From NCBI GenBank assembly GCA_017554405.1, contig JAFZIK010000059.1:1-45828 (forward strand): a DNA stretch of 45,828 bases, read 5' to 3'. Positions 1 to 45,828 of this stretch are shown here, piece after piece. Position 1 is the first letter of the stretch. Every line of letters starts with the position of its first letter. Below the pieces are notes generated by a model, which saw nothing but the letters and a program-made list of their open reading frames with translations, was not told where the DNA came from and made no database searches. The translations under genes and the position numbers were made by a program. Origin of the DNA: Clostridia bacterium. Its GTDB lineage: Bacteria > Bacillota > Clostridia > Oscillospirales > Acutalibacteraceae.

Positions 1-133
1 AATTGCTATATAAAACAAACTACATAAACGAGGAAAAATATAAATCCTTAAACGATCAATGCACATCTATTCGTGTTATGTTAGTTGCCTCTTGTAGAAC
101 AGCCAAATCAAATTCCTAACATATTTTTTTCTT

Positions 134-200
134 TCGGGCTTTTTGTAAGCCCGATTTTTCTTTTATATTGCCTTTTCGCGCCTTTTGTGATAAACTGGTT
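134..200 (+). repeat. Terminal hairpin plus promoter cassette, copy A
   Basis: A 7-bp stem (TCGGGCT 134-140, AGCCCGA 148-154) is followed by a T-rich tract and a stretch of about 50 bp that is nearly identical to 1575-1625. Inside it is a promoter-like pair, TTGCCT at 168-173 and TAAACT at 191-196, with a 17-bp spacer. Copy B at 1563-1625 closes a hairpin array, so this copy may be the right end of an array whose remainder is lost or lies before the window. On its own the hairpin could also act as a terminator. The first 133 bases hold no gene I can support. Confidence 0.55.
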
Positions 201-253
201 TAAGCAATCGGAGCCCGGCGTTTTTTGGTGCGGGGCGACACCGGCGATTTTTA

Positions 254-282
254 TTGACTATTCTGTTTTTAAGTGGTAATAT
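254..282 (+). promoter_or_regulatory. Predicted sigma-A promoter of the dockerin gene
   Basis: TTGACT at 254-259 and TAATAT at 277-282 are 17 bp apart and lie 46 bp before the chosen start codon. This is read from sequence only. Confidence 0.55.
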
Positions 283-328
283 TTATTCGTATCATACAGA
301 ACAAAATAATTCACTTGGGGGTTGTTTT

Positions 329-1192
329 ATGAAAAAAACACTATCCGTTTTATTATCAATCATTATGGTAATATCCGTTCTCGCCGTAATACCCTTTACG
401 GCAAACGCCGAAATAAACAGCGTTACTATCGGCGAGCTAAGCAGCATGACATGGGGCATACCTACGCATCAAATGGCTAAATATACAAAATCGCATTATA
501 TCATTGCTGAATCCGATATGGGTGCGCTTAAGGGTAAGGTGATTACTGGGCTAAGATGGTATTTTCAAGAAGAGGAATATTTAGGCGTATGGGAATACAA
601 TTCTCCCGAAGAGCGTAACGTTGATATTTATCTTACGGAAACGGACCTTAAACAGGTGACGTCTCTTATCGACGTTTCCTCATCTACCCGCGTATTCAGC
701 GGCATTTGGTCCTTTGCGGGATACAGCGACCTGTCAGACATAAGCGCATCGCTTATTGACGTTACCTTTGACTGCCCGTACCTCTACAGCGGGAAAAATC
801 TGTTAGTCACCGTGGTTGACAAAACCGGCTACAAAGAAGACGGAACTCCGCATACTTTATGCTATTACAGCGCAAACGGCGGGTATCGTTGCGCAGGTGA
901 TGATTCAATATCCGCTTCCGATACCGACAGCAAAAACACTACCAAGATAACCGGTGATTACATCCCCGTTACCACATTTTACTATGCGTATGCGGCTTAT
1001 ATCCCCGGCGATATCAACGGCGACGGCTCGGTCAACAATAAGGATTTGACGAGGTTATTCCAATACCTTTCCGATTGGGATGTTGAAGTAACCGAATCTG
1101 CGCTCGATATAAACGGCGACGGCTCGGTCAACAACAAAGACCTGACAAGGCTGTTCCAGTATTTAAGCGATTGGGACGTGAAAATACATTAA
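329..1192 (+). CDS. Secreted dockerin-containing protein
   Basis: This is a 287-residue protein. It begins with a signal peptide: KK at 2-3, a hydrophobic core, and a likely cleavage near TANA-E. The start is placed at ATG 329 because the signal peptide begins there and GGGG precedes it; the reading frame is open back to 254. The middle (about 45-225) resembles the beta-rich modules of secreted proteins in gut Clostridia and Bacteroidetes, with NVDIYL and KNLLVTVVDKTG segments, but I cannot name the family. Residues 228-284 form a type I dockerin with two Ca-binding loops of the DxNxDG type. The two 25-residue repeats (228-252 and 260-284) are identical in protein. Dockerins bind cohesins on scaffoldins. 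No cohesin gene is visible nearby, so the partner must be elsewhere or absent. Expected location is outside the cell or on its surface. Confidence 0.85.
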   Translation: MKKTLSVLLSIIMVISVLAVIPFTANAEINSVTIGELSSMTWGIPTHQMAKYTKSHYIIAESDMGALKGKVITGLRWYFQEEEYLGVWEYNSPEERNVDIYLTETDLKQVTSLIDVSSSTRVFSGIWSFAGYSDLSDISASLIDVTFDCPYLYSGKNLLVTVVDKTGYKEDGTPHTLCYYSANGGYRCAGDDSISASDTDSKNTTKITGDYIPVTTFYYAYAAYIPGDINGDGSVNNKDLTRLFQYLSDWDVEVTESALDINGDGSVNNKDLTRLFQYLSDWDVKIH

Positions 1193-1201
1193 TATAACGT
1201 T

Positions 1202-1279
1202 GTAGGGGCGTTTTCCCAATCGCCCGCATAAAAAGCGGGCGGACAATATCCGCCCCTACGGTATATCAATTAAGATTGC
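1202..1279. repeat. Dispersed intergenic repeat, copy 1
   Basis: The outer arms GTAGGGGCG (1202-1210) and CGCCCCTAC (1251-1259) are perfect inverted repeats. They enclose CGCCCGC (1221-1227) and GCGGGCG (1235-1241), giving a nested stem. Positions 1246-1271 match the reverse complement of 32341-32366 at all 26 bases, and similarity continues on both sides. It is a small multicopy intergenic element without coding capacity. Confidence 0.75.
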
Positions 1280-1342
1280 AAACCCGTGTATCTTTTAGGC
1301 ATTCTTAGTTTGGAAATGTATCTTTTACGCGCTCTTATACAT

Positions 1343-1381
1343 GAAAGAAACCTGATTTGTCTGCCAAATCAGGTTTCTTTC
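1343..1381 (+). terminator. Long perfect hairpin leading array 1
   Basis: A perfect 17-bp stem (1343-1359 with 1365-1381) encloses the loop TCTGC. The right arm ends in TTTCTTTC, so it could terminate transcription. Its apical part, TTTG-TCTGC-CAAA, closely matches that of the hairpin at 45428-45464, which also sits directly before an array. It may therefore be part of the array element rather than a plain terminator. Confidence 0.6.
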
Positions 1382-1384
1382 AAC

Positions 1385-1582
1385 TAAATCCGTCCTTTCG
1401 GACGGGTGAAATCGCCCTGACGGGCGGTGAAATCACTTCGTGGTGAAATCCGCACTTTGTGCGGGTGAAGGACGGATTTAATTTCATCGTGAGCGTAAGC
1501 GAACGATTTCACCAAAGGCGAAGGCTTTGATTTCACCGCGGCATAGCCGCGATTTCATTTTCAATCGGGCATTCGCCCGATT
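1385..1582. repeat. Mirrored hairpin array 1 (GTGAAATC spacer)
   Basis: The left half holds hairpins CCGTCC/GGACGG (1390-1405), CGCCC/GGGCG (1413-1426), CAC/GTG (1434-1442) and CCGCAC/GTGCGG (1450-1464). They are separated by the spacer GTGAAATC at 1406-1413, 1427-1434 and 1443-1450. The sequence 1385-1395 also pairs over 11 bp with 1470-1480. The right half holds hairpins at 1488-1505, 1513-1529, 1537-1551 (CGCGGC/GCCGCG) and 1563-1582 (AATCGGGC/GCCCGATT). Their spacers, GATTTCAC at 1505-1512 and 1529-1536 and GATTTCAT at 1551-1558, are the reverse complement of the left spacers. No open reading frame of note crosses it. Confidence 0.8.
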
Positions 1583-1592
1583 TTCTTTTATC

Positions 1593-1621
1593 TTGCTTTT
1601 TCGCGCCTTTTGTGATAATCT
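1593..1621 (+). promoter_or_regulatory. Promoter cassette at the right end of array 1 (copy B)
   Basis: TTGCTT at 1593-1598 and TAATCT at 1616-1621 have a 17-bp spacer. The segment 1575-1625 is nearly identical to 148-200. It would transcribe toward the lipoprotein gene at 1735. A 22-codon reading frame at 1639-1707 with no clear ribosome binding site lies between. It could be the remnant of a gene that once followed the array, but that is a guess. Confidence 0.5.
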
Positions 1622-1734
1622 GTTTTTGTGGCACAATTATGACAGAAAACTATGGCTCAAAGATTCGGCGTAAGAACAAGAAAATAATAGTGCACTCTAT
1701 TCTATAGTTTTTTCGAAAATAAGGAGAAGGTCAA

Positions 1735-2595
1735 ATGAAGATAAGCAGAAATATAATTTCAATACTGATTGCCCTTTGCTTGCTTTTGTGCGCAAGCGCC
1801 TGCAATGATTCAGAAGCTCAAAATAAAGTTAATCAAGGCGAGAGATTGTTACCTGTAAAGACTGATTTTCATCATAATCCCAAAGAGAGTGATTTTGATT
1901 ATACCATTCACGCGGCGTTCGATTGGACCGAAAAAGGCTGTGTTGTTACAACACAAGATGTCGTTTTAGAGAAAGAATACCATAACGGTCAAACAATCGA
2001 ACAAACAGGTATAATGATGCTCATCTATGACTATGATGACGAGTTAAACACACTGAATCTATCGTTTAGATATAAACTTCAAGATAGCGAAGATGCCGAA
2101 ACATCCTACACTATAACGTATTGGTTGAATGAAAAATCTTCCGTAACGAAAATACAGATCAATGGATTAGGAAACAGAGAAATAATATCACGTATTACGA
2201 ATATAGAAAACAACACCATTAGTTATTCTTTTGAAAACATTCAACCGGAGCCCATAACTGGTTCTGCCACCATTGCCATGGATAGTCACACCATTGAATC
2301 TGATTTATTTGGTCATAAAGTTATCTACCGGTATAACGATGACGGTTATTTGTGGGAGCATACTAACAACGTTAAATCGGAATATGATAACAACGGAAAC
2401 ATACTTAGTTTAAAAAGCGATGAGGAATTTGGGATATTGAGCGTCACTTATTCGGATGTTGCTTTATCGCAACCTTGGCAGCATTTAGTTGAGTTATTAA
2501 CGTTTAATCATTTAGGATACATATCGCTTTGTGATGACGGTGAAGATTTAATGCTTTTAACACCGCTATTCTCTTCCTTTATAAACGCACAATAA
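1735..2595 (+). CDS. Putative lipoprotein of unknown function
   Basis: This is a 286-residue protein that I do not recognise. It has a lipoprotein signal peptide (hydrophobic core about 7-19, then ASA-C with Cys23 as the likely lipidated residue), so it should be anchored on the outer face of the membrane. Residues about 195-240 look like YD/RHS-type repeats (YRYNDDGYL, YDNNGNILS), which fits the beta-rich character of the whole chain. The start is well supported by AGGAGAAGG 5 bp upstream. It stands alone between array 1 and the spo0A terminator, and its base composition is more AT-rich than the genes that follow. That would fit an accessory gene acquired next to a repeat-rich spot, though this is inference. 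Confidence 0.7.
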   Translation: MKISRNIISILIALCLLLCASACNDSEAQNKVNQGERLLPVKTDFHHNPKESDFDYTIHAAFDWTEKGCVVTTQDVVLEKEYHNGQTIEQTGIMMLIYDYDDELNTLNLSFRYKLQDSEDAETSYTITYWLNEKSSVTKIQINGLGNREIISRITNIENNTISYSFENIQPEPITGSATIAMDSHTIESDLFGHKVIYRYNDDGYLWEHTNNVKSEYDNNGNILSLKSDEEFGILSVTYSDVALSQPWQHLVELLTFNHLGYISLCDDGEDLMLLTPLFSSFINAQ

Positions 2596-2610
2596 TTGAA
2601 CGACTCGCTA

Positions 2611-2650
2611 AAAATCGCCTCGGCATTATTTCTTGCCGAGGCGATCGTTT
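2611..2650. terminator. Bidirectional terminator between lipoprotein gene and spo0A
   Basis: A 12-bp perfect stem (2614-2625 with 2634-2645) is flanked by TAAAAATCG on the left and CGTTTTA on the right. The minus strand carries the better T-run, so it most likely ends spo0A transcription and also stops the convergent lipoprotein transcript. Confidence 0.8.
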
Positions 2651-3426
2651 TACGCGCTTTTAAGCTGCAGTCTCAGCTTATCGCTTATCATCGCTATAAA
2701 CTCGCTGTTGGTGGGTTTGCCGCGTTCATTCTGGACCGTATAACCGAAATAGGAGTTTAGCACGTCGATATCTCCCCTATCCCACGCGACTTCAATCGCG
2801 TGGCGGATGGCGCGCTCCACCCTTGAGGAGGTCGTGTTATACTTCTTGGCAACGGTAGGATAAAGAAGCTTTGTTACCGCGTTTATTATATCGTTGTTTT
2901 TAACCGAAAGAATAATTGCTTCCCTTAAGTAATGATAACCCTTTATATGTGCGGGAACGCCTATCTGATGAATGATCTCGGTAACCATAACCTCAAGCTG
3001 CGAATCGGTAAGAACGTTATTCTTTACGACCACCGGCGAGACCTCGTTTTTCCAACCCGAAAGGCGGATTATGCGCTGTGCCAGGGTGTTCATATCAAAC
3101 GGCTTTAAAAAATAGTAGCATACCCCGCCGTCGAGTATCTCTTTTTCAAGGCGGCTGTTATCAAAGCCGGACATCGCCATTACAAGCGGCCTATCCTTCT
3201 CTTCGATTTTGTTTATTTCGGCAAGCACGCCTAAAATATCGGCGTTCGGCATAAACACGTCGGCAAGGATAACATCGGGTTTATATTTCTTTACCGCCTC
3301 TATAACCTTGAGCCCGTCCTTCGGGCAGACCGTTACCTCCATGCCGTAGCTTTTGAGCGACCGGGCGCAGTTTTGACCCAATTCTGCAGTATCGTCTGCA
3401 ACAATTACTTTTAATTTCTTTTCCAT
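2650..3426 (-). CDS. spo0A: Sporulation master regulator Spo0A
   Basis: This is a 258-residue response regulator that controls entry into sporulation when phosphorylated. The receiver domain (about 6-122) has the acidic pocket D11-D12, phosphoacceptor D56 in VILADVFMP and K108 in FLKPFD. The DNA-binding Spo0A domain (about 145-258) includes the recognition region around 189-216 ([20 protein letters not shown]), which is close to invariant in the family. The frame is open to 3486, but the start is set at ATG 3426 because TTGGAGG precedes it at proper distance and the protein then begins with the usual [12 protein letters not shown]. In many relatives spoIVB lies just upstream of spo0A. Here the upstream neighbour is the divergent mscL, so the gene stands alone. 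Confidence 0.97.
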
Positions 3427-3457
3427 TTTTATACCTCCAAAGATTTGTTGTATCCAT

Positions 3458-3486
3458 ATATTACCATATGTTTCCGCAAATTTCAA
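3458..3486 (-). promoter_or_regulatory. Predicted sigma-A promoter of spo0A
   Basis: On the minus strand TTGAAA (3481-3486) and TAATAT (3458-3463) are separated by 17 bp, about 30 bp before the chosen ATG. I saw no convincing 0A box or sigma-H promoter here, though both would be expected for spo0A. Confidence 0.6.
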
Positions 3487-3606
3487 TAGTAAAATCTATA
3501 TTTTTTGGATGATTTTTTGCTAATATCGTATCAAAATTCCCATAAATTTACATAATATGCGCAAATTTATGCCCGTTGAAATAAAAAAGTATATTTAAAA
3601 AAATGT

Positions 3607-3634
3607 TTGAATTAACGGAGAAATGTAGTATAAT
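3607..3634 (+). promoter_or_regulatory. Predicted sigma-A promoter of mscL
   Basis: TTGAAT (3607-3612) and TATAAT (3629-3634) have a 16-bp spacer. The start codon follows 26 bp later. Confidence 0.7.
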
Positions 3635-3660
3635 AAAGAAAAACACAGGAGGTAAAAACA

Positions 3661-4116
3661 ATGAAAAAGTTTTTTTCGGAATTTAAAAAATTTGCCCTTA
3701 AAGGCAACGTGATGGACATGGCGATAGGCGTTATCATAGGCGCGGCATTCGGCGCTATCGTTACCGCCTTGACCACAAGCTTTATCAACCCGCTTATCAA
3801 CAGTATCGGCGGCGCCGAGGTCGGCGGAATGATCCGCCTTCCCTGGGTAAACTATGAAGGGCTTGAAGCTGAAGAAATCGCGGCTTTGTCTCTTAACTAC
3901 GGTGCTTTCATAACAGCGATCATCAACTTCATAATCATCGCGCTGGTGCTTTTCTTACTTATCAAAGCGATGAACAAACTTATGAGCATCGGCAAAAAAG
4001 AAGAAGCCCCCGCGGAGCCCACAACCAAAAAGTGCCCGTTCTGCAAGAGCGAGATCGCTATAGACGCAACGCGTTGCCCGCATTGCACTTCCGAAATAAA
4101 GGAAGAAGAGGAATAA
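3661..4116 (+). CDS. mscL: Large-conductance mechanosensitive channel MscL with C-terminal zinc ribbon
   Basis: This is a 151-residue membrane protein. It opens under membrane tension to release solutes during osmotic downshock. The N-terminal amphipathic helix (FFSEFKKFALKGNVMDM) and TM1 (about 17-45, AIGVIIGAAFGAIV) match the family closely, and TM2 is at about 82-103. Beyond the usual length, the C-terminus carries a zinc ribbon with Cys125, Cys128, Cys139 and Cys142 (CPFCKSE, CPHCTSE). Such tails occur in some clostridial MscL proteins, and their role is not known to me. AGGAGG stands just before ATG, and the gene has its own promoter and terminator, so it is monocistronic. Confidence 0.95.
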   Translation: MKKFFSEFKKFALKGNVMDMAIGVIIGAAFGAIVTALTTSFINPLINSIGGAEVGGMIRLPWVNYEGLEAEEIAALSLNYGAFITAIINFIIIALVLFLLIKAMNKLMSIGKKEEAPAEPTTKKCPFCKSEIAIDATRCPHCTSEIKEEEE

Positions 4117-4133
4117 TACTTATAACGAAAAAT

Positions 4134-4159
4134 CGCCGGGTCATCCCGGCGGTTTTTTT
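4134..4159 (+). terminator. mscL terminator
   Basis: A 7-bp stem CGCCGGG/CCCGGCG (4134-4140, 4145-4151) is followed by GTTTTTTTA. It overlaps the convergent end of tspO. Confidence 0.85.
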
Positions 4160-4637
4160 ATCTGTTCAATAGATAAACACCCATATTAAGATAACCGGCT
4201 ATTGTTAACCATACCAAATAAGGAATCTGCAAAAGCGCGGCGGGTCTGTAAATCTTACCGAATTCAAGTATCATAAGAAGAACCGCGATCCACATCACCG
4301 CAAGGATCACAAACGCCGGCAAATACTGCCTTGCCGAAAAGAAGACCGGCGACCAGATGAAGTTTAAAAACAGCTGAATACCGAAAAGTATATACGCGGT
4401 GCTCTTTTCCGCGTAGGTATCGCCGTTGTTCCATATAAGATAAAGCGATACGCCCATAAGGATATAAAGCACCGTCCAGACTATCGGAAAAACTATTCCC
4501 GGCGGGGACAGGGGCGGGCGCTCAACGGTTTCGTAAAGGTCCATATCCCCTCTTGTTATAAAAGCCGAAATGCCGCCTGCCGCAAGCGGTATCAAAAGGC
4601 TTATTATCAAACGCTTTAAATCGAATTTAACTATCAT
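4158..4637 (-). CDS. tspO: TspO/MBR family membrane protein
   Basis: This is a 159-residue protein with five predicted membrane helices. TspO proteins bind porphyrins and related ligands and are implicated in stress responses; the bacterial role varies. The family motifs are clear: PPLSPPGIVFPIVWTVLYIL followed by MGVSLYLIW near the front, then FIWSPVFF in helix 3. The start is placed at ATG 4637 (GGAGG 7 bp upstream). The alternative ATG at 4652 overlaps that ribosome binding site. It lies downstream of gap on the same strand, but a strong terminator separates them. Confidence 0.9.
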   Translation of the reverse strand: MIVKFDLKRLIISLLIPLAAGGISAFITRGDMDLYETVERPPLSPPGIVFPIVWTVLYILMGVSLYLIWNNGDTYAEKSTAYILFGIQLFLNFIWSPVFFSARQYLPAFVILAVMWIAVLLMILEFGKIYRPAALLQIPYLVWLTIAGYLNMGVYLLNR

Positions 4638-4643
4638 AAAGAT

Positions 4644-4676
4644 GCCTCCCACGGCTATTTTATGCCGAAAGGAGGC
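4644..4676 (-). promoter_or_regulatory. Inverted repeat covering the tspO ribosome binding site
   Basis: On the minus strand GCCTCC (4671-4676) can pair with GGAGGC (4644-4649), which includes the Shine-Dalgarno sequence. An inner CGGC/GCCG pair (4664-4667, 4652-4655) supports it. If transcribed, the hairpin would hide the ribosome binding site. A TAAAAT inside the loop could instead be a -10 element, in which case the left arm is not in the RNA. Confidence 0.4.
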
Positions 4677-4691
4677 GTTTAATACATATAA

Positions 4692-4718
4692 AAAAGCGCC
4701 CGGCTTATAACCGGGCGC
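4692..4718 (-). terminator. gap terminator
   Basis: An 8-bp perfect stem GCGCCCGG/CCGGGCGC (4696-4703, 4711-4718) is followed on the minus strand by TTTTTT. Confidence 0.88.
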
Positions 4719-4729
4719 AACAGTTTTGA

Positions 4730-5740
4730 TCAGATCTCAGCAAAATACTTGATAGTGCGAACCATCTGGCTTGTATAGCTGTTTTCGTTATCATACCAGG
4801 AAACCACCTGAACCTGATAGGTATCGTCATCGATCTTGGTAACCATCGTCTGGGTCGCGTCAAAGAGCGAACCGTAGGTGATGCCGATAATATCGGAGGA
4901 TACGAGCTGTTCCTCGGTATAACCGAACGAAGCGCTGGAAGCAGCCTTCATAGCGGCGTTGATGCCCTCAACCGTGATATCCTTGCCCTTAACAACGGCA
5001 ACAAGAATTGTGGTGGAGCCGGTGGGAACAGGAACACGCTGAGCCGAACCGATAAGCTTACCGTTAAGCTCGGGGATAACAAGACCTATAGCCTTGGCGG
5101 CGCCGGTCGAGTTAGGAACTATATTAACAGCGGCGGCACGTGCACGGCGAAGGTCGCCTTTTCTGTGCGGACCGTCAAGCACCATCTGATCGCCTGTGAA
5201 AGCGTGAACGGTGGTCATGATACCGCTCTGGATCGGCGCATACTTATTAAGCGCGTTAGCCATAGGAGCGAGGCAGTTGGTGGTGCAGGAAGCGGCGGAA
5301 ATGATCTTATCCTCTTTTGTAAGAGTATTCTCGTTAACGCTGTAAACGATGGTGGGAAGATCCTTGCCTGCCGGAGCGGAGATAACTACCTTCTTGGCGC
5401 CGGCGTCGATATGAGCCTGGCTCTTCTCTTTCGAGCAGTAGAAACCTGTGCACTCGAGGACAACGTCAACACCTATCTCGCCCCAGGGGAGATCGGCGGC
5501 GTTCTTTTCCGCATAGATCTTGATTGTTTTGCCGTCAACCGTAATGCTGTCCTCACCGGCTACGACTTTATCGGCGAGAGCATATCTGCCCTGAGCCGAA
5601 TCGTATTTAAGAAGATGAGCAAGCATCGCCGGGCTTGTAAGATCGTTGATAGCAACTATCTCATAACCTTCGGCACCGAACATCTGGCGAAACGCCAGAC
5701 GGCCTATACGGCCAAAACCGTTAATTGCAACTTTTACCAT
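4730..5740 (-). CDS. gap: Glyceraldehyde-3-phosphate dehydrogenase
   Basis: This 336-residue glycolytic enzyme converts glyceraldehyde 3-phosphate, NAD and phosphate to 1,3-bisphosphoglycerate in the cytoplasm. The NAD-binding fold starts with [13 protein letters not shown]. The catalytic motif [10 protein letters not shown] places the nucleophile at Cys152, and the length is normal for the family. The residue after the second strand (IND, Asp33) favours NAD over NADP. AGGAGG precedes the start. The gene has its own promoter and terminator and is transcribed alone. Confidence 0.97.
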
Positions 5741-5774
5741 AATTAGAAAACCTCCTAATAAAATTACTTTTCCT

Positions 5775-5803
5775 ATTTTAACCTATAAAGGATGATTTTT
5801 CAA
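5775..5803 (-). promoter_or_regulatory. Predicted sigma-A promoter of gap
   Basis: On the minus strand TTGAAA (5798-5803) and TAAAAT (5775-5780) are separated by 17 bp, upstream of the AGGAGG and ATG of gap. Confidence 0.7.
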
Positions 5804-5832
5804 GATGTTTTGTCTTATATTTAACAAATTAT

Positions 5833-7386
5833 TTAAAAAATAATCATTTCCGCCGCTTTAATACCGTCCACCGCCGCCGAAACGATACCTCCGGCGTATC
5901 CCGCGCCCTCGCCGCAAGGAAAAACGCCCTTAAAGCCCGGCGCCTGCATATCTTCCCCGCGAAGTATCCTTACCGGCGAAGAGCTCCGCGTTTCGGGCGC
6001 CGAGAGCATCGCCTCGTTATCGGCAAAGCCGGCTATTTTTTTGTCCATTTCGGTTATACCACATTTAAGCGATTCGGTTATAAACGCCGGAAACAGTTTG
6101 CCTATATCATAAAGCGAATACCCGGGCTTGACCGTGGGTTTTACCCTGCCGATAGCGTTATCCGTTTTACCGAGAAAATGCCCCACACTGCAGACCGGCA
6201 CTTTGCCGCCGCAAGCGGCATAAGCCGCCTTTTCGATATTTCTTTGAAACTCGCAGCCGCCGAGAACGTCGCCACCCGGTATATCAGAAGGTTCAACGCC
6301 AACGAGCAGCGCGCTGTTTGCATTAAGCCCAGATCGCGCCTTATAACTCATACCGTTGGTAACGATGCCGCCCCGCTCGCTTGATGCGTTTATGACCTCG
6401 CCGCCCGGGCACATACAAAAGGTATATACCCCCCTGCCCGAAGGCAGATGGACCGCAAGCTTATAGTCCGCCGCGCCGAGATTCTTATGCCCGGCGTATT
6501 CACCGTAAAGCGCACGATCGATATCGCTCTGCAGATGCTCTATCCTCAGCCCTACCGCAAACGGTTTTCTGCACATATCAAAACCGCTTTCGTTTATCAT
6601 TTTAAAGGTATCGCGCGCCGAATGACCGATACATAAAAACAGATGCCCGGTTTTAATTTCCTCCCCGGAAGCAATAATACCCTCTAAACGTCCGTTTTCG
6701 GTAATAAGCCCTTCAAGGCGGGTATTGAACCGAACCTCGCCGCCAAGCCTTATTATTTCATTTCGTATATTCTTTACTACGTTTCTTAAAACGTCGGTCC
6801 CGATATGCGGCTTTGCCTCATATAAAATATCGCCGTTCGCCCCGAAGGTCACAAAGGTTTCAAGCACCGCCCTTATGCGGGGGTCTTTGATACCGGTATT
6901 AAGCTTACCGTCCGAAAAAGTGCCTGCGCCACCCTCGCCGAACTGGATATTTGAATTATCGTTAAGTCTGCCGCCCGCAAAGAAAGCTTTAACGTCTTTT
7001 ATTCTGCTGTCAACGTCCGCACCGCGTTCGATAACAAGCGGTCGCAGTCCCGCCCTGGCAAGAGTAAGCGCGGCAAACATACCGGCGGGTCCGAACCCGG
7101 CGACTACCGGTCGGTCTTTAAGGACGTTACCCGTCCTTTTGAAGACATACGGCGTGTATTCAAATAGTCTTGCGCCTTTATTTGCCTTTAAAAACGCGGT
7201 CTCGTCCTCCGCTTCAATCAAAACCGAACAGCAAAAGCGCGGCTTACTGCCGCGCGCGTCGACCGATTTTTTATAAAGACGCACAGAAACGATAGAGCCT
7301 TCCGGCTCTACCGTTTTTGATATTTCCTCTTTTAAATTGTTAAAATCGGTATCAAGCGGCAAAAGAAGATTATCAAGCTTTATCAT
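5833..7386 (-). CDS. NAD(P)/FAD-dependent oxidoreductase, COG2509 type
   Basis: This is a 517-residue flavoprotein of the uncharacterised FAD-dependent dehydrogenase group. An N-terminal domain of about 90 residues precedes a Rossmann FAD-binding motif at 97-102 (VVAGFGPAGMFAAL). It also contains GRLNDNSNIQFGEGGAGTFS, which is typical of this group, and the C-terminal PCGEGAGYAGGI that contacts FAD. The substrate is unknown to me. Its start overlaps the end of the next flavoprotein gene by 14 bp, so the two are translated from one transcript together with the phosphatase upstream. An AAGGGTG sequence precedes ATG. Confidence 0.85.
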   Translation of the reverse strand: MIKLDNLLLPLDTDFNNLKEEISKTVEPEGSIVSVRLYKKSVDARGSKPRFCCSVLIEAEDETAFLKANKGARLFEYTPYVFKRTGNVLKDRPVVAGFGPAGMFAALTLARAGLRPLVIERGADVDSRIKDVKAFFAGGRLNDNSNIQFGEGGAGTFSDGKLNTGIKDPRIRAVLETFVTFGANGDILYEAKPHIGTDVLRNVVKNIRNEIIRLGGEVRFNTRLEGLITENGRLEGIIASGEEIKTGHLFLCIGHSARDTFKMINESGFDMCRKPFAVGLRIEHLQSDIDRALYGEYAGHKNLGAADYKLAVHLPSGRGVYTFCMCPGGEVINASSERGGIVTNGMSYKARSGLNANSALLVGVEPSDIPGGDVLGGCEFQRNIEKAAYAACGGKVPVCSVGHFLGKTDNAIGRVKPTVKPGYSLYDIGKLFPAFITESLKCGITEMDKKIAGFADNEAMLSAPETRSSSPVRILRGEDMQAPGFKGVFPCGEGAGYAGGIVSAAVDGIKAAEMIIF

Positions 7387-8623
7387 AACAGCACCCTTTG
7401 ATTATACTATCCGCCGCACAAAACGCGCTTGAAAAGGCAAAATGCAGATTATATCCTCCGCAATCGCCGTCTATATCCAGTATTTCACCTATAGCGTAAA
7501 CGTTTTTAAAGCTTTTGCTCATCAAAGTTTGAGGATCAAACGCAGAGGTATCAAGTCCTCCGGCGGTCACCTGCGAATTATCAAACCCGGCGGTCGATAT
7601 AGCCTTAAACTCAAAGTTTTTTATAATTCCGGCTATCCTCTTAATACCGCTTTCATCAAGCGAAGAGACCGGCTGCGAAAGACCCATTCCCGCCGCTTTG
7701 ACTATAACCTGACCGAGTCGCTTGTTGAGTAAACCCGAAAGGTATTCGTCAAGATTGCGGTAGAACAATACTTTTTTAAGATCAAAAAGCAGATTCAGAA
7801 CTTCGTTTATGCTCTTATTTGGCATTAAATCAAGGCGGATCAACTTATACCCGTTTCTCCGTTCGATCTCGCGGGCTATCTGCAAAACAGGCGGTCCCGA
7901 AAGTCCGTAATCACAAAAGAGGACCTCACCCACCTCGCTTCTGACCTCATTACCGTCTATCACAAGCGCGGCGGCGGCGTTTACCTTAATTCCTTTAAGC
8001 TGGCGTGTAACGGCGTTTTCGGTTTTGACCTGAACTATAGCGGGAGTTGTTTTTACCGTTTTAAAGCCCTTTGATTTTAGTAACCCGAGAGCTTTTCCGT
8101 CACATCCGAGCTTGGCGCCGCCCGAATATAACCCCGCCGCAAATATAACGTTTAAGGCGGTAAAATCGCCCGCGGTAGTTTTTAAAACGTTGCCTTTTTC
8201 GCCGAAGCGAACGTCAGTAACTTCACACTCGGTAAATATATCAACGCCAAGCGCCGAGGCGGAAAAGCGCAACGCGTCAACGACCGAGGACGCCTGAAGC
8301 GACAACGGATACATCCTGCCGGTATCATCCGCAAAAAGCGGAACACCCAGCGAAAAGAAAAAGTCTTTTATTGCGCCGTTGCCGTATTTTTTTAAAGCAT
8401 ATAAAGCAAAGGCGGGGTCTTCACCGTGATAGTGAGAGATCGCCTCATCGGTATTTGTTATGTTGCATCTGCCGTTGCCTGTGGTAATAAGCTTTTTACC
8501 CACCCTGTTAAGACGCTCGAGTATAGCGACCGAGATGCCGTTGTTTTTTTGCTTTATATAAACCGCGGCGGCAAGACCCGAGGCGCCGCCGCCGATTATA
8601 CAAACGTCATACGTTCTGTTCAT
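7373..8623 (-). CDS. BaiN/RdsA-family NAD(P)/FAD-dependent oxidoreductase
   Basis: This is a 416-residue flavoprotein of the HI0933/YhiN family, which includes BaiN of bile-acid 7-dehydroxylating clostridia. The FAD-binding site is at 11-16 (GGGASG) and is followed by the family signature TTGNGRCNITN. YAIGEILDIDGDCGGYNLHFAF near the C-terminus closes the FAD site. The start is placed at ATG 8623, immediately after the TGA of the upstream phosphatase gene; the frame extends farther but would overlap that gene. The ribosome binding site is weak, which fits translational coupling. The true substrate cannot be read from sequence. Confidence 0.88.
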   Translation of the reverse strand: MNRTYDVCIIGGGASGLAAAVYIKQKNNGISVAILERLNRVGKKLITTGNGRCNITNTDEAISHYHGEDPAFALYALKKYGNGAIKDFFFSLGVPLFADDTGRMYPLSLQASSVVDALRFSASALGVDIFTECEVTDVRFGEKGNVLKTTAGDFTALNVIFAAGLYSGGAKLGCDGKALGLLKSKGFKTVKTTPAIVQVKTENAVTRQLKGIKVNAAAALVIDGNEVRSEVGEVLFCDYGLSGPPVLQIAREIERRNGYKLIRLDLMPNKSINEVLNLLFDLKKVLFYRNLDEYLSGLLNKRLGQVIVKAAGMGLSQPVSSLDESGIKRIAGIIKNFEFKAISTAGFDNSQVTAGGLDTSAFDPQTLMSKSFKNVYAIGEILDIDGDCGGYNLHFAFSSAFCAADSIIKGCCYDKA

Positions 8624-8624
8624 A

Positions 8625-9347
8625 TCAGTCAAGATCGCTTTCAAGAGAAGTCTCGCGGAATCTGCCCGCGCGCGAGGGGCGCTGACCGTCAAGATATAAA
8701 TGGCTTACGTCGCCGTAACGGTTGCACCTGAAATAGGCAATGCCTTCTTCCCTTTCCTCGGTGGTAAGCCGCGTAATACCGGTTGGCGGGCATATGGTCC
8801 CCTGCCATAAAAGCACCGGCGATATACCGAGCAGGTGCGAAAGAATCGCGCACATTACGCCGAAATGGCAAACAAGGACAATGGTTTTGCGGTTAGGCAT
8901 CATCGCGCGGTAGCAGTTGCCAAAGCGAACGTATCCGTAGGATTCCAACAGTCCGTCTATACCGGCACAAACCGTTTTATATACCTCATAGGCGTTTCCG
9001 GTTTTCATAATATCGGTCTCATGCCATTTATCCTTATCGTAAAACTCGGGAATGCCCGTCCAAAGCCGGGGATTAAAATCCCACGGAACGTGCACCGCGC
9101 CGTTATCCGGATCGACTACGCACTCGGGGAACTCGTGAAGCCAATCAAGTATCTGCGCGCGCTGACCGGTAGCGCTTAAAGCCGGCGCCGCAGTATCGCG
9201 AGCCCTGCCCATAGGTGAACAGTAGAACCTTTCTATCCGTATATTCTTAAGAAATTTTGCAAGGGCTATCGCCTCGTCCATACCCTTCGGCGTAAGCGTA
9301 TCGTTTACGTAATCGGGGTCGCCGTGGCGTATAATAATTATCTGCAT
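8625..9347 (-). CDS. Histidine phosphatase family protein
   Basis: This is a 240-residue member of the phosphoglycerate mutase-like superfamily. The phosphohistidine site is RHG at 7-9, with supporting Arg48 in SPMGRARDTA and the second histidine H161 in VCHFGVM. These proteins are mostly phosphatases with varied small-molecule substrates, and this one cannot be assigned further. It is the first gene of a three-gene operon with two flavoproteins (1-bp gap to the next start). GGTGAT precedes the start codon. Confidence 0.88.
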   Translation of the reverse strand: MQIIIIRHGDPDYVNDTLTPKGMDEAIALAKFLKNIRIERFYCSPMGRARDTAAPALSATGQRAQILDWLHEFPECVVDPDNGAVHVPWDFNPRLWTGIPEFYDKDKWHETDIMKTGNAYEVYKTVCAGIDGLLESYGYVRFGNCYRAMMPNRKTIVLVCHFGVMCAILSHLLGISPVLLWQGTICPPTGITRLTTEEREEGIAYFRCNRYGDVSHLYLDGQRPSRAGRFRETSLESDLD

Positions 9348-9491
9348 ATAATCACCAAACTGATATTACCATAACGTTTACGAAAAATCAAGGGTTTGAG
9401 CGCACGGAAGACTAAAGAATTATACCCGACCGCTCAGCATATTTTTATAAAGGCATAGGTGTTGCTATTTTAAATCGGCGGAGTGGATATT

Positions 9492-10214
9492 ATGAGGAAT
9501 AACGATATACTTAAAAGATTCGGACACAGACTTATAGCTCTGCTTGTTATCTGCATTATCGCAAGTATCGGTTTTGTGAAAAAAGCGGTCGTATCCACCG
9601 CGTCGACACATCCCGTTATGCTTAAAACAGTTATCCTCGATCCCGGGCACGGCGGATTTGACGGCGGCGCCAGCTCTGCCGACGGCACCCTCGAAAAGGA
9701 TATAAACCTTTTAATAGCGTTAAAGCTTAAGGATTTCCTGGTTTTTTCGGGGTATGACGTAGTCATGACCCGCACCGAGGATACCGGCACAGAGGATAAC
9801 AGCGAAGCAGCTATCGCCTCGCGCAAAAAAAGCGACCTAAAAAACCGCCTTTCTCTTATGCAAAACGCGGTGGACGCCATATACGTAAGCATCCACCTCA
9901 ATAAGTTCACCACCTCCGCCGCAAGCGGGACCCAGGTGTTTTATACCCCTAATTTTGAAAGCGCAAAAGCACTCGGCGAGTGTATACAAAAAAGCGTTGT
10001 TTCACTGCTTCAACCCGAAAACCGCAGAGTGATAAAGCGCGGAACCGACAGCACCTATCTGCTTAAAAACGCCACCGTTCCCGCGGTGATAGTGGAATGC
10101 GGCTTTTTAAGCAATAAGGGCGACCTTGAAAAGCTCAAGGATGAAAGCTATCAGAGCAAACTTGCGTTCTGCATTGCTTCGGGCATAAACGAATATTTTA
10201 AATGCGACAGCTGA
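9492..10214 (+). CDS. cwlD: N-acetylmuramoyl-L-alanine amidase, CwlD-like
   Basis: This is a 240-residue zinc amidase (Amidase_3). The zinc ligands and catalytic residues are H53 (DPGHGGFDGG), E68 (LEKDINL), H135 (VSIHLN) and E202 (VECGFLSN). One N-terminal membrane segment (about 14-29) anchors it facing the outside. Its size and domain layout fit CwlD, which removes the peptide from muramic acid so that the spore cortex can form muramic lactam. The start is ATG 9492 with GGAG 8 bp upstream; an in-frame GTG at 9483 overlaps that site. It is a single gene between its own leader and a bidirectional terminator. A sporulation sigma promoter is expected but I could not identify one with confidence. 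Confidence 0.88.
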   Translation: MRNNDILKRFGHRLIALLVICIIASIGFVKKAVVSTASTHPVMLKTVILDPGHGGFDGGASSADGTLEKDINLLIALKLKDFLVFSGYDVVMTRTEDTGTEDNSEAAIASRKKSDLKNRLSLMQNAVDAIYVSIHLNKFTTSAASGTQVFYTPNFESAKALGECIQKSVVSLLQPENRRVIKRGTDSTYLLKNATVPAVIVECGFLSNKGDLEKLKDESYQSKLAFCIASGINEYFKCDS

Positions 10215-10253
10215 CGGCATTATTCTTATTTACAGTCAATAATGCGAAAACGC

Positions 10254-10283
10254 AAAAACGGAGAGCACGCTCTCCGTTTTTTT
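10254..10283. terminator. Bidirectional terminator between cwlD and the activase gene
   Basis: AAAAACGGAGAGC (10254-10266) pairs with GCTCTCCGTTTTT (10269-10281). A-run and T-run on the two sides make it work for both converging genes. Confidence 0.88.
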
Positions 10284-10285
10284 GT

Positions 10286-11041
10286 TTACAGTTTGTATTC
10301 CATACCGAGCATTTTGTATTTTGCACCGGCAAGGGCGTTATAAGGGAGTTTTTCCCAAACACTTTCCCCCACCGCTTTTTCGATCGCCGCAAGGTTTTCG
10401 GGCGTATCTGTAATTCCGGGAATAAGCGGAGTTCTTATAATATGCGGCTTGCCGGACGCTTTTAAGTAACTGAAGTTTTCTAGAATCAAAGCGTTATCAA
10501 CGCCGGTGTATTTTTTATGAAGCGCGCCGTTATAAAGCTTTATATCCATTATTACAAAATCAAGCTTATCGATAACGCTTCCAAAAATCTCACTTTTTGC
10601 GTATCCGCTTGTTTCAATACAAAGGTTATACCCCGAAAGCTCATTAATAAGGTCAAGCAGAAAATCGGGTTGGAAGAGCGGCTCGCCGCCCGAAAAGGTA
10701 AACCCGCCGAAGGTATCGCCCAAAACCGCCGCAGATTTTTTAAGCTCTGCCGCCAGGGCTTTTGCCTCTACCCTTCGCCCCGCTATTTCAAGGCAGTTTT
10801 CGGGGCAAATATGAACGCATCTGCCAAACGGTTTGCACTCTTCGTGAGCGCAGGGCTTAAAGCACAGCCCGCACCGGCGGCACTTGTTTTCCTTGAACAT
10901 AAGCTGCGGCGCGGCGCTTAAACCTTCGGGATTATGGCACCACAGGCACCGGAGCGGGCACCCCTTTAAGAATACCGTTGTTCTGATTCCCGGTCCGTCG
11001 TGCACAGCCATTTCCTTTATATCAAAAACCGTCCCCGTCAT
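10286..11041 (-). CDS. Glycyl-radical enzyme activating protein (radical SAM)
   Basis: This 251-residue activase uses S-adenosylmethionine and a [4Fe-4S] cluster to install the glycyl radical on its partner. The cluster motif CxxxCxxC is at C28, C32 and C35 (CPLRCLWC). A ferredoxin-like insert with Cys54, 57, 60, 64 and Cys75, 79, 83 would hold two more clusters, as in the activases of dehydratase-type and decarboxylase-type enzymes. GGEPLFQPDFL is the SAM-binding GGE region. It overlaps the end of the glycyl-radical enzyme gene upstream by 4 bp, so the pair is one operon. Confidence 0.93.
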   Translation of the reverse strand: MTGTVFDIKEMAVHDGPGIRTTVFLKGCPLRCLWCHNPEGLSAAPQLMFKENKCRRCGLCFKPCAHEECKPFGRCVHICPENCLEIAGRRVEAKALAAELKKSAAVLGDTFGGFTFSGGEPLFQPDFLLDLINELSGYNLCIETSGYAKSEIFGSVIDKLDFVIMDIKLYNGALHKKYTGVDNALILENFSYLKASGKPHIIRTPLIPGITDTPENLAAIEKAVGESVWEKLPYNALAGAKYKMLGMEYKL

Positions 11042-13029
11042 ACTCTGTATGCCTGCCGCGCCATAACGTGATCCTGATATTCCTTATCAAGCTCAACGAA
11101 ATAAGCGCTCCAACCCCAGATGCGAACGACAAGCTGTTTATGATTCTCAGGATGTATCTGCGCATCCTTCATTTGCTCAAGGTTTACCGTGTTGAGCTGA
11201 AGCTGGTGACCGCCGCGGTCTATAAACGACTTAACAAGCGCGCCAACCTTTACTATGCCGTCATCATCGGCAAATAAACTTTGATGAAATTCAAGGGTAA
11301 GCGGTCCGCCGTTTATCGCGCGCGAAAAATGCTGTTTTGTCATAGAAGCAATAACCGAAACCGGTCCGTTTACCTCAGCGAATAAGCTTATTGAAAAGTT
11401 GGTCCCGAAGGGCTCTTTATCGCGGCGACCGTCAGGAGAAGCGCCAATCTCGTTTGCGTGCCAGAGATAATACATTGCACTGCCGGTGCCCGCGCGGTAA
11501 ACGCCGCCGCGGCAGTTTATCTTACCCTCTAGCGAATCGGCAAACGCGTCAAGAAGCCGTGTTGCAATGCTATCAACAAAATCATCGTTGTTGCCGAGCT
11601 TCGGCGATTCATATCTTAACTTATGCAAAAGCTCCGGTGAGTTTTCAAAGTTTTCGTCTACCGCCTTAATATAATCGGCTTTGTCTATGCTCTTTTCTTC
11701 GTAAACGTATTTTTTGATTGCCGCGAGACTGTCGGCGGCGGTGGCAATGCCGGTGCCGTGGATACCGAAATTGTTATATTTGCCGCCGTTATAGATATCG
11801 CAGTCCATAAGCACGTTCATAAAGGGTGACGGAACAAACCAAAGGTCCTTGATATTCTCGTGGATCTTTTTCGTTTCCTTTGCGATCTCGTTTTTTACCG
11901 CTTCAAAGAAATCCTCATATGTTTCGCTTGATATTAGGTTGTTATGAAACGCCGTATCAACCGCTTTGGGGTAGGACATAGCGGCGATATTGGCAACGTC
12001 CGCCCCAACGTTCGGGATAATGAATTCCCAGCACGCCGCAACCGTATAGTTGACCGCGTCGTTATGCTCATATCCTAAGCTTTCAAGCGCCGGGATAACT
12101 ATATCGTCATTTGAATACTGCGGGAAACCGAGCCCCGCCTTGGTAAGCTTGGTTGCCTCGGTATAGCGATCCGCCGGGGTATTTTTGCAAACGCGCAGGT
12201 TTATTTTAGGATCGATAAGTTTATTGTTGCAGGATGCCTTAAGGCAAAGCTCCGAAAGCAGATTGAAAACTTCGTTGCCCTCTTCGTCCATGCCGCCGAG
12301 CATCATACTCTGCCCGTTATCGCCCTGCTGAACGCCAACGTAAATATCGCTGTCCTTATTAAACGAAAGGAAGAAATCTTCAAGCAATTCGAGCGCGGTC
12401 TCTTCGGTATAAATGCCGGATTCGATATCGGCTTTAAGGTATTTATACATATATTTATCAAAACGCCCTACCGTATTGTGATAATTGCCCTCGAGCCAAA
12501 GCGCGTAATGAAGAATACGGAAGAACTGCAGCGCCTCGCGGAAGTTGCGCGCGGGATAACGCGGAACCTGCGTTAAAACCTCAACGATATCGTCCCTGCC
12601 CTGCTTTTTCGCCTCGGCAAGATAGCGGTCGGATAAAGATATTATATTATCAATGGCGCGCTTGCCGTATTCATCGGCGCTTTCGCGCTTTTTTAAAAGT
12701 CCCGCGGCTATCGTATCGTAATAGTTCGGAGAAAGGTTAGACATATATCCGAGCTCGTGGATATAGTGCCTGCTCTTTATTTCTTTCCATTCGGATTCGG
12801 TGAATATCTCAGGCAGATTTGCAACCGTGCGCATAAATACAATTTTTTCACAGGGAAGTATTACCGGCGTTTCCTCGCGGCATACGCGCTCGAAGCGGTC
12901 CGCCATACGCTCTGCCGGAGAAAGCCATTTCTTTGCATATTCGTTTGCAAGGTCCCACTCCACCTTATGGCGGTATTTATGGTGTTCCTTGTTTACTATT
13001 GTTCTGTAAAGCTTTGTCGTATTAAGCAT
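11038..13029 (-). CDS. Glycyl-radical enzyme of unassigned substrate (PFL-like)
   Basis: This is a 663-residue member of the pyruvate formate-lyase superfamily. The C-terminal glycyl-radical loop is VVRIWGWSAYFVEL, with Gly639 as the radical site. The candidate thiyl residue is Cys333 in VAACWEF; the glutamate two residues later is shared with dehydratases such as CutC and HypD, where the motif is GCVE. Two things are unusual. The chain is shorter than the 750-850 residues common in the family. The residue between Cys and Glu is Trp, and Trp also flanks the radical glycine on both sides. I therefore do not assign PFL, diol dehydratase, choline lyase or hydroxyproline dehydratase. Its activase is co-transcribed, and a divergent AraC-type regulator suggests induction by its substrate. 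Confidence 0.88.
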   Translation of the reverse strand: MLNTTKLYRTIVNKEHHKYRHKVEWDLANEYAKKWLSPAERMADRFERVCREETPVILPCEKIVFMRTVANLPEIFTESEWKEIKSRHYIHELGYMSNLSPNYYDTIAAGLLKKRESADEYGKRAIDNIISLSDRYLAEAKKQGRDDIVEVLTQVPRYPARNFREALQFFRILHYALWLEGNYHNTVGRFDKYMYKYLKADIESGIYTEETALELLEDFFLSFNKDSDIYVGVQQGDNGQSMMLGGMDEEGNEVFNLLSELCLKASCNNKLIDPKINLRVCKNTPADRYTEATKLTKAGLGFPQYSNDDIVIPALESLGYEHNDAVNYTVAACWEFIIPNVGADVANIAAMSYPKAVDTAFHNNLISSETYEDFFEAVKNEIAKETKKIHENIKDLWFVPSPFMNVLMDCDIYNGGKYNNFGIHGTGIATAADSLAAIKKYVYEEKSIDKADYIKAVDENFENSPELLHKLRYESPKLGNNDDFVDSIATRLLDAFADSLEGKINCRGGVYRAGTGSAMYYLWHANEIGASPDGRRDKEPFGTNFSISLFAEVNGPVSVIASMTKQHFSRAINGGPLTLEFHQSLFADDDGIVKVGALVKSFIDRGGHQLQLNTVNLEQMKDAQIHPENHKQLVVRIWGWSAYFVELDKEYQDHVMARQAYRV

Positions 13030-13048
13030 ACTATCACCCTCCGATGAT

Positions 13049-13092
13049 ATTATATTGCAAAAAGTTGACTTTTTCTCGCAATATGTTATAAT
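13049..13092. promoter_or_regulatory. Divergent promoter region with dyad between glycyl-radical operon and AraC-type gene
   Basis: Rightward TTGACT (13065-13070) and TATAAT (13087-13092), spacer 16 bp, serve the regulator. A leftward TATAAT lies at 13049-13054 without a good -35, as expected for an activator-dependent promoter. A dyad spans both: ATATTGC (13052-13058) with GCAATAT (13078-13084), and AAAAAG (13059-13064) with CTTTTT (13069-13074). It is a likely regulator binding site. Confidence 0.55.
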
Positions 13093-13126
13093 ATAGTGGC
13101 AATAAATTATCCTGCGAGGTGATTAT

Positions 13127-13900
13127 ATGGTATTTCACCAACCGCATAATTCAATGGGCAATTATAACTATAACGCCCGCGTTTATACCGAGGAGATCTG
13201 GCAGCATCATTTTCATAAGAATCTTGAGCTTATCTGCGTTTTATCGGGCGAGGTAAGGTGCGAGGTAACAAACCGCAAATACCTGCTTAAAAGCGGCGAT
13301 TTCGGGCTTTGCCTGCCCTACGACGTTCACGCCTACACACCGGGTAAAAACACAAAATACTACGTTTGCGTTTTTTCGGCGGATTACGTTCGCCTGTTTG
13401 AAAAACAGATAAAGGGCAAAAACGCGAACGGCTTTGTTTTCACGCCGTCGGAGAGTATCAAAGATTATCTCTATACAAATCTCATAAACAGCGAGTCACC
13501 TTCCGTTTATACCCTCAAATCCTGTTTATACGCGGTATGCGGCGAGTTTTTGAAAAACGTTACACTGTCCGATAATAAGGACAGAAAACAGTCTATAATA
13601 GCTATAACGGAATATCTCGAAAAGAATCACACGCACGATATAGGGCTTAAAAACATTGCCGAGCTTCTCGGATACGATTATAATTACGTTTCGCGGTATT
13701 TTCACTCGGTTTTCGATATGTCCTTTGCCGAGCTTCTCGGCGCTTACCGCCTTGAAACGGCAATAAAGCTTATGGATGAAACCGATAAAAAAATCGCGGA
13801 TATAGCCTTTGAAAGCGGATTCGGCAGCGTTCGCACCTTTAATTACACCTTTAAAAAGCATTTCGGCATAAGCCCGAAGGAATACCGCAAAAACACCTGA
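13127..13900 (+). CDS. AraC-family transcriptional regulator
   Basis: This is a 257-residue protein with an N-terminal cupin-type sensor domain (about 15-85, HHFHKNLELICVLSGEVRC) and a C-terminal double helix-turn-helix (about 155-255). The second helix-turn-helix has the family signature IADIAFESGFGSVRTFNYTFKKHFG followed by SPKEYR. It is transcribed away from the glycyl-radical enzyme operon across a 97-bp gap that holds a dyad. The natural guess is that it activates that operon in response to the enzyme's substrate or a related carbon source. radA follows after 12 bp. Confidence 0.9.
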   Translation: MVFHQPHNSMGNYNYNARVYTEEIWQHHFHKNLELICVLSGEVRCEVTNRKYLLKSGDFGLCLPYDVHAYTPGKNTKYYVCVFSADYVRLFEKQIKGKNANGFVFTPSESIKDYLYTNLINSESPSVYTLKSCLYAVCGEFLKNVTLSDNKDRKQSIIAITEYLEKNHTHDIGLKNIAELLGYDYNYVSRYFHSVFDMSFAELLGAYRLETAIKLMDETDKKIADIAFESGFGSVRTFNYTFKKHFGISPKEYRKNT

Positions 13901-13912
13901 GGAGGAAAAACC

Positions 13913-15280
13913 ATGGCTACAAAATCAAAAACGGTTTACGTATGTAACGAGTGCGGCTTTGAGAGCGTAAAATGGCTCGGGCAATGCCCGGAGTGTCGCG
14001 CATGGAACACTTTAGAGGAACACCTGATAGCCCCCGCCGCAAAGGCTTCCCCGCGGCAAACCGCGGCTTTTCAAATAACCGCCGCAAAAAATCTAAGTCA
14101 GGTAAGCGCCCTTTCGGAACAGCGTTTTAAAACGGGGATATCCGAGCTTGACCGAGTGCTCGGCGGCGGAATAGTAAAGGGCTCTGTAGTGCTTATAAGC
14201 GGCGACCCCGGCATCGGCAAATCGACCATCCTTCTTCAGCTTTGCGAAGCGTTTCGCGATTCGCTCAACATTCTTTACGTTTCGGGCGAGGAATCCGCTG
14301 TTCAGATAAAGCTAAGAGCTGACCGTCTTAACGTTTCGGGTGAAAACGTTACGGTGATAACCGAAACCGATACGCTGGCGGTATCCGAATACATAACCGC
14401 AAACAAGCCCGATCTTGTTATTATCGATTCGATACAGACTATGCATATCGATGAGATCGCCTCCTCGGCGGGAAGCGTTGTGCAGGTCCGAGAATCCACA
14501 AGCATACTGCTTAAAGCGGGCAAATCGCTAAATATCCCGATATTTATTGTCGGACACGTTAACAAGGGCGGCGAGATAGCCGGACCTAAGGTGCTTGAAC
14601 ATATCGTTGATACCGTTTTATACTTTGAGGGCGAAAGAAATCAATCCTACAGAATACTGCGGGCGATCAAAAACCGTTTCGGCTCAACAAACGAGATCGG
14701 CGTCTTTGAAATGCGCGAAAACGGTCTTTTTGAGGTGGATAACCCCTCGGCTATTATGCTATCGGGCAGGATAAGCGAAGTTTCTGGCGGTGCCATAACC
14801 TGCATGATAGAAGGAACAAGACCGATATTATCCGAAGTTCAGGCGCTTGTTACCACTACCGGCTTCGGCAACCCACGCCGAATGGCAAACGGGTTTGACT
14901 ATAACCGGCTTAATATGCTGTTGGCGATACTCGAAAAGCGGCAGGGACTATATTTTTCGAATCTCGATACCTATTTAAACGTTGTTGGCGGCATACACCT
15001 TACCGAACCCGCCGCCGACCTCGCGGTTTGCATGGCGCTTGTATCGGGTCTCCGCGATATACCGATAAGCGAAAAATGCATAGCCTTCGGCGAGGTCGGA
15101 CTTTCGGGCGAAATACGCGCAGTTCAGCGCGCCGAAGCGAGAGTCGCCGAAGCGGCGCGGCTCGGCTTTACCGAATGCATACTTCCGAAAGCCACCTTAA
15201 AGCATATAACAAAGACGCCTGCCGGCATAACCCTCATAGGCGTTAAAAACATAAAAGAAGCGATCGATACGATACGGTGA
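13913..15280 (+). CDS. radA: DNA repair protein RadA
   Basis: This is a 455-residue RecA-like ATPase that promotes branch migration in recombinational repair. The zinc finger uses C11, C14, C25 and C28 (CNECG, CPECR). Walker A is at 97-105 (GDPGIGKST), the RadA-specific KNRFG is at 253-257, and the C-terminal Lon-protease-like domain (about 280-455) includes LAVCMALVSG and FGEVGLSGEIR. GAGGAGG precedes the start. It follows the AraC-type gene closely and ends at a palindromic terminator, so it may be read from the regulator promoter. Confidence 0.96.
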   Translation: MATKSKTVYVCNECGFESVKWLGQCPECRAWNTLEEHLIAPAAKASPRQTAAFQITAAKNLSQVSALSEQRFKTGISELDRVLGGGIVKGSVVLISGDPGIGKSTILLQLCEAFRDSLNILYVSGEESAVQIKLRADRLNVSGENVTVITETDTLAVSEYITANKPDLVIIDSIQTMHIDEIASSAGSVVQVRESTSILLKAGKSLNIPIFIVGHVNKGGEIAGPKVLEHIVDTVLYFEGERNQSYRILRAIKNRFGSTNEIGVFEMRENGLFEVDNPSAIMLSGRISEVSGGAITCMIEGTRPILSEVQALVTTTGFGNPRRMANGFDYNRLNMLLAILEKRQGLYFSNLDTYLNVVGGIHLTEPAADLAVCMALVSGLRDIPISEKCIAFGEVGLSGEIRAVQRAEARVAEAARLGFTECILPKATLKHITKTPAGITLIGVKNIKEAIDTIR

Positions 15281-15286
15281 TAAATC

Positions 15287-15316
15287 TTAAGCCCCGTCCT
15301 GCAGGACGGGGCTTAA
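15287..15316. terminator. Bidirectional terminator between radA and the LRR gene
   Basis: A perfect 13-bp stem around TGCA (TTAAGCCCCGTCC with its reverse complement) lies between the two converging genes. Only short T-tracts follow on either side. Confidence 0.75.
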
Positions 15317-15319
15317 ATC

Positions 15320-16636
15320 TTATCTGTCATATTTACTGAACGATTCGCTTAACTCTTTGCAATCGTCGCCGGCAAGGAACATTTTTATCATTTCATAGTA
15401 TCTTTCGTGGGTGCGCCAGCCCTGATCAACCGAGCCGGTGCCCTGATCTATGATTTTTGCATCGGGATGTTTTTCGCGCAGAATCGCCCGTTGATCCGCC
15501 GGAATGGGCGTATGCTCAAACCACACGCGTTCAAGAAGCGGCAGATCGTAAAGCGGCGAAATATCCTTAACGTAATAAAGATAACTTACGTTTGCGTCAA
15601 CAAGCTCTTTGCAGGAAGCCAGGGGCGAAAGATCGCAAAGTTTATAACTGTTAACAAACAGTTCTATATAATGCAGGTGTTTCATTTTTGCAACCGGAGT
15701 AAGGTCGGACACCTGATTATCGGCAAGTATTAAAATACGAAGCTCCGGCAGATAATCTCCAAGCACCGAAATATCGGTTATCGCCTGGTGACCGAGATCG
15801 AGCGCTTTAAGATCGGTGCAGTATTTAAGCACCTGTATATCCTCGGTTGTAAGGCGGGTGTAATCATACGTATATATAAGCACCGAGAACGCCACCGCAT
15901 CGGTTTTAAGCGACCACTTGCCCATATGAATGCGCCATACTACCTTTACGCCGGGCAGATCCTCGCGAAGCGCCGCCATTTCCTCGTTTGTTGCGCCGCA
16001 ATCCGACATATCGAGACGCTTAAGTTTTTTAAACAAAGGGGCGTAACTGCGCATAAGATTGGGCGTTGCCTCCTTATTGCCCGAGAGATCCAACTCGGTA
16101 ATACCCGAATCGTAGACCTCGCCTAAAAGGGTGATCTCAAAGCCGAAATACACATCGGGGAAAGCACGTGCCAGTTCGATTTGTTGCTCGGTCGTGATTG
16201 CGTTTCCGTGAAGGTCCACCGATTCAACCAGCGGCAATTTTAAAAGTGCATCGGTAAGCTCGCCTGTATCGGTTATGCCTTTGTTTTTAAGATCAAGTGA
16301 AGTTGCTTCGGTGGTAACCGTTTCACCGTAAAGCGTAACGCTGCATTTATAATCGATATCCACGCCGGGGAATGCCGCCAAGAGGCGGTCCTTTTCTTCA
16401 TACGGCACCAAAAAATCACCGAGTTGAAGCTTTTTTAAATGGCGAAACTCCGAAAGGTTATTTATAATTTCATCGACCGAAGCTATATTTTCACCGGTCA
16501 GGTCTAACTCGGCGGAATCGATACGAACGACCATACTGTAAAGCTCCACCGTGCGGGTCAGATAAAAATGCAAAACTACCGCCGCCGCAATTATAAGGAG
16601 GATTGCGGCAAGCCCGATAATCAATACCTTTTTCAT
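15320..16636 (-). CDS. Membrane-anchored leucine-rich-repeat protein in the rnf operon
   Basis: This is a 438-residue protein with one N-terminal membrane segment (about 4-25) and a long outer region of leucine-rich repeats. The repeats include LKALDLGHQAITDISVLG, LRILILADNQVSDLTPVA and similar units from about 60 to 390. LRR domains bind proteins; no enzyme motif is visible. The start is placed at ATG 16636, 5 bp after the rnfB stop, because the signal anchor begins there. It is the last gene of the rnf operon. I know of no LRR protein that is a standard part of Rnf, so a role in the complex is only suggested by position. Confidence 0.8.
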   Translation of the reverse strand: MKKVLIIGLAAILLIIAAAVVLHFYLTRTVELYSMVVRIDSAELDLTGENIASVDEIINNLSEFRHLKKLQLGDFLVPYEEKDRLLAAFPGVDIDYKCSVTLYGETVTTEATSLDLKNKGITDTGELTDALLKLPLVESVDLHGNAITTEQQIELARAFPDVYFGFEITLLGEVYDSGITELDLSGNKEATPNLMRSYAPLFKKLKRLDMSDCGATNEEMAALREDLPGVKVVWRIHMGKWSLKTDAVAFSVLIYTYDYTRLTTEDIQVLKYCTDLKALDLGHQAITDISVLGDYLPELRILILADNQVSDLTPVAKMKHLHYIELFVNSYKLCDLSPLASCKELVDANVSYLYYVKDISPLYDLPLLERVWFEHTPIPADQRAILREKHPDAKIIDQGTGSVDQGWRTHERYYEMIKMFLAGDDCKELSESFSKYDR

Positions 16637-16641
16637 AACTC

Positions 16642-17430
16642 TTATCCGGCGGTGTTTATGATCGCCTTGCGCGGGCAGGCTTCGGCGCACTTGCCGCACG
16701 CCGTGCAGATACCGTAATCAATGACCGCTACGTTATCTATAACCTTGATCGCTCCCGCTTCACAGGTGCGCTCGCACTTGCCGCAGGCGATACAGGAAAC
16801 GTCACAGGCCTTAACTACCGCAGGGCCTTTTTTCTTGTTGGAGCAGTTCACTCTGATCTTTGTGCCCTTAGGTATCAGCGATATAAGCGATTTAGGGCAG
16901 GCTTTAGCGCATTTGCCGCAGGCAACGCAAAGGTCCTCGCAGATCACGGGTTTACCGTTTTCAAGCGTTATGCCGCCAAATTCGCAGGCGCGCATACAGT
17001 CACCGTAGCCGAGGCATCCGAACTCGCACGCGAGCGGACCGCCGCCGGCAAGCAACGCCGCCGCGCAGGTTTTAAAGCCGGTATACTCAAAGTTGCGCTT
17101 GACCGCGTCCGGTGCGCCTCCGCAGGCTATAAAAGCGATCTTTTGCACCGCTTCTACCTCGACGCCCAAAACCTCACCGAGCGCCTTTGCGGTGTTCTCA
17201 CCGCCCGGAGCGCATTTGTTTGGCTCCGCTTCTCCGGCGGCAAGCGCGGCGGCATAGCCGTCACACCCGCTGAATCCGCAGGCGCCGCAATTTGCACCCG
17301 GAAGGCATTCTCTTATCTTTGCTTGTTTTTCATCGACCGGAACGCTCATAAATCTATCGGCAAAGGAAAGCCCGAGCCCGAGCAATATTCCGGTAACCAA
17401 AACTATTATTACAGGTATAATGATTTCCAA
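16642..17430 (-). CDS. rnfB: Rnf complex subunit B
   Basis: This 262-residue subunit takes electrons from ferredoxin and passes them into the membrane-bound Rnf complex. After a membrane anchor (about 3-24) comes a [4Fe-4S] domain with C48, C51, C56 and C73 (NCGACGFSGC). Further CxxCxxCxxxC sets follow in the second half (CVACGKCAKAC, CIACGKCERTC, CTACGKCAEAC, and an irregular set near CEFGCLGYGDC), so several clusters are expected. This number is normal for clostridial RnfB. It follows rnfA after 3 bp. Confidence 0.95.
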   Translation of the reverse strand: MEIIIPVIIVLVTGILLGLGLSFADRFMSVPVDEKQAKIRECLPGANCGACGFSGCDGYAAALAAGEAEPNKCAPGGENTAKALGEVLGVEVEAVQKIAFIACGGAPDAVKRNFEYTGFKTCAAALLAGGGPLACEFGCLGYGDCMRACEFGGITLENGKPVICEDLCVACGKCAKACPKSLISLIPKGTKIRVNCSNKKKGPAVVKACDVSCIACGKCERTCEAGAIKVIDNVAVIDYGICTACGKCAEACPRKAIINTAG

Positions 17431-17433
17431 AGC

Positions 17434-18018
17434 TTAACCCCCTATCCCGGCAAAACCGAGGAATGAAAGCGAAACGAGCGCCGCCGCGATAAGCGTTATC
17501 GGCAATCCCTTCAAAAACTCGGGAACGTCCGCCTCGTCCACCTTCTGGCGCACTCCCGCGAAAAGCACCATTGCAAGCATAAAGCCAAGCCCTGCGGCAA
17601 GCGCGTTAAAGAGCGACGATACGAAATCAAGCTCATTCTGTATATTAAGCATAGTTACGCCGAGAACGGCGCAGTTTGTTGTTATAAGCGGCAGATATAT
17701 GCCCAGCGCGTTATAGATCGGCTTAATGAACTTTTTAAGCACCATTTCTATAAGCTGAACGAGCGCCGCTATAACGAGAATGAAAACTACCGTTTCAAGA
17801 TAGGTGTAATTCGGATAAAGCAAATAAGTGTAGATCGGATAGGTTACGGCGGTCGCCGCCACCATAACGAGCGTTACCGCAACGCTCATTGAAAATGCGG
17901 TGTTCAGTTTTTTGGATACGCCGAGGAAGGGACAAATACCCAAAAACTTTGAAAGCACCATGCTGTTAGTAAGTATTCCGGCAAGAAGTATCGAACAAAT
18001 AAGAGTTATTTTATTCAT
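17434..18018 (-). CDS. rnfA: Rnf complex subunit A
   Basis: This is a 194-residue integral membrane subunit with about six helices. It is homologous to NqrE and to RnfE. The pattern NSMVLSKFLGICPFLGVSKK near the N-terminus and CAVLGVTMLN in the middle provide the cysteines that hold an iron centre between RnfA and RnfE. The start overlaps the end of rnfE by 8 bp, indicating translational coupling. Confidence 0.95.
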   Translation of the reverse strand: MNKITLICSILLAGILTNSMVLSKFLGICPFLGVSKKLNTAFSMSVAVTLVMVAATAVTYPIYTYLLYPNYTYLETVVFILVIAALVQLIEMVLKKFIKPIYNALGIYLPLITTNCAVLGVTMLNIQNELDFVSSLFNALAAGLGFMLAMVLFAGVRQKVDEADVPEFLKGLPITLIAAALVSLSFLGFAGIGG

Positions 18019-18709
18019 TTTCCGCTACCTCCCCGCTTTCAGGATTTTGCATCTTTGAGCAGATCCCTTTTGAAGGACAGCTTTCGCAGCCTAAATGCTC
18101 TACCGGCTTTTTGCCCTGCTTTTTGGCAATGGCGTTTGAGGCGGCAACCAGGATACCGAACACGAAAAAGCCGCCCGGAGGAAGAAGAAATACTATCATC
18201 GGATTTATGAAATTCGAGGTTACCGGGAACGAAAACACGGTGCCGGCGCCCAAAATTTCGCGTATTGCGCCCATTACCGTTATAACCGCGGTAAAGCCGA
18301 GCCCCATACCGAGGCCGTCAAGCAAACTCGGTAAAACCGGGTTTTTCGAGGCAAACGCCTCCGCACGACCGAGTATTATGCAGTTAACAACGATAAGCGG
18401 CAGATAAATGCCGAGCGCGGCGTCGAGTGACGGTGTAAATGCCTTAACGAGCATCTGCACAACGCTTACAAATCCGGCGATTATGGTTATAAACGCGGGT
18501 ATTCTTACCTTATCGGGTATAACGTTGCGAAGCGCCGCGATAACAACGTTCGAGCAAACAAGCACGAGCGTTGCCGCAAGCCCCATACCGATACCGTTTA
18601 TCGCCGCCGTTGTAATGGCAAGCGTGGGACAGGTGCCGAGCACTAAACGGAGAGTCGGGTTTTCTTTGAGCAAACCGTTTGTAAATATACTGAGATTCTT
18701 ACTCTTCAC
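18011..18709 (-). CDS. rnfE: Rnf complex subunit E
   Basis: This is a membrane subunit of about 232 residues, paralogous to RnfA, with LGTCPTLAIT and NCIILGRAEAF carrying the paired cysteines. The start is uncertain. GTG at 18709 gives the family-typical N-terminus (KNLSIFTNGLLKENPTLRL), has AGGTGAG upstream and overlaps the rnfG end by 11 bp. ATG at 18742 and 18763 are in frame but extend well into rnfG. The C-terminal tail has CESCPSKGIC, a cysteine pair beyond the membrane core that is seen in some clostridial RnfE proteins. Confidence 0.93.
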   Translation of the reverse strand: MKSKNLSIFTNGLLKENPTLRLVLGTCPTLAITTAAINGIGMGLAATLVLVCSNVVIAALRNVIPDKVRIPAFITIIAGFVSVVQMLVKAFTPSLDAALGIYLPLIVVNCIILGRAEAFASKNPVLPSLLDGLGMGLGFTAVITVMGAIREILGAGTVFSFPVTSNFINPMIVFLLPPGGFFVFGILVAASNAIAKKQGKKPVEHLGCESCPSKGICSKMQNPESGEVAENE

Positions 18710-19286
18710 TTGTCTCACCTGCCTCTTTGTCAATGATTTCATCCGCACAATCCAAAGCTTCATTTACCGCTTTTGTAACTGCGCGGGAAGTTATTGTTGC
18801 GCCGGTAACGGCGTCAATTTCATTTTTGTCACTATTCGCGCCGGATTTTACGACCGTAATGCCGTTTCTCTTACCCGCAAACTGGCCGTAAAATCCTTCT
18901 TTTGCAGAGTTCTGACCAAGTCCGGGAGTTTCGCTTGATACGTCGAGTATCTCCACGGCTTTAATTGTTTTATCGGGCAAAACAGCCGTCATGACCCTTA
19001 CTTCGCCGCCGTAGCCGTTAGCGGCGGTTATAAATATATAACCTGCTACCTCGCCGCCGCTTACTGCTTTGTAATACGTTACTTCCTTACCGTCTATTTC
19101 AATTACAGCATCGGTATAGGTCTCTGCTTCAAGCACGCGCGACATGGCTTTTTTTGTGTTTTCATTGCTTATCTCTGCGATTTTATCCTTGGTTACGGCG
19201 TTGGTTACGCTTAGTGCCAACGAAACTATAAGACATATCGCCGCCAAAACAAAGGTTGGATAAAGAAATTTAAGTGTTTTACGCAT
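18699..19286 (-). CDS. rnfG: Rnf complex subunit G
   Basis: This is a 195-residue subunit with one membrane anchor (about 10-30) and an outer FMN-binding domain. Covalent FMN attachment is expected on Thr164 of the TGAT motif (161-164, DAVTGATITS). SSETPGLGQN is the second conserved loop of the FMN_bind domain. The start overlaps the rnfD end by 8 bp. It carries electrons between the flavin of RnfD and the rest of the chain. Confidence 0.94.
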   Translation of the reverse strand: MRKTLKFLYPTFVLAAICLIVSLALSVTNAVTKDKIAEISNENTKKAMSRVLEAETYTDAVIEIDGKEVTYYKAVSGGEVAGYIFITAANGYGGEVRVMTAVLPDKTIKAVEILDVSSETPGLGQNSAKEGFYGQFAGKRNGITVVKSGANSDKNEIDAVTGATITSRAVTKAVNEALDCADEIIDKEAGETSEE

Positions 19287-20229
19287 CCTTCTTTACCTCC
19301 TTTATATATCCAAAGGGTCTGCCGAAGGGTATTCTGTTTATAAGCGGCGTAACGATATTCATAAGGAGTATCGAATAGGATACGCCCTCGGGCAGCGAAC
19401 CGAAATAACGGATAACAAAGGTTATCGCGCCGCATCCGATACCGAATATGAGTTTGCCGAGGTTTGCCGTAGGGCTCGTAACGTAATCGGTAGCCATAAA
19501 TATCGCACCGAGCATAAGCCCGCCGGAAAGTATGTATTTAAGCGTGTATTCGCCTATATCCGCCTTGCCGGTAAAGAGCGCTGCAAGCGCGGCAAAAAGA
19601 GCGACCGTGCCGATAAATGAAAGCGGTATTATCGGGTTTATAACACGCCTTATAATCAGATAAAGCCCGCCGAACAAAAGCAAAAACACGCTGGTTTCGC
19701 CGATACACCCCGCATGTGTGCCGAAAAACAGATCGTTTAACGAGAATCCGCCGATATCCGCAAGCGGAGTTGCTGAGGTTACCACATCCGAAGTCGGCTC
19801 TGAAAACACCGTCATAAACGACGGGAAGGATACAAGCAGTATTACCCTTGCCGAAAGCGCGGGATTAACAAAGTTATAACCTAAACCGCCGAACATCTGC
19901 TTAACAACGATTATTGCCGCAACGCTGCCTATAGCCGCGATCCACAGCGGAGTTCTGGGGCTTAGATTCATACCGAGCAGCAAGCCGGTAAGCGCCGCCG
20001 AAAAATCCGTTACCGTTTGCGGTTTTTTAAGAATAAGATTCCAAAGACACTCGGCAAGCACCGCGGCAGCCACCGTGGTAAGGAGCACGAGCGCCGCTTT
20101 GTATCCGAACATAATGCAACCGTATACCGCGGCGGGCATAAGCGCCAATATAACGTCGAACATTATTCCTGCCGTGCTGTCCTCATGCCTTATGTGCGGC
20201 GATGAAGCGGCTTTAAATAATTTGCTCAT
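19279..20229 (-). CDS. rnfD: Rnf complex subunit D
   Basis: This is a 316-residue membrane protein with about ten helices, homologous to NqrB. The covalent FMN site of the family lies in MATDYVTSPTANLGKLIFG. SPHIRHEDSTAGIMFDV at the front is family-typical. Ion translocation (Na or H) is attributed to this subunit and its membrane partners; which ion is used here cannot be told. The start overlaps rnfC by 4 bp. Confidence 0.95.
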   Translation of the reverse strand: MSKLFKAASSPHIRHEDSTAGIMFDVILALMPAAVYGCIMFGYKAALVLLTTVAAAVLAECLWNLILKKPQTVTDFSAALTGLLLGMNLSPRTPLWIAAIGSVAAIIVVKQMFGGLGYNFVNPALSARVILLVSFPSFMTVFSEPTSDVVTSATPLADIGGFSLNDLFFGTHAGCIGETSVFLLLFGGLYLIIRRVINPIIPLSFIGTVALFAALAALFTGKADIGEYTLKYILSGGLMLGAIFMATDYVTSPTANLGKLIFGIGCGAITFVIRYFGSLPEGVSYSILLMNIVTPLINRIPFGRPFGYIKEVKKDA

Positions 20230-21563
20230 TTTTTCTGCCTCCTTAACTCACCCTTGGCTATGCGCATGACCTCTGTAAGCGGTCGCTTTGCCGGGCATAT
20301 ATAGGAACAACTGCCGCACTCTATGCAATAATTTATGTTAAGTTCTTTATAAGCTTCCGTATCGCCTTTGCGGTATGCGGTCTCGACCCTCGCCGGGGTA
20401 AGATGCATCGGGCATGTCCTTTGGCATCTGCCGCACCTGATACACGCGGTTTGATGGATATTTGCCGTGCTCTGCCCCATGGCAAGTATGGCGTTTGAAC
20501 GCTTTTCGATAACCGCTTCCGGTGAAGATACCGGCTGACCCATCATAGGACCGCCCATTATTATACGCTCAACGTTATCGGTATCAACGCCCATATGCTC
20601 TAAAACGTAACCTATCGGGGTCCCTATAGGCACAAGCAGGTTTTTAGGCTCGGTCACCGCCGTTCCGTCAACCGTGATACGCTTGGAAACAAGCGGCATA
20701 CCGGTTGATATAAAGCGATAGAGCGTGGCAAGACTTGTAACGTTCATAACGATACAGCCAACGTCGCTCGGCAGTTTTCCGAGCGGCACCTTTCTGCCGG
20801 TCGCCGAATAAATAATGACCTTTTCGGCACCCTGCGGATAGGTTGAGGGCAGTTTCATAAGCTTTACGGTATCCTCAACGTCCTGCTTGTTTGCCGCGAC
20901 CTCCATAAGTTTCTCAATCGCCTTCGGCTTATTGTTCTCAACGCAGATGATCACCTTTTGAAGCTTAAGTTTATCTCTTAAAAGGTAGGTGGCGGCTATG
21001 ATACCGTCAACGTTCTCTATGCACTCCCGGTAGTCCGAGGTGATATACGGCTCACATTCCGCGGCGTTTATAATAAGCGTATCGATAGCGGAATCCTTTG
21101 AGGGCGAAAGCTTAACGTGCGCCGGAAAACCCGCGCCGCCAAGACCCACAAGGCCGCATCTTTTTGCCGCCTCGGCAAGATCTGCCGCTTTTCTGATCCT
21201 AAACGGTTTAAGATCGGGATCGGGGGTCATTTCCCCATCCGATTCTATTTCAATGCATTTTACCGGTGAGGAGCCGTTTAATACCTTATCGATCACTCCG
21301 TTGACCGTTCCCGAAACGCTCGAGTGTATAGGCGCGGAAATATAGCCCGCCTCTTCACCGATAACGGTGCCGACATAGACCTTATCGCCTTTATTAACGA
21401 TCGGGTTTGCCGGCGCGCCGATATGCTGGGAAAGCGGTATATAGACCTTTGGCGGCGGCGGCAGTATTTCGGTTTCACATTCCGCCGAGTTTTTATAGTG
21501 CGGCAGATGCGCTCCGCCGTGTATGCGTTTTACCGGATGTAAAGCGCGTTCCTTAGTGCTCAT
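20226..21563 (-). CDS. rnfC: Rnf complex subunit C
   Basis: This is a 445-residue peripheral subunit that exchanges electrons with NAD. The N-terminal HPVKRIHGGAHLPHYK is typical. The Rossmann-like NADH/FMN region (about 125-300) contains GLVGLGGAGFPAHVKL and NAAECEPYI. Two [4Fe-4S] motifs follow (CIRCGRCQRTCP, CIECGSCSYICP). The start is ATG 21563 with TGGAGGG upstream. It is the first gene of the rnfCDGEAB operon, the order common in Clostridia, with its own promoter. Confidence 0.95.
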   Translation of the reverse strand: MSTKERALHPVKRIHGGAHLPHYKNSAECETEILPPPPKVYIPLSQHIGAPANPIVNKGDKVYVGTVIGEEAGYISAPIHSSVSGTVNGVIDKVLNGSSPVKCIEIESDGEMTPDPDLKPFRIRKAADLAEAAKRCGLVGLGGAGFPAHVKLSPSKDSAIDTLIINAAECEPYITSDYRECIENVDGIIAATYLLRDKLKLQKVIICVENNKPKAIEKLMEVAANKQDVEDTVKLMKLPSTYPQGAEKVIIYSATGRKVPLGKLPSDVGCIVMNVTSLATLYRFISTGMPLVSKRITVDGTAVTEPKNLLVPIGTPIGYVLEHMGVDTDNVERIIMGGPMMGQPVSSPEAVIEKRSNAILAMGQSTANIHQTACIRCGRCQRTCPMHLTPARVETAYRKGDTEAYKELNINYCIECGSCSYICPAKRPLTEVMRIAKGELRRQKK

Positions 21564-21596
21564 TTTTACCCTCCAAGCCAAAATTTATCAGTCTAT

Positions 21597-21625
21597 ATTA
21601 TACAACTACAAAAATAATAATACAA
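21597..21625 (-). promoter_or_regulatory. Predicted rnf operon promoter
   Basis: On the minus strand TTGTAT (21620-21625) and TATAAT (21597-21602) have a 17-bp spacer, about 34 bp before the rnfC start. Confidence 0.65.
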
Positions 21626-21643
21626 GTGAAAACAAAAAATAGA

Positions 21644-21661
21644 TTAACAAGTTTTTAACAA
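21644..21661 (-). promoter_or_regulatory. Possible redox-regulator half-sites upstream of rnf
   Basis: Two copies of TTGTTAA, separated by 4 bp, lie 19 bp upstream of the -35 element. TTGTTAA is the half-site of the Rex operator, which normally is an inverted repeat. Here the copies are direct repeats, so the assignment is weak. Confidence 0.3.
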
Positions 21662-21699
21662 TCTTTTTAATAAGGCGGTTCTTGCGGCGAAAATGAAAA

Positions 21700-21733
21700 T
21701 TCCCGGGATAAGGTCTCTGCCTTATCCCGGGAA
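21700..21733 (-). terminator. Hydrogenase operon terminator
   Basis: A perfect 14-bp stem (21700-21713 with 21720-21733) follows hydA on its strand and leads into a TTTTCATTTTC tract. It separates the hydrogenase and rnf operons. Confidence 0.85.
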
Positions 21734-21745
21734 AATCAAATGCTA

Positions 21746-23497
21746 TCAGTCTTTTCTATACTTCTTGCGGGGAGTATAGCTTGTATGGAGCGCATGATGC
21801 GCTTTAGGACCGCCGATGCCGTCAAACCACTCACTGTAGATCATCTTTATAGCAGGTGATTCGTGGGACATACGAAGCGGCATTTCCTTATCCTGATCGT
21901 AGAGCGCCTTAGCCCTTACCGCCTTAAGATCCACTGTATCGCGGATATACTGCGGTTGGATAGGCTGACCGCCGCCGTTTACGCAGCCGCCGGGACAACC
22001 CATGATCTCGATAAAGCCCCAACCCTCGGGATTGCCGGCTTTAAGCTGATCCATAACGTATTTAGCACCGGACGCGCTTGAGGTAACGGCGATCTTAAGA
22101 TCGATGCCGCCAACGTTAACGGTGGTCTGCTTAAGACCCTGAGTTCCGCGGACCGCTTCAAGCTCGATCGGCTCGGTAGCGCCGTTGAGCCAAGCGTTGG
22201 CAGTGCGGACAGCCGCCTCCATAACGCCGCCGGTAGCGCCGAATATTACAGCCGCGCCGGTATCTTCGCTAAGCGGATTATCAAAGTCTTCATCAGGCAG
22301 ATTCTTGAAATCAAGACCCGCACGGTCGATCATCATACCGAGTTCGCGCGTAGTGATAGCGATATCAACGTCCGGAACACCCGCCGCAGACTGATCATCT
22401 CTGCCGATTTCAAATTTCTTTGCGGTGCAGGGCATAACAGATACGGAAACGATGTTCTTAGGATCAACGCCGTTCTTCTCTGCCCAATAGGTCTTGATGA
22501 CCGCGCCGGTCATCTGCTGCGGAGACTTGCAGGTCGAAAGGTGCGGAAGCAGATCGGGATAATAGAATTCGCAGAATTTTACCCAACCGGGCGAGCAGGA
22601 GGTTATCATCGGAAGAACGCCGCCGTTCTTTACACGCTCAACAAGCTCGTTTGCCTCTTCAACTATTGTAAGATCGGCGCCGAAATCGGTATCGAACACG
22701 CGATGAAATCCCATACGGCGAAGAGCCGCCGCCATTTTGCCCTCAACGTTGGTGCCGATAGGCATACCGAAGCACTCGCCAAGCTGAGCGCGAACACTCG
22801 GAGCGGTCTGAACGATGACCTTCTTTTCGGGATCGGCAAGAGCCGCCCAGATCTTATCGGTATCGTCCCTTACGGTAAGCGCGCCGGTAGGACATACAAC
22901 GGTGCACTGACCGCAGGAAATACAAGGTGTGTTATTAAGAGAAAGATTGAACGCCTGACCGATGTTGGTATCGATGCCGCGGTCATTCGCGCCGATAACG
23001 CCGACATACTGCTCGCGGCAGGCGGCAACGCAACGGCGGCAAAGGATACATTTATTGTTATCCCTTACGAGGTGCGGTGTCGAATAATCAAGCTCGTAAT
23101 GCGGCTTGAAGCCATCAAACGCGCTATCCTCAACGCCGTAGTCGCGGCAGAGCTTCTGAAGCTCGCAGTTGGTTGAACGCGCGCAGGAGAGGCACTTTTT
23201 ATCGTGGGTGGAAAGTATAAGTTCAAGGGTGGTCTTTCTCGACTTCTGGATCTTTTCGGTGTTGGTAAGGACCACCATACCCTCGCTTGCGGGGTAAACA
23301 CAGGCGGTGACCATCCTGAATCCCCTGCCCTCGTTTGCTTCAACAACGCAGATACGGCAAGCGCCGATCTCGTTTTTATCCTTCATAAAGCAAAGGGTGG
23401 GTATTTCAACGCCTGCTTTTCTTGCGGCTTCCAATATAGTGGAGCCCTTGGGCACGCTTACTGCGATACCGTTTATAGTTAAATTTATCATATCCAT
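21746..23497 (-). CDS. hydA: [FeFe] hydrogenase catalytic subunit, NAD(P)H-dependent type
   Basis: This 583-residue subunit produces or consumes H2. The N-terminal [2Fe-2S] domain has C36, C47, C50 and C66. It is followed by a His-Cys [4Fe-4S] motif (H98, C102, C105, C111), two [4Fe-4S] ferredoxin motifs (about 150-205), and the H-cluster domain. H-cluster cysteines are C301 (TSCSPGW), C357 (MPCTAKKFE), C501 and C505 (MGCPGGCVNGGGQP). The first loop reads TSCSPGW rather than TSCCPGW. From memory this Ser form is common in the HndD/HydA group of multimeric hydrogenases. GGAG precedes ATG 23497. With the two genes upstream it makes a HydABC-type enzyme, probably electron-bifurcating between NADH and ferredoxin. 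Confidence 0.95.
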   Translation of the reverse strand: MDMINLTINGIAVSVPKGSTILEAARKAGVEIPTLCFMKDKNEIGACRICVVEANEGRGFRMVTACVYPASEGMVVLTNTEKIQKSRKTTLELILSTHDKKCLSCARSTNCELQKLCRDYGVEDSAFDGFKPHYELDYSTPHLVRDNNKCILCRRCVAACREQYVGVIGANDRGIDTNIGQAFNLSLNNTPCISCGQCTVVCPTGALTVRDDTDKIWAALADPEKKVIVQTAPSVRAQLGECFGMPIGTNVEGKMAAALRRMGFHRVFDTDFGADLTIVEEANELVERVKNGGVLPMITSCSPGWVKFCEFYYPDLLPHLSTCKSPQQMTGAVIKTYWAEKNGVDPKNIVSVSVMPCTAKKFEIGRDDQSAAGVPDVDIAITTRELGMMIDRAGLDFKNLPDEDFDNPLSEDTGAAVIFGATGGVMEAAVRTANAWLNGATEPIELEAVRGTQGLKQTTVNVGGIDLKIAVTSSASGAKYVMDQLKAGNPEGWGFIEIMGCPGGCVNGGGQPIQPQYIRDTVDLKAVRAKALYDQDKEMPLRMSHESPAIKMIYSEWFDGIGGPKAHHALHTSYTPRKKYRKD

Positions 23498-23514
23498 TAT
23501 TCTCGGCTCCTTTC

Positions 23515-25392
23515 TTACTGTTTGCTTATTGCGCCGAACTTACAGTTCGCCATACATACGCCGCACTTGATACATTTGCTCGGATCGATCTCATAAGACG
23601 GAAGCTTATGACCTTCGGCTACGTAATCGGTCTTGTGAATGGTGGAAACGGGGCAATTCTTAGCGCAAACGCCGCAACCGATACATTTATCTTTATCAAT
23701 GGTAAACGTGAGAAGGTCTTTACAAACGCCCGCCGGGCACTTTTTATCAACAACGTGAGCAATATACTCTTCACGGAAGAACCTGAGCGTTGCGAGAACG
23801 GGGTTCGGCGCCGTCTGACCGAGGCCGCAAGCCGAATTCGCTTTAACGTAGAGGCATAACTCTTCGAGTTTATCAAGATCCTCAAGAGTTCCCTTGCCGC
23901 TCGTGATCTTATCGAGCATTTCAAGCATTCTCTTGGTGCCTACGCGGCAGGGTGTGCACTTACCGCAGGATTCATCAACCGTAAACTCAAGGAAAAATTT
24001 AGCCATATCGACCATACAGTTATCTTCGTCCATAACTATAAGTCCGCCCGAGCCCATCATACAGCCGATAGCGATAAGGTTATCGTAATCGACCTCGGTT
24101 TCGATAAGCTTTGCCGGGATACAACCGCCGGATGGTCCGCCGGTCTGCGCCGCCTTAAACTTCTTGCCCTTGGGTATGCCGCCGCCGATCTTATCGATTA
24201 TATCGTGGAGAGTAGTGCCCATCGGTATTTCAACAAGTCCGGTATTGTTTATCTTGCCGCCGAGCGCGAACACCTTGGTGCCCTTTGACTTCTCGGTGCC
24301 CATTGAGGCAAACCAATCGGCGCCCTTAAGGATGATCTGAGGAACGTTAGCGAAGGTCTCAACGTTGTTTTCAATGGTAGGCTTGCCGAAAAGTCCCTTA
24401 ACTGCCGGGAAAGGCGGACGGGGCTTGGGCTCGCCGCGGTTGCCCTCGATAGAGGTCATAAGCGCGGTTTCCTCGCCGCAAACGAACGCGCCGGCGCCAA
24501 GGCGGATATAAAGCTCGAACTCAAAACCGGAGCCGAAGATATCCTTGCCTAAAAGTCCGTATTCATGAGCCTGATCGATCGCCTTCTGGAGATGGTCTAC
24601 GGCTATAGGATACTCGGCGCGAACGTAAACGTAACCCTTGGTTGCGCCTATCGCGTAGCCGGCGATGGTCATGGCTTCGATTATACAATGGGGATCGCCC
24701 TCAAGAACCGAACGGTCCATAAACGCGCCCGGGTCGCCTTCATCGGCGTTGCAAACAACGTATTTCTGATCGGCTTTGTTGGGAGCGCAGAGCGACCACT
24801 TAACGCCGGTCGGGAAACCGCCGCCGCCGCGACCGCGAAGGCCGGACTTTTTGATTTCTTCTATAACCTGCTCGGGTGACATTTCGGTAAGGACCTTGCC
24901 GAGCGCGGCATAGCCGTCCATAGCGATATATTCTTCGATGTTTTCGGGATCGATAAGACCGCAGTTACGGAGAACAACACGCCTTTGCGGTTTATAGAAA
25001 GCAGTTTCCTTAAGAGCTACCTTTTCGCCCTTTTCGTTTGAAAGCAGGAAATCCTCAACTATCTTGCCGCCCTTTAAGTGCTCTTCGATCACGCGCTGCG
25101 CCTTTTCGGCGTTCATCTTAACGTAGGTGACCTTGTCCTTACCCGGCTCGAAAACCTCGACTACCGGCTCATACTGGCATATACCCACGCATCCGGTCTT
25201 GGAAACCTTAACGCTTGAAAGGCCTGCCTTTTTAACGCCCTCAACAAGGGCTTCAAGAACGGGTGTAGCACCGGCAGCTATACCGCAGGTAGCCATACCT
25301 ACCACAACGCGGGTCTCATTTTTACCCTCGGGAGGAAGCACGGTATCTTTCACCCTGTCTTTAATTGCTTTTAACTCAGCCAATGATTTCAT
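23515..25392 (-). CDS. hydB: NuoF-like hydrogenase subunit (HydB/HndC)
   Basis: This is a 625-residue flavoprotein. Domains in order are: a thioredoxin-like [2Fe-2S] domain (about 30-115, GMATCGIAAGA and GCVGICQYEP); the NuoF core binding FMN and NADH (about 150-470, GLRGRGGGGFPTG and VVCNADEGDPGAF); the [4Fe-4S] site ESCGKCTPCRVG; and two C-terminal [4Fe-4S] motifs (CIGCGVCAKNCP, CIKCGVCMANC). In bifurcating hydrogenases this subunit holds the flavin where electrons are split. The start is set at ATG 25392, 8 bp after GGGGAG; the frame also opens with GTG 9 bp earlier, inside that site. Confidence 0.95.
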   Translation of the reverse strand: MKSLAELKAIKDRVKDTVLPPEGKNETRVVVGMATCGIAAGATPVLEALVEGVKKAGLSSVKVSKTGCVGICQYEPVVEVFEPGKDKVTYVKMNAEKAQRVIEEHLKGGKIVEDFLLSNEKGEKVALKETAFYKPQRRVVLRNCGLIDPENIEEYIAMDGYAALGKVLTEMSPEQVIEEIKKSGLRGRGGGGFPTGVKWSLCAPNKADQKYVVCNADEGDPGAFMDRSVLEGDPHCIIEAMTIAGYAIGATKGYVYVRAEYPIAVDHLQKAIDQAHEYGLLGKDIFGSGFEFELYIRLGAGAFVCGEETALMTSIEGNRGEPKPRPPFPAVKGLFGKPTIENNVETFANVPQIILKGADWFASMGTEKSKGTKVFALGGKINNTGLVEIPMGTTLHDIIDKIGGGIPKGKKFKAAQTGGPSGGCIPAKLIETEVDYDNLIAIGCMMGSGGLIVMDEDNCMVDMAKFFLEFTVDESCGKCTPCRVGTKRMLEMLDKITSGKGTLEDLDKLEELCLYVKANSACGLGQTAPNPVLATLRFFREEYIAHVVDKKCPAGVCKDLLTFTIDKDKCIGCGVCAKNCPVSTIHKTDYVAEGHKLPSYEIDPSKCIKCGVCMANCKFGAISKQ

Positions 25393-25410
25393 ATTCTTCA
25401 CTCCCCTTTA

Positions 25411-25908
25411 TCAGTCTTTATACTTCTCGAGTATGGTATCGATATCGTCAACAGTAAGACGGCCGTAAACCTCATCGTTAACGGTCATGACCGGGGCAAG
25501 ACCGCAGGCGCCTATGCAGCGGCAGGCGTTAAGGGAGAACTTACCGTCCGGCGTGCACTCATCAGCGCCGATGCCGAGTTTCTCGCTCAACTTCTCGAAT
25601 ATCGGACCGGAGCCCTTAACGTAGCAAGCGGTCCCGAGGCAAACGGATATGTTATACTTGCCCTTGGGAGAGAGTGAAAACTGGGCGTAGAAGGTGGCAA
25701 CGCCGTAGATCTTCTCGAGCGGGACCTCCATACCCTCGGATATCATCTCCTGCACCTCAAAGGGCAGATATCCGTAGATATCCTGCGCTTTTTGCATTAC
25801 AACCATCAGGTTACTTTTATCGTGCTTGAACTCTTCGATAACCTGTTTTAGTTGCGCTTCCTGCTCGGGGGTTCCGGCAAAAGGAAGCTTACTGATTTTT
25901 TTCTTCAT
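25411..25908 (-). CDS. hydC: NuoE-like hydrogenase subunit (HydC/HndA)
   Basis: This is a 165-residue subunit with a thioredoxin-like [2Fe-2S] fold. The four cysteines sit in SVCLGTACYVKG and NACRCIGACGLAP. The N-terminal helical part (about 12-75) includes YGYLPFEVQEMISE, typical of the family. It partners the NuoF-like subunit to form the NADH-oxidising module. It is the first gene of hydC-hydB-hydA, with GAGGAA before the start codon. Confidence 0.94.
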   Translation of the reverse strand: MKKKISKLPFAGTPEQEAQLKQVIEEFKHDKSNLMVVMQKAQDIYGYLPFEVQEMISEGMEVPLEKIYGVATFYAQFSLSPKGKYNISVCLGTACYVKGSGPIFEKLSEKLGIGADECTPDGKFSLNACRCIGACGLAPVMTVNDEVYGRLTVDDIDTILEKYKD

Positions 25909-26121
25909 TAACAGTTCCTCCTAAAAATTATATAACGGCTACGCCAAAAAGGCATAATAATCGTTATATTATTATCAAATAGTATAATAGCACATTTCGC
26001 TCTGTTTGAAAAGAGTTTTTTTGCATTTTTTAAAAATAATTGTTATATTGCCGGAAAACGGGGTTTTATGTAAAAAAATGCGGGGGCGTTTGCCCCCGCA
26101 CACTGTCATTTCAAGCCGGTT
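25909..26121. other. Intergenic region upstream of the hydrogenase operon
   Basis: This stretch is AT-rich and probably contains the hydrogenase promoter. Minus-strand TATTAT and TATACT sequences lie near 25981-25990, but no good -35 fits. No Rex-type inverted repeat is apparent. The far end holds the terminator of the DUF11 gene at 26072-26100. Confidence 0.4.
26072..26100 (-). terminator. DUF11 gene terminator
   Basis: A 9-bp perfect stem TGCGGGGGC/GCCCCCGCA (26079-26087, 26092-26100) is followed on the minus strand by seven or more T residues. Confidence 0.88.
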
Positions 26122-26955
26122 TTAAATCGTTCCTTTTACAGTTATCACGGTAACACCCGGAGCAGTTGTTATAACGCCGGTCGCCGGGTCCTGCGCAAAG
26201 GTTGCCGCCGGAACGGTGATAACGCCCGCCACGGTCTCAAACTCGCCGGTCACGGTATCATAGGTATACTGCGTGGTAACGGTAAGCGGCGCGCCGTTCA
26301 TTGTTACCGTTATATCGGAAAGTATCGGATCAAAGGTATCGCTCAGCACGACCGTTGTATCGGCAGCGGTATTACCGCTGTTGGTGATATCAAAGGTATA
26401 GGTTATAGTGCTGTTTTCGCTTACCACGGTAGGCGTCATACTCTTTGTTATATCAAGGTTTGCAACGCCCGCCGCTTCAACCGTTTCGGAAGCGGATACC
26501 GCGCCTGAAGTTACTGTGTTTGTAACGGTGCTTTCCGCTTCAAGCGGCGCAAACTCCGTGATCACCGCGTGATAAATGATAACCGCGTTCCCGCCCGCGG
26601 GGATGTTGATACCGGTGATAGTCATAGGCGGACCCGCCGTGACCGTAGGCGCCGGCTGCAAAACGCCGTTTACGTATAAAAGCACGGCGGTATCGGAAAG
26701 CGCCAGCGGATAAACGGTGCCTGCCGTTCCGAAAGTATAGCCGCCCATATCATCGGTAACGGTTATGCCGGTAAGCACCGTGGCGCCGGTATTTATGAGC
26801 GCCACGGTATAGGTGAGTTCGTCACCCGGGACGTACGTGGCGCTCGAGGCGGTTTTGCTGATCTCCAAAACCTCGAGCATTTCACCGGTAGCTATATTGG
26901 AACTTAACGTTATACCGTTATAGGTCAGGGTCGCCTGGTTGGTAAAAGTTGCCAT
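26122..26955 (-). CDS. DUF11-repeat protein without signal peptide
   Basis: This is a 277-residue protein made of two DUF11-type beta-sandwich repeats, about 28-135 (ISKTASSATYVPGDELTYTV, LINTGATVLTGITVTDDM) and 165-277 (ITKSMTPTVVSENSTITYTF, ITNSGNTAADTTVVLSD). The N-terminus (MATFTNQATLTYN) is family-like but is not a signal peptide, and no membrane segment is seen. DUF11 repeats are usually found in cell-surface or spore-coat-like proteins. The composition is strongly Thr/Val/Ala-rich. The function is unknown. AGGAGG precedes the start. In a spore former a spore-surface role is possible but unproven. Confidence 0.85.
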   Translation of the reverse strand: MATFTNQATLTYNGITLSSNIATGEMLEVLEISKTASSATYVPGDELTYTVALINTGATVLTGITVTDDMGGYTFGTAGTVYPLALSDTAVLLYVNGVLQPAPTVTAGPPMTITGINIPAGGNAVIIYHAVITEFAPLEAESTVTNTVTSGAVSASETVEAAGVANLDITKSMTPTVVSENSTITYTFDITNSGNTAADTTVVLSDTFDPILSDITVTMNGAPLTVTTQYTYDTVTGEFETVAGVITVPAATFAQDPATGVITTAPGVTVITVKGTI

Positions 26956-26980
26956 AAAAAAGCCTCCTGCGTATAAAGTT

Positions 26981-27009
26981 CAAGAATACAATTCTTGCTT
27001 TACAGTATA
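26981..27009 (-). promoter_or_regulatory. Dyad and -10-like element before the DUF11 gene
   Basis: CAAGAAT (26981-26987) and ATTCTTG (26991-26997) form a perfect 7-bp dyad. Upstream on the minus strand TATACT (27004-27009) could be a -10 element. No sigma-A -35 fits, so an alternative sigma factor or activator is possible. Confidence 0.35.
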
Positions 27010-27035
27010 CGCGGGAGGATATTGGTTTGTGACGG

Positions 27036-27059
27036 TTTTATAACGACGCCGTTATAAAA
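27036..27059 (-). terminator. Stem-loop overlapping the kinase stop codon
   Basis: TTTTATAACG (27036-27045) pairs perfectly with CGTTATAAAA (27050-27059) around ACGC and includes the stop codon of the kinase gene. There is no T-run after it, so termination is uncertain. Confidence 0.35.
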
Positions 27060-28288
27060 AATGTGTGTTCATCCGGCGCGGATGCGGTTATTTTCCCGCC
27101 GTGGGCTTCAACGATCGCCTTTGCTATGGAAAGTCCTATGCCGTGGCCTCCGGACGCGGAATTTCGGGAGGCATCGGCGCGGTAGAAACGGTCGAACACG
27201 CGCGCGGTGGTCTCGGCGTTCATTTCGCCTTCGGTGGTATTTTTGCAGGAAACAACGACCGATTTGCCCTGCTTTGAAAGCGAGAACTCGATACTGCCGC
27301 CATCCGGAGTATATTTTATCGCGTTATCAAGAAAAATCGAAACAAGCTTTGAAAACGCCTTTTTATCACCGTTTAAGGTCAGATCCGGTTCTATGGCGGA
27401 GGTAAGCCGGGCGCCGCTCTTTTCAGCGAGTGTCTTAAAGCCGGTGAGGATATCCCCTACTGCCTCGGAGGCGGAAAACGGCTCTTTTACTATCGCCGCG
27501 CCGCCCTCTTCCATCCTTGAAAGGGTCACAAGATCTTCGGTAAGGTTTTTAAGCCGCTCGGTTTGCGCGCGGATATCGTTTATGCTTTCGCGATCGCTGA
27601 CCTCATCCTCGATTATATCGATATTTGCGTTTATTATCGCAAGCGGCGTTCTCAGCTCATGCGAGGCATCGGTTATAAACCGTTTTTGCTTGGTGTAGCT
27701 TTCGGCTATGGGACGTATTATCCTGCCGGATATTATAACGATTATCGCCGTAACAACAATGAAACCGATAAACGATACGATTATGCTCGAAAGCAAAAAG
27801 TTTTTAAACGAAACGAGCTTGCTTGTGCAATCGAGCATAACGATCATACGGTTTTCATCATTAGATGAGATCATATATCTGTAGTTGCCTATAAAGCCCT
27901 TTTCATTGTTTGCCGAAACGGCTGTTTTGGCGTATTCCGCCGCCTCATCCGAAGTTACCGAATTATGCTTTCCGGTATCGATACGGACTATATCGTTATC
28001 CTTTGTTAAAACAACGGTGAAATACTGTCTGTCCCCCTCGTTGTCCTTTAAAAAGAAGCGCGGCATATCCCCCGGCGGTTCTATTTTGCCATCCCGCATA
28101 AAATCGCGGTCTTCGGGCATTTCGGGCAGGCGCCCGCCCGATTCAGATAACCTCTTGAGCATATCGTCCGATTCATTTATAAAGGTAACGTAACTTATAA
28201 TATTCATAAAGGACACTATAAGAACGAGCAACGCAAAAAGCGAAGCCGCCGTTAAAACTATCACCTTTCTTTTAAGTCTGGCGATCAT
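27038..28288 (-). CDS. Sensor histidine kinase
   Basis: This is a 416-residue membrane kinase. TM1 is about 9-33 and TM2 about 165-188, enclosing an outer sensor region of about 130 residues. The phosphoacceptor is H210 in DASHELRTPLAI. The ATP-binding domain has the N box (LVSIFLDNAIKYTPDGG), F box (VFDRFYRADASR) and G box (GGHGIGLSIAKAI). The outer region is rich in acidic residues and prolines and matches no sensor I can name. It overlaps the response regulator gene by 4 bp. Confidence 0.94.
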   Translation of the reverse strand: MIARLKRKVIVLTAASLFALLVLIVSFMNIISYVTFINESDDMLKRLSESGGRLPEMPEDRDFMRDGKIEPPGDMPRFFLKDNEGDRQYFTVVLTKDNDIVRIDTGKHNSVTSDEAAEYAKTAVSANNEKGFIGNYRYMISSNDENRMIVMLDCTSKLVSFKNFLLSSIIVSFIGFIVVTAIIVIISGRIIRPIAESYTKQKRFITDASHELRTPLAIINANIDIIEDEVSDRESINDIRAQTERLKNLTEDLVTLSRMEEGGAAIVKEPFSASEAVGDILTGFKTLAEKSGARLTSAIEPDLTLNGDKKAFSKLVSIFLDNAIKYTPDGGSIEFSLSKQGKSVVVSCKNTTEGEMNAETTARVFDRFYRADASRNSASGGHGIGLSIAKAIVEAHGGKITASAPDEHTFFITASL

Positions 28289-28956
28289 GTTATTTCCTCC
28301 AAACTGTAGCCTACGTTTCTTGAGGCTTTTATGCGAACGTCGGCGCCCATTGCCGCAAGTTTTTTACGCAGATTGGATACGTATACCCAAACAACGTTTA
28401 TTTCCGAATCGCTGTCATACCCCCATATTTTTTCCATAAAACGCTCGGTGGGTATTACCCTGTTGGGGTTTAGCATCAGCATTTCAAGCATCTGATATTC
28501 CTTGTTCGCAAGGCGCGACTCGCCGCCGGGCGCAGAAAGGCAATAGCTCGCGCGGTCGAGCGTTATATTGCCGAAGGTGATCCGGCTATCCTTTGAAGCC
28601 ACGCTTCTTGTTATCACTCTTATGCGGGCGAGCAGTTCCTTTGAATCAAAGGGCTTGGTAAGGTAATCGTTTGCGCCGCTGTCAAGCCCTAAAACCTTAT
28701 CGTCGATCTCGGATTTTGCGGTAAGCATCAAAACCGGTATGTTGTTGCCCGCGGCGCGGAGCTTTTTTAGGACCGATATGCCGTCAAGCCCCGGCATCAT
28801 TATATCAAGCACGGCAACGTCATAGTTGCCCGATTCGATGTAATCGAGCGCATCCTGCCCGTTATAAACCGGGTCGGCGGAATAGTTATTCTTTTCAAAA
28901 ATCTTAATGATCGCGCGGGAGAGCGCGCGTTCATCCTCGGCTAAAAGTATACGCAT
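28285..28956 (-). CDS. OmpR-family response regulator
   Basis: This is a 223-residue regulator. The receiver domain (about 1-118) has D8, phosphoacceptor D51 (LDIMMPGLDG) and K101 (LTKPFD). The winged-helix domain (about 128-223) includes LDRASYCLSAP, NKEYQMLEMLMLNPNRVIPTE and YVSNLRKKL. The start is ATG 28956, with TGAGG 6 bp upstream; the frame extends to 28995. The divergent operon at 29101 has a tandem 10-bp direct repeat at its promoter that would suit an OmpR-type dimer. Confidence 0.95.
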   Translation of the reverse strand: MRILLAEDERALSRAIIKIFEKNNYSADPVYNGQDALDYIESGNYDVAVLDIMMPGLDGISVLKKLRAAGNNIPVLMLTAKSEIDDKVLGLDSGANDYLTKPFDSKELLARIRVITRSVASKDSRITFGNITLDRASYCLSAPGGESRLANKEYQMLEMLMLNPNRVIPTERFMEKIWGYDSDSEINVVWVYVSNLRKKLAAMGADVRIKASRNVGYSLEEIT

Positions 28957-29046
28957 AAGATACCTCACAAACATTTTACACTTGAATTGTAACACAAAAG
29001 TCTCAAAAAATCACTAAAAAATTTTTTCGAAAAAACTTTTCGGTTT

Positions 29047-29078
29047 TTTAAGTTTATTTAAGTTTGGCGTTTTATACT
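29047..29078 (+). promoter_or_regulatory. Promoter with tandem OmpR-type direct repeats
   Basis: TTTAAGTTTA (29047-29056) and TTTAAGTTTG (29057-29066) are adjacent 10-bp direct repeats, followed by TATACT (29073-29078) as the -10. The -35 position falls inside the repeats and is poor, as at activator-dependent promoters. The divergent response regulator is the obvious candidate to bind here. Confidence 0.6.
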
Positions 29079-29100
29079 ACAGTCAAAGGAGGCAAACGAT

Positions 29101-29823
29101 ATGGCTTTTACTTCGGTCTTTGAAAGACAGGAATACAAATATATAATGACAAAAAAACAAAAGGCGAAAATGCTTGAAGCGATGAAGGCGCACGGTATGG
29201 AGATAGACCAATACGGCCGCACAACGATACGCAACGTATATTTTGATACCGAAAATTACCGCCTTATCCGCCGCTCGATAGAATCGCCGGTATATAAAGA
29301 AAAGTTAAGAATGAGAAGCTACGAGCTGGCGCACGATGAAAGCACGGTGTTCGTTGAACTTAAAAAGAAATTCGACCACGTTGTTTACAAGCGCCGCATA
29401 CCGCTTAAAACGAAGGACGCCGAAGCGTGGCTTTGCGGCGCGGCGGAATGCCCGGCGGATACCCAGATATCAAGAGAGATAGATTATTTTTTGAAGTTTT
29501 ATAAGTCGCTTCGCCCGGTGATATTTTTAAGCTACGAGCGCGAGGCATATTTCAGCAAAGAAGCAGGTGATCTGAGGATAACGTTTGATGAAAACATTTT
29601 AAGCAGGCAAAGCGATATATCGCTTAAGTGCGAAGCCGCGGGAGAAAACGTATTACTTCCGGAACTTACTCTTATGGAAATCAAATGCGGCGCCGCGATG
29701 CCTAAATGGCTGGCAAAAGCGCTATCGAAAAACGGGCTTTATAAAACCTCGTTTTCCAAATACGGAAGCGCTTACAAAAATATGATATTACCGGAATTGA
29801 GAAAGGATACTAATTATGCTTGA
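29101..29823 (+). CDS. VTC-domain (polyphosphate polymerase-like) protein
   Basis: This is a 240-residue protein with the tunnel-fold VTC domain. In yeast this domain polymerises inorganic polyphosphate from ATP. The basic and acidic tunnel residues are suggested by ERQEYKYIM, TTIRNVYFDTENYRLIRRSIE, KEKLRMRSY, VFVELKKKFDHVVYKRR, FLSYEREAYF, LRITFDENI and LMEIKCG. There is no membrane segment. It is the first gene of an operon with a DUF4956 membrane protein (8-bp overlap) and a beta-helical lipoprotein. This trio recurs in Firmicutes, so a joint role at the envelope is likely, but the product is not established. Confidence 0.88.
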   Translation: MAFTSVFERQEYKYIMTKKQKAKMLEAMKAHGMEIDQYGRTTIRNVYFDTENYRLIRRSIESPVYKEKLRMRSYELAHDESTVFVELKKKFDHVVYKRRIPLKTKDAEAWLCGAAECPADTQISREIDYFLKFYKSLRPVIFLSYEREAYFSKEAGDLRITFDENILSRQSDISLKCEAAGENVLLPELTLMEIKCGAAMPKWLAKALSKNGLYKTSFSKYGSAYKNMILPELRKDTNYA

Positions 29824-30508
29824 TACATTATTTAAAGGAATCTTCGACAGCTCGACCACATCGGTCATAAGCGTTCAAAACTTTTTACTCTGCATTGGAT
29901 TAAGCCTGATACTCGGCATAATACTGGCGCTCAGTTACACTTTTAAAACACATTATACCAAAAGCTTTCTTCTTACACTTGCCATACTCCCCGCGGTTGT
30001 TTGCGTTGTAATAATGATGGTAAACGGCAACGTTGGCACGGGCGTTGCGGTTGCAGGCGCGTTCAGTTTAGTCCGTTTCCGTTCGGCGCCGGGCAGCGCA
30101 AAAGAGATCGGCATGATATTCCTCGCTATGAGCGCCGGCCTTATAGCCGGTATGGGCTATCTTGCCTACGCGGTTTTGTTCACCGTGATACTCTGCCTTG
30201 TGTTTATGATCTATAACGCCGTAAGCTTCGGCGAGCAAACGGCATCAAGCTATAAAACTCTGGCTGTAACGATACCCGAGGACCTTAACTACACCGAGAT
30301 TTTCGACGATATACTTAAAAAGTATACCTCGCGTTACGAGCTTAAAAAGGTTAAGACGACCAATATGGGCAGTATGTTCAGACTTACCTATGACGTTTAC
30401 CTTAAGGACAGAAAACTTGAAAAAGAAATGATAGACGAAATACGCGTCAGGAACGGCAATCTTGAAATAGCGATATCAACACAGGAGATACCAAGCTCCG
30501 AATTATAA
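29816..30508 (+). CDS. DUF4956 membrane protein
   Basis: This is a 230-residue protein with four or five N-terminal membrane helices (about 22-42, 50-67, 75-95, 100-145) and a cytoplasmic C-terminal domain (about 150-230). GVAVAGAFSLVRFRSAPGSAKE is the strongest DUF4956 signature. The family is uncharacterised but is repeatedly found next to VTC-domain proteins. The start overlaps the VTC gene, implying coupled translation. It may be the membrane partner of the VTC-like enzyme. Confidence 0.85.
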   Translation: MLDTLFKGIFDSSTTSVISVQNFLLCIGLSLILGIILALSYTFKTHYTKSFLLTLAILPAVVCVVIMMVNGNVGTGVAVAGAFSLVRFRSAPGSAKEIGMIFLAMSAGLIAGMGYLAYAVLFTVILCLVFMIYNAVSFGEQTASSYKTLAVTIPEDLNYTEIFDDILKKYTSRYELKKVKTTNMGSMFRLTYDVYLKDRKLEKEMIDEIRVRNGNLEIAISTQEIPSSEL

Positions 30509-30524
30509 ATAATGAGGTGATAAT

Positions 30525-32027
30525 ATGAAAAACATAAAAATACTTACCACGTTTACGGCGGTCACTCTCTCGGCACTGCTGATGCTCGGCGGCTGTTCGA
30601 GCGATCAGAACAGCGCCGGGCAAAGCCAAAACTCAAACGCAAAAACGGCTACAGCCGATTACTCCCTTGCGCTTGATACGGAAGATATGTTTACAAGCCG
30701 CGACTTTGAGACCGGCTATGACGAAAGCGAAGCAAAAAACGTGACTTTAAGCGATAACGATCCGGATCTGACAATAACCGAAGCCGGCGTATACGTTTTA
30801 TCCGGCACGGTGAGCGACGGCACGATAACGGTGGACGTTCCCGATACCGATAAGGTGCAGATAGTTTTAAACGGCGCAAGCATTACGAGCAAGACCTCCG
30901 CGGCGCTCTACGTTAAATCGGCGGATAAGGTGTTCGTTACAACAGCGAAGGGGACCGAAAACACCCTTGCCAACGGCGGCAGCTTTACCGATACGGGAGA
31001 CGATAATATCGACGGCGCGGTCTTTTCAAAGGATGATATAGTATTCAGCGGCGAAGGCACGCTTAATATCATAAGCCCCGCAAAGCACGGGGTCGTCGGC
31101 AAGGACGACGTTAAGTTCACAAGCGGCACCTATAACATCGACGCCGCTTCTCACGGGGTTGACGCAAACGACAGTATCAGGATAGCCAACGCCTCGCTTA
31201 CAATAAAGGCGGGTAAGGACGGTCTGCACAGCGATAACGATGAAGATACTTTAAAGGGTTATATATATATCCAAAGCGGAACGCTTGATATCGACGTTGA
31301 CGATGACGGCATCCACGCGATAACCACCCTTCAGATAGACGGAGGGACCTTTAAAATAAGCGCCGCCGAGGGTCTTGAGGCGACCGTTGTTATAATAAAC
31401 GACGGCACGCTCTCGATAACCGCGAGCGACGACGGCATAAACGCCGCTAAAAAGTCCACAATCTCCACGCCTACGGTAGTGATAAACGGCGGCAATATCA
31501 AAATAGTTATGGGTCAGGGCGACACCGACGGCGTTGATTCAAACGGTGATATAATCATAAACGGCGGAACAATAGACGTAACCGGAAATTCCACCTTTGA
31601 CTACGAGGGCACCGGCGTTATAAACGGCGGAACGGTGATAGTAAACGGCAGTGAAGTTGATACGCTTCCGAATCAGTTTGCCGGCGGCGGTCCGGGCGGG
31701 CAAGGTGGTCAGAGAGGTCCCGGAGGTATGCGCGGCGATATGAATGGCGCCAGCCCCGATACGGTAACCTCGGCGACTCCTAATGCAAACGGCGAGCGCC
31801 CGGAAATGCCGAATTTTGAAGACGGCACGCGCCAGGAAATGCCGAATTTTGACAAAGACGGCGAGCGCCCGGAATTACCTGAAATCGGCTCGGACGGTGA
31901 GCGCCCGACACCTCCGAACTTTGACTCAAACAGCGAAGAACGCCCCACACCGCCTGACTTTAACGGTTCAAAGGGCGGCAAGCAAAAAGGATCGGGGAAA
32001 TCCTCGGCAAGTAACAACGTTGCATAA
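30525..32027 (+). CDS. Cthe_2159-type beta-helix lipoprotein
   Basis: This is a 500-residue surface lipoprotein. The signal peptide ends in LGGC with Cys24 lipidated. Residues about 70-380 form repeated turns (GDDNIDGAVFSKDDIVFSG, HGVDANDSIRIANASLTIKA, DGIHAITTLQIDGGTFKI) matching the carbohydrate-binding family of Clostridium thermocellum Cthe_2159, which is reported to bind cellulose and pectin-like acids. The C-terminal part (about 385-490) is a low-complexity Gly/Pro/Arg-rich tail with four imperfect copies around GERPEMPNF. It is the third gene of the VTC/DUF4956 operon. In related operons this position often holds a CotH-like protein. A strong terminator follows. Confidence 0.88.
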   Translation: MKNIKILTTFTAVTLSALLMLGGCSSDQNSAGQSQNSNAKTATADYSLALDTEDMFTSRDFETGYDESEAKNVTLSDNDPDLTITEAGVYVLSGTVSDGTITVDVPDTDKVQIVLNGASITSKTSAALYVKSADKVFVTTAKGTENTLANGGSFTDTGDDNIDGAVFSKDDIVFSGEGTLNIISPAKHGVVGKDDVKFTSGTYNIDAASHGVDANDSIRIANASLTIKAGKDGLHSDNDEDTLKGYIYIQSGTLDIDVDDDGIHAITTLQIDGGTFKISAAEGLEATVVIINDGTLSITASDDGINAAKKSTISTPTVVINGGNIKIVMGQGDTDGVDSNGDIIINGGTIDVTGNSTFDYEGTGVINGGTVIVNGSEVDTLPNQFAGGGPGGQGGQRGPGGMRGDMNGASPDTVTSATPNANGERPEMPNFEDGTRQEMPNFDKDGERPELPEIGSDGERPTPPNFDSNSEERPTPPDFNGSKGGKQKGSGKSSASNNVA

Positions 32028-32077
32028 TGTTTTATTTGATATAATCCCTACCCCCAATAGCGGCGCTGTAGGCCGCA

Positions 32078-32125
32078 AAACACCCGAACGGTGCAGAGCG
32101 AAAGCCCTGCACCGTTCGGGTGTTT
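32078..32125 (+). terminator. Long-stem terminator after the lipoprotein gene
   Basis: A perfect 19-bp stem (32078-32096 with 32107-32125) encloses AGCGAAAGCC. The right arm ends in TGTTTATAAG. It sits just before array 2, as the 1343-1381 hairpin sits before array 1, but its loop differs. Confidence 0.75.
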
Positions 32126-32160
32126 ATAAGAATAGTGTTAAAAACGATATTCTATTGTGC

Positions 32161-32300
32161 CGAAAGCGCATTTATATATCGAAGCGAAGCCGCACGATGT
32201 TGCCCTTGCGGGCAAACGATGTTATGCGAATGCATAAATAATGTTGCTATGCAAACGATGTTGCCGGACGGCAAATTAAGGTGCCTGCGGCGCATATAAA
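32161..32300. repeat. Hairpin array 2 (CGATGTT spacer)
   Basis: Hairpins TTGCCC/GGGCAA (32200-32215), TATGC/GCATA (32223-32236), TTGC/GCAA (32244-32254) and TTGCC/GGCAA (32261-32274) are separated by the spacer CGATGTT or AATGTT (about 32195, 32217, 32239, 32256). Left of them is a less regular part with ATATATCGAAGCGAAGC; to the right is GTGCCTGCGGC, which also occurs in array 3. No mirrored half was found, so this array may be one half only or truncated. Confidence 0.65.
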
Positions 32301-32303
32301 GCC

Positions 32304-32381
32304 GGGCGATTGATAATCGCCCCTACAAATGGTCAATCTAAATTGATATACCGTAGGGGCGGATATCATCCGCCTGCTTTT
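32304..32381. repeat. Dispersed intergenic repeat, copy 2 (inverted)
   Basis: Positions 32341-32366 are the exact reverse complement of 1246-1271 over 26 bases, and the flanks to about 32381 match at most positions. CGCCCCTAC (32318-32326) and GTAGGGGCG (32353-32361) are inverted arms, and 32304-32322 is itself a hairpin (GGGCGATT/AATCGCCC). As with copy 1, it lies beside a hairpin array. The remainder up to the next gene holds only a small GCGGC/GCCGC hairpin near 32389-32401. Confidence 0.75.
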
Positions 32382-32443
32382 ACATATCGCGGCAAAGCCG
32401 CTCCTTGTATCTTATATCTGACGTCTGCCATCCGGCATCTGAA

Positions 32444-33622
32444 TCAAACATACGATTTATCGTATGTTATCACGCACTCGTAGGTGCTATCGATCTGCTT
32501 GGCGCGTTTTTTGATCTCTTCATCGAGCTGTTGCTCGGTGAGACCAACCGAGTTTGGCACCACAACGTCAAATATAAGGTTTGTGCGCTCGCTTGACGGC
32601 GGCGTCATGCGAAAATCGTGAAGCGAAAGGTCGGGGCTTATCGATCCGATAATGCCGATCATCGCCTCTTTTGCCGCGTTTACCGATTCATCGTTTACGT
32701 TTACCGGGTCCATATGGATAACAAGGCTGATACCGCACTTCTGCCCTACCACCTTTTCGCAGATATCTATCTGCTCGTGGCATTTTACTACATCAACATC
32801 CTGCGGCACCTCAACGTGGACCGAGGCAAACCGCCTTCCGTTACCGTAGTTATGCACGATAAGGTCGTGGATACCTAAGAAGCCTTCAAACGACATTATG
32901 CCATCCTCGATGCTCTTTATCAGTTCCGGCTCGGGCGGGCGGCCCAAAAGCTCGCCGATAGTATCCTTAAGGGTTGCGATACCCGACCAGAGGATGAACA
33001 CCGCAACGCCGACCGAAATGATGGCGTCAAGGTTAAACCCGAGGGTGACGTTCATCGATATTACTGCGCAAACGAGGATAGCAAGGGTTGAAACGCAATC
33101 GTTAAGGCTATCCTGCGCGGTGGCGGCAAGCGCCGGCGAATCTATAGTTTTTCCAAGCTTACGGTTGAATAAAAACATCCAGAGCTTAAGCAGTATGGAG
33201 AAAACGAGTATACCGAGCGAGAGATAGGAAAACCGCGGTGCATCCGCGCCGGAAACTATCGCTTTTACGGCGCTTATTAACAGTTCCGCGCCGACAACGA
33301 GAATAAATATGGCAACGGTGAACGCCGAAAGGTATTCCATTCTGCCGTGACCGAACGGGTGATCGCTGTCGGCAGGTTTTGCCGAAAGGCGGAAACCGAG
33401 CATCGAAATTACCGAAGAGCCCATATCGGAAAGGTTGTTAAGCCCATCCGCCACGATAGACATACTGCCTATAAGAAGCCCTATAACAATTTTAACGGTG
33501 CAAAGAAGCAGATTGCAAATAACGCCGGTAATACTGCCAAGGTGCCCGTAATTTACGCGCACCTTGGGATTTTTAACGTCTTCGCTGTTTTTAACAAACA
33601 GGCGTATCAAAAGCTTTGTCAT
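32444..33622 (-). CDS. Cation diffusion facilitator family transporter
   Basis: This is a 392-residue exporter of divalent metal ions (Zn, Mn, Fe or Cd; not resolved here), working by proton antiport. The first metal site is in ADGLNNLSDMGSS, and the loop motif is SDHPFGHGRMEYL. Six membrane helices span about 30-225. The cytoplasmic C-terminal dimer domain (about 230-310) has IHDLIVHNYGNGRRFASVHVEV, and about 80 further residues with a second ferredoxin-like part follow. The ATG shares one base with the stop of ddl, so it is the last gene of that operon. Confidence 0.93.
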   Translation of the reverse strand: MTKLLIRLFVKNSEDVKNPKVRVNYGHLGSITGVICNLLLCTVKIVIGLLIGSMSIVADGLNNLSDMGSSVISMLGFRLSAKPADSDHPFGHGRMEYLSAFTVAIFILVVGAELLISAVKAIVSGADAPRFSYLSLGILVFSILLKLWMFLFNRKLGKTIDSPALAATAQDSLNDCVSTLAILVCAVISMNVTLGFNLDAIISVGVAVFILWSGIATLKDTIGELLGRPPEPELIKSIEDGIMSFEGFLGIHDLIVHNYGNGRRFASVHVEVPQDVDVVKCHEQIDICEKVVGQKCGISLVIHMDPVNVNDESVNAAKEAMIGIIGSISPDLSLHDFRMTPPSSERTNLIFDVVVPNSVGLTEQQLDEEIKKRAKQIDSTYECVITYDKSYV

Positions 33623-34812
33623 TAAAACTTACTTCCCTTACTGCCCTTGCTTCCGAACGAAACGCCCGAAAGAATATTTGTATCGATGGTGAATTTAAGG
33701 TTATCGCGCTTGCGCTCGCGGCGGAACGCGATATCAACCAGTTTATCTATAAGTTGCTTATAACTTAAGCCGGACGCCTCCCAGAGATAGAAAGCCAGGG
33801 AGCCCGGTATAGTGTTTATCTCGTTTGCAAAAACCTCGCCGGTTTTGTTATCCATAAGATAATCTATACGAACAACGCCGGAGGCGCCAATCGCTTTAAA
33901 TATTTTGCAGGAAATATCCTTTATTTTATCGGACAGTTCATCCGGTATATCGGCGGGTATCTTTCTGCCGAGCGAAGCCATGCCCTTGCTCGGTCCTTCC
34001 TTGGTGCCGCCCTCGTATTTATCCTTATACGAAAGGATCTCATCGTGCATAAACGGCTCTTCGCAAACCGAAGCCGTGCATTCATCGCTATCGCCCAAAA
34101 CCGAGCAGTTTATCTCGCGCAGGTTCTCTACGGCGCGTTCGGCTAAAAGCTTATCCGCAAAGCTCGCGGCAAGGCGGATCGCCTCATCCAGCTCGGCGGC
34201 GGTCTTTACCTTGCTTATGCCCACGCTTGAGCCGAGGTTGACCGGCTTTATAATAAGCGGAAAACCTACCTGCTTTTCGATTTTTCCGGTTATGGCGGCA
34301 GTATCGAGCAGATACTCACGCGCGGTAAAGCGCACGCAGTCAAGCACCGGCAGTCCCGCGCTTTTAAGAACGTCCTTAAACACCGCTTTATCCATACCCA
34401 CCGCGGCGGATATGATATCACAACTGATATACGGAAGCCCCAAAAACTCAAAGTAACCTGCTATGGTGCCATCCTCGCAGTTGGTGCCGTGAACTATCGG
34501 AAAAGCAAGGTCTATTTTTATATCCTTAACCTTTTTAAACACCTTTTTGTTTACCGGGTGCATAAACACACCGTCGGGTCTTTTAATAAAGGTGACCTCG
34601 CTGCTATCGGAGATCAGCTTTTCGATATCGCGGAAGTTTTCGATCTCAAACATCTTATCCGACTGATACATAGCGCCGCTTTTATCGACGTAAACCGGTA
34701 AGAGCTCATACTTTTCCCTATCAGCCGCGCGCATCGCCTGAACGGCGGATATGATCGAGACCTCGTGCTCGACCGAACGGCAACCGAAAAATACCGCAAT
34801 ATTTGTTTTCAT
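33622..34812 (-). CDS. ddl: D-alanine--D-alanine ligase
   Basis: This 396-residue ATP-grasp enzyme makes the D-Ala-D-Ala end of the peptidoglycan stem peptide. Motifs are VEHEVSIISA (14-23), FPIVHGTNCEDGTIAGYFE, IIKPVNLGSSVGISK for ATP, and VVRIDYLMDNKTGEVFANEINTIPGS for metal and substrate. The C-terminus has about 25 extra residues ending in a Gly-Ser-Lys repeat (GSKGSKGSKF), which is unusual but outside the catalytic core. It lies 10 bp after the murF-like gene, whose product uses its dipeptide. Confidence 0.94.
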   Translation of the reverse strand: MKTNIAVFFGCRSVEHEVSIISAVQAMRAADREKYELLPVYVDKSGAMYQSDKMFEIENFRDIEKLISDSSEVTFIKRPDGVFMHPVNKKVFKKVKDIKIDLAFPIVHGTNCEDGTIAGYFEFLGLPYISCDIISAAVGMDKAVFKDVLKSAGLPVLDCVRFTAREYLLDTAAITGKIEKQVGFPLIIKPVNLGSSVGISKVKTAAELDEAIRLAASFADKLLAERAVENLREINCSVLGDSDECTASVCEEPFMHDEILSYKDKYEGGTKEGPSKGMASLGRKIPADIPDELSDKIKDISCKIFKAIGASGVVRIDYLMDNKTGEVFANEINTIPGSLAFYLWEASGLSYKQLIDKLVDIAFRRERKRDNLKFTIDTNILSGVSFGSKGSKGSKF

Positions 34813-34822
34813 GTATATTACC

Positions 34823-36397
34823 TCAATTCAAATAGTTATCGGGAAGATCGTTTTCAAGCAAAACAACGCTGTTTTGGCTGCAAAGGGGCGAATAGACCTC
34901 CATTGCCTCTTTAAAGCTTGAAACAATATAAAGATTATCGGTATTAAAGCCCGTGGTGGCTATGGCATCGCGCATCGGCACCGCGCGGTTTTTGCCCACA
35001 AGGATTATTATATCACAATATTTTGCCGCTTCAAGACCCAAAGCATAATTGCAATCGTATTCCCTGGCGCCGAGCTCGATAAGCCCCGGAGTTATGATCG
35101 TTTTTTGCATACCGGCAAACGAGCCGAGCACGCGCACCGCCTCAAGACAACCCTCGGGGTTTGAGTTATAGGCGTCGTCGATAAGAAGCGAACCGTTCTT
35201 AAAGGTTTTAAGCTGGAGGCGATGTTCGCTGGGAGCAAGCGCCGCCACCGCGCATTTGATATCCGAAGGCGAAACTCCGAGCTTTTGCGCCAACGCCGCG
35301 GCGGCAAGAATATCGGATACGCTGTGTTTTCCTAAAAGCTTGGTGGTAACGGTTATTACCTCGCCCGCTAAATGAAGATCAAAGGTAGAGCCGGCGGGCG
35401 AATAAGTAATATTATCGGCGAAATACTCTGTGCCATCGCCGAAAAATACTGCTTTTTGGCATTTATCCTTACGCTCGGCGATAGCCGCGCTGCCGATATT
35501 TGCAAAGCAAATACCGCCGCGCGAGACCACCGCGTTATAAAGTTCGAATTTGGTTTTAAAAACGTTATCGACCGATTTGAAGGTATCAAGATGCTGTTCG
35601 CCGACAGATGTGATTATGCCGTAATCAGGATCAACGATATCGCAGATCTCTTTGATATCCCCCGGCTTTTTGGCGCCCATTTCGCATATAAAGACCTCGG
35701 TTTGCGGCCTTAGATCACCGCGCACCGTTCGCACAACGCCCATAGGGGTATTAAAGCTTTGAGGAGTGCATACGGTATTATACTTCTCGCTTAAAATGCG
35801 ATTAAGGATAAACTTTGTTGTAGTCTTGCCGTAGCTTCCGGTAATGCCTATCACTTTAAGGCCCTTATACGATTTAAGTATACGCTTTGCATCGTTTATA
35901 TAATGCCTGCCTATAAGCTTTTCTATCGGCGCGTTAAGTATCTCTGTAATCGCGCACATAAGCGGAGTAACGCTTGCGAGCATAAAGATGACCGTTGCCG
36001 CCACCTGACCCGCGGCCGTGTTATAAAAGAGGCAATAAAGCGCGACGGCGGCGACGAGCAACACGGACGCCGATGCAAAAAGGCGCTTTATCCGCCCGGT
36101 AAACACAAGGGGTTTTATAGCGGTCTTTTTTGAGGCGAGCGCGTAAGCAATACGCACCGACAGCGCCAAAACGGATACAACAAACGCAAAATTATACTTT
36201 TCTTTTAAACAGAGCACCGAAAGAACGCAATATAAAAACGCCTGGGCGCAAAGATAAACGGTAAAAGAACCCTTTAACCAACCGTAATACCTTGAGATAA
36301 AATACGAATTCTGCTGCAGCATATGATACTGCTTATAAAGCGAAAAAAGCGCCGAGACCGATAAAACCGCCAGGCAGGATATAACAAAAATGTTCAT
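34823..36397 (-). CDS. murF: MurF-like ligase with membrane N-terminus
   Basis: This is a 524-residue protein whose C-terminal three-quarters is a Mur ligase (ATP site GITGSYGKTTTK, 185-195; EVFICEMGAKKPGDI; SVGEQHLDTF; LLIDDAYNSNPEG). MurF joins UDP-MurNAc-tripeptide to D-Ala-D-Ala. The usual N-terminal substrate-binding domain is replaced by about 150 residues with four to five membrane helices. This membrane form occurs in several Clostridia, next to ddl as here, which supports the MurF role. AGGAGG precedes the start. It follows the alpha/beta hydrolase gene after 10 bp. Confidence 0.88.
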   Translation of the reverse strand: MNIFVISCLAVLSVSALFSLYKQYHMLQQNSYFISRYYGWLKGSFTVYLCAQAFLYCVLSVLCLKEKYNFAFVVSVLALSVRIAYALASKKTAIKPLVFTGRIKRLFASASVLLVAAVALYCLFYNTAAGQVAATVIFMLASVTPLMCAITEILNAPIEKLIGRHYINDAKRILKSYKGLKVIGITGSYGKTTTKFILNRILSEKYNTVCTPQSFNTPMGVVRTVRGDLRPQTEVFICEMGAKKPGDIKEICDIVDPDYGIITSVGEQHLDTFKSVDNVFKTKFELYNAVVSRGGICFANIGSAAIAERKDKCQKAVFFGDGTEYFADNITYSPAGSTFDLHLAGEVITVTTKLLGKHSVSDILAAAALAQKLGVSPSDIKCAVAALAPSEHRLQLKTFKNGSLLIDDAYNSNPEGCLEAVRVLGSFAGMQKTIITPGLIELGAREYDCNYALGLEAAKYCDIIILVGKNRAVPMRDAIATTGFNTDNLYIVSSFKEAMEVYSPLCSQNSVVLLENDLPDNYLN

Positions 36398-36407
36398 AAA
36401 AGCCCTC

Positions 36408-37175
36408 CTACTTTATAAAGGCGCGAAGTATGGCATGCGCCTCATACGGTTTTTCGCAGAACGAAAAATGCCCTGTGCCTTTTATCACGCAAAGCCCGCA
36501 ATCAGATATTTTTTCTTTAATTACGTTTGCGCTTGAAAGCGGCGTATCGGTATCGTTCTCGCCCCAGATAAGAAGCGTTGGGCACTTAATATTGCAAATT
36601 ATATCGCGCAGATCGGTATTAACGAGCGATACCATGGTGCTCCTGAGCACAAGCGGCGCGGCGTTATAATCAGCCGAGCCGTAATGCCGCCTTGCGGCGT
36701 TTAAAAGACCGCCGCTGAAGTTTCTTATACCCGGTAGACTTAAAAGCTTTTTAATGCGCTTGAAGTTTTTGGCTCTGCGCTTTTGCTTCTTTGTTTTTTC
36801 GGCAACAATGCCGGCGGAATCGATAAGAACTATCTTTTGCGGTTTTATAAGACCCTTTCCGGCAAGCGCGAGTATTACCCTGCCGCCGTGAGAATGACCG
36901 ATAAATACCGCCTTTTCGCTATGGACGCCGACCGCCTTTAAAAACTCCAGAACAAAATCGCAATACCCGCTTATATCCCACGGCTCGGGCATAATCTCAC
37001 TGCCGCCGCACCCCGGGAAGTTTACGGCATAGAATTTGCAACGGTCGCCAAGCGCCGCCATAACGCCTTTGTATACTTCAAACGAAGAGCCCCAGCCGTG
37101 GAGCAACACCACCGGGATATCGCCGTTTCCCGAAATGAGATATTCGGTTTTAAGCCCGCATATTTGCGCTTCCAT
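36408..37175 (-). CDS. Alpha/beta hydrolase
   Basis: This is a 255-residue serine hydrolase fold. The nucleophile is in GHSHGG, the oxyanion region is LLHGWGSSFEVY, the acid is probably in WGENDTDTPL and the histidine is in GTGHFSF. There is no signal peptide, so it is cytoplasmic. The substrate is unknown. The start is ATG 37175, preceded by GGAAGGA; ATG 37199 is in frame without a ribosome binding site. It is the first gene of the operon hydrolase-murF-ddl-cdf, and homologues are often seen beside membrane-type murF. Confidence 0.87.
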   Translation of the reverse strand: MEAQICGLKTEYLISGNGDIPVVLLHGWGSSFEVYKGVMAALGDRCKFYAVNFPGCGGSEIMPEPWDISGYCDFVLEFLKAVGVHSEKAVFIGHSHGGRVILALAGKGLIKPQKIVLIDSAGIVAEKTKKQKRRAKNFKRIKKLLSLPGIRNFSGGLLNAARRHYGSADYNAAPLVLRSTMVSLVNTDLRDIICNIKCPTLLIWGENDTDTPLSSANVIKEKISDCGLCVIKGTGHFSFCEKPYEAHAILRAFIK

Positions 37176-37271
37176 AAAACAGTCCTTCCAAATGCTCATA
37201 ATATGTCAATGTATATTATAGCAGATACAACGCAAAAAAAGAAGAGTTTTTTGAAAAATATGAAAATATGC

Positions 37272-37319
37272 TTGAATATGCCGCCCGGCTCTGCTATAAT
37301 ACAAACGAACAGATATTCG
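37272..37319 (+). promoter_or_regulatory. lexA promoter with SOS box
   Basis: TTGAAT (37272-37277) and TATAAT (37295-37300) have a 17-bp spacer. CGAACAGATATTCG (37306-37319) differs at one base from the Gram-positive LexA box CGAAC-N4-GTTCG and lies over the start of transcription, as expected for autoregulation. Confidence 0.75.
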
Positions 37320-37333
37320 ACCGGAGGCGTATT

Positions 37334-37921
37334 ATGGATAAAACACCCTTAAGTGCAAACCAGGAAAAGGTTTATAAATTTCTTGTAAAGAGGCTCCAGA
37401 ACGGGCTTCCGCCCACCGTGCGCGAGATATGCGAGGCGACCGGGCTTAAATCTACCTCCTCGGTCCACGCGATACTTAATTTTTTAGAGGAAAACGATTA
37501 TATCGTTCGTGACCCGCGTTTTTCGCGCGCAATTCGCCTGAACGCGGATTTTGATTCGGCTATGGTGCCGCTTGTCGGCAAGATCACCGCCGGTCAGCCG
37601 ATATTGGCGGTGGAGCAAATAGAGGATTATATCCCCTATCCTTCCAACAACGCCGAAGGGCTGTTTGCGCTTAAGGTTGTAGGCTTAAGCATGAAAAACG
37701 CCGGTATACTTGACGGCGATATAGTGATAGCCGATAAAAACGCGCCCTGCAAAAGCGGAGATATTATAATTGGTATGGATGGGGACAGCGCCACCGTCAA
37801 GCGCCTTTCTTTAAAGGACGGGCAGGTTGTATTTTTACCGGAAAATCCTGATTTTAAACCGATCTATCCGAAAGATCCGAAGGTGCTCGGCAAGGTCATC
37901 GGCTCTTTCAGAAAGTATTGA
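37334..37921 (+). CDS. lexA: SOS repressor LexA
   Basis: This is a 195-residue repressor of DNA-damage genes. The N-terminal winged helix (about 1-70) has PPTVREICEATGLKSTSSVHAIL. The self-cleavage site is Ala86-Gly87 (KITAGQPI), and the catalytic pair is Ser119 (VGLSMKNAG) and Lys156 (ATVKRL). The start is ATG 37334 with GGAGG 6 bp upstream, although the frame opens at 37268. The promoter carries a LexA box. rnhA follows after 15 bp and queT overlaps rnhA, so all three may share SOS control. Confidence 0.96.
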   Translation: MDKTPLSANQEKVYKFLVKRLQNGLPPTVREICEATGLKSTSSVHAILNFLEENDYIVRDPRFSRAIRLNADFDSAMVPLVGKITAGQPILAVEQIEDYIPYPSNNAEGLFALKVVGLSMKNAGILDGDIVIADKNAPCKSGDIIIGMDGDSATVKRLSLKDGQVVFLPENPDFKPIYPKDPKVLGKVIGSFRKY

Positions 37922-37936
37922 TTTTGGAATTTGATT

Positions 37937-38398
37937 ATGCTTAAATACGTTGAAATATTTACAGACGGCGCCTGCAGCGGCAATCCCGGTCCGGGCGGTT
38001 GGGGCGCGATACTGCGCTACGGAAACAAAGAAAAAGAACTTTCGGGCGGTGAGGAAACGACCACCAACAACCGAATGGAGCTTACCGCGGTTATAAAGGC
38101 GCTTTCCGCCCTTAAGGAGCCCTGCAAGGTAACGCTTACCACCGATTCAAAATACGTTTGCGACGGGATGACGCTCGGCTGGGCGCGCCAGTGGCGGGCA
38201 AACGGCTGGAAAAAAGCCGATAAAAAACCGGCGCTTAACACCGAGCTTTGGGAAGAACTGTTACGGCTTGACGATATGCACGATATCACATTTAACTGGG
38301 TGCGCGGACATAACGGGCACCCGGAAAACGAGCGCTGCGATAAACTCGCGGTGGAATACTATAAAAGATTAACGGAGAAAAGCGAAAATGCAGAGTAA
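37937..38398 (+). CDS. rnhA: Ribonuclease HI
   Basis: This 153-residue enzyme cuts the RNA strand of RNA-DNA hybrids. From ATG 37937 the catalytic residues fall at D10, E48 and D70, plus H125 and D135, almost the numbering of the E. coli enzyme. [26 protein letters not shown] and [15 protein letters not shown] are clear. GGAA stands 7 bp before ATG; a TTG 6 bp upstream is in frame. The position after lexA would place it in a damage-linked operon. Confidence 0.95.
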
Positions 38399-38894
38399 AC
38401 AAATAAGATTTATCACTTTTAACGCCGTTATAGCGGCGCTTTACGCGGTTTTGACCTATTCTTCCGCGTTTTTCGGGCTTGCTTACGGCGAGATACAGTT
38501 CCGCATTTCAGAGGCGCTCAACGTGCTTTGCCTGTTTACGCCGGCGGCGATACCGGGGCTTGTTCTCGGGTGCGTTATAGGCAATATTCCGAACGGTATT
38601 ATAGACGTTCTGCTCGGCTCCGCCGCAACGCTTATCGCGGTGACCGCGATGTATTTTTTAAGAAATTTAAAAATAAGGAAATACCCTTTTGTTGCAATGC
38701 TTATGCCCGCCGCCGCAAACGGACTTATAGTCGGCGCCGAGATTTCGTTTTTTCTGCCGGGCGGCACCGCAACGCTTATGGGATTTCTGACCGCGGGGGC
38801 GTTTGTTGCTTTGGGCGAGATCGCAGTAATGTTTACTCTCGGCTCAATGCTCTATTTTGCTTTGGATAAAAACCCCCGCGTTCTCGGCATTTAA
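38388..38894 (+). CDS. queT: QueT-family transporter
   Basis: This is a 168-residue membrane protein with five to six helices. It is the substrate-binding S component of an ECF-type transporter and is predicted to take up a queuosine precursor. [34 protein letters not shown] is the family signature region. It overlaps rnhA by 11 bp. No preQ1 riboswitch can precede it at that position. The partner ECF module is not in this window. Confidence 0.88.
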
Positions 38895-38916
38895 AGCAAC
38901 AGATAAAAAACGTAAA

Positions 38917-38958
38917 ACAGCGCTTTTGATTGACAAATCAAAGGCGCTGTTATATAAT
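38917..38958 (+). promoter_or_regulatory. alaS promoter embedded in an inverted repeat
   Basis: TTGACA (38930-38935) and TATAAT (38953-38958) with a 17-bp spacer give a full consensus sigma-A promoter. A 15-bp inverted repeat with one G-T pair (38917-38931 with 38936-38950) is centred on GACA, so the -35 lies at its apex. The repeat may end queT transcription, act as an operator, or both. Confidence 0.75.
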
Positions 38959-38996
38959 ATGCTATTGTAATATATTAAATTTAAGGATGTAAAATT

Positions 38997-41612
38997 ATGC
39001 AGTGGACCTCATTAAACGATTTAAGAGAAAAATACCTTAGTTTTTTCGAATCAAAAGGACATTTACGCCTTGAGAGTTTCCCCTTGGTTCCAAAGGGCGA
39101 TAAATCGCTTTTGCTTATAAACTCCGGTATGGCGCCGATGAAAAAATACTTTACCGGCGAGGTAACGCCCCCGCGCAACCGCGTTACTACCTGTCAGAAG
39201 TGCATACGCACGCCCGATCTTGAGCGCGTGGGTCACACGGCGCGGCACGGCACATACTTTGAGATGCTCGGCAATTTCTCCTTCGGCGATTATTTTAAGC
39301 ACGAAGCTATCGCCTGGGCTTGGGAGTTTTTGACAAAGACCCTCGAAATACCGGAAGACCTGTTATGGTCATCCGTTTACGAGGAGGACGACGAAGCATA
39401 CGCGATATGGCGCGATGAGATAGGCATTCGCGAGGATCATATAGTGCGGCTCGGCAAAGAGGATAACTTCTGGGAGCACGGCACGGGTCCCTGCGGTCCC
39501 TGCAGCGAGATATACTTTGACCGCGGTGAAAAATACGGCTGCGGCAAGGCGGATTGCCGCCCGGGCTGTGACTGCGACCGATATATGGAAATATGGAACA
39601 ACGTTTTTTCGCAGTTCAACAATATGGGTGACGGGACCTATACCGAGCTTGAGCATAAAAACATAGATACCGGCATGGGACTTGAGCGCCTCGCCTGCGT
39701 TATGCAGGGCGTTGACAATATGTTCGAGGTGGACACGATAAGAAACACCTTAAACGAGGTGTGCCGCATATCGGGCAAAACCTACGGCAAGGAAGACGGT
39801 ATAGATATTTCGATCCGAGCCATTACCGACCACGCACGCGCCGCAACCTTTATGATAAGCGACGGCATTATACCCTCTAACGAAGGTCGCGGATACGTTC
39901 TTCGCCGGCTTTTAAGGCGCGCCGCAAGACACGGCAGACTGCTTGGCATAAGCAGACCGTTTTTATGCGAGATTGTTGATTCGGTAATAAAGGAAAACAA
40001 GGCGGGTTACCCAGAGATCTCCGAAAAGCAGGAAATAATCAAAAAGGTTGTCTTGAGCGAAGAGGAAAGCTTTGCCAAAACCATCGATCAGGGTCTTGGT
40101 ATGTTAAGCGAATTGATGAAAACCGGAAAAACGCTTTCGGGCGAGGACGCTTTCCGGCTTTATGACACATACGGATTCCCGCTTGATCTTACAAAGGATA
40201 TACTTTCGGAACGCGGAATGACGGTAGACGAGGAAGGCTTCAATGCCCTTATGCTTCGCCAGCGCGAGTTGGCGCGTTCCTCAAGAAAAGCCGAGGACGC
40301 CGAAAGCTGGAGCAGCAACGATCTTAAATTTGAGGGTATTGATAAAACCCTCTTTAACGGTTATACAGATAACGTTTGCACGGCAACGGTGCTCGATATC
40401 GTTGTGGGCGGCGAGCACGTAAGCTCAGCCGAGGATCAAAACGCGGTCCTTGTGCTTGATAAGACCGTTTTCTATGCGGAAAGCGGCGGTCAGGTCGCCG
40501 ATACCGGAACAATTAAGGCGGGCGGCGCAAAGTTCTCTGTGACCGACGTTAAAAAGAATTCATCCGGTATATTTATGCACTGCGGTTCACTCGAAGGCAA
40601 AATATCCGTAGGCGACACGGTCACAGCCGCTATCGATACCGAAAGAAGAAACGAGATACGCGCCAACCATACCGGCGCTCACCTTTTACAGGCGGCGCTG
40701 AGGCAGGTGCTCGGCAATCACGTTGAGCAGGCGGGTCAGCTTGTTAACGATAAAGAGCTTCGCTTTGACTTTACGCATTTCTCCGCGCTTTCTCCCGATG
40801 AGATCGAAAGCACCGAATCGCTTATAAACGGCGTTATTCTTTCCGGGATCGAGGTCATCAGCCGTGAAATGCCGATCGAAGAGGCTAAAAAGCTCGGCGC
40901 CATGGCGCTTTTCGGCGAAAAATACGGCAGCACCGTGCGGGTGGTATCGGCAGGCGATTTTTCGGTTGAGTTCTGCGGCGGCACCCACGTTGACAACGTT
41001 TCCAAGATAGGGCTTTTCAAGATAACAAGCGAAGCCGGCATTGCGGCGGGCGTGCGGCGTATTACCGCCGTTACCGGCAGCGGATTCTTAAAGCTTATGA
41101 ACGATTATGAAGCCCTTATAAAGGAAACCGCACAGGCGCTTAAATGCTCTACGTTCGATATCGCCCAAAAAGCGGAGGCGACCTCTTCCCTGCTCAAAGA
41201 GAATCAGCGGCAGATAGAAACGCTTTCCTCACGCCTGGCGGCGGGCAAAGCAAATTCGGTGCTTGATAACGCCGAAAAGATCGGAGATATCCGCGTTGCG
41301 ACCGCGGTATTCGATAAAACCGGCGGCGATGAGCTTAAAAAAATGGCTGACAGTATCCGCGCCGATAACGATGATATCGTTCTGGTCCTTGCCGCAAAGG
41401 GCGAAGATAAAATAACCCTTGTTGCGGCGGCAAGCGAAAAGGCGGTAAAACTCGGCGTGCACGCCGGCAACCTTGTTCGCACGGTGGCTGAAATGACCGG
41501 CGGCAAAGGCGGCGGCAAGCCCGATATGGCTATGGCGGGCGGCAGGGACGCATCCGCGCTCGATAAGGCGCTTTCAAGCGTTAAAGATACTGTTGCGCAA
41601 ATGATAGGTTAG
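38997..41612 (+). CDS. alaS: Alanine--tRNA ligase
   Basis: This is an 871-residue class II synthetase. The catalytic core (about 1-240) includes FFESKGH, INSGMAPMKKYF, RHGTYFEMLGNFSFGDYFK and WNNVFSQFN. The tRNA-recognition region follows. The editing domain has NHTGAHLLQAAL and FCGGTHVDN, which hold zinc and clear mischarged Ser or Gly, and the C-Ala domain (about 740-871) has GGKGGGKPDMAMAGG. All parts are present at normal length. The leader is short and has no T-box. HIT follows 10 bp downstream. Confidence 0.97.
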   Translation: MQWTSLNDLREKYLSFFESKGHLRLESFPLVPKGDKSLLLINSGMAPMKKYFTGEVTPPRNRVTTCQKCIRTPDLERVGHTARHGTYFEMLGNFSFGDYFKHEAIAWAWEFLTKTLEIPEDLLWSSVYEEDDEAYAIWRDEIGIREDHIVRLGKEDNFWEHGTGPCGPCSEIYFDRGEKYGCGKADCRPGCDCDRYMEIWNNVFSQFNNMGDGTYTELEHKNIDTGMGLERLACVMQGVDNMFEVDTIRNTLNEVCRISGKTYGKEDGIDISIRAITDHARAATFMISDGIIPSNEGRGYVLRRLLRRAARHGRLLGISRPFLCEIVDSVIKENKAGYPEISEKQEIIKKVVLSEEESFAKTIDQGLGMLSELMKTGKTLSGEDAFRLYDTYGFPLDLTKDILSERGMTVDEEGFNALMLRQRELARSSRKAEDAESWSSNDLKFEGIDKTLFNGYTDNVCTATVLDIVVGGEHVSSAEDQNAVLVLDKTVFYAESGGQVADTGTIKAGGAKFSVTDVKKNSSGIFMHCGSLEGKISVGDTVTAAIDTERRNEIRANHTGAHLLQAALRQVLGNHVEQAGQLVNDKELRFDFTHFSALSPDEIESTESLINGVILSGIEVISREMPIEEAKKLGAMALFGEKYGSTVRVVSAGDFSVEFCGGTHVDNVSKIGLFKITSEAGIAAGVRRITAVTGSGFLKLMNDYEALIKETAQALKCSTFDIAQKAEATSSLLKENQRQIETLSSRLAAGKANSVLDNAEKIGDIRVATAVFDKTGGDELKKMADSIRADNDDIVLVLAAKGEDKITLVAAASEKAVKLGVHAGNLVRTVAEMTGGKGGGKPDMAMAGGRDASALDKALSSVKDTVAQMIG

Positions 41613-41622
41613 GAGTGTTATT

Positions 41623-41964
41623 ATGAACGACTGTTTGTTTTGCAAGATCATAAAGGGCGAAATACCGAGCACCAAGGTTTACGAGGATGAATACGTTTAC
41701 GCTTTCCTCGATATCGCTCCCCAGGCGCCGTTTCACGCGGTTTTAGTGCCTAAAACGCACATTGCGTCCGCGGCGGATATAGACGAAAGCAACAGCTTTT
41801 ATACCGCTAAAATATATGAGGCGATTGGCAAAATTGCCAAAGCGGAGAATCTCGAAAAGGGATTCAGGGTAGTAACCAACTGCGGCGAGGATGGCGGACA
41901 GACCGTTGGTCACCTTCATTTCCACCTGCTTGCGCGCAGATATTTACAGTGGCCTCCGGGCTGA
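41623..41964 (+). CDS. HIT family protein (HINT type)
   Basis: This is a 113-residue nucleotide hydrolase or transferase. The histidine triad is H97, H99 and H101 (GHLHFHLL). CLFCKIIKGEIPS at the front is typical and Cys4/Cys7 with a later histidine could bind zinc. HINT proteins hydrolyse aminoacyl-AMP, among other adenylates, which gives a plausible link to alaS just upstream. AGGAG precedes ATG. Confidence 0.92.
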   Translation: MNDCLFCKIIKGEIPSTKVYEDEYVYAFLDIAPQAPFHAVLVPKTHIASAADIDESNSFYTAKIYEAIGKIAKAENLEKGFRVVTNCGEDGGQTVGHLHFHLLARRYLQWPPG

Positions 41965-41993
41965 TATCACTATAACAAAGGGGATAATTTTTT

Positions 41994-42533
41994 ATGTCTG
42001 AATACTATAAAATGAAGATCGCCGGTTTAGACCGCGAACTTGAGATGTTTTCGGTAAGCGATAAGCTTGATATCGCGGCGTTTATTATTTTCGGTGACGT
42101 TGAACTCACGGTTGCCGGCGTTGCAGAATTACTTAAAAAGGTGCCGGATTTTGACGTTATTATCACACCTGAAGCAAAATCGATACCTATCGCATACGAG
42201 GCGGCGCGGCAATCGGGCAAGCCTTATATAGTTGCCCGCAAGGGATTAAAGGTTTATATGCGCAATCCGCTTGACGTTAAGGTCACCTCGATAACCACTC
42301 AGCACGAACAGCACCTTTATCTCGGCGAGACCGAGGTAGAAAAAATCAAGGGAAAGCGCGTGCTTATAATCGACGACGTTATAAGCACCGGCGAATCACT
42401 GAGCGCCATACGCAAGCTCGTCAGCGAAGCGGGCGGCATTGAGGCGGCTTCTGCGGCGTTTCTTGCCGAGGGTGACGCCGCCGAGCGCGACGATATAATC
42501 TTTCTCGAAAAACTACCGCTCTTTTTCAGGTGA
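41994..42533 (+). CDS. Type I phosphoribosyltransferase (adenine PRT-like)
   Basis: This is a 179-residue enzyme with the PRPP-binding motif VLIIDDVISTGES (123-135) and a catalytic-loop region around 95-110. ITPEAKSIPIAYEAARQSGKPYIVARK resembles adenine phosphoribosyltransferase, but the match is not strong enough for a gene symbol; a PurR- or xanthine-type relative is possible. AAAGGGG precedes the start. The PAP2 gene follows with overlapping stop and ribosome binding site. Confidence 0.82.
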   Translation: MSEYYKMKIAGLDRELEMFSVSDKLDIAAFIIFGDVELTVAGVAELLKKVPDFDVIITPEAKSIPIAYEAARQSGKPYIVARKGLKVYMRNPLDVKVTSITTQHEQHLYLGETEVEKIKGKRVLIIDDVISTGESLSAIRKLVSEAGGIEAASAAFLAEGDAAERDDIIFLEKLPLFFR

Positions 42534-42538
42534 TTTAT

Positions 42539-43093
42539 ATGCAGGATTTTGAACTCGGTATACTTAACTTTATTCAGGATAAATTCGCCTGCCCGTTTTT
42601 GGATGCGGTAATGCCTTATATCACCCTCTTCGGTGAGCACGGTATTTTCTGGATGGCGCTTACGGCGATCCTGCTTATCCCAAAAAAAACGCGCAAGTTA
42701 GGGCTTTCTATGGCTATTGCCCTGTTGCTCGGCTATATTTTCGGCAACCTGATAATCAAAAACGTTGTTGCGCGCTCACGCCCGTATGAAACTAATACCG
42801 ATTTTAAGCTTCTGGTTGCCAAGCTATCGGACAAATCCTTCCCTTCCGGGCACACGCTGGCATCATTTGAAGCCTCTGTATGCATATTCATAAGACATAA
42901 AAAATGGGGTATTGCCGCGATCGCTTTGGCGGTTGCCATTGCGCTTTCAAGACTTTATCTTTACGTTCATTTCCCGACCGACGTTTTGGCGGGAATGCTT
43001 ATGGGTATTCTTTTTGCCGTGATAGGCACTATTATTGCAAACAAGATTTACAAAAAAGCGGATATTCTTTCAAAAAAGAAAAATATTGACTGA
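42539..43093 (+). CDS. PAP2-family membrane phosphatase
   Basis: This is a 184-residue membrane protein with about five helices. The three phosphatase motifs are KNVVARSRP, PSGHT and SRLYLYVHFPTD. Likely substrates are undecaprenyl pyrophosphate or phosphatidic-acid-like lipids; the choice cannot be made here. The start is ATG 42539 with AGGTGA 5 bp upstream, within the end of the phosphoribosyltransferase gene region; GTG 42530 is in frame. Confidence 0.88.
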   Translation: MQDFELGILNFIQDKFACPFLDAVMPYITLFGEHGIFWMALTAILLIPKKTRKLGLSMAIALLLGYIFGNLIIKNVVARSRPYETNTDFKLLVAKLSDKSFPSGHTLASFEASVCIFIRHKKWGIAAIALAVAIALSRLYLYVHFPTDVLAGMLMGILFAVIGTIIANKIYKKADILSKKKNID

Positions 43094-43126
43094 ACACTTC
43101 TAAAAGATAAAAAGGAGATCGGTTTT

Positions 43127-44455
43127 TTGAAAAAGATTTTAATTGGCTTTATTGCGATCATACTTGCGGTAACAATGGTGTTCCTCGGATACAAGACCGG
43201 GGAGCTCATTCAGCAAAACGCGCCCGAAAAAGCCGAAAGCAAGGTAAGCGATTCAACAAGCAGCGCCGATCAGAACGAGGGCGGCAACGCCGAAACCGTT
43301 AAAGCACCCGTCACGGCTACCGTGATAAACATCGGCGATATAATTATTCACGACCGCATCTTTAAAGATGCGCCGCAAGACGGCGATAACTTTGATTTTT
43401 CCGATTTCTTTAAGGTGGCTGACAGCCGGTTTAAAGCGGCTGATTATGCCGTTGCAAACCTTGAGGTAACGCTTGCGGGTCCTACCCCGGGTAAAGCATA
43501 CAACGGCTATTCAGGTTATCCTGCCTTCAATTCCCCCGATTGCCTGCTCGATTATATTAAAGCCGCCGGTTTTGATATGCTGCTTACCGCGAACAACCAC
43601 AGTTACGATACCCGCCTTGCCGGGCTTATAAGAACGGTTCAAAAGGTCAAGGAATCCGGACTTGATTTTATAGGCACAAAGGAAACCGAAGCCGATCACA
43701 CGTATCTCGTAAAGGATATAAACGGCATAAAAATCGGTATGACCTGTTTTACCTATGAAACCAAAAGCGCGGCGGACGGAAGAAAGTCCCTCAACGGAAA
43801 CGTTCTTGCAAGCGAAGCCCAAAACCTTATAAATTCATTTGATTATAACGAGATCGATAAATTTTATAAAAACGCGGAAGAAATAATAGCACAAATGAAA
43901 AACGACGGGGCTGACGCCGTAGTGTTCTATATGCACTGGGGCGAAGAGTATCAGCTCAAACCCAACAGTTGGCAAAAGAACATAGCGCAGAAGCTTTGCA
44001 ATTTGGGAGTTGACGTTATAGTGGGTGGTCACCCGCACGTTTTACAGCCGGTATCCCTGCTCCACGCCGAGGGCAGCGACCGGACGACGGTTTGCGCCTA
44101 TTCGCTCGGTAACGCCATATCAAATCAGCGCCGCGAGCTTATAAGCTCAAAACCGACCGGTCACACCGAAGACGGCGCTATATTCACCTATACATTTACA
44201 AAAATGCCCGACGGCACAACTGCCCTTACATCGGTAGACCTTGTTCCGACCTGGGTGGACAAGTATTCGGTCGGCGGCAAAGCAAGATATACGATGTATC
44301 CCATTGATAACGCCGAAGCGGTAAACAGTTACGGACTTAGCGCCGCGACCGTCTCGAAGCTTTCGGAATCCTATGCGCGTTCAAAGGCGATAGTAGCGGA
44401 AGGCCTTACAGAGTGCCAAAAGGCGCTCGGTTGTGAAATACGGTTTAAGGATTGA
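43127..44455 (+). CDS. CapA-family protein (PgsA-like metallophosphoesterase)
   Basis: This is a 442-residue protein with an N-terminal membrane anchor (about 4-21), a low-complexity linker (30-62) and a calcineurin-like domain facing outward. Metal-site motifs are INIGDIIIHD (D71, H75), VANLEVTL, TANNHSYD, FYMHWGEEY and VGGHPHVLQ. Relatives take part in poly-gamma-glutamate capsule synthesis. No pgsB or pgsC is nearby, so a true capsule role is doubtful. The start codon is TTG, with GGAG 9 bp upstream, and gives the anchor directly. Confidence 0.88.
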   Translation: MKKILIGFIAIILAVTMVFLGYKTGELIQQNAPEKAESKVSDSTSSADQNEGGNAETVKAPVTATVINIGDIIIHDRIFKDAPQDGDNFDFSDFFKVADSRFKAADYAVANLEVTLAGPTPGKAYNGYSGYPAFNSPDCLLDYIKAAGFDMLLTANNHSYDTRLAGLIRTVQKVKESGLDFIGTKETEADHTYLVKDINGIKIGMTCFTYETKSAADGRKSLNGNVLASEAQNLINSFDYNEIDKFYKNAEEIIAQMKNDGADAVVFYMHWGEEYQLKPNSWQKNIAQKLCNLGVDVIVGGHPHVLQPVSLLHAEGSDRTTVCAYSLGNAISNQRRELISSKPTGHTEDGAIFTYTFTKMPDGTTALTSVDLVPTWVDKYSVGGKARYTMYPIDNAEAVNSYGLSAATVSKLSESYARSKAIVAEGLTECQKALGCEIRFKD

Positions 44456-44459
44456 TATA

Positions 44460-45170
44460 ATGCCAAAGCGGATTACCCTTAAAATCGCAGAGCTTAATAT
44501 CGAAGTTGAATATTCAAACGAAAAAATATCCGACCTTTGCCGCGACTATATAGCGCGCGGCACCAAGCCGGATATTGAGGTTTGTTTTGACAGGGAAAAA
44601 TGCAAACAGGAAGACGCTAAAACCGGTCACGGTCCGCTTTCAGCCGAATTTGCCTGCATTTACAGGCAGATAGCGGAAAAACTTCCCCGCTATCACCGCG
44701 CGGTGATGCACGGCGCCGTGATCGCCTATAAGGGCAAGGCATATATGTTTATAGCAAAAAGCGGAACGGGCAAAACCACGCATATCGGTCTTTGGAAAAA
44801 GTATTTCGAGGGCGTCAGCGTGATTAACGGCGATAAGCCGATCATTGCCGCCGGCGATAACGGTATAATCGCCTACGGCACACCCTGGGCGGGAAAAGAA
44901 ATGGAGCAAAGCAACATCTCTGCTCCGCTTGCCGGCATTTGCCTTATAAAACGCTCAAAGAATAACAGCATAAGAAAACTCGGATCCGATGAAGCGCTGA
45001 ACGCTTTGTTCAAGCAGGTATATATGCCGGAAGACCCGGAATCTTTACGCTTGACTATATCGCTTATTGATGATATAATAAAGCACGTTCCGTTTTATGA
45101 GTTATCCTGCGATATAAGCTATGAAGCGGCAGAATGTTCATTTAACGCGCTTACGGGAGACACTTTATAA
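44460..45170 (+). CDS. PEPCK/HPr-kinase-like P-loop protein
   Basis: This is a 236-residue protein with a Walker A motif at 101-106 (AKSGTGKTTHIGLW) preceded by HGAVIAYKGKAYMF, and a conserved Asp125 in NGDKPII. This arrangement belongs to the HPr-kinase/PEP-carboxykinase fold, and such proteins are often annotated as serine kinases. It lacks the N-terminal half of true HPr kinase, so the target is unknown. Related proteins also occur with peptide-modification clusters, but no precursor or radical SAM partner is seen here. The start is ATG 44460 with AAGGA upstream; GTG 44433 lies inside the CapA gene. Confidence 0.8.
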   Translation: MPKRITLKIAELNIEVEYSNEKISDLCRDYIARGTKPDIEVCFDREKCKQEDAKTGHGPLSAEFACIYRQIAEKLPRYHRAVMHGAVIAYKGKAYMFIAKSGTGKTTHIGLWKKYFEGVSVINGDKPIIAAGDNGIIAYGTPWAGKEMEQSNISAPLAGICLIKRSKNNSIRKLGSDEALNALFKQVYMPEDPESLRLTISLIDDIIKHVPFYELSCDISYEAAECSFNALTGDTL

Positions 45171-45186
45171 ACAATTCAACATCCCC

Positions 45187-45299
<113 letters not shown>

Positions 45300-45306
45300 C
45301 AGTATA

Positions 45307-45415
45307 AACGGGAATCGAAAAGGACGGTTTGCCGTAAGGCAAATTTCAACCTTTCTGTGAATGGTTGAAAAGTCCGTGGGCGTGTAGCCGCGACAGCGGC
45401 GTAGCGATTCCCGTT
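45307..45415 (+). ncRNA. Multibranched structured element between tRNA 3'-end copies
   Basis: The closing stem AACGGGAATCG (45307-45317) pairs with CGATTCCCGTT (45405-45415), the start of the second tRNA-end copy. Inside are GGAC/GTCC (45322-45325, 45372-45375), TTTGCC/GGCAAA with a GTAA loop (45328-45343), an 8-bp stem (45344-45351 with 45363-45370) and GCCGC/GCGGC with a GACA loop (45387-45400). It matches no riboswitch or small RNA I know. Whether it is transcribed is not shown. Confidence 0.5.
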
Positions 45416-45425
45416 GTCCGCTCCA
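45405..45425 (+). repeat. Direct repeat right copy (tRNA-Gly 3' end)
   Basis: This is an exact 21-bp copy of the tRNA-Gly 3' end, 165 bp downstream of the first and followed by another long hairpin. No 5' part of a tRNA precedes it, so it is not a second functional tRNA. Confidence 0.85.
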
Positions 45426-45427
45426 CA

Positions 45428-45464
45428 AAAAGCGCATCTTTTGTCTACCAAAAGATGCGTTTTT
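45428..45464 (+). terminator. Long hairpin leading array 3
   Basis: A 16-bp stem with one G-T pair (45428-45443 with 45449-45464) encloses TCTAC and ends in TTTTT. The apex TTTG-TCTAC-CAAA matches the hairpin before array 1 except for one loop base. Confidence 0.7.
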
Positions 45465-45644
45465 GAATGATGTTTGCCCTATCGGGCAAATGATGAAGCC
45501 TAAGGCAATGATGCCGCTTACGCTAATGATGTGTGCCTGCGGCACGTTAAGAGGCGGGCAAACATCGCATCATTGATTGTGAAACAATCTGCATCATTTC
45601 GGCGTCAGCCGATACATCATCAGGCGCAACGCGCCGACATCATT
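45465..45644. repeat. Mirrored hairpin array 3 (ATGATG spacer)
   Basis: Left half: TTTGCCC/GGGCAAA (45473-45490), GCC/GGC (45498-45506), a weak hairpin near 45514-45523 and GTGCC/GGCAC (45533-45545), with ATGATG spacers. The sequence 45469-45479 also pairs over 11 bp with 45556-45566. Right half: GATTGT/ACAATC (45575-45589), TCGGC/GCCGA (45599-45612) and GGCGC/GCGCC (45623-45635), with CATCAT spacers, the reverse complement. The layout is the same as array 1 with a different spacer. Confidence 0.8.
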
Positions 45645-45671
45645 GATTTTTTCTATTCCCTGCGCTATAAT
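45643..45671 (+). promoter_or_regulatory. Promoter at the right end of array 3
   Basis: TTGATT (45643-45648) and TATAAT (45666-45671) are 17 bp apart. The -35 begins inside the last CATCATT spacer of the array, so the array lies upstream of this transcript rather than in its leader. Confidence 0.7.
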
Positions 45672-45693
45672 AAACACGATAGGGGGAATAGTT

Positions 45694-45828
45694 ATGAAAG
45701 AAAATAAACTCGCAGATCTATCAATGGACTTTTCCATACAAATTATAGACCTCGTAAAGGAACTGAAGGGCAAACACGAATCTGTGATTTCCAATCAAAT
45801 AGGACGTTCAGGCACTTCTATTGGCGCA
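45694..45828 (+). CDS. Four-helix-bundle protein (S23/IVP family), partial
   Basis: The first 45 residues are visible before the window ends. MDFSIQIIDLVKELKGKHES followed by SNQIGRSGTSIGA matches the start of the four-helix-bundle family known from 23S rRNA intervening sequences and related to the Avd accessory protein of diversity-generating retroelements. Family members are about 115-125 residues, so roughly two thirds is missing. AGGGGG stands 7 bp before ATG. The biochemical role of most members is unknown; some bind nucleic acid. The gene is driven by a promoter that starts inside hairpin array 3. Confidence 0.85.
   Translation, partial: MKENKLADLSMDFSIQIIDLVKELKGKHESVISNQIGRSGTSIGA

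Follow-up and report, generated by a model that had tools for sequence, protein, structure and literature searches.

A mirrored hairpin array and an IVP-family gene behind a tRNA gene: a probable selfish element akin to 23S rRNA intervening sequences

Intervening sequences (IVSs) are insertions in 23S rRNA genes that RNase III removes from the transcript without ligation. A study of one in Coxiella burnetii describes an open reading frame (ORF) for an S23p/IVP protein (PMC4990558), and another reports IVP ORFs in the rRNA insertions of CPR bacteria (PMC11270868). According to the former source, the function and origin of IVSs are still unclear after more than 25 years. A gene of this family begins at the right end of the window that we analysed here, a stretch of 45,828 nt from a Clostridia bacterium (contig JAFZIK010000059.1 of assembly GCA_017554405.1, forward strand), where it is preceded by an array of short mirrored words and hairpins. 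What is this array, and why does it stand next to such a gene? Here we show by comparison that the array has a dyad structure, is inherited together with the gene, docks behind tRNA genes, is present or absent at corresponding sites and has gene-less copies. The window copy is probably one of a group of selfish multi-copy elements, each a dyad-symmetric array plus an IVP gene with its promoter fused to the last rung, which would be akin to 23S rRNA IVSs and docked after tRNA genes. A search of the literature, covering few subscription papers, found no description of such a tRNA-docked array–IVP element. The docking, the gene-less arrays as a class, the bracketing of IVP genes by inverted repeats within operons and the link to 23S rRNA IVSs go beyond the first-pass annotation of this DNA, which had placed the locus at 45428–45828, an interval that takes in the array and the gene and leaves out the upstream tRNA-Gly gene (45187–45260). 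The locus consists of the following features:

45187–45260, + strand: docking gene, tRNA-Gly(CCC) (ARAGORN; Rfam tRNA match at 45187–45257)
45261–45404, + strand: module A, a tRNA-adjacent hairpin followed by sequence whose beginning is an inverted copy of the tRNA T-arm (ACGGGAATCGA) (sequence)
45405–45425, + strand: direct copy, 21 nt long, of the 3′ end of tRNA-Gly, with the same sequence as 45240–45260 (sequence)
45426–45465, + strand: array-opening hairpin with A and T tracts and a TTTGTCTACCAAA loop (sequence, terminator scan)
45467–45531, + strand: left half of the array, ATGATG rungs at 45467, 45490, 45508 and 45526 with hairpins between them (sequence, detector)
45556–45567, + strand: centre of the array, GGGCAAACATCG (sequence, folds)
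45568–45643, + strand: right half of the array, CATCAT rungs at 45568, 45592, 45615 and 45638 with hairpins between them (sequence, detector)
45643–45671, + strand: promoter-like TTGATT-17-TATAAT, its −35 beginning on the last base of the last rung (promoter scan)
45694–45828, + strand: 5′ part (45 residues) of an IVP four-helix-bundle gene (TIGR02436/PF05635), cut by the contig end (profile search)

Eight mirrored 6-mers lie at 45467–45643, ATGATG four times and then CATCAT four times, with hairpins between most copies; this is the layout that the first-pass annotation had claimed ahead of a four-helix-bundle gene. Its second claim, that array 1 near the left end of the window has the same architecture with another spacer, also holds, with TGAAAT and ATTTCA as the words. 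The mirroring of the window array is confined to these words, and the hairpins between them differ from one another. At word length 6, the mirrored-array detector found just this array and array 1 (1407–1557) in the whole window, and 20 first-order Markov shuffles of the window yielded no mirrored array at word lengths 6, 7 or 8; at word length 5, chance matches are frequent (43 in 20 shuffles). As RNA (45428–45650; z −6.9) and as DNA (45465–45645; z −5.95 and −5.18 for the two strands), the region folds more stably than all shuffles. The minimum-energy fold is a ladder in which ATGATG pairs with CATCAT and hairpins protrude on both sides; the centroid fold of the + strand DNA loses one rung. 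The first 11 bases of the centre are the exact reverse complement of 45469–45479, that is, of the first rung and the first hairpin arm, with which they may form an alternative stem, whereas the minimum-energy folds instead pair part of the centre with 45534–45540. The opening hairpin resembles a terminator on the − strand only, as judged by the scan, and variants of its loop occur at 13 of 24 arrays in the window's own genome.

The right half runs directly into a promoter-like site. Taken alone this site is weak, because the scan found one at the window array where 0.9 would be expected by chance. Its position is repeated elsewhere. Of 83 arrays that have the main words and lie upstream of IVP genes, 33 have a −35/−10 pair beginning on the final base of the last rung and 19 have one that begins a base later, so that these two offsets account for 52 arrays without overlap, and any of 23 other offsets for at most 6. 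The array stops at the promoter, so transcription of the IVP gene would be expected to begin downstream of it. The gene fragment that follows scores 28.9 bits against TIGR02436 (cut-off 24), which places it in the family, and 26.6 bits against Pfam PF05635, under the cut-off of 33.8 because the gene is truncated at the contig end; the other three PF05635 genes of the genome score 87–101 bits. With a promoter-like site and a family ORF in place, the promoter reading into an S23/IVP-type gene described by the first-pass annotation is borne out.

We then asked how regularly such arrays accompany IVP genes. The strict signature was defined as at least three copies of a 6-mer plus at least three of its reverse complement, in flanks of 330 bp upstream and 160 bp downstream. 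For the genus, 148 IVP matches in 57 of 70 genomes provided 93 loci, mostly the best-scoring and including the four of the window's own genome, of which 87 had 330 bp upstream; a wider sample comprised the best 80 of 269 relatives of one IVP in named genomes, 72 of them with 330 bp upstream. The signature was present at 52 of the 87 genus loci and 66 of the 72 wider loci; shuffles gave 4 of 261 and 1 of 216, and control windows elsewhere in these loci 2 of 99 and 12 of 689. Because the loci were chosen by score or similarity, neither set is an unbiased sample of the family. The enrichment that the first-pass annotation had put forward as a check on its idea is thus found, and 35 of the 87 genus genes lack the strict signature. 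A looser signature (two plus two copies) caught more IVP genes (79 of 87 and 72 of 72), together with 39 of 99 and 253 of 689 control windows; looser settings, which took in 34–44% of controls, were dropped. An upstream-only array detector gave 48 of 87 genus loci, with some words doubtful. Hairpin-free arrays, split arrays and module A were recognized by eye, and the counts of signatures and spacer types include them only in part.

The arrays also have a consistent position relative to tRNA genes. A same-strand tRNA gene is found in the 450 bp ahead of the IVP gene at 42 of 87 genus loci and 52 of 67 wider loci, against one and none on the opposite strand, and in the window's own genome a tRNA gene within 350 bp points at 16 of 24 arrays and away from one. 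One locus (L086) holds two tRNA-Val genes and four mirrored arrays around a single IVP gene, as if the unit had been duplicated in tandem. In the window, the tRNA-Gly gene and the array hairpin are separated by 165 bp (45261–45425) that end in the 21-nt copy of the tRNA 3′ end. Intervening stretches of this type, with a hairpin, an inverted part-copy of the tRNA and a direct copy of the 3′ end of the same tRNA, were seen between tRNA and array in the window, L062, L067, L103 and L117; the inverted copy is clear in the window. Stretches that resemble module A are found elsewhere in the genome and behind tRNA-Gly(CCC) in relatives (L136, L137, L139 and L141), and module A looks like a separate small element that targets tRNA genes.

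To follow array and gene through time, we built a FastTree tree of 158 IVP proteins and compared label changes on it with 300 shuffles; 25 of 159 loci could not be typed for spacer. Spacer type changed 20 times over 133 typed rows (shuffles 70–83), and the distinction between ATGATG and GTGATG only twice over 68 rows (15–25). tRNA isotype changed 59 times over 95 rows (66–77; none of 300 shuffles as low) or, for named rows only, 35 times over 51 (33–42; 13 of 300 as low). On the 86 rows with both labels, there were 13 changes for spacer (39–51) and 55 for tRNA (59–71). tRNA identity therefore clusters a little on the IVP tree and spacer type very strongly, which indicates that an IVP lineage keeps its array type while switching tRNA genes, with array and gene travelling together. 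Their recurrence behind many different tRNA genes of relatives suggests that they spread together as a selfish element. The co-inheritance could also reflect plain linkage without contact between protein and array. Of the two-part system proposed by the first-pass annotation, the association is strongly supported by the enrichment, the shared inheritance of spacer and protein and the rise of array numbers with gene numbers; that the protein binds or mobilizes the array is something we infer.

Many arrays have no such gene behind them. Searches by similarity and with the Rfam RNA family Gut-1 (RF01706) revealed at least 24 mirrored arrays in the genome (a non-exhaustive list from which two A-rich artefacts were removed), with words that include ATGATG, ATGATAT, GTGAAAT, GTGATG, GTGAAG and CATCGTT. 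Each of the four PF05635 matches in the genome lies behind one of these arrays, and the other 20 arrays have no PF05635 match behind them. Array 1 belongs to the latter kind:

1343–1560, + strand: array 1, a hairpin with a TTTGTCTGCCAAA loop and then mirrored TGAAAT/ATTTCA rungs, its left half a match to Rfam Gut-1 (detector, Rfam)

No PF05635 match was found behind array 1. Like many arrays of the genome it matches Gut-1 (65.6 bits; cut-off 50); the window array, with ATGATG/CATCAT, falls under the gathering threshold. Over the 70 genus genomes, the count of Gut-1 rises with that of IVP (rho 0.56, p 5e-7, relatedness ignored; rho 0.58 in the 40 genomes at least 90% complete), where Gut-1 counts include arrays that neighbour an IVP gene and may count an array twice, once for each half. 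Of the 57 genomes with IVP, 48 have Gut-1, as do 6 of the 13 that lack IVP.

Comparison of corresponding sites showed that arrays come and go. At tRNA-Leu(TAA), behind a gene that we take by eye to be coaD-like, the window's own genome carries an array and three relatives that have the tRNA and the sequence beyond (G043, G058 and G059) do not; by eye, the sequences show no match from the base after CCA onward. At the tRNA-Gly site, one relative (L137) has module A and the start of an array and another (L138) has neither, and the sequences of L136 and L139 end too early. Presence and absence extend to protein-coding sites. We sorted 30 genus loci at the gyrB–gyrA junction by eye (gyrB/parE and gyrA/parC type; Pfam for L194). 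Five hold an IVP gene with inverted short repeats (four at 448–450 bp; L269 is known from L197), 11 have intervals of 74–275 bp, several with inverted short repeats and one (L267) with remnants of an IVP gene, and 13 are short (25–58 bp in the eight measured); L259 is ambiguous. No target-site duplication was evident by eye at this junction. Further IVP genes follow atpG, whiA, secA and guaA; in the phylum sample, genes of queA and purE type take this upstream place. Inverted short repeats bracket the IVP gene, again by eye, in relatives at gyrB–gyrA, atpG–atpD and whiA; at secA (L207) half an array precedes the gene and half follows it, and at guaA (L217) no inverted repeat follows. In the window the array lies upstream of the gene and the downstream side is cut by the contig end. 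In the tRNA type the mirrored array does not enclose the IVP gene, so that bracketing by inverted ends is only a possibility for the window copy.

A draw across the phylum found IVP in 57 of 299 genomes. At 30 loci (the best match per genome), the strict signature was present in 5 and missing in 25, and 20 had an exact inverted repeat of at least 10 bases between the two flanks, against about 0.07 expected by chance per locus, a figure from arithmetic rather than shuffles. Four of these genes lie inside 23S rRNA (L301, L307, L312 and L313), and a fifth (L310), flanked by inverted short repeats, is inserted in an RNase P RNA gene (Rfam RF00010, full model over 775 bp). Together, the flank repeats and the insertions in RNA genes indicate that IVP genes are widely accompanied by inverted ends, which the wider kin of the window seem to have elaborated into the hairpin ladder.

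23S rRNA IVSs are among the closest known systems. Shared features are the small size, the IVP ORF, sporadic distribution, a place in or behind stable-RNA or essential genes and, in relatives of the window copy, complementary ends, and the same protein family sits inside 23S rRNA at the four loci above. Unlike an IVS, the window copy stands behind tRNA-Gly, has a ladder of words and hairpins rather than a single stem, carries a promoter on its last rung and has many gene-less counterparts; searches with Rfam and ARAGORN found no rRNA in the window, so the copy lies outside a 23S rRNA gene. How might such an element work? The IVP protein matches the structure 2rld at E 3e-31, and a solved relative is described in PMC4990558 as a ring of five four-helix bundles. 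Such a pentameric ring could recognize the mirrored rungs in DNA, extruded or single-stranded, or in the RNA that corresponds to them; at the rungs it might control its own promoter, and it may help array-bearing DNA to move or be copied, both in cis and in trans, with the strand chemistry presumably supplied by the host or another enzyme. Docking at 3′ ends and in RNA stems would keep host transcripts usable.

The explanation that competes best, unlikely as we judge it, is that the array is a functional RNA: a structured trailer of the tRNA transcript or a leader of the IVP mRNA, acting on termination or on IVP expression and itself immobile. Weinberg et al. (2010; PMC2864571) class Gut-1 as certainly RNA, not cis-regulatory and found in the human gut only. 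The strong fold fits an RNA, as does the first arm, which can pair locally or with the centre in a switch-like manner, and a covariation count over the 17 of 116 arrays with four plus four rungs is weakly positive: shared substitutions were seen for 10 of 48 nested rung partners and for 6 of 144 other rungs. However, 16 of the 32 Gut-1 matches in the genome form eight neighbouring pairs on opposite strands, every one with the left on + and the right on −, a pattern in which Gut-1 looks like one half of a dyad and neither strand is preferred. Counts of G·T versus A·C mismatches, considered as a sign of strand-specific RNA selection, were rejected as such: they flip between the two halves (1:4 and 10:3), on small numbers. 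Of the right-half mismatches, 39 of 57 are G·A. An IVP mRNA starting after the array would not carry it as a leader, and the presence of arrays is scattered among corresponding tRNA genes.

Selfish spread has further competitors in the matter of what moves the arrays. That they are hitchhikers on tyrosine-recombinase islands, which integrate into tRNA 3′ ends and would bring them from one tRNA gene to another, is very unlikely. The 21-nt copy of the tRNA 3′ end between tRNA and array in the window, and its counterparts in L062, L067, L103 and L117, would suit such islands, but 52 of 58 named loci with an upstream tRNA show no further copy of at least 12 nt (several loci being cut by contig ends), and related elements also follow the stop codons of protein genes or interrupt rRNA and RNase P RNA. 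Further copies occur between tRNA and array at four of the 58 loci and downstream at two (L086, at the second tRNA-Val, and L120, before another array); with just two cases, downstream copies were discarded as an integrase footprint.

Inverted hairpin units with a short flanking word resemble REPINs, whose hairpins are mobilized by a Y1 (HUH) transposase of the RAYT/IS200 kind, and in both systems gene-less copies outnumber the gene. The window-type arrays differ in having about four rungs per side and a four-helix-bundle protein without known enzyme activity, and no linkage to Y1 was seen. The genome has three Y1_Tnp matches and Y1 counts correlate weakly with IVP counts (rho 0.25, p 0.04), but the nearest Y1 match lies about 5.5 kb from a found array (C15, 8173 and 2669), Y1 and Gut-1 counts are unrelated over the 70 genomes (rho 0.11) and Gut-1 is present in 18 of 21 genomes that lack Y1. 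Mobilization by Y1, unsupported by linkage or by co-occurrence with Gut-1, is highly improbable. Equally remote is retro-mobilization in which IVP acts like the Avd protein beside the reverse transcriptase of diversity-generating retroelements: IVP and Avd are regarded as homologues (PMC10053308), but RVT_1 has no match in the array-rich, 97.5% complete genome, which leaves this route unsupported, and the Avd model reaches 17.3 bits against a cut-off of 80.

The selfish array–IVP element may have wider kin. It is possible, if doubtful, that IVP proteins mark out a whole class of minimal mobile elements, each ending in folded ladders of stacked four-way junctions; the four-helix ring itself would recognize the rung word and drive copying with no help beyond host replication or repair. 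The class would cover the 23S rRNA IVSs, the RNase P RNA insertion, the inter-cistronic insertions behind essential genes, the tRNA-docked arrays and Gut-1 as gene-less offspring. Gut-1, which is matched by array 1 and many other arrays of the genome, appears to cover one dyad half, and an Rfam RNA family is thereby recast as half of a dyad-symmetric element; IVP genes are seen, too, in RNase P RNA and at junctions of essential genes. The natural copies number in the dozens, their recognition word can change and follows the protein lineage, and both gene-less candidate substrates and empty sites exist, so that binding specificity and mobility become directly testable, and the array–gene pair makes a protein family of unknown function accessible to experiment.

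As with integron cassettes, a varied gene often follows the IVP gene: a mechanically called ORF begins within 200 bp of the IVP stop in 55 of 70 loci of the named set, and 14 of the 55 overlap the stop by four bases. A Pfam scan of 45 of these ORFs gave acetyltransferase (6), nucleotidyltransferase (3) and NUDIX (2) families as the commonest. The left end of the window also codes for part of an IVP protein:

3–119, + strand: IVP gene fragment for the protein's C terminus, cut by the left contig end (TIGR02436 positions 74–109, E 0.00057, 20.1 bits, cut-off 24)

This fragment is outside the four PF05635 matches of the genome. Because the two window fragments cover profile positions 3–40 and 74–109, they may belong to separate genes or be opposite ends of a single gene. 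The contig thus ends within an IVP gene on both sides (3–119 and 45694–45828), as if such genes break assembly as other repeats do. The ORF after the left-end remnant (254–1192) has two dockerin-like repeats, read by eye. Elsewhere in the window, 32193–32277 holds a one-sided half array of CGATGTT words and hairpins, one copy altered, for which the detector gave no mirrored right half, and a 48-nt repeat unlike the arrays occurs in inverted orientation at 1231–1278 and 32334–32381 (92% complementary).
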